Source: a virus
Virus record (IMG/VR): IMGVR_UViG_3300042549_002554
Location: 1 to 24,294 of that record
DNA length: 24,294 nucleotides
Strand: one strand, 5' to 3'
Position numbers and translations under genes: made by a program. The notes under the pieces were generated by a model that did not search any database, had not been told where the DNA came from, and was given only the letters and a program-made list of their open reading frames with translations. This document shows, one piece after another, positions 1 to 24,294 of the stretch. Positions within the stretch are counted from its first letter, which is position 1, and every line of letters begins with the position of its first letter.

Positions 1-181
1 GATCCATCATTAAAGGATCGCCACCATTGACGATAATTGTATTAGTTTCTGGGAATCTTTTTAAGAAATCAAAAATGTGCTGATGATCTAACTCTGCAGT
101 TTTATCTTCAGTAATATGAGTACTGGAACAGAATGTGCATTTAAAGTTGCACTTCTCTGTTGGTTTAATTATAAGATCCAT
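1..181 (-). CDS. Radical SAM enzyme, N-terminal fragment (cut by left window edge)
   Basis: Reading the minus strand from an ATG at 181 gives 60 codons open to the window edge. The fragment carries a canonical radical SAM cluster motif CNFKCTFC (Cys 11, 15, 18), which would bind a [4Fe-4S] cluster and S-adenosylmethionine, followed by NGGDPLM near residue 53, the GGE/GGD motif that contacts the SAM amino group. The first residues, MDLIIKPTEKC, match the usual position of the motif after strand beta-1, so the start is well placed. Its ATG lies inside the last codons of the B12-type radical SAM gene (17-nt overlap), implying translational coupling. The C-terminal half, including any SPASM domain, lies outside the window, so the exact subfamily and substrate cannot be given. 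It is the fourth radical SAM gene of this cluster. Confidence 0.88.
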   Translation of the reverse strand, partial: MDLIIKPTEKCNFKCTFCSSTHITEDKTAELDHQHIFDFLKRFPETNTIIVNGGDPLMMD

Positions 182-1748
182 TATATTGTTCTTTATTCAA
201 ATAAAATTTAGTGACCCAATCTTCTATTAAATGACCATCATATAATAAAAAATCTTGATCACTTCTTTGTCCCTTAGACATTTTATCTATTTCAGAGTAA
301 ATATATTTAAACCAATTTTCGTTTTTAAAAGAATTATAAATTGTTTTAAGTTCTACACTTGGAATTTGATCTGGTGTTAATGTTGGTCCAAGAACTCTCT
401 GGGCGTAATTCATGAACATCATTTCTTTCCAATCTTCTCTTGAGAAACTATATGTTTCAACAACAACTTCTTGTGGTGATTTGTATTTTGTTAACACACA
501 ATTAGAAAAATGAGTTATGTCATTATCATCATTTTCAGTGATACCAATATTAACTGTTTTTATTTTATGTAATGCTTTATAAAATGGAGTTTCAATTTCA
601 GTTCCAGATAAAACTGTGAGTGGTCCTCGTGACCATTGCCAACCTTTAGTGTATAAAGTAAAATTCATTTCTTGATAAAAATCATCAAGAGTGTATCCAG
701 GTAATCCCATAATAATTTCTATTTGAGCATGAACACCATATTTTTCATTAAACTTTTTACCAAGAGACAAATTTTCTTCTATGGTGACATCTGTTCGTTT
801 TACATTTTTTAATGCTTCAGAACTATATGATTGGACTGATAAAGAATAGTTTTTCATTAGTCCATGTTTAAATGCAATATCTAAAAACTTCTCTCTTTTC
901 TCGATTTTAGTCTTAGCCACCCCATATACAAGAACATCTTTGGGTGAACCGTAAAGTTCTTTATTGTCAGCAATTCTTTGCATAATATCTGGATCACGAT
1001 TTAGTATTCCAAAGTTAGCATCAATAAAATCGATATTATCAAACCCCAGTACACAAACTAAATCAATTTCTTTAAAAACAATATCAGTTGGTTTTTGACT
1101 AATTTTTGTGCCAATACCGCCACCCCACTCACAGTATGTGCATGCATATGGACACCCTCGTGTCGTTTCCATATTAATAACTGAAGTTATACCTAAACTC
1201 TTTGCTGTTCCTGCCACATTAATTAAATACGGCATGTTATATTCATATGTAGAAAATTCTGGAAATTTGTAAATTTGTTTTCCTAATGATGCTGTATGTC
1301 CACGCATTATAATGCCATGGACTTTTTCAGGTTCTATAACTTTACCGTGTTCTTGAATTTGTTTTAAAAATTCTTTAAAAAAATACTCTCCAGTTGCCAG
1401 TGGGCTACAAGAGTAATCTAAAAATGGAAATTCATTATAAGAATCTTCAGTAAAATATGGTTGTTGTGGACCACCTCGAACGATAATTATGTTTGGGTTT
1501 CTTTTCTTAACTCTTTCGGCAACATCCAAACATAATTTACCATTCCATATATACGAACCTAGAAGTAATATTTTTGGATCTGATTCAATTATATGATCAA
1601 CTACATCGTCTGCGTTATGATATAATCTCCAATTAATAATTGGTTCTAACCATTCATACTCAGGAAACACAGCACTAAAATTCATCCATCCAGTGTCTGC
1701 AACTAGTGTTCTAGTTCCAATTGGTGGATTAAGCCAGTATATTCGCAT
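165..1748 (-). CDS. Radical SAM protein with probable cobalamin (B12)-binding N-terminal domain
   Basis: This is a protein of about 527 residues. Residues 30-130 look like a B12-binding Rossmann domain: a hydrophobic strand ILLLGSY, a helix, then IIIVRGGPQ, and later LATGEYFF. They are followed by a radical SAM domain with motif CPYACTYC (Cys 200, 204, 207, counted from a GTG one codon upstream) and later SLSVQSYS and IIMGLPGYT, typical of B12-type radical SAM enzymes. Family members do methylations at unactivated carbons, ring contractions and cyclisations; the reaction here is unknown. No DxHxxG cobalamin-ligand motif is evident, as in many class B members. I prefer the ATG at 1748; a GTG at 1751 is possible, with a GGA element just upstream. 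The gene overlaps the preceding gene by about 20 nt and the next radical SAM gene by 17 nt, so it belongs to one coupled operon. Confidence 0.85.
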   Translation of the reverse strand: MRIYWLNPPIGTRTLVADTGWMNFSAVFPEYEWLEPIINWRLYHNADDVVDHIIESDPKILLLGSYIWNGKLCLDVAERVKKRNPNIIIVRGGPQQPYFTEDSYNEFPFLDYSCSPLATGEYFFKEFLKQIQEHGKVIEPEKVHGIIMRGHTASLGKQIYKFPEFSTYEYNMPYLINVAGTAKSLGITSVINMETTRGCPYACTYCEWGGGIGTKISQKPTDIVFKEIDLVCVLGFDNIDFIDANFGILNRDPDIMQRIADNKELYGSPKDVLVYGVAKTKIEKREKFLDIAFKHGLMKNYSLSVQSYSSEALKNVKRTDVTIEENLSLGKKFNEKYGVHAQIEIIMGLPGYTLDDFYQEMNFTLYTKGWQWSRGPLTVLSGTEIETPFYKALHKIKTVNIGITENDDNDITHFSNCVLTKYKSPQEVVVETYSFSREDWKEMMFMNYAQRVLGPTLTPDQIPSVELKTIYNSFKNENWFKYIYSEIDKMSKGQRSDQDFLLYDGHLIEDWVTKFYLNKEQYNGSYN

Positions 1749-2280
1749 CACGGATCCAATAATGTTGTTGGCGCATAAAACCCAAAGGTTTTAATATTTG
1801 TCTTTTATATGTCAAGGTTGGAATTCTTTCTTGATTTATACTCAAGTGCAACCATTCTAGATAAGATCCAGAAGGACATATAATTTTTCGATCTCCAAAC
1901 ATAAGTATAATATCTTTCCAAATTTGTTTAGTGATAGCTGTGGTTTTATTTCTACCTAGTCTGTATACATATCCAAAGTATTTTACTGTGCCAAGAATAA
2001 CTTCATCTTCATAAGGATAAACAATAGCCATGCCAATTTCAATTCTATTCGGATCTTTACAATTTACATTCTGAGGTTCGTTTTTACAACGAAATGCATT
2101 TTCAGCGATAGTGGGATAGTCTTTTGCGTCTGCGTGCCATATTAAAATATATCCTTGTTCAGGACATATCCTAGCAACATGGGGATGTTGATTCGGAATA
2201 TTATCTAGAAAAATATCAACATTAAACGGTATTACATTCGGATTTAACTGATTGCATTTTGCGCTGTACTCGTACATCAT
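1729..2280 (-). CDS. Hypothetical protein of about 183 aa in the radical SAM cluster
   Basis: I do not recognise this protein. The open frame extends upstream to a GTG at 2394, but that start would place 173 nt inside the preceding radical SAM gene. The tandem ATGs at 2280 and 2277 (protein MMYEYSAKC...) reduce the overlap to 59 nt and are more likely, although no good Shine-Dalgarno sequence precedes them. Visible features are a segment GYILIWHADAKDY, an alternating hydrophobic stretch GMAIVYPYEDEVILGTVKYF, and a C-terminus YKRQILKPLGFMRQQHYW. The strand-rich middle and the 'LKPLGF' end faintly recall N-acetyltransferase-like folds, but no acetyl-CoA loop is clear, so no function is assigned. 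Its position between two radical SAM genes, overlapping both, suggests it takes part in the same pathway. Confidence 0.65.
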   Translation of the reverse strand: MMYEYSAKCNQLNPNVIPFNVDIFLDNIPNQHPHVARICPEQGYILIWHADAKDYPTIAENAFRCKNEPQNVNCKDPNRIEIGMAIVYPYEDEVILGTVKYFGYVYRLGRNKTTAITKQIWKDIILMFGDRKIICPSGSYLEWLHLSINQERIPTLTYKRQILKPLGFMRQQHYWIRDANILA

Positions 2281-3289
2281 CGATGTATCGGTGCGTAAGT
2301 TTGTAGACACACTCATCCAGTTCTTCCCTAAATTTATAATCATGCTGCATAAAACAGCTAAAACTGCATCTGTCGAGATACTCGCACGAGACACAATCGT
2401 ATTTCTCTAAGAATTTATTCTCAATCTCAGAGTTGTCCATCTTTTGAATATTGGAAGAATAAAATTTAATGACTTTGTCATCTTGTACTAGGTTACCACA
2501 CTGGCACATCGTTCCATCTGCAAGAACTAATTTACTAGATCTACAAGATGCATAGTTTGAATCGTTTTCAATCCAATCTGCTATGGGATGAACTTTAGGA
2601 TACTTATCTATTAGGTGTTGAAATACATCTCTTAATTGAGCATCAGTTGGTGCTTGGATATCAGCAGACTCATCTGGCATGTAATAATCAAAGTAAATGT
2701 AATAACCATCATTATATAACTTTTTAAAATAATTATCTTTATCTTGTAAAATGTAATTTATGTTTGGAGAGTTAAGAAGCATAGAGATGCAAGTAATTCG
2801 TTTACCAAAATACTCCATGTTCTTTTTAAATGACATGAAATCATTTACATTAAACCTACCTCTTGGGTCATATGATGTGACTAGGTTAATATCTAGATTG
2901 ATTTGTGAAGAATACGATATTAACTCTTCAATTAAATCAACTCTGTTTGTGACAAGATTAGTGACCCAATTAACCTTAACTTTTTTATTATATTTTTCAC
3001 CAAGATGTTTAATACCCAGAGATAAAGATTTATATTGATTTAATAAATCTTCATTAAATATTTCAGGTGCGAAAACTTCACCACCCATTGCATTAAATAC
3101 AACTGAGTGGCTAGTTTCTGTTTGTAGGAATTTTTCTATTGGATCAAGTTTATCGGTAATGGTATCTAAACCAACTCGATTTTCATGGTCTTGCCAGCAG
3201 AAAGAACAACGGAGATTACAATACTCAAATAGATGTAAAGTATATTCTTGCTCTGGATCTCGTTTTCTTTCAAGTATCAATTCTCTCAT
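2222..3289 (-). CDS. Radical SAM/SPASM-type enzyme (355 aa)
   Basis: The N-terminus carries the radical SAM motif CNLRCSFC (Cys 24, 28, 31) and a GGEVF motif at about residue 69. The C-terminal third is Cys-rich: CRSS at 249, CQC at 262-264, then CVSCEYLDRCSFSC at 299-312 (spacing CX2CX5CX3C) and a further Cys at 327. That spacing is the hallmark of SPASM auxiliary-cluster domains, found in enzymes that modify peptides or proteins (anaerobic sulfatase maturases, sactipeptide, ranthipeptide and mycofactocin enzymes). The protein probably holds one SAM-binding and one or two auxiliary [4Fe-4S] clusters. The ATG at 3289 lies 14 nt after the preceding stop. It is clearly distinct from the other SPASM enzyme at 5697-6737, sharing only the architecture, which suggests a second modification or a second substrate. 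Confidence 0.9.
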   Translation of the reverse strand: MRELILERKRDPEQEYTLHLFEYCNLRCSFCWQDHENRVGLDTITDKLDPIEKFLQTETSHSVVFNAMGGEVFAPEIFNEDLLNQYKSLSLGIKHLGEKYNKKVKVNWVTNLVTNRVDLIEELISYSSQINLDINLVTSYDPRGRFNVNDFMSFKKNMEYFGKRITCISMLLNSPNINYILQDKDNYFKKLYNDGYYIYFDYYMPDESADIQAPTDAQLRDVFQHLIDKYPKVHPIADWIENDSNYASCRSSKLVLADGTMCQCGNLVQDDKVIKFYSSNIQKMDNSEIENKFLEKYDCVSCEYLDRCSFSCFMQHDYKFREELDECVYKLTHRYIDDVRVQRKMQSVKSECNTV

Positions 3290-3303
3290 AATATACTTTA
3301 ATT

Positions 3304-4422
3304 TTACACTGTATGAATAATAAATTTTTCTAGATAATCAACATCACCTTCATGATATTTTTTCAACACATGCAGAAATAAAGGGAAGTTTATATTTTCA
3401 AAATCGAAACGAGGAATCAAACATGTGTCAAATGGAGACGCAGAAATAGTATCAATAATATCATCAAATTCTTCTTGCGTCATTTCATCACGACATGCAA
3501 TTTCTAACCAGCGGAATCCTTCAAATACTGTAGTGTTAGTTTGCATACCTTCGAACTGACTAAAAATTTTAAGAATAGTATCTTTTAATCCATCTATTTT
3601 TTCTTGTGGTAAACCAGAAAGATTACAAATACCATAAACACCACTGGACACTGTGGTTGTTTCTTTCCAAATTTGTGTATCTGCGTAATATTTTAATGCT
3701 TCAATATTCTTTAACGGATTGCCAGTTATATCAACAGTTCCAGAAAATCCTAATGCTTCTTGAAAGCGATGATTATTAATATTTAATAAAACCATCTGAC
3801 GATTATCAGTGAATTGTTCTTGGAAAAATCTTCTTAAGAAACGATGTGCAGTAGTTAATAATGGCTCAACATAGTCTCTGTTGCCAGCCAAATAATTTGC
3901 CAATAAAAATTCATAAGAGATACTAACTCCCATTAATGCAGGAGAAATCTGCCCTTGAATTTTATTGTCCCAAGCATACTGCCAATCTGTAGTTGTAAAC
4001 TCTTCAAAAATAGAATCAATAGTAACTGCGTTTTGAGAAGAGAGTTGTGTATTTGAAACACATCGTTCACGATAGATTGTTAAATTGGCGATATCTTTAA
4101 AGGTGTCAAAATCTAAAGTAGGCATCATTATGTTCATCCAGGTCGCAATAAATTTTAAATAGTTCTCTTTATCACAATAGATTATAATCTTTTTACTGTT
4201 TTGATTTCCGTGACCTTTTAATTGTAAGATTAAATCCTCGAAAACAATCTCATCGTTTAATTCTTCTAATGTTTTTGCGTATGCAAGTAATCGACCATAA
4301 GTATATTTTTCAAATTCAGTAGACATTTGAATGCCAAACTGATTAGAAATGACCACACGATCTATATCAACATTAATTTTATGATCAAACTCAAGATAAA
4401 CTTTGTTAAACAGATGTAGCAT
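3304..4422 (-). CDS. Unknown 372-aa protein of the maturation cluster
   Basis: I recognise no family. The protein is soluble-looking, with no signal peptide or membrane segment. It has scattered single Cys residues (for example IIIYCDKEN near 80, RERCVSN near 120, GICNLSG near 265) without a metal-site spacing. A motif VDITGNPLKNIEALKYYAD at about 230-248 resembles a segment of the adjacent 238-aa protein (LTGSPLEDSYALLKDYM), hinting that the two share a domain or a binding function. The start at 4422 is supported by AAGGA seven bases upstream; the gene overlaps its predecessor by 17 nt. Lying between the putative substrate and the second SPASM enzyme, it could be a substrate-binding or assembly partner, or another tailoring enzyme. 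This is inference from position only. Confidence 0.72.
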   Translation of the reverse strand: MLHLFNKVYLEFDHKINVDIDRVVISNQFGIQMSTEFEKYTYGRLLAYAKTLEELNDEIVFEDLILQLKGHGNQNSKKIIIYCDKENYLKFIATWMNIMMPTLDFDTFKDIANLTIYRERCVSNTQLSSQNAVTIDSIFEEFTTTDWQYAWDNKIQGQISPALMGVSISYEFLLANYLAGNRDYVEPLLTTAHRFLRRFFQEQFTDNRQMVLLNINNHRFQEALGFSGTVDITGNPLKNIEALKYYADTQIWKETTTVSSGVYGICNLSGLPQEKIDGLKDTILKIFSQFEGMQTNTTVFEGFRWLEIACRDEMTQEEFDDIIDTISASPFDTCLIPRFDFENINFPLFLHVLKKYHEGDVDYLEKFIIHTV

Positions 4423-5122
4423 TTTGCATTCCTTGAATAGTTTCTTGCTTGGCTTTAATATAATCTTGAGAATTTAATCCATTGCCAATTGCAAATGTGA
4501 GTAAAAACATTGGGTTATTTTTATTAGCCCAGAACGAGTATAAATTCTTACCTTTAAACATATACTCATTAAAATACTTTGTGTAAAATTTAAGACTAGA
4601 TTTATCTACTTTACTATAAAGTGTATAAAAGTCTTCGTGTTTTAATAGACTAATAAAATTAACACCTGTAATATCATCGGTGTCATTCTTTGGAAAAGAC
4701 TCTGCAAAGTTTTTAGTTTCTTCGCTGTTAATGATATACATATTGTATAATGTTAAGCTATCAAGTTTATTAATCCATGTATTAATTAGATCTTTGTTTT
4801 CTTCAATAAACTCTTTATGTAAAGAAATATCAGAAAGACCTTTAGCTTCTCTTAGCACAGACATAACAAAATATTCTAATGATTGTATATTCACTAACAT
4901 AGGACTATTCATATAATCTTTCAGCAGTGCATAAGAATCTTCTAAAGGAGATCCTGTTAAATCAATATCTACAGGTAAATCTAAATTGCTTAGATATGTT
5001 ATTAATTTACTACCCTTTAGTTTACTATCAGCATAGTTAATATCATAGAATGATGTTTTGTCGGTAAAATATTTTTTAAGATCTTCAATAGCAATTGGTG
5101 CTGCCGTTTTAATAATGTTCAT
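4406..5122 (-). CDS. Unknown 238-aa protein directly after the Cys-His tail protein
   Basis: I recognise no family. The protein is acidic to neutral and probably mostly helical, lacks Cys entirely, and has no signal or membrane segment. Residues 51-70 (VDIDLTGSPLEDSYALLKDY) resemble residues 229-247 of the 372-aa neighbour. Its start codon overlaps the stop of the 191-aa protein as TAATG, and its ribosome-binding site (GAGGAAG, 8 nt spacing) is formed by the codons for the final Arg-Gly-Arg-Arg of that protein, so translation of the two should be coupled. Equal stoichiometry or direct interaction with the 191-aa protein is therefore plausible, for instance as a chaperone or partner for maturation. 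Nothing in the sequence proves this. Confidence 0.72.
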   Translation of the reverse strand: MNIIKTAAPIAIEDLKKYFTDKTSFYDINYADSKLKGSKLITYLSNLDLPVDIDLTGSPLEDSYALLKDYMNSPMLVNIQSLEYFVMSVLREAKGLSDISLHKEFIEENKDLINTWINKLDSLTLYNMYIINSEETKNFAESFPKNDTDDITGVNFISLLKHEDFYTLYSKVDKSSLKFYTKYFNEYMFKGKNLYSFWANKNNPMFLLTFAIGNGLNSQDYIKAKQETIQGMQNATSV

Positions 5123-5697
5123 TATCTTCTTCCTCTAGATCCATGACACGATGAATGGCAAGAAGCGTGGCAAACATTTACCTGAATAGAAAGATCAGTT
5201 GTTTTCTTTAAGTCCCATTCTGCCTTTATTCTATTAAGAAGATTTTCAAGTTCTGATGCAGTAATTGTATTGTCAGTAGTAACAGGAGATGCAGTTACTG
5301 CACCTAATGCTTGAAGATAAGTAGTGTTCATATATGCTTTTTTAGTTTCGTCAAAAACTGTTCCTGCAGTTCCACGAGATCCAGTATTACCTCCGCTACC
5401 ATCTACAAATAAAATTGCTCTAAGATTTCTAATATTTGTATAATTATAGGTTTCCGCTAAAACAACATCGTAAATATCAGATGCATCAATAAGATTACCT
5501 GCAGTTCCTACATTAGTTCCAGTTATTCCGATTGTTCTTCCTGCAAGAGTTCCAGCTAATTTAGCTGCATCAAATTCAGCAAATGGCAAAGTATCAGCTG
5601 CCCAAACAATAGTTGAGTTTGCTACATCAACTACAAACTCTTTATAGTAGTCAACTAGGTTTTGTGGGGTGATAGTTGCATTAGTATCGATAGGCAT
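5122..5697 (-). CDS. 191-aa protein with C-terminal CHxS-repeat tail; putative radical SAM substrate / tail-tip protein
   Basis: Residues 1-175 contain no Cys and no His. The last 16 residues hold three of each, in a regular array C-H-A-S, C-H-S-S, C-H-G-S (from Cys 176) ending RGRR. The body has beta-rich, Gly/Thr/Asn-rich stretches (about 45-140) like phage fiber or adhesin proteins, then a helical segment (about 147-165) leading into the tail. The start overlaps the SPASM radical SAM stop as TAATG and has a strong Shine-Dalgarno AAGGA six bases upstream; the end overlaps the next gene as TAATG. Enzyme-substrate adjacency and a Cys/His/Ser-rich C-terminus suggest a ribosomally made, post-translationally modified C-terminus, with the large N-terminal part as leader or structural domain. 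The tail could instead be an unmodified metal site. No homologue is claimed. Confidence 0.85.
   Translation of the reverse strand: MPIDTNATITPQNLVDYYKEFVVDVANSTIVWAADTLPFAEFDAAKLAGTLAGRTIGITGTNVGTAGNLIDASDIYDVVLAETYNYTNIRNLRAILFVDGSGGNTGSRGTAGTVFDETKKAYMNTTYLQALGAVTASPVTTDNTITASELENLLNRIKAEWDLKKTTDLSIQVNVCHASCHSSCHGSRGRR
5125..5172 (-). other. Putative modified core: three CHxS units plus RGRR
   Basis: These 16 codons form the C-terminal tail of the 191-aa protein. Cys recur at 176, 180 and 184, each followed by His and, two residues later, Ser. The four-residue period and the absence of Cys and His elsewhere make this the obvious target for the neighbouring radical SAM and oxygenase-type enzymes. 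The Cys spacing is CX3C, so it is not a haem-c CXXCH motif. Confidence 0.6.
5131..5135 (-). promoter_or_regulatory. Ribosome-binding site for the 238-aa gene inside the RGRR codons
   Basis: On the minus strand the purine run AGAGGAAGAAGA (5136-5125) encodes the terminal Arg-Gly-Arg-Arg and also places GAGGA 8 nt before the ATG at 5122. It links translation of the downstream gene to the end of the Cys-His tail. Confidence 0.6.
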
Positions 5698-6737
5698 TAC
5701 ATTTCCTTAATTGTCCAAACTTTACGATTCCCTTTTAGGTATCCCATTAAACTTTTCGGTGCTCCGCAGACATCTCCTTGCCACGCTAACTGGTGGCAGT
5801 CTCCTCCGCAGACATCAAAAACCTCACAAGAATAGCAGTTAGGGTTTCTGGATCTTTCGCACGATATATTATTTAGTCGTACTGGGTTTGTGAGTAAATC
5901 TTCTAATGAGTCGGTTATGTGTCCAAAATTCTGTTCTGGAGCGGAATTGGGGCATCCAGCGATAGTTCCATCAGCGTTTATCGTGAATAACTTCTCTTCA
6001 CAATCTCTACAAAAGGTTCCACCACGAGTAAAGTTAGTTTCAAACTTAGAGTAAATGTCTTCCATAAACTCGTTTTCAAACCAATCTCTGGCATTGTTTT
6101 CTTGTATCTGATGATGCATTTTTAAGAACCATGCATCTTGATCTAGATTGGACGGGAAGATATCAGGATATAGGTTTGCATTACCATTGTGAGTCAATCG
6201 TTCTAAACTCATTTCCTGAACACCGAGATCTTTAACCCATTCTAATAGTTCTATGGGTTCAATGTTTATCGTTGCTGATGTCACAGAAATAAACAGCTTA
6301 ACCTTTGTTCCGTTTTTAACTAAGGTCTCAACATTCTTTCTCCATAGGTCATATTGTTTTGGGCTAGAAAACCTAATATTAGGATCCCAGCTAGTACCAA
6401 TTCTATTACTCAGTTGATTTTCTATAAAGGAGAAATGTTCTGGGTACATCTTAAAAGTAAGATTAGAAGTAGCACCCCAAGTCGCCATGGGAACATAACT
6501 TTTACATTCTTCATATACTCTAATCATTTCATCTACAGGAACCAAGAATGGTTCACCACCATGAAACTCACAATGAAGAGTATCGTTATCTTTAACTTTT
6601 TTGCTGAATCGCTGAACCCAATCGATAACTAATTCTGGTTTCCAGAAAATCTTAGCACCATTTGATCCATTTGTAAAACAATGCTTGCAATTAAGATTAC
6701 AAGTTTCAGTTGTTTTAAGGTAGAACATCCAATTCAT
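5697..6737 (-). CDS. Radical SAM/SPASM enzyme, likely peptide maturase (346 aa)
   Basis: From the ATG at 6737 the protein begins MNWMFYLKTTETC and carries the radical SAM motif CNLNCKHC (Cys 13, 17, 20), then HGGEP at 59-63. The C-terminus is a SPASM domain: CRDC at 243-246, GCPNS at 261-265, CERS at 293, then CYSCEVFDVCGGDC at 301-314 (CX2CX5CX3C) and Cys 324. This is the architecture of anaerobic sulfatase-maturase-like and RiPP-maturase enzymes, which use a 5'-deoxyadenosyl radical to oxidise or cross-link residues of a peptide. An upstream TTG at 6773 keeps the frame open, but AAAAGG six bases before 6737 fixes the later start. The gene overlaps the JmjC-like gene by 23 nt and the 191-aa gene by 1 nt (TAATG), which makes that protein the best substrate candidate. 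Confidence 0.92.
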   Translation of the reverse strand: MNWMFYLKTTETCNLNCKHCFTNGSNGAKIFWKPELVIDWVQRFSKKVKDNDTLHCEFHGGEPFLVPVDEMIRVYEECKSYVPMATWGATSNLTFKMYPEHFSFIENQLSNRIGTSWDPNIRFSSPKQYDLWRKNVETLVKNGTKVKLFISVTSATINIEPIELLEWVKDLGVQEMSLERLTHNGNANLYPDIFPSNLDQDAWFLKMHHQIQENNARDWFENEFMEDIYSKFETNFTRGGTFCRDCEEKLFTINADGTIAGCPNSAPEQNFGHITDSLEDLLTNPVRLNNISCERSRNPNCYSCEVFDVCGGDCHQLAWQGDVCGAPKSLMGYLKGNRKVWTIKEM

Positions 6738-7212
6738 AATATGCCTTTTCACACATAAACTTTTCAAGACCAAATGACAACATTAAAGACGAATGACCAT
6801 TTAATGCACGATGTGGAGTATTAGCAGGAATAAAAAGACTCTGACCAACCTTCAGCTCATTATACTTATTATATACCTCTATTGTTTTTATACCTTCAGT
6901 GACATAAAGAAATACATCGTCTGGGTCTGTATGCATATCAAAAGAAACAGAATTTGGATATGCTTTAAAAGCATGGCAAGTTACTGGACCATTATGGTTT
7001 TTAGTTTCTTTTAGATAATTACAATAGTTGTAAATATCAGAGTTATACTTTTCCATGTTCTGAATTTTTATCGTACAGCCTTCATAAAATAAAAATTGGG
7101 AGACCGATTCTATTTGAACCTGTCTCCCATGGGAGTCAATAACACTTACTACTTTTTCTTCTAGAGCATAATTAGATAAAGAAAACTTTTCAAACTCATC
7201 ATATGATAACAT
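6715..7212 (-). CDS. JmjC/cupin-like protein, probable Fe(II)/2-oxoglutarate-type oxygenase
   Basis: The 165-aa protein has the cupin core of JmjC-type (cupin_4/ROXA-like) oxygenases. FDMHTDPDDVFLYVTEG at about 91-107 supplies the HxD pair (His 94, Asp 96); KVGQSLFIPANTPHRAL at about 121-137 supplies the distal His 134; LSFGLE ends the barrel. His-x-Asp...His is the Fe(II)-binding triad. An N-terminal GCTIKIQNMEK also fits the family. Bacterial relatives hydroxylate Arg (YcfD/RoxA on a ribosomal protein) and eukaryotic ones hydroxylate His (MINA53, NO66). The next substrate-like protein carries both His and Arg in its tail, so it could be the target, but this is inference. A non-catalytic or sugar-type cupin remains possible. 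ATG 7212 directly follows the tail fiber stop (TAAATG), and the 3' end overlaps the SPASM gene. Confidence 0.78.
   Translation of the reverse strand: MLSYDEFEKFSLSNYALEEKVVSVIDSHGRQVQIESVSQFLFYEGCTIKIQNMEKYNSDIYNYCNYLKETKNHNGPVTCHAFKAYPNSVSFDMHTDPDDVFLYVTEGIKTIEVYNKYNELKVGQSLFIPANTPHRALNGHSSLMLSFGLEKFMCEKAYYELDVLP
6744..6749 (-). promoter_or_regulatory. Ribosome-binding site deciding the SPASM enzyme start at 6737
   Basis: The minus strand reads AAAAGG six bases before the ATG at 6737. The upstream TTG at 6773 has no comparable element, so the shorter 346-aa product is preferred. Confidence 0.6.
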
Positions 7213-8433
7213 TTACAATATTACGCACTCAACAAGTTTAACAGAATGTTCTTCGTTAGTTTCTAAAGAGATGGCAAAACTATTATTTGTATCACCGTAG
7301 ATACCTTTACCATCTTGATTGCAAATTAATGGTTGTCCTTTACGGATTGGTCCAATAACTTTAACTGGAACACGACCACGAAGTGCAATTGCTTGACCAT
7401 CTAATTCATCGTTCATGATAAATGCTGGGTTTGTGGAAACAACACCAAGCACTCTTTGACCAGTAGTATAGGAGGCAGTACCTTCAGCATCACCTGCAGA
7501 AGCAACAACAATAACTGTTCCTGGTTCGTATTCTTGATCAGTTGTATATTTTTCTGCTAAGTCAGCGTATCGAGCAGAAGTACTAGTGCCGTAAATAACA
7601 GCGAATCTATTTGCAGATTGTCCGATATCACCAGAACCATTAGTTCCAGTCTTAATAATGTAATTTACGGATGGATTTGGTGAACCAGTAATCGTTGGAT
7701 TGCCAGAAACTCCATCACCATTAGTTACAGTAATATTAGTTCCAGCTGCAATACTTCTTGTTAGTGCAGTTCCTGCAGAATCTTTAACAAAGAAACCATG
7801 AGTAGTTACAGCTGCTAATGCTGTTAAGTTATTAGAGAATGGTTGAATATCAGAACCGATAACTAAACCTAAGTTAGTTCTTGCTTGGTTCACAGATGTC
7901 GCTGCAGTACCACCAGAAGCAATTGCCAAGGCACTAGTTAGAGTTACTGATCCACCAGTAATAGTAACATTATTTGCAGCTTGCGTAGCCATAGTTCCTA
8001 AACCGAGCGCAGTTCTAGCTGCAGTATCAGTTGTAGCACCAGTACCACCATTGTTAATCGCAACAACACCATCCACATTGGTTGCATTACCTGTCACAGT
8101 TCCAGTTACATTACCAGTAACATTACCAGTAACAGCACCAACTAGATTGGCAGTAATAATATTTGCAGAAAAATTACCAGAAGTATCTCTTGAAACTACG
8201 GTTGCAGTAGAAGATACATGAGAATTAGATGCATTTAAATTATCCAATAAATCTGCATTTATCCCAGATCCTGGACCATCAACAGTTAATAGTTTGGTTA
8301 AGACATCAGATGCAGTATATGTAGTTGTTGCTAGTTTTGTTCCAACCTCAGTGTTTAGGTTATCAAAGTTAGCGTCTGCCTCTGCAATCGTTAGCGGACT
8401 GCCTTTTACACTGCGAAGTACGATTGTTGCCAT
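7213..8433 (-). CDS. Tail fiber protein with peptidase G2-like C-terminal domain
   Basis: This is a 406-aa fiber-type protein. The N-terminus (to about 90) is a short adaptor with coiled character; GNVTGNVTGTVTGN at 103-116 and NNGGTGATTDTAARTALGLG at 127-146, echoed at 173-190 (SGGTAATSVNQARTNLGL), are shaft repeats typical of phage fibers. From about 289 (YADLAEKYTTDQEYEPGTV) through GVVSTNPAFIMN and LRGRVPVKVIGPIRKGQPL the C-terminus matches the domain seen at the end of many marine phage fibers and related to peptidase G2 autoproteases or trimerisation modules. The protein probably forms a trimer attached to the baseplate and contacts the host surface. It overlaps the coiled-coil gene by 1 nt and abuts the JmjC-like gene, linking receptor-binding structures to the modification cluster. 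Confidence 0.88.
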   Translation of the reverse strand: MATIVLRSVKGSPLTIAEADANFDNLNTEVGTKLATTTYTASDVLTKLLTVDGPGSGINADLLDNLNASNSHVSSTATVVSRDTSGNFSANIITANLVGAVTGNVTGNVTGTVTGNATNVDGVVAINNGGTGATTDTAARTALGLGTMATQAANNVTITGGSVTLTSALAIASGGTAATSVNQARTNLGLVIGSDIQPFSNNLTALAAVTTHGFFVKDSAGTALTRSIAAGTNITVTNGDGVSGNPTITGSPNPSVNYIIKTGTNGSGDIGQSANRFAVIYGTSTSARYADLAEKYTTDQEYEPGTVIVVASAGDAEGTASYTTGQRVLGVVSTNPAFIMNDELDGQAIALRGRVPVKVIGPIRKGQPLICNQDGKGIYGDTNNSFAISLETNEEHSVKLVECVIL

Positions 8434-8663
8434 TATTGTTTACCCTTAATAAGCATTGCGAGCATCTCTTTTATCTCTGTTACATCTGACTCAATCTTTT
8501 CAATTTTATCAGCGTTTTGTTTAATTTGTTGATTCAATTCTTTAGCTGCATTTCTTTTTTGCAAATAGTTTTCACGATCTGTTCTATTTGTATTTATCAC
8601 TGCACCACTGGATAGATCTCTTATAAGACCATCCTTGTTTTGTATTTTAACGAAACCTTCCAT
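8433..8663 (-). CDS. Small coiled-coil protein (76 aa), probable virion or fiber accessory protein
   Basis: Residues 1-30 include GFVKIQNKDGLIRDLSSGAVINTN, a short globular head of the kind seen in small T4-like marine phage proteins. Residues 32-72 form a heptad-like charged coiled coil (ELNQQIKQNADKIEKIESDVTEIKEML). Both ends overlap neighbours as TAATG, so its synthesis is coupled to the giant structural protein upstream and the fiber downstream. Its size and location suggest a connector or assembly factor for the fiber; no enzymatic role is apparent. Family membership is from memory of gene order in related phages and is moderately sure. Confidence 0.82.
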   Translation of the reverse strand: MEGFVKIQNKDGLIRDLSSGAVINTNRTDRENYLQKRNAAKELNQQIKQNADKIEKIESDVTEIKEMLAMLIKGKQ

Positions 8664-11600
8664 TATACGCAGGCAAGCACACGAAGATCTTTAATTCTTG
8701 GCACTTGAGAACTATTAGAAGATTTCATAACAATCTTAATTTGCACAGCATCAAACGCAACCAAATCATCCAGTGAATAAGACGCATCATAGAATTGATC
8801 TTCTTGATTAGATGAAGTATGAATAGGAGAATCTATTGTCATTTGTGAATATGAAGCATTTCCCAATGGTACATTAGAACCAACAATATTAGTTTTGTAC
8901 CAAACTTCAATAGAAGCATCGGCTGGAAGATTAGCTGCAAATTTAACTCTTAGATAATTAGAGTGCGCTGCTAGATTAACTCTCTTAGTCACATATTTAC
9001 TATATGTAGAACTTTCTGAAGGAGCATTTTCAGCTGCAAATCTTTCTCTTTGAGTTATTGTTACATTACCAGTAACTGCTGTTGGAGCAGAGTCGAATGT
9101 AATAGAAGTGCCATCTGCAGCAACAGCTGTAATTAACTTAGTGCTTGTTCCAGAACTTGCGCCAGCGATAGTTAGATACTTACCAACAGTGGCAGTTTTA
9201 AATGCGTCTTGTGCAGGCGCAATATACGCTGTATATGTTAAACCAGTTGGAGTACCAGCAGTAGTAACAATAGCAACATCAGCAGTAGTTTTTAAAGTAA
9301 ACCCAGTCACAGAAGAACCGCTACCAGTAATGGCAGAAACTTGATATTGTGTACCAGTTGCATAACCAGTAATAGTGCCAGTACCACCTAGTGTACCAGT
9401 GATCGTAATTCTACTTCCAACCACCAATGTAGTTGCAGTACAAGTAAACTGACCAGCAGTACCAGAAATATCAACACCAGATAAAGTCGCTGGCGAAGCA
9501 ACTGCACTAGCTGCAGTTACAATAGTACTACCACTAATGCTTATTGTAGGACTGTTACTTATTAATACATGGTAATCTAAAGAAGCCACATTGAGATTAG
9601 TCTCTGATGGATTATTAACTTTATTTCCAATAGCAATCAAACTTGTTCTATGAGTATCAATGATTGGTGATAATGCATCATTTGAACTGCTCATGACAAT
9701 GTTAAATTTAACTGATTTATCACCACTTAATCCAAATACAGCATCAGCTTCATTTTGCTCAGAAGCAATCATCTTCGGTATACCGAAATAGTTAGTCTCA
9801 TTTGCTAACACACCACTATAAACAGTATCTTGAACATAAGCTACTTGTGAAGTTGAATCAACGGATTTACCAGTAACACCTTGAATTCCAAAACTAATTG
9901 GAGTTTCAGAGAAAGATTGTAGTTGAACTAATGGTTGAACTGCATCATACTGAATGTGTCTTGTTGCCTTAACTACAGAACCACCACTATATCCAGATGC
10001 CGTTGCATTTGAACCAAGTGTAATACAATAGCTGTCTAAATCAACATCACTAATTGTATGAGTTGTATTAAATCCTGCAAAAGCAATACCATTGACATCG
10101 GCAGAAACACCACTAATAGTTACATAAGAACCAGATGGAATACCATGATTGTCTTGCCAGACACGAACTTTAGCAACTCCTGCTCGAGTTTCGAATGGAT
10201 TAACACCTAATGTAACTTTTGATAAAGCATCATTTGTATACTCAATATTAGAATTAACACCAGTTTCGAACTGACAACGATAAATTGTAAACTTCAAATC
10301 TTGAGTTTGATCTGCTGTCCAAGTAGAAGCATTTTGAGATTTAAACAGTGAACCAAGGTATGGTTGCTCAGAAATAGTACGAGCAGTTCCAGGCATTTGA
10401 TCACCGACTTGAGAAATCCAAACTTTATAATTGTTTGAATCTGACGCTAACACGATAGCGTACTCAGTATTTTCCTGAACATAAACTGGGCTAGGGAATG
10501 TGAATGTAGTTGGTGTATTATAAGAAGGTATTTCTACTCCATCTAATAATACTGTTGTCTCGGAAAGGTTTATAGATTCTGGTTTTAATGTAACACGAGA
10601 GAACGGTAAAACTCGTTTTCCTGGATATCCATTAACTACCTCACGAATTTCTAATGTAGCTGGGATTGCAGTATCTTTAGATGCAAAGAATACATCAACT
10701 TTAGATAAGAAGCAACCACCCTTTTGTTCGATTAAGAATGTTTGCGCAAGAGGATCCCACCAACCAGTATCAGCAACAACTCGGTCAGAAGTTTGAGTAA
10801 TAACTTGGTTATCCTCAAGTGGTTCTTGCGCTAGTTCTGCATTACGAACAGCATGTACTGTTCTTTGTTTAGTTTCAAGAATACCCTCAGCACGATAATT
10901 TGCTCTTGCACGAGAAGTAAACGCTCCAGTTGCAGTGGTTACATCTACCAGTTTTAATTCACGACTACCACAACGGAATCTTAATTGTTCATTATTTGGA
11001 ATATTGAATAGTAAATTTAACTCGCCATTGAAATTAGAGATTAAAGTGCTACCAAGTGCCTTAGTTGTAATTGTTCCAACTGTTCCAGATGCAGCAGTAG
11101 GATAACCTAATGGGTTTGATGCAGTAATTGTTTCGCTAGCAGAGAATGTACCCTGAATATTAACTACGAATAATGCATATGTGCCAGCGTCTGGGTTGTA
11201 TTCTTTACCAACAACAACAGCAGTTGCAGCAGAAGTTCCACCAGTAATAATATCACCACGATTTAAACAAACCTGTGAGTCGCCATCAACTCTTCGTGCA
11301 GCTGCAGTAGCATTGGAACCAACATTAGTATCAGTATCAAATTTATTATGTGTTATTAATTTTGCTGCAGCAGTTGCTCCAGTAGGAGTATATGCAATCT
11401 TAGAAGCTGGTGTGCAATAAGCAGAAATATCAATACCATCAAAGAATGGATAGAAACGAGTGCTTGGTTTTAATTTTTGAATTTGAACAAGAATGTTTCT
11501 TGAACGAATATAAGGAATAGCTGCAGTTGATAGAACACGATCGCCAACAACTTGTCTGTCAATTTTCTCAACTAGAGTAGTTTTGATACCTGTTCTGTTT

Positions 11601-14600
11601 TGTCCAACTTGAGTTGCTGTTGTTTCTACAGTAACTTGACGAGCATTATCATGCGCTCCAACACCACCAAAACGAGCATTTATTTCAGCAACAGAAATTC
11701 TAACTTGTCCTTGTCCAGATGCCCAGTTAGTACCTGCTGTATATCTTACTCGCCCAGTGCTAATAGGTGCACCAGTCCATTGTGTTTGCCATGCATTCCA
11801 AACTGTCCCAAGAACACCTGCTCTTTCGGCGATATTTTTAATTGAATTAAAATTACCTTCAATATCAACAACTAAATCTGGACGACGATCTGTTTCAAAC
11901 CAATCGTCAGAAGATGGATTAATTTTAACATCACCAAGGAATGTGAATACAGCGAATGGATTAATGTTTTCTAAACGAGAAGCATACGCTTGTGTAATAA
12001 TTGGTAGATGATTAACAACAGGTAATGTAATAACATCACCATACAACTTATAATTCGCATCATTACGATCGCTATCAGAAGAAACGGCTTCAATTAAATT
12101 GACATTTTGCATTGTGTAGAATGGACGCAGTTCTGCTCGTTCCATATCAATTGAATTTAAATAATCAGGCGATGTTGTGTCACCTGTATTATGTCCAGAA
12201 AAATTATCTACAATAAAGCCATTTTTAAATCTGTCTAAACCATTACTGTCTATAACATTTAAAGATTCTGTCTGTTGTTCTAGCAATGATAGTGATGTGT
12301 AGTATTCTAGGTTATCAATTCGTTTTTCTAGTTTACCGATATCACGCATAGTGTATCGTTTATTATCAATTCTATTCACTTGCACATTATTGTTTAATGT
12401 ACCAAAAGTGTATGGCTCTAATGTTAGATTATAGAGAACAAGACCAAGAGTTGGGTCTAATGGCTCTCCTGGATTTAAAGATGACACACCATTAATAGCA
12501 AAGAAATTACCACCAAAGTCTACAGCGATTTTAGTTTTTCTTGCTAGGTAGTATTCAAAATCAGTTGTAATGTCAATACCACGCTTTGGTAGTAATGTCA
12601 CAGAAGGGTTTGTGCCAGTATATCCTGTTCCTTCGTCGTCAATCTTTGGTCTAAAGTCAACAACATCTCGTAAAGCAGTACCTTGGAAATAAGGTAGAGC
12701 ACCATACTGAATAGATGCAGGATATGAATCTTTAGTAAAATAGTCACCAGTTCCGTGAGTGAAATAATCAAATGTCACTTCAACAGGTGCTTCTGGTGGA
12801 GCAAATGAATTTTTAAGAATTAATCTTGATTGATCATAGTGAGTAGATCGTTGTCCATCATCCCAGATAAAACGATCTGAAATATCGATAGAGTAAGTAG
12901 CACCTGGAGATGCAAATGTACCAGATTTCATCTTAACAGAAATCAAACGATATCCGTCACCCTTACCGAGTTTTAATTCAGTGACTTGTGCAGTCGCTGC
13001 AGTGGTAAATGTTTTAGTGGCACTCGCAACTAATGTTTTTGTTTTTTGAGTTAGTGAAGCACCACTCTTATTAATTGCTGCAATAACAAAAACATTTTTA
13101 CCATTATATGAGGTATCAACAGGAATTGCTGCATTTGCAGTACCAGAAGTAAATGTACCAGTAATTGGAATAATTGCGCCACCTGTGGTAGCATCGGTAT
13201 CAATAACAGTATAATTGTCGTTATCTGCAGCAGAAGCAAATGTTCCTGAAGCAGTAGAAATAGAGATAGAACCAGCAGACACGCTACTCGTAAATGTTTC
13301 ATATACAGTGTAAACTGTATCGCTTATGTCTTTAATTGCGTAGTACGGAAATTGGAATAATAAAGAAGTGTGCTCTGGCTCATATAATTGAGTTTCAACT
13401 CTATCGATAGTAACACCAGTTACTGAAATTGAAGCATCTACTGTTAAAGAAATTTGAGATGCAATTGCAGTAACTCTTCGTAGAGCAGTTCCTAAGAAAA
13501 CATAGTCACCAACTTTAAGATCAGTCTGGAAAGAAGTTCCAGCACCAGTAATTGTAGTCGATGCCGATGCTGTAGCAGAACCGATTAAACGAACTAATGT
13601 TCCAGGACCACCACCAACTGTAAGGATAGTTCTAGCAGTACTTTCAATATCAGCAGTAAAGTTTAAGTTAGCGTCTGCACTAGATCCAACATGATAAACT
13701 GATTTAACATCCCTATTAAAGTCATAGCCAGATGCCATCTGGACATCAAACAAACCTAATTTATAGACAGCAGTTTGTGCACCAATAGTTCCATTATGAT
13801 ATTCCATAAAACGAACACGAGCAGTTCCAACTGCAGTTCCACTAGTTGGAATTACTCCAACTGAAGATGTCACTCTATTGTACAGAGTGACTTGTTTTAA
13901 TGTATTGATTCCTGGAACACCATTAACATTAGTGACTAAAAGATAGTTACCAACTGTGGTAGGAATAACTGCATTATCAACTGCGACAAAATCTCTGGCT
14001 TTTTGAACTGTTACATATTCAGTGGCAGGTTTTTCAATTTCATAACCTTGCACATACGCTTTTCCTGGCTCTAAACCAATTGCCAATTGTGCTTCATTAC
14101 CTTGTTGTGTTTCAAGATTTTCTGAAGTACCTGGAGTATAAACACCACGATTGTAGTATGGAGTTTCGTTATATTCCCATTGAATACCTGAAGTACCAAC
14201 ACCTGCAACAGATCCGTCATAAACAAGACCAGCAGTATGAGTTGGTGGAGTGCTACTAGAAGAAGTACCGTTATTTTTTGCAACATATATGTAACCATCA
14301 TTGGTTACCACATCGCCATTTAAGTAAACACGACCTGTTGTCCATGCACCACGATTATTGTTTCTATACTCACGAACATCGATCTCAAAATTCTTAACTG
14401 TGTAGTTACCTGACTCATCGTATGTTCTATGAGCAAATTCTTTTTCAAGATATGAATATTCTGATTTATCAACTACCTTTTGAGTTTGTCCAGCATTAGT
14501 GCGAAGCAGTTCGATAAAATCTGTATCGCTTGTACTATCTGCTGCAAGTTTAGTTAATACGGCATCGATGTAGTAACGATGCGCACCTGGAGCAGCATAG

Positions 14601-15313
14601 TTAAATGAGTTTTGTGCATTATCAAAAAGAGTTCCGTCTTCTTCTGCAGTAACGATATCCTCAGAAGTAACTAAACCAATTCTATAAGATGGAGTATTTG
14701 TAAATTTGTCAAGGATAATTGTTTGTTCTGGGACTAGAACAAAATGTCCTTTAATGTAGTAAACACCTTGTTGAATAGTAGCTAAAGAACCAGTTCCAGT
14801 AGCAGAAGATGTTGCAGCTTGAACTGTAAATTGTCCTGCAGTAATTTCAGTACCAGCAGAGTTTGTGCCAGCAAGGTTTGTTAAAATGTCTGAATTTGAG
14901 AATGTTTTAGTGGTGTTATTATCACCAGAATTTAAATAACGAACGAATAATGCTGCAGAATCTGCTCCTGCAGAAGCAGTGTAATAAAGCACCTGTGCCT
15001 GAACACCAGCTGCATTTTCAATGATTAAACCATTAAATTTAGCCACAATAGTATCGGCAAGAACAGCACTATATGTTGCTTCTAATTTAACATACGCAAT
15101 TTTAGTATCAATACCGATTGCACCTGGAATAACCATGGAGCCTTCTTTGAATACATGGTCACCAAAACGAGAAATCTGATTTTGCAGAATGGTCTGCATT
15201 TGAGTTAACTCTCGTGCTTGGACAGCATATCCTGGGCGATAAAGAATTTTCAAGAATCGTTTTGATTCGTTGAAATCGTCGTAATACGGTTCGGTGTTAA
15301 GATCAATAGCCAT
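8663..15313 (-). CDS. Giant DUF4815-type virion structural protein (2216 aa)
   Basis: The N-terminus (YYDDFNESKRFLKILYRPG, QARELTQMQTILQNQISRFG) is the DUF4815 signature found in large structural proteins of T4-like marine phages, thought to sit at the baseplate/fiber junction roughly where T4 has gp10. The remainder is modular and beta-rich: a W/Y-G carbohydrate-binding-like insert at about 323-385, an SATASASTTITGAGTSF module at about 579-635, a helix-containing middle (RDIGKLEKRIDNLEYYTSLSLLEQ) that looks like an oligomerisation segment, and a chain of Thr/Gly-rich beta modules toward the end. The length is at the top of what I would expect. It starts at ATG 15313, 38 nt behind the gp8-like gene, in the longest gap of the window, which also contains a late-promoter-like sequence. 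It has few Cys and no membrane segments. The role in adsorption is inferred from family and location. Confidence 0.85.
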   Translation of the reverse strand: MAIDLNTEPYYDDFNESKRFLKILYRPGYAVQARELTQMQTILQNQISRFGDHVFKEGSMVIPGAIGIDTKIAYVKLEATYSAVLADTIVAKFNGLIIENAAGVQAQVLYYTASAGADSAALFVRYLNSGDNNTTKTFSNSDILTNLAGTNSAGTEITAGQFTVQAATSSATGTGSLATIQQGVYYIKGHFVLVPEQTIILDKFTNTPSYRIGLVTSEDIVTAEEDGTLFDNAQNSFNYAAPGAHRYYIDAVLTKLAADSTSDTDFIELLRTNAGQTQKVVDKSEYSYLEKEFAHRTYDESGNYTVKNFEIDVREYRNNNRGAWTTGRVYLNGDVVTNDGYIYVAKNNGTSSSSTPPTHTAGLVYDGSVAGVGTSGIQWEYNETPYYNRGVYTPGTSENLETQQGNEAQLAIGLEPGKAYVQGYEIEKPATEYVTVQKARDFVAVDNAVIPTTVGNYLLVTNVNGVPGINTLKQVTLYNRVTSSVGVIPTSGTAVGTARVRFMEYHNGTIGAQTAVYKLGLFDVQMASGYDFNRDVKSVYHVGSSADANLNFTADIESTARTILTVGGGPGTLVRLIGSATASASTTITGAGTSFQTDLKVGDYVFLGTALRRVTAIASQISLTVDASISVTGVTIDRVETQLYEPEHTSLLFQFPYYAIKDISDTVYTVYETFTSSVSAGSISISTASGTFASAADNDNYTVIDTDATTGGAIIPITGTFTSGTANAAIPVDTSYNGKNVFVIAAINKSGASLTQKTKTLVASATKTFTTAATAQVTELKLGKGDGYRLISVKMKSGTFASPGATYSIDISDRFIWDDGQRSTHYDQSRLILKNSFAPPEAPVEVTFDYFTHGTGDYFTKDSYPASIQYGALPYFQGTALRDVVDFRPKIDDEGTGYTGTNPSVTLLPKRGIDITTDFEYYLARKTKIAVDFGGNFFAINGVSSLNPGEPLDPTLGLVLYNLTLEPYTFGTLNNNVQVNRIDNKRYTMRDIGKLEKRIDNLEYYTSLSLLEQQTESLNVIDSNGLDRFKNGFIVDNFSGHNTGDTTSPDYLNSIDMERAELRPFYTMQNVNLIEAVSSDSDRNDANYKLYGDVITLPVVNHLPIITQAYASRLENINPFAVFTFLGDVKINPSSDDWFETDRRPDLVVDIEGNFNSIKNIAERAGVLGTVWNAWQTQWTGAPISTGRVRYTAGTNWASGQGQVRISVAEINARFGGVGAHDNARQVTVETTATQVGQNRTGIKTTLVEKIDRQVVGDRVLSTAAIPYIRSRNILVQIQKLKPSTRFYPFFDGIDISAYCTPASKIAYTPTGATAAAKLITHNKFDTDTNVGSNATAAARRVDGDSQVCLNRGDIITGGTSAATAVVVGKEYNPDAGTYALFVVNIQGTFSASETITASNPLGYPTAASGTVGTITTKALGSTLISNFNGELNLLFNIPNNEQLRFRCGSRELKLVDVTTATGAFTSRARANYRAEGILETKQRTVHAVRNAELAQEPLEDNQVITQTSDRVVADTGWWDPLAQTFLIEQKGGCFLSKVDVFFASKDTAIPATLEIREVVNGYPGKRVLPFSRVTLKPESINLSETTVLLDGVEIPSYNTPTTFTFPSPVYVQENTEYAIVLASDSNNYKVWISQVGDQMPGTARTISEQPYLGSLFKSQNASTWTADQTQDLKFTIYRCQFETGVNSNIEYTNDALSKVTLGVNPFETRAGVAKVRVWQDNHGIPSGSYVTISGVSADVNGIAFAGFNTTHTISDVDLDSYCITLGSNATASGYSGGSVVKATRHIQYDAVQPLVQLQSFSETPISFGIQGVTGKSVDSTSQVAYVQDTVYSGVLANETNYFGIPKMIASEQNEADAVFGLSGDKSVKFNIVMSSSNDALSPIIDTHRTSLIAIGNKVNNPSETNLNVASLDYHVLISNSPTISISGSTIVTAASAVASPATLSGVDISGTAGQFTCTATTLVVGSRITITGTLGGTGTITGYATGTQYQVSAITGSGSSVTGFTLKTTADVAIVTTAGTPTGLTYTAYIAPAQDAFKTATVGKYLTIAGASSGTSTKLITAVAADGTSITFDSAPTAVTGNVTITQRERFAAENAPSESSTYSKYVTKRVNLAAHSNYLRVKFAANLPADASIEVWYKTNIVGSNVPLGNASYSQMTIDSPIHTSSNQEDQFYDASYSLDDLVAFDAVQIKIVMKSSNSSQVPRIKDLRVLACV
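9225..9485 (-). repeat. Mobile-looking beta module in the C-terminal part of the giant protein
   Basis: The encoded segment contains TLVVGSRITITGTLGGTGTI, then GYATGTQYQVSA, then AGTPTGLTYTAY. This module recurs in unrelated structural proteins of marine phages. A related but different '[16 protein letters not shown]' module sits in the gp8-like protein. It looks like an exchangeable decoration domain. Confidence 0.45.
14159..14347 (-). other. Carbohydrate-binding-like insert in the giant protein
   Basis: Residues 323-385 (GRVYLNGDVVTNDGYIYVAKNNG, then PTHTAG and IQWEYNE, with Trp and Tyr at intervals) resemble short glycan-binding modules. Similar 'PSHTTGT...YLG' units occur in the gp8-like protein. 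Glycan binding is an inference from pattern only. Confidence 0.4.
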
Positions 15314-15343
15314 TCGTGATTTTCTCTTTAGTTGGTTCTAATC

Positions 15344-15351
15344 TATTTATG
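15344..15351 (-). promoter_or_regulatory. Candidate T4-type late promoter CATAAATA
   Basis: In the 38-nt gap before the giant structural gene the minus strand reads CATAAATA, one base from the T4 late consensus TATAAATA and fitting the NATAAATA form reported for marine T4-like phages. It begins directly after the gp8-like stop codon and ends 30 nt before the ATG, compatible with a short leader. Such 8-mers occur by chance in AT-rich DNA (for example GATAAATA inside genes at 8592 and 15443); the intergenic position is what raises this one. Confidence 0.4.
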
Positions 15352-18300
15352 TTAGAATCTGATAACTGTTCTTAAAGTAACTGTTTCATCCGCTGAAGGT
15401 GTAAACCCAGCCTTGTTATCAATAAACATTAACTGACCAGAATATTTATCTATTGTTGGAGCACCCACTGATGTTACGCTAAATGTAGATCCAGCAGCGT
15501 TTGAAAAAGTATCATTGACTAACGGTATATCGCTATCTAATGATTGTAATAGTGCACTAGTTGCAGAAGAAGCCACTATACGATATCTTCTATCAAAAGG
15601 ATCCCCACCAACAGTTCTTGTAACTGTTACATCAGTATCTCTTGGAAACTGAGTAGTATTAACTGTTGCTTGAACAATAAAACATCCTGAACCGATAGTT
15701 CCTTGGAATCTTTGGTCAGAGTTATATTGGTTTGGGTTTTTAATAATACCCAACTGACGATAGTCGTTATTTACAGAAACTCCCTGATTTAAGTCAGTTG
15801 ATACATTGCTATAAAACATTAAAGTTTCAGCAAATAATTCATTTGGAGCATTTTTACCGTGTCCACCAAAAGGAGGCATAATTGCTCTAAGGTTAGCACC
15901 ATATCCGTTACCTGTCACAACAATATTGGCAAAGGAATAATTTTGTCCTGGATTTGTGATATTAATTTTAGTAATTTTTCCAGATGCCGAGTCAAGTGTA
16001 GCAGTAGCTGTAGCACCTGTTCCGTCACCTTGTATTTCAATATCTGCCACACCATAACCATATCCACCAGAAATAATTTTAATGGCATTGATAGTTCCAG
16101 GTGAAGTTAAAATTTCATTATTTGCTTGAAGAGATTGAATTGTTCCAATGTTAAGATCTGCCTTTAGTGCAGCATTAGTTCCGTCACCAGTAACTGCAAT
16201 AGTTGAGGAAGAATATCCAATACCTGGATTCTCAACAATAACTGCAACTATTTGACCACCTTCGATTACTGGTAGTAATTTTGCTTCAGATTTCGCTGTT
16301 AGAAATGATAATTCTGCTGCAGCAGTACCTGCTCTACCTGCATCAGTAATAGCAATAGCAGGGGCAGCAGAATAACCAGATCCAAATTTACGAGCAACTT
16401 CACCCGATGCTGGAACACCTGCATATGTTAATGCAGCTGGTACACCAAGATATAATAAATCAGCAGTTCCATTAGTTACAGTTCCAGTAGTATGTGACGG
16501 AACAGTAGAAGCATGCGTTGTACCTGCAGTTGTAACTTTATACAATCTACCAGAAACATGGACAGTGCTATTTAAAGCCAACGCAGTTGATGCTGCAAAA
16601 GCTGGAGAGTTTGTCGCTGTTCCAGTAGTATGTGATGGTGCGACTGAGCCAAAAAAGCCAGCAGTAGATACAGTGTATAATTTACCAGACTGAAAATATT
16701 GTTCGCCAATTAATACTGCTGATAACGCACTCCACGCAGTACCAAAGGTTACTGTTGGATCAGTAGTATAGTTATCACCATTATTTGATACAACACAATA
16801 TAATATTGAACCATTACTCATTTTTGCAGTAGCAACAGCACCTGATCCTCCACCACCAGAGAATGATATTGCTGGAGCAGAGGTATATCCAGATCCAGCA
16901 TTAATAATATTAACTTCTTTAACACCACCAAGTAATGTTATACCACTAATAGATTTAAAAGAAGCTGTACCAGATCCAGATCCAGCACCAGTAGCAGTGA
17001 AAGTTGCACCCACCGCTGGCTGACCAGTTATTGTAGTTGAGGATACTGTTTGTGACGCACTAACTGTATAGGTTCCAACTCCGCCAGTACCAGTACCAAG
17101 AACAGTAATATTAGTTCCTGCAGTGATGCCAGTTCCAGTAATACGAGTACCAACAGCTAATGTTCCAGAAGCTACTGCAGAAACAGTTAAAGTAGTTCCA
17201 GAAATTGCTCCAGTTACCACCGCACTTGCAGTGCCACCAATTGCGACAAAGTTAGTAGTTCCAAGAGAAACAATTGTATATTTTACACCAGTGGTAAATG
17301 AACCAGCATTAACTTCGGTGCTAGATGTATTAACAGTTCCTTTAACTCTAGTTCCAAGATATTTTACAGCAGCTGTATTATTCTGAACTGTACCTAATCT
17401 GTGTGTAGGTTCAGATGATGACATAGTTCCAGGAGTTACTACCTCATAGAAATCAAAAGCACTATTGTATAGTTTTTGTCCCAAAAATACTGCAGCATCT
17501 GCAATAAACGCAGTGGCATTTAAAGTAGGATCACCGAATGTTACTGTTGGATTATCATAGCCATTACCACCAGAAGCAACTGCAATGCTAGTTAAAAATG
17601 TTGGATCTTCTTCTCTATATCCGTCACCAGTAACAGTTATGGTTGCTGATGTATATCCAGTTCCTTTATTATTAATAATAATGCTATCCATGGCACCATT
17701 GGAATAAAACTGATTTGAAAGAGCAGAAACCACAGGCATCTGATCTTCCGATAAAAATTTACTTCTTAAATTAATAGGAACATTATACATAAACTTCCAA
17801 ACATAACCATCAGCTGCGGTTATTGGAGAAGTAGATGTACCCAATGGTTTATCAGTTGATCTAGCATTATTGTTATTATCTAAACATTTATAGACATTAT
17901 AATCTTCTGTAAGAACATAATAATTACACTCTTCAAGTTTTTGTTCACCAGAAGGTGCAATGTTAAGAATTGCCTGTAGAATTGCACCTGTACCACCACC
18001 ACCTGTAACAGTCACAGTTGGGGTAGAAGTATATCCAGTTCCTCTTGAAGTATCAGATACTCCTAGTGCTTCAATATTAATAATAGAGCCATCATAAACA
18101 ATTGGATAAAATTTAGCACCTGTTCCTCCACCACCTGTAACTGTTACAGTTGGTAGTGAAGTATAACCAGTTCCGCCATTGACAATATTAATACCAAGAA
18201 TCTCAGTAGAATATTCATCATCATACATATCGTAAACTGTATTAGTAGTCCAATTTACACGAGGGATAACAAATGATACATCAGATGGCGTAATGGCTTT

Positions 18301-18501
18301 CATGGTAATTATATCATTACGAACTGCTCGTTCGTATGCATAACTATCCACTGGATATGGTGGTGCAGCCTCATCGCTCCATTGCAATGTTTTACCAAGG
18401 AAATAGTAATAATTACTACTTCTGGTTGTTACATCCTTGTAAACACCCTCTGCAAGAGTTTTATGCAGGATTGTTTTAATTAGAGAAGATGATGTCGCCA
18501 T
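15352..18501 (-). CDS. 8: gp8-like baseplate wedge protein, greatly expanded (1049 aa)
   Basis: The N-terminal 100 residues ([17 protein letters not shown], then [36 protein letters not shown]) together with [19 protein letters not shown] and [10 protein letters not shown] at about 195-240 are the conserved gp8-type wedge fold of marine T4-like phages. T4 gp8 is about 334 residues; this one is three times longer. The core is interrupted by Gly-rich '[18 protein letters not shown]' units (about ten degenerate copies from 107 to 875), a domain at 399-513 with a second domain nested inside it, and two '[10 protein letters not shown]...PSHTTGT' units. The C-terminus (about 890-1049, [28 protein letters not shown]) returns to gp8-like sequence. 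An AAGG lies 9 nt before the ATG. It probably sits in the baseplate wedge; the inserted parts may decorate the outside. Confidence 0.83.
15877..18186 (-). repeat. About ten degenerate Gly-rich beta repeats within the gp8-like protein
   Basis: Units follow the pattern 'I-x-N/S-x-G-x-G-Y-[TS]-x-x-P-x-[IV]-x-[VF]-[TS]-G-x-G-x-G-A-x-A'. The clearest are at residues 110-128 and 154-172, which are nearly identical in protein and DNA. Others start near 279, 310, 535, 574, 706, 758, 812 and 850. They break the wedge core into pieces and look like internally duplicated decoration loops. Confidence 0.7.
17023..17220 (-). other. Domain nested inside another domain in the gp8-like protein
   Basis: Residues 399-423 ([24 protein letters not shown]) and 494-513 ([20 protein letters not shown]) are two halves of one widespread phage beta domain. 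Between them, about residues 428-493 ([39 protein letters not shown]) form a complete copy of a different common module. Confidence 0.55.
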
Positions 18502-18523
18502 TTAGCAGAACCTTAAACTTAAA

Positions 18524-18979
18524 TTAACTTACTGTCACTACCCATGTCACAGCGATTGTGTCGCCAGATCCCTTTGTCACAACTGGGAATGTAGTACGGC
18601 AAAGCATAGTACCACCTGAAGAAGCATTAAAAACAGCTGCCTCAGTAATAGCACCATCACCAGTACCAGCTGGGAATGAAGCAGTATATGTGATTGTGTT
18701 TGTAGAAACTGTGTTACCTGATAGTGAAACACGACCAGTTTGAGTTCCCAATGTAGTATCACTGGCACCTGGAGTAGAAGAACCAGTACCAATACCCATG
18801 TGAGTCATTGCAGCTGGGCTGTTAGTTGTTGTTTTAATCATTGACGAAGCAATGAAGTTTTTACCTGCTGTTACAACTAAGTTAGGCACTTCAAAATCTT
18901 GTGTTGTTACACCTTGTGCATTAGTTTTAACGATGCGAACTTTACCTGTCGCTTTTAGGTTTTCATTTTGTTGAATCAT
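18524..18979 (-). CDS. Small virion structural protein (151 aa)
   Basis: This is a beta-rich, Thr/Ser/Gly-rich protein. The first 30 residues (MIQQNENLKATGKVRIVKTNA, then TTQDFEVPNLVV) are followed by VTAGKNFIASSMI, then MTHMGIGTGSSTPG and GDGAITEAAVFNASSGG, a pattern common in small structural or fiber-associated proteins of tailed phages where a jelly-like beta sandwich is expected. It has a single Cys and no enzymatic motifs. The start is firm: AGGAG lies six bases upstream of ATG 18979. Located between the gp7-position protein and the gp8-like gene, it is probably a baseplate or fiber accessory. No T4 counterpart is obvious. Confidence 0.78.
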   Translation of the reverse strand: MIQQNENLKATGKVRIVKTNAQGVTTQDFEVPNLVVTAGKNFIASSMIKTTTNSPAAMTHMGIGTGSSTPGASDTTLGTQTGRVSLSGNTVSTNTITYTASFPAGTGDGAITEAAVFNASSGGTMLCRTTFPVVTKGSGDTIAVTWVVTVS

Positions 18980-18985
18980 AGGGAT

Positions 18986-18990
18986 CTCCT
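18986..18990 (-). promoter_or_regulatory. Strong ribosome-binding site for the 151-aa structural gene
   Basis: The minus strand has AGGAG six bases before ATG 18979 in an 18-nt gap. It is the best Shine-Dalgarno match I noticed at a gap in this window and suggests high expression of this small virion protein. Confidence 0.6.
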
Positions 18991-18997
18991 GTTTAAA

Positions 18998-20803
18998 TTA
19001 AGTGAAGGTTTCTTCTAAACCAACGCTGTACTCTTCTGAATAATAATCTTGGGCTTGGTATGAATTCATCCAAACCTTTCCTGCTTCGGTGAAAGTGCCG
19101 ATATCTGTATCTTCTAGATATTTAGTCGTGGTATGCGCCAAAGATTCTGAAATAACTGGTGTATCTGCCAATACTTTATCAGTATCTATGTTAGTGATAG
19201 AATCAGACAAAGTTCCAACGCTAGTTTCCACTAATCCTTTATCAATAGACAATGTGGCAGTGCTATCGGTTATTCCACTATATTCAGTGCTTAATGCTTT
19301 ACCGAATAATTGTACAAAACTATCTGTTGGTGTATCTATTGAATCATCTAGTGCTTTAGAAAAGACTTGTACAAAATAAGCATCTGTTGGTGTGCTGATA
19401 GAATCTGATAAAACTTTTGTGATATTTAATGTTATTGCACCAGTATCTACTATAGTAAAAGTATCTTCAATACCAATACCAAGAGATTTAACTAATGATT
19501 CTAGAGCAACACTTAAATTGATATTATTGGTAATATTATACTCACCAAACAGTGCCATACCAGCTGGATGAAGCATAGTCTTCACTGCTGACTTATATGA
19601 GTTTAGTCTCTCATCAATTCTTATAACATACGAGAATGCTTGATAATATTTACTGTCTTGAATAAAAATGGAATCGTCTAAAAATCCTGCATTAGAAGTG
19701 AAGTATCCAGGATACCTTACAAGAGCACCGAGATTAACTTCAATAATAGCTGGATCATCAGAAGCAACTTGAGCATTTCTAAAGTTTAATGAGAACTCAC
19801 GAATAATAGAACCTGCATATGTACCATCAACGAAATCAGTAGTAACATAGTCTCCAAGGTTTACATAACCTTGTTCGTCAAATCCTACAGTTCTATCACC
19901 GATCGCTAAATTTTCTCCAGATCTACTGGACGATGCACTAGACAATAATAATTGAGCAGCATTAACAGTGTTTGATGCTAATAAACTTACAGCGAAATCT
20001 GCATTATATCCAATACCAAATTTAATAAATTCTGCATACTTAATACCATTGTTGTCATCGGTTGCAGTTACTTTTAATAAAGCACCAGTTCCAGTTCCAG
20101 ATTTAACTTCAAACACCTGACCAACACGGAAGTTTTTTCCTGCCTGTGTAATCTTCGGTGTTTGAGTTGCAGGTAAAATAGTAGCTTGAAATGTATCTTT
20201 ATATTTAATTTTATCTGTTGGTTTTAAAATACCAAAGAATTTTTTATCTAAAAAGAATTCATAGATGTTACCACCAAGAGCAACAATTCTATCTACTTCA
20301 CCAACTAGCTCTTCTTTTCTATCAACAAGAACTCTAATTAGTCTTGTTGATGTCTGAATGTCTACTAGCTTACCAACAATATCTTGAGGTTGACCAAAAT
20401 CAACTTTGGCAAAAACAGAAATTTCTTGATTCCATCTACCGTCAGAAGCACGAAGCATCTGAGTACCTGGATATGTTAATTCTACTTTTTTACCAAATAA
20501 TAATCTAAACAAAAGTTTATATGAAGACTCAGAACCTTTTGCAAGATATTGATCTTTAATTTTAGTTAATATAAATCTTTCATCACCTTGAATGGTTGGA
20601 AGATTATGTGCTAGTTCTCTTTTAAACTCAACAATAAACTGTTCGAGGGTTTGATCAATATCTTTAACTGCTGTAAGATCTACTCCTTGATCTTGTAAAT
20701 ACTTATAGTATGCTTCTACAAAAGCAACAAATGTTGGGTAGTCTTCCCTGATGAACTCAGGGATCTGTCTAGATACAACAGATGATAATTTGGTTCTTGA
20801 CAT
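18998..20803 (-). CDS. Baseplate/virion structural protein in the gp7 position (601 aa)
   Basis: The N-terminus (SVVSRQIPEFIREDYPTFVAFVEAYYKYL, split here as RQIPEFIREDYPTFVAFVEA then YYKYL) is the well-conserved start of large structural proteins that follow gp6 in marine T4-like phages. Residues 80-125 (KIKDQYLAKGSESSYKLLFR, then LLFGKKVELTYPG) belong to the same conserved block. A beta-rich middle with GTGTGALLKVTATDDNNG follows. From about 464 to 570 there are six degenerate units of about 20 residues of the type K-x-L-x-D-S-x-x-T-P-T-D. Its place between gp6 and gp8 equals T4 gp7, but T4 gp7 is about 1030 residues and I see no proof of homology, so no symbol is given. It overlaps gp6 by 1 nt. 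Confidence 0.8.
   Translation of the reverse strand: MSRTKLSSVVSRQIPEFIREDYPTFVAFVEAYYKYLQDQGVDLTAVKDIDQTLEQFIVEFKRELAHNLPTIQGDERFILTKIKDQYLAKGSESSYKLLFRLLFGKKVELTYPGTQMLRASDGRWNQEISVFAKVDFGQPQDIVGKLVDIQTSTRLIRVLVDRKEELVGEVDRIVALGGNIYEFFLDKKFFGILKPTDKIKYKDTFQATILPATQTPKITQAGKNFRVGQVFEVKSGTGTGALLKVTATDDNNGIKYAEFIKFGIGYNADFAVSLLASNTVNAAQLLLSSASSSRSGENLAIGDRTVGFDEQGYVNLGDYVTTDFVDGTYAGSIIREFSLNFRNAQVASDDPAIIEVNLGALVRYPGYFTSNAGFLDDSIFIQDSKYYQAFSYVIRIDERLNSYKSAVKTMLHPAGMALFGEYNITNNINLSVALESLVKSLGIGIEDTFTIVDTGAITLNITKVLSDSISTPTDAYFVQVFSKALDDSIDTPTDSFVQLFGKALSTEYSGITDSTATLSIDKGLVETSVGTLSDSITNIDTDKVLADTPVISESLAHTTTKYLEDTDIGTFTEAGKVWMNSYQAQDYYSEEYSVGLEETFT
19094..19414 (-). repeat. Six degenerate 20-residue repeats at the C-terminus of the gp7-position protein
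   Basis: Units begin KVLSDSISTPTD, SKALDDSIDTPTD, GKALSTEYSGITD, DKGLVETSVGTLSD, TDKVLADTPVISE and KYLEDTDIGTFTE. The first two are closest in DNA. Such arrays are typical of extended beta-solenoid or flexible virion segments. Confidence 0.65.
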
Positions 20804-22647
20804 TATGATCTAATTGAGTTGAACTGATAATTGTAACCAGCACCGAGATCGCCATTTGCAGTATTATCTGCGATGGCAGTAACATCCAATAGGGTTGGAT
20901 CGATTTGTACAATTTGGTTTAGAGCAGAAACAATGTCATATGATTCTGGTTTAACTTGCCATTCAAAAAATGCACCTTCTAAAGATACAATATTTAAAGC
21001 ACGAACTAATATTAAACCTAGTTCGTAATTAATAGTTCCTTGAGTTCTATTCACAAACACTTTATCTAAGTTTGAATTTAAATAGTATAAACGAATGTTA
21101 CCCACAGAATCATCATCAAGATAGTGAACTTGAGTGCTACCTGGAATATAGAATCCAGTTGAAGCAAAAACCTCACCTTGTTTACCACCATCTTGAGAGA
21201 TAGGGTTAATTAAATTAAGCACATATTGAGCATTAACACCGTATTGTGGTGTATGCGGATGGCGAACCATTAAACGAGTAATATTGTTTACAATAGAAGC
21301 ATCTGCTTGATCAATAATGCCTGTTAGTTTAGTATAACGAAGAACTCCATCAAACTTTTGTAGTTCATTTGTGTCATAAGCAAGGATAGCATTCTTAACA
21401 ATAGTTTCAATCTGTGATGCAGTTTTGCCAGTTTCTTTAGGATTATAGTGGACGAATGATGTTACCTTAATATTAAAATATTCTGGATCAACAATTTCTG
21501 GAGTTATAGAAACAACACTTCTTGGAGTAAGAATCTCATTCGCTATTGTTTCTTTTTGTTGATTAGTTAATTTGGTGGCATCTTTTGGTTTAATACAAAT
21601 GTATGTCTTACCATAAACTGGAGGATTATTATCTTCGCCACCCCAAACTGACACTGTTTGTGCAGCAGGGAATTTACTATAAATTAATGCTTTGTAGTCG
21701 TCAGGTGTAACAGCACGATTTTGTGCAGCGAATAATCTTGGTGCATTAAATTTAATTGAAGCAAGATCTTCTGAAGCAGAACCATTTATCGCAGGGCTAA
21801 CAGTGGTAACTGAAAGATTACTACCCAATACAGATGATCCATTGTATGTAAAAATGTTTGCAGAATTCGGTTCTTCTAAACTAGAAACGAAATAATTGAT
21901 TGTTACTACATTACCATTACTCAATGCAGTTCCAAGAACTCCATTACCAAAAGTTATCTCATAAAGACCATCATCAATTTCTTTTAAGAAATACACTTTT
22001 GTGGTTTCAGTGACTGCTGTTAAATCTTCTGCTCTTGTAAATGTTTCATATATGTCTGAAGTTGAAGATGATTGAACTTGAATAGACAAAGTAGAAATAT
22101 CAATATTTGCATTTGGTATAATATAACGAACACCAGTTGCAACAGTATATTTAAATGATAGCGGAGTGCCTTCAACGAGTGTTAAATTAGAAAAGGTGTA
22201 ACTGCCAGCAGTGCTTCTTGCAGTGGTCACATCTTCTAAATTATAGAAAACATAAGACACACCATCAATAGCAGTTAAGAATGGTTGTTGCGCATTTAAT
22301 GTTGCAACAGCTGGGCTGGAAGTTGGAGCAGCGATGCTTGCATTAACAATGGCTCTTGCGCATACTGCAGATCTTGGAGTATAACCAAGCATCTTTGAAA
22401 GAGAAACTACAGACGCTCTCTTGCTGGCAGAGTCAAGGAACATTTCATTAACAGCAAGGTTAGTATAAACACCATTGTAGTGAGTGTTGTATGCCAGTAA
22501 ATCTATAAGAACAGAAAGACCAGATCCCTCAAAGTCATAATCTGAAAATTCAGCTTGTGCCTTTAGGAATGTTTTAAGATTAGTTTTAATGGTATCAAAG
22601 TCTAACTCTGATACCTTCATTCTTTTACTGTTTGTTGTGATTGCCAT
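20803..22647 (-). CDS. 6: Baseplate wedge protein gp6 (baseplate J-like)
   Basis: The 614-aa protein starts with MKVSELDFDTIKTNLKTFLK and a 'GSGLSVLIDLLAYNTHYNGVY' region (here GSGLSVLIDLLAYNTHYNG at about 61-79), then NEMFLDSASKRASVVSLSKMLGYTPRSA, the characteristic gp6/baseplate-J N-terminal block. The J-like core follows with NRAVTPDDYKALIYSKFPAAQTVSVWGGEDN (about 305-335). In T4, gp6 forms the inner iris of the baseplate by dimerising through its core and C-terminal domains and joining wedges. Length is close to T4 gp6 (660). The gene abuts gp25 and overlaps the next gene by 1 nt, as expected for a baseplate operon. Confidence 0.93.
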   Translation of the reverse strand: MAITTNSKRMKVSELDFDTIKTNLKTFLKAQAEFSDYDFEGSGLSVLIDLLAYNTHYNGVYTNLAVNEMFLDSASKRASVVSLSKMLGYTPRSAVCARAIVNASIAAPTSSPAVATLNAQQPFLTAIDGVSYVFYNLEDVTTARSTAGSYTFSNLTLVEGTPLSFKYTVATGVRYIIPNANIDISTLSIQVQSSSTSDIYETFTRAEDLTAVTETTKVYFLKEIDDGLYEITFGNGVLGTALSNGNVVTINYFVSSLEEPNSANIFTYNGSSVLGSNLSVTTVSPAINGSASEDLASIKFNAPRLFAAQNRAVTPDDYKALIYSKFPAAQTVSVWGGEDNNPPVYGKTYICIKPKDATKLTNQQKETIANEILTPRSVVSITPEIVDPEYFNIKVTSFVHYNPKETGKTASQIETIVKNAILAYDTNELQKFDGVLRYTKLTGIIDQADASIVNNITRLMVRHPHTPQYGVNAQYVLNLINPISQDGGKQGEVFASTGFYIPGSTQVHYLDDDSVGNIRLYYLNSNLDKVFVNRTQGTINYELGLILVRALNIVSLEGAFFEWQVKPESYDIVSALNQIVQIDPTLLDVTAIADNTANGDLGAGYNYQFNSIRS

Positions 22648-23040
22648 TTATCGTGTTCTCTCTAACGCTAATTCGAGAGTTATTGGTCTCTCGGTGTTTA
22701 CTATTGTAAATTCTAAAGTTACATAAACTTCATTTGCATCGGAATAATCGTCCACCCTAACATCAATAATATTAACTCGTGGTTCAAAGTTATTAATAAC
22801 ATCGATGACTGCTCGCTGAAGCATAACATTAAACATTGGTCCAGGTAGATCGAACAGCAACTGTCTAATTGGAGAACCAATTTCACTATGAAATGGTCTC
22901 TCAAAATTTCGGGTCAATAACAAATTCTTGACGGACTGCTTAATAGCATCGTCGTCATATCGGCGAGTTATATCCTTCGTCACTGGATGCTTAGTGAAGG
23001 TAAGGTCTAAATCCGAGAATATTCTTGTGTTTCGTGCCAT
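22648..23040 (-). CDS. 25: Baseplate wedge protein gp25 (gp25/GPW family)
   Basis: This 130-aa protein has the gp25-like core: DITRRYDDDAIKQSVKNLL, then LTRNFERPFHSEIGSPIRQLLF, with the conserved E-R/P-F near residues 46-49, and a C-terminal FEPRVNIIDVRV and VYVTLEFTIVNTE. This family (also TssE in type VI secretion) sits at the start of the sheath and is needed for contractile assembly; T4 gp25 is 132 residues. The ATG at 23040 follows the PAAR stop by 14 nt, and the gene ends directly before gp6. This is one of the surest assignments in the window and shows a contractile tail. Confidence 0.95.
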   Translation of the reverse strand: MARNTRIFSDLDLTFTKHPVTKDITRRYDDDAIKQSVKNLLLTRNFERPFHSEIGSPIRQLLFDLPGPMFNVMLQRAVIDVINNFEPRVNIIDVRVDDYSDANEVYVTLEFTIVNTERPITLELALERTR

Positions 23041-23054
23041 ATTGTTTATTTAGG

Positions 23055-23357
23055 TTATTCTATGAAAGAGTTATTAGAACCTTGTGCTATTGCATCACCA
23101 CATTGGATACTATCTCCAATTCTAGCTGCTTTTTTACCTTCAATGTAAGTCTTACTCGCTCCACTACTGGGGATACGAATATCAGAATTGTGTGTAGTTA
23201 TTCCACAAGAATGAGCTGCAAATTTACAATTAGGATCTACAACCCCAGCTAATTTTCCATTAAAATAGGTTTTAGCCACTGGTGTAGTTATCAGTGCAGT
23301 AGGTGCAAAACACCCATGCCCTGTGCTTTGATCATTCATTCTGGCTACAGCAGGCAT
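23055..23357 (-). CDS. PAAR-domain spike tip protein (T4 gp5.4-like)
   Basis: The 100-aa protein matches the PAAR fold over its full length: MPAVARMNDQSTGHGC, HSCGITTHNSDIRIPSSG, then KTYIEGKKAARIGDSIQCGD. His 14, His 49, His 56 and Cys 86 are good candidates for the tip metal (Zn or Fe) ligands, the usual three His and one Cys. PAAR proteins cap the gp5-type spike and sharpen it for membrane piercing. Synthesis is coupled to the preceding 155-aa gene by TAATG. The position just before gp25 and after a peptidase gene places it in the central spike module. Confidence 0.93.
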   Translation of the reverse strand: MPAVARMNDQSTGHGCFAPTALITTPVAKTYFNGKLAGVVDPNCKFAAHSCGITTHNSDIRIPSSGASKTYIEGKKAARIGDSIQCGDAIAQGSNNSFIE

Positions 23358-23824
23358 TATCTTCCTATCCTAGTTTGGGCGATGGCATTTATTAAAGCAG
23401 TCTTACCTGTGTCCCAGTTAAAAGTAGAAACAACAGTATAAGTCTGCTGAACATCTGGACCAATATTATTTTGATCTTCAGCAGTTACGGTATAACTATA
23501 AGTTACAGTTTGTACAGTCGGTGCAGTAAAAGAACAAATTTCATATGAGTTTGTAATGTCATTAAAATTAGTAACAGTATTGTATGTTTTATCTTTAGTC
23601 AAATAGGTAATAATGCTACCACCATGAGGATCTGCGTCATACTGTCCAGAAATACTATTAGTACCAACAGTCATTAGAGTATTAGTTTTATCTGCAACTA
23701 TTCCTGTTACTGCATAACTTGTTAATGGATCTGGATCAACATAAGAAAATGACTGAGTATAGCTAGTATAAACAGGCAACTGATCCACAGTCTTTAAAGC
23801 AGTAGTGGAAGGAGTCCAAGGCAT
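23357..23824 (-). CDS. Hypothetical beta-rich structural protein (155 aa)
   Basis: I recognise no named family. The protein is Thr/Ser/Asn-rich with alternating hydrophobic strands (SFSYVDPDPLTSYAVTGIVAD, shown here as SFSYVDPDPLTSY and AVTGIVAD; VQTVTYSYTVTAEDQNN) suggesting an Ig-like beta-sandwich. It lacks a signal peptide. Its stop and start overlap both neighbours as TAATG, so it is made together with the M15 peptidase and the PAAR tip. A role in the central hub or spike, or as an adaptor between them, is the simplest reading. A C-terminal helix (TGKTALINAIAQTRIGR) may mediate contact. Confidence 0.75.
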   Translation of the reverse strand: MPWTPSTTALKTVDQLPVYTSYTQSFSYVDPDPLTSYAVTGIVADKTNTLMTVGTNSISGQYDADPHGGSIITYLTKDKTYNTVTNFNDITNSYEICSFTAPTVQTVTYSYTVTAEDQNNIGPDVQQTYTVVSTFNWDTGKTALINAIAQTRIGR

Positions 23825-24294
23825 TACGCTGCTTTCGGAGGAATAGTGTCTAACAATACGAATCCAGAAGGAATACCTTTTGAATCTCGTTTATAAACTT
23901 TATCATTTACCATAGTAAATGCTTGTTTTCTTCCACCCTTAGATTTAAAGGACACATGGATCCAGCATGATTCTGGGAAACGATACTCTAAAATTAACTG
24001 GTCGTATGGAAGTAACTTTTCAAGTTGTTGAATAAACTCGTATGTTTTAGTATACTTGTCTGGAAGCATAATACCGATATCTAATGCTTGTCCTTTACAA
24101 TGGTCTGATGTTGGCGACTCATTGGCAACAACACCCTTTAGACGATAACCTGAGTTAATCTTCCACTGTTTCTTATATCCACCAATACCACCTGGAAGAA
24201 CATTTACTGCTGGCTCAAGAAGATTCTGGCAGGTCAGGGCAAGATTACATACAATTTCCTGAGCAGTGTATAATCTTTCTGGTGCATCTTTACT
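23824..24294 (-). CDS. M15-type zinc peptidase, C-terminal 156 aa (cut by right window edge)
   Basis: The frame stays open from the right edge, so the true start is outside; the ATG at 24069 is internal. The visible part contains INSGYR, then SPTSDHCKGQALDIG, which is the M15 SxHxxGxAxD zinc motif (His and Asp ligands), and later ESCWIHVSF, supplying the second His. M15 enzymes cleave D-Ala-containing or cross-bridge peptides of peptidoglycan. In T4 the hub protein gp5 carries a lysozyme; here a peptidase in the same module, upstream of PAAR and gp25, probably does the local cell-wall digestion during injection. Whether it is a separate protein or the C-terminus of a hub polypeptide cannot be seen. 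An endolysin is less likely in this setting. Confidence 0.85.
   Translation of the reverse strand, partial: SKDAPERLYTAQEIVCNLALTCQNLLEPAVNVLPGGIGGYKKQWKINSGYRLKGVVANESPTSDHCKGQALDIGIMLPDKYTKTYEFIQQLEKLLPYDQLILEYRFPESCWIHVSFKSKGGRKQAFTMVNDKVYKRDSKGIPSGFVLLDTIPPKAA

Follow-up and report, generated by a model that had tools for sequence, protein, structure and literature searches.

A near-invariant CHxS protein tail is encoded beside radical SAM enzymes and fibre genes in tailed phages and Bdellovibrionota

We find that a small phage protein, here called S, ends in a 16-residue tail rich in cysteine and histidine, which is linked reciprocally, and almost without exception, to radical SAM enzyme genes and is encoded beside a tail fibre. 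The gene content, the co-occurrence, the invariance of the tail and the fibre linkage are shown directly below. We consider it likely that S is a fibre-tip protein whose tail, modified by the radical SAM enzymes, contacts the target cell; the modification, its chemistry, the tip location and the role in contact are all inferred.

The window analysed is a 24,294-nucleotide stretch (positions 1 to 24,294 of IMG/VR record IMGVR_UViG_3300042549_002554), with the cluster in positions 1 to 7212 and the tail fibre upstream. An initial annotation, made from sequence alone, had listed these genes in this order, and every gene was confirmed, on the minus strand. Adjacent cluster genes overlap or abut, except that 14 bases separate E from F. 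The features are as follows.

7213..8433, minus strand: T, tail fibre with a fibre terminal domain, 406 aa (phrog_22593, 1.5e-17; phrog_19602 tail fibre, 1.4e-15)
6715..7212, minus strand: A, cupin/JmjC-like putative Fe-dependent oxygenase, 165 aa (Cupin_2, 5.7e-8; JmjC_2, 2e-5)
5697..6773, minus strand: B, SPASM radical SAM enzyme, directly before S (SPASM TIGR04085, 5.9e-9; PapB, 1.4e-15; phrog_1802, 5e-71)
5122..5697, minus strand: S, presumed substrate protein, 191 aa (AlphaFold2 model and conserved tail)
5125..5172, minus strand: tail of S, CHASCHSSCHGSRGRR, presumed modified core (invariant C, H and R columns in the alignment)
4406..5122, minus strand: D, accessory protein, 238 aa (phrog_20767, 3e-70; occurs in both gene orders)
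3304..4422, minus strand: E, accessory protein, 372 aa, starting MLHLFNKVYL (no family match)
2222..3289, minus strand: F, radical SAM enzyme, the second in the cluster, its C-terminus rich in Cys (phrog_1802, 2e-49)
1729..2394 (listed ORF), minus strand: G, hypothetical protein (family found in 43 loci)
165..1751, minus strand: H, cobalamin-dependent (B12-type) radical SAM enzyme, C-methyltransferase-like (NF033712 KedN5, 1.4e-38; TokK, 3.8e-34; CysS, 1.9e-24)
1..181, minus strand: I, beginning of a fourth radical SAM gene truncated at the contig edge (Radical_SAM, 30.1 bits)

T sits directly upstream of the cluster. Two starts probably differ from those listed: for B, ATG at 6737 is more probable than TTG at 6773, and G likely begins well inside its ORF, near 2280, because the first part of the listed ORF lies well outside the conserved core. 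Relatives of I judged by eye to be full length lie at 1011-2042 of locus L191 and 17510-18517 of locus L221.

B, F, H and I all have a radical SAM domain with the CxxxCxxC motif and so meet the requirement for superfamily membership. B also qualifies as a SPASM protein (TIGR04085, 36.3 bits against a cut-off of 27, plus auxiliary-cluster cysteines); the SPASM match of F is weak (0.0027). CxxxCxxC and the auxiliary cysteines are kept in 129-132 of 132 relatives of B, and CxxxCxxC with six more (auxiliary) cysteines in 76-77 of 77 relatives of F. In A, H94-x-D96...H134 is retained in 83/83 relatives. Among the accessory proteins, seeds D and D2 collect a single family (162 loci), and D has a model pLDDT of 91, no PDB match and no known fold. 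Of the 61 loci that were selected by the tail and extend 3 kb or more downstream, 54 contained E or E2; profile comparison did not unite the two into one family (7% probability).

S ends in VNVCHASCHSSCHGSRGRR (191 aa). It is predicted to consist of a folded domain at about residues 1-175 and a disordered tail at residues 176-191 (AlphaFold2 pLDDT 84.2; tail about 53), and the tail is therefore predicted to be accessible. Across members the tail is near-identical, in the form CHxSCHxSCHxSRGRR: three CHx[S/N/A] repeats and an RxRR end, with the C, H and R columns of the alignment invariant. Mean identity is 83% in the tail versus 19% in the preceding 16 residues, and outside the tail distant members can barely be aligned. 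No cysteine occurs outside the tail in 114/157 S proteins. Because the tail identity is encoded by mixed synonymous codons, selection acts on the protein. Note that these conservation figures come partly from tail-selected sequences; they are backed by the sets selected with B and D.

The tail and the radical SAM enzymes find one another from whichever side the search begins. We collected loci with three independent anchors: enzyme B, gene D, and the DNA pattern of the tail, the last being used because a similarity scan of IMG/VR with S was unsuccessful. The tail was present in 61/61 testable loci selected with B. Loci selected with D had exactly three tail repeats in 78/78 cases and radical SAM genes in 80/80, and radical SAM genes also occurred in 60/61 loci selected by the DNA pattern only (at least 3 kb downstream). 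Among 50,697 phage records, B and D occur in the same seven. Chance is excluded, as the tail pattern carries about 45 bits, for which we estimate far fewer than one match in IMG/VR, yet at least 120 stretches matched. S and the next gene overlap or lie no more than 20 bases apart in 146/155 cases. That the tail is the substrate of the linked enzymes is very likely and close to secure, albeit inferred, with no modification observed. The initial annotation would have been refuted had S homologues commonly lacked radical SAM neighbours; this was checked, and it was not refuted (60/61, 80/80).

Apparent exceptions proved to be artefacts. Twenty loci seemed to lack radical SAM genes when searched with profiles too narrow for the R family (CxxxCxGC); on recheck they had R-family enzymes or a contig end. 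Locus L106 looked nearly empty through wrong-strand ORF calls, and tblastn recovered A, B, D, F and R from it. With S, the tail peptide or a second S family as query, tblastn returned no match in the 50,697 phage records, because S is too diverged and the tail is probably masked as low complexity.

This linkage bears on an alternative: the tail is unmodified or serves merely to bind a metal (Zn, Fe, Cu), and the enzymes are auxiliary metabolic genes for another task such as small-molecule or nucleotide chemistry. Three CH pairs could bind metal, and radical SAM genes of T4-like marine phages have been read as Fe-S metabolism genes (PMC5332604). B and F also match viperin models weakly, which could point to another enzymatic task, but these matches are confined to about 70 residues of the core shared by radical SAM enzymes, and a defence (viperin) reading was rejected. 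We consider the alternative of metal binding or auxiliary metabolism unlikely, since it leaves unexplained why tail and enzymes accompany each other almost without exception.

Two gene orders recur: fibre-cupin-B-S-D-E-F-(G/H), as here, and fibre-S-S-R-E2-D-R-R-R, in which the two S copies differ in sequence and share the same tail. The initial annotation placed the cluster in a T4-like setting, which is too narrow: it also occurs in phiKZ-like jumbo phages and in bacteria, namely on Bdellovibrionota chromosomes, usually near rare pilin-like or S74 fibre genes. Its placement of the cluster next to the tail fibre held and is conserved across loci. In phages, S adjoins a tail fibre gene; profile relatives of the fibre lie in the same place in 86/138 loci, and 25 more are cut by the locus end. 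In 6/9 Bdellovibrionota genomes, one of the few S74 genes lies 2.8-16.4 kb from S. A protein of roughly 200 aa that accompanies the S74 genes was considered as a fibre terminal domain, but the likeness is weak (hmmsearch 14 bits, hhalign 4.6%) and is not relied on. It remains possible that the fibre linkage stems from a host-recognition island where such genes gather.

Virion evidence comes from phage Atu_ph07, for which the published cluster of virion proteins identified by mass spectrometry is CDS 170-215 (spectra in PMC6102473). The S homologue is gp170, the exact start of that cluster, with the numbering checked against the record. This rests on the cluster boundary only, from which the presence of S in virions is inferred. 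Overall, the suggestion of the initial annotation that the phage modifies one of its own virion proteins, probably a fibre tip or adhesin, is supported; the modification, the chemistry and the exact place in the virion are unproven.

The system would work like RiPP maturation, yet it belongs to no named family that we tested. One hallmark of RiPPs is an encoded precursor with a modified core; S has a conserved core tail and linked enzymes, and the modification is inferred. Another, leader removal and release, is not evident: no protein that the cluster encodes in the window matched a protease or transporter family, although D, E and G lack a known family and an unrecognised one is not excluded. 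B resembles the SPASM enzymes of PapB (ranthipeptide) and CXXX-repeat systems (rSAM_PapB 1.4e-15; rSAM_Cxxx_rpt 4.3e-8), and the tail is literally three CXXX units. However, B falls far below the family cut-offs (57.4 bits versus 340 for NF047865; 33.0 versus 350 for TIGR04115), and here the substrate would be a folded protein beside a phage fibre, with many enzymes on one constant tail. No match to NCBIfam precursor models was found for 49 S proteins at E 0.01. His-Xaa-Ser systems (HxsA/B/C/D) likewise combine H-x-S repeats with multiple radical SAM enzymes, and B and I weakly match HxsB (5.8e-7) and HxsC (6e-7); the 28.6 bits obtained do not meet the cut-offs of 370 and 267.9, no HxsA-type precursor model matched any of the 49 S proteins, and the repeat unit of S is CHxS, the last one followed by RxRR. 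H matches cobalamin radical SAM methyltransferases (KedN5, TokK, CysS) over most of its length, but scores 132.6 against a KedN5 cut-off of 700, and its substrate is presumably a protein tail.

Could S be a RiPP precursor whose tail is modified, cut off and freed as a toxin, antimicrobial or signal? The enzyme types and the short Cys-rich C-terminal core fit that layout. Against it, a folded domain of about 175 aa, not a short leader, precedes the core; the family matches within the cluster point to no protease, exporter or immunity gene; the core is near-constant over very different phages and bacteria, unlike typical weapons; and the S gene travels with fibre genes. We therefore regard it as unlikely. 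Still less probable is that S is a scaffold, as known from peptide-scaffold pathways, whose tail carries a small molecule or cofactor while it is being made, with the fibre linkage incidental. An invariant C-terminal end and many tailoring enzymes would suit it, but family searches of the cluster revealed no dedicated protease or amino-acid ligase, the differing S copies of the second gene order have a common tail, and the fibre linkage recurs in phages and bacteria.

Among contact proteins, the gp38-type adhesin of T-even phages sits at the distal fibre tip. Like S, gp38 is small, variable and encoded right after the fibre gene. It is not known to undergo chemical maturation, and the fold of S showed no likeness, by structure comparison, to any solved adhesin or other PDB structure. 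The mosaic adhesive trimer (MAT) fibres of Bdellovibrio (S74 subfamily; PMC10769870) are comparable in that the CHxS clusters of Bdellovibrionota have fibre-type genes with S74 in their vicinity; that paper describes no radical SAM partner, and 'radical' and 'pilin' are absent from its text. We found no prior description of a CHxS-tail/radical SAM system in the literature searched. A statement on peptide modification in PMC7824862 was dismissed as such a description, as it concerns other enzymes.

In our preferred reading, S would be an adhesin-type fibre-tip protein joining a variable folded domain to the constant 16-residue tail. In the infected cell, before assembly, the tail would be modified by the radical SAM enzymes encoded alongside it (either B and F or the R family), with D and E assisting and, in some phages, further steps by the cupin oxygenase A and the B12-methyltransferase-like H. 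The likeliest chemistry would be cross-linking of tail Cys and/or His, for example into thioethers such as those made by related SPASM enzymes; B groups by sequence with peptide-modifying SPASM enzymes, which supports the proposal. The finished tail would be displayed at the fibre end, for a chemically demanding contact with the bacterial surface. A bolder reading, which could as easily prove wrong as right, is that diverse tailed phages and Bdellovibrionota share an unrecognised class of chemically matured contact devices, in which a remodelled constant tail on a variable fibre-tip protein engages the target envelope.

To our knowledge, covalent radical chemistry on a phage host-contact protein has not been described, and it would be new to phage biology if true. 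It would also provide a constant modified tag for receptor-binding studies across unrelated phages and predatory bacteria and, for peptide chemistry, numerous related sets of enzymes that share a single fixed substrate of 16 residues. Furthermore, it would account for the multiple radical SAM genes of many marine and jumbo phages, genes until now classed as auxiliary metabolic. Some of the radical-SAM-rich marine and jumbo phages also carry Fe-S carriers.

The window (24,294 bases, IMG/VR) lies within the tail region of a phage of the T4-like kind, and its features are as follows.

23,357-7,213: baseplate wedge proteins, a PAAR protein, and structural and fibre genes
8433-7213, minus strand: T, the tail fibre and last fibre gene, directly after which the cluster starts
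7212-1, minus strand: the cluster, in the order A (cupin/JmjC-like protein), B (SPASM radical SAM enzyme), S (191-residue presumed substrate, 5697-5122), D and E (accessory proteins), F (second radical SAM enzyme), G (hypothetical protein), H (B12-type radical SAM enzyme) and the start of I (truncated radical SAM gene)

The initial annotation, which proposed a phage peptide-modification cluster acting on the phage's own virion protein, had listed these cluster genes, and its list held gene for gene. As listed, G begins inside F, with an overlap of 173 bases (2394-2222); the conservation pattern points to translation starting further in, near 2280.

We find that S and radical SAM genes occur together with each of three anchors. 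The C terminus of S, CHASCHSSCHGSRGRR, consists of three CHxx repeats and then RxRR (hereafter the tail, the presumed modified part). Among 66 loci anchored on B (62 IMG/VR loci and four phage genomes), a full-tail S lay within 1.5 kb downstream of B in 59. A further locus (L057) had a full-tail S 2.2 kb downstream, and another (L069) carried a two-repeat version, CHSNCHINRSRR. Five loci were cut by contig ends and were not testable; counting L057 and L069, the tail was thus present in 61 of 61 testable loci. A DNA pattern for the tail, blind to the enzymes, gave 115 distinct cases, 61 of them with at least 3 kb downstream. These contained radical SAM genes (60/61), D (56/61), and E or E2 (54/61), the latter belonging to the second gene order given below. 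Loci anchored on D had radical SAM genes in 80 of 80, and all 78 that were testable had a tail of exactly three CHxx repeats ending in R[GS]RR. Note that the three sets have some contigs in common, though their selection routes were independent. Across 50,697 annotated phage records, B and D were found in the identical seven. The two-repeat protein of L069 (about 9027-9539, VCHSNCHINRSRR) is a natural variant that directly follows B.

Conservation of S is concentrated in the tail. Among 157 distinct S proteins, mean identity was 83% in the tail, versus 19% in the preceding 16 residues and 16% in the next 16 upstream. Codons for the invariant tail residues vary freely, and selection therefore acts on the protein. 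Cysteines were confined to the tail in 114 of the 157. This protein set was partly tail-selected, so conservation is judged fairly only from the B- and D-anchored sets. In an AlphaFold2 model built with 49 aligned sequences, S has a folded domain (mean pLDDT 84; at least 90 for 99 residues) and a disordered tail (pLDDT about 53). A structure search of the PDB returned no counterpart to the fold. Five matches were found in a viral structure library (E ≤ 0.001): a 178-residue protein (inferred from its equal length to be S of Pseudomonas phage DT01), a 173-residue phage protein, a 296-residue protein of Atu_ph07 (the same length as its gp170) and two phage ctijX18 proteins. Given these matches, distant S proteins share a fold even though sequence searches using S were unsuccessful. 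The pairing of a variable domain with a constant tail suggests that the tail keeps a single fixed job and that adaptation to the fibre or host falls to the domain.

The cluster occurs in two gene orders, T-A-B-S-D-E-F-(G or H)-further radical SAM genes and T-S-S-R-E2-D-R-R-R-(F). The R genes form a separate radical SAM family marked by CxxxCxGC, of which 81 of 83 members carry C-terminal cysteines, and D of both orders forms a single profile family. Loci with at least 7 kb downstream had one to six radical SAM genes, most often three or four (four profiles). The H-x-D...H metal triad of A is kept in its 83 relatives, the auxiliary cysteines of B are conserved among relatives, and the solved structures nearest to H are TokK and CysS. 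A second S family comprises tandem pairs of about 127 residues each, directly after the fibre and with R-type genes (L071-L190; for example, L184 6445-5682 and L146 4689-5452). It had no tblastn match in annotated phage records.

The nearest upstream partner was a T-type fibre at 86 of 138 loci; a further 25 were truncated by the end of the locus. Proteomics of purified particles of Agrobacterium phage Atu_ph07 assigned most virion proteins to three gene clusters, of which CDS 170-215 is one (PMC6102473). According to the phage record, gp170 is an S protein; the numbering agrees at gp181 (baseplate) and at gp198 (portal) and gp204 (prohead core), both listed as head genes. Detection of S in these virions is inferred from the cluster boundary at CDS 170 only. 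Pelagimyophages carry radical SAM cassettes as variable parts of a host recognition cluster, with no substrate named (PMC7029224). Twelve radical SAM genes in a T4-like marine genome were interpreted as Fe-S metabolism (PMC5332604), and cupin and radical SAM proteins are listed without a role in S13, a relative of phage FLC6 (PMC11898562).

Clusters are also present in bacterial chromosomes. Scanning 84,980 species genomes with a strict tail pattern matched 13 stretches in eleven genomes, all of them in assemblies whose titles indicate metagenome assembly or binning. Six of the eleven belong to one phylum, that of Bdellovibrionaceae. A looser pattern matched 10 of 369 genomes of this phylum, nine after one (G147) was rejected as a simple repeat. 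Several clusters have ordinary chromosomal neighbours (rpsT, cbb3 oxidase and fatty-acid genes; identified by eye, cytochromes excepted). Peptidase_S74 is a chaperone domain of tail fibres. The nine Bdellovibrionota genomes have only one to five such domains each, and in six an S74 gene shares a contig with S at a distance of 2.8-16.4 kb; the remaining three have S on contigs of at most 11.6 kb. Such proximity by chance is roughly estimated at <1e-6 (about 3% per genome). At the N terminus, several of these S74 proteins have a pilin-like N_methyl segment. S74-bearing fibres are members of the MAT family, which has been implicated in how Bdellovibrio recognizes its prey (PMC10769870). The cluster thus goes together with fibre-type genes in two unrelated types of invader of bacteria; the evidence comes from metagenome assemblies, and predation by these organisms is inferred. 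On the Bdellovibrionota contigs L221, L223, L224, L203, L227, L229 and L312, chromosomal CHxS/radical SAM clusters lie close to pilin-like proteins that carry fused S74 domains.

The enzymes come from known superfamilies, and the logic of the system resembles RiPP maturation. PapB, CXXX and His-Xaa-Ser models all scored far below cut-off, placing the cluster outside every named family tested, and no precursor model matched S. The tail strings were absent from the open-access literature searched; subscription papers and preprints were outside this scope, so an unseen description is possible. If virion mass spectrometry were to show a modified tail on the fibre tip, the system would merit being called categorically new.

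We propose a mechanism in which every step after the production of S in the infected cell is inferred. B, encoded just before S, is the best candidate to act first on the tail; further changes would come from F or R together with cupin A and H. D and E, which are nearly always nearby yet have no enzyme motifs that we recognized, may serve to present the tail or to assist in joining S to the fibre. The outcome would be a fibre tip bearing a rigid tail of altered chemistry.

Individual loci vary in content. A 222,888-base single-genome record (L106) has the order A-B-S-D-R-F. In L222, L223, L228 and L312, one cluster holds various proteins with the E-like start M-[FYL]-H-L-F-x-K-x-Y, which by eye suggests a possible expansion of the E family. 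The cluster of Burkholderia phage FLC6 (L007, 15319-16532) contains two genes annotated as dihydrofolate reductase, the first confirmed by DHFR_1 (2e-47); they adjoin radical SAM and 2OG-Fe oxygenase genes.
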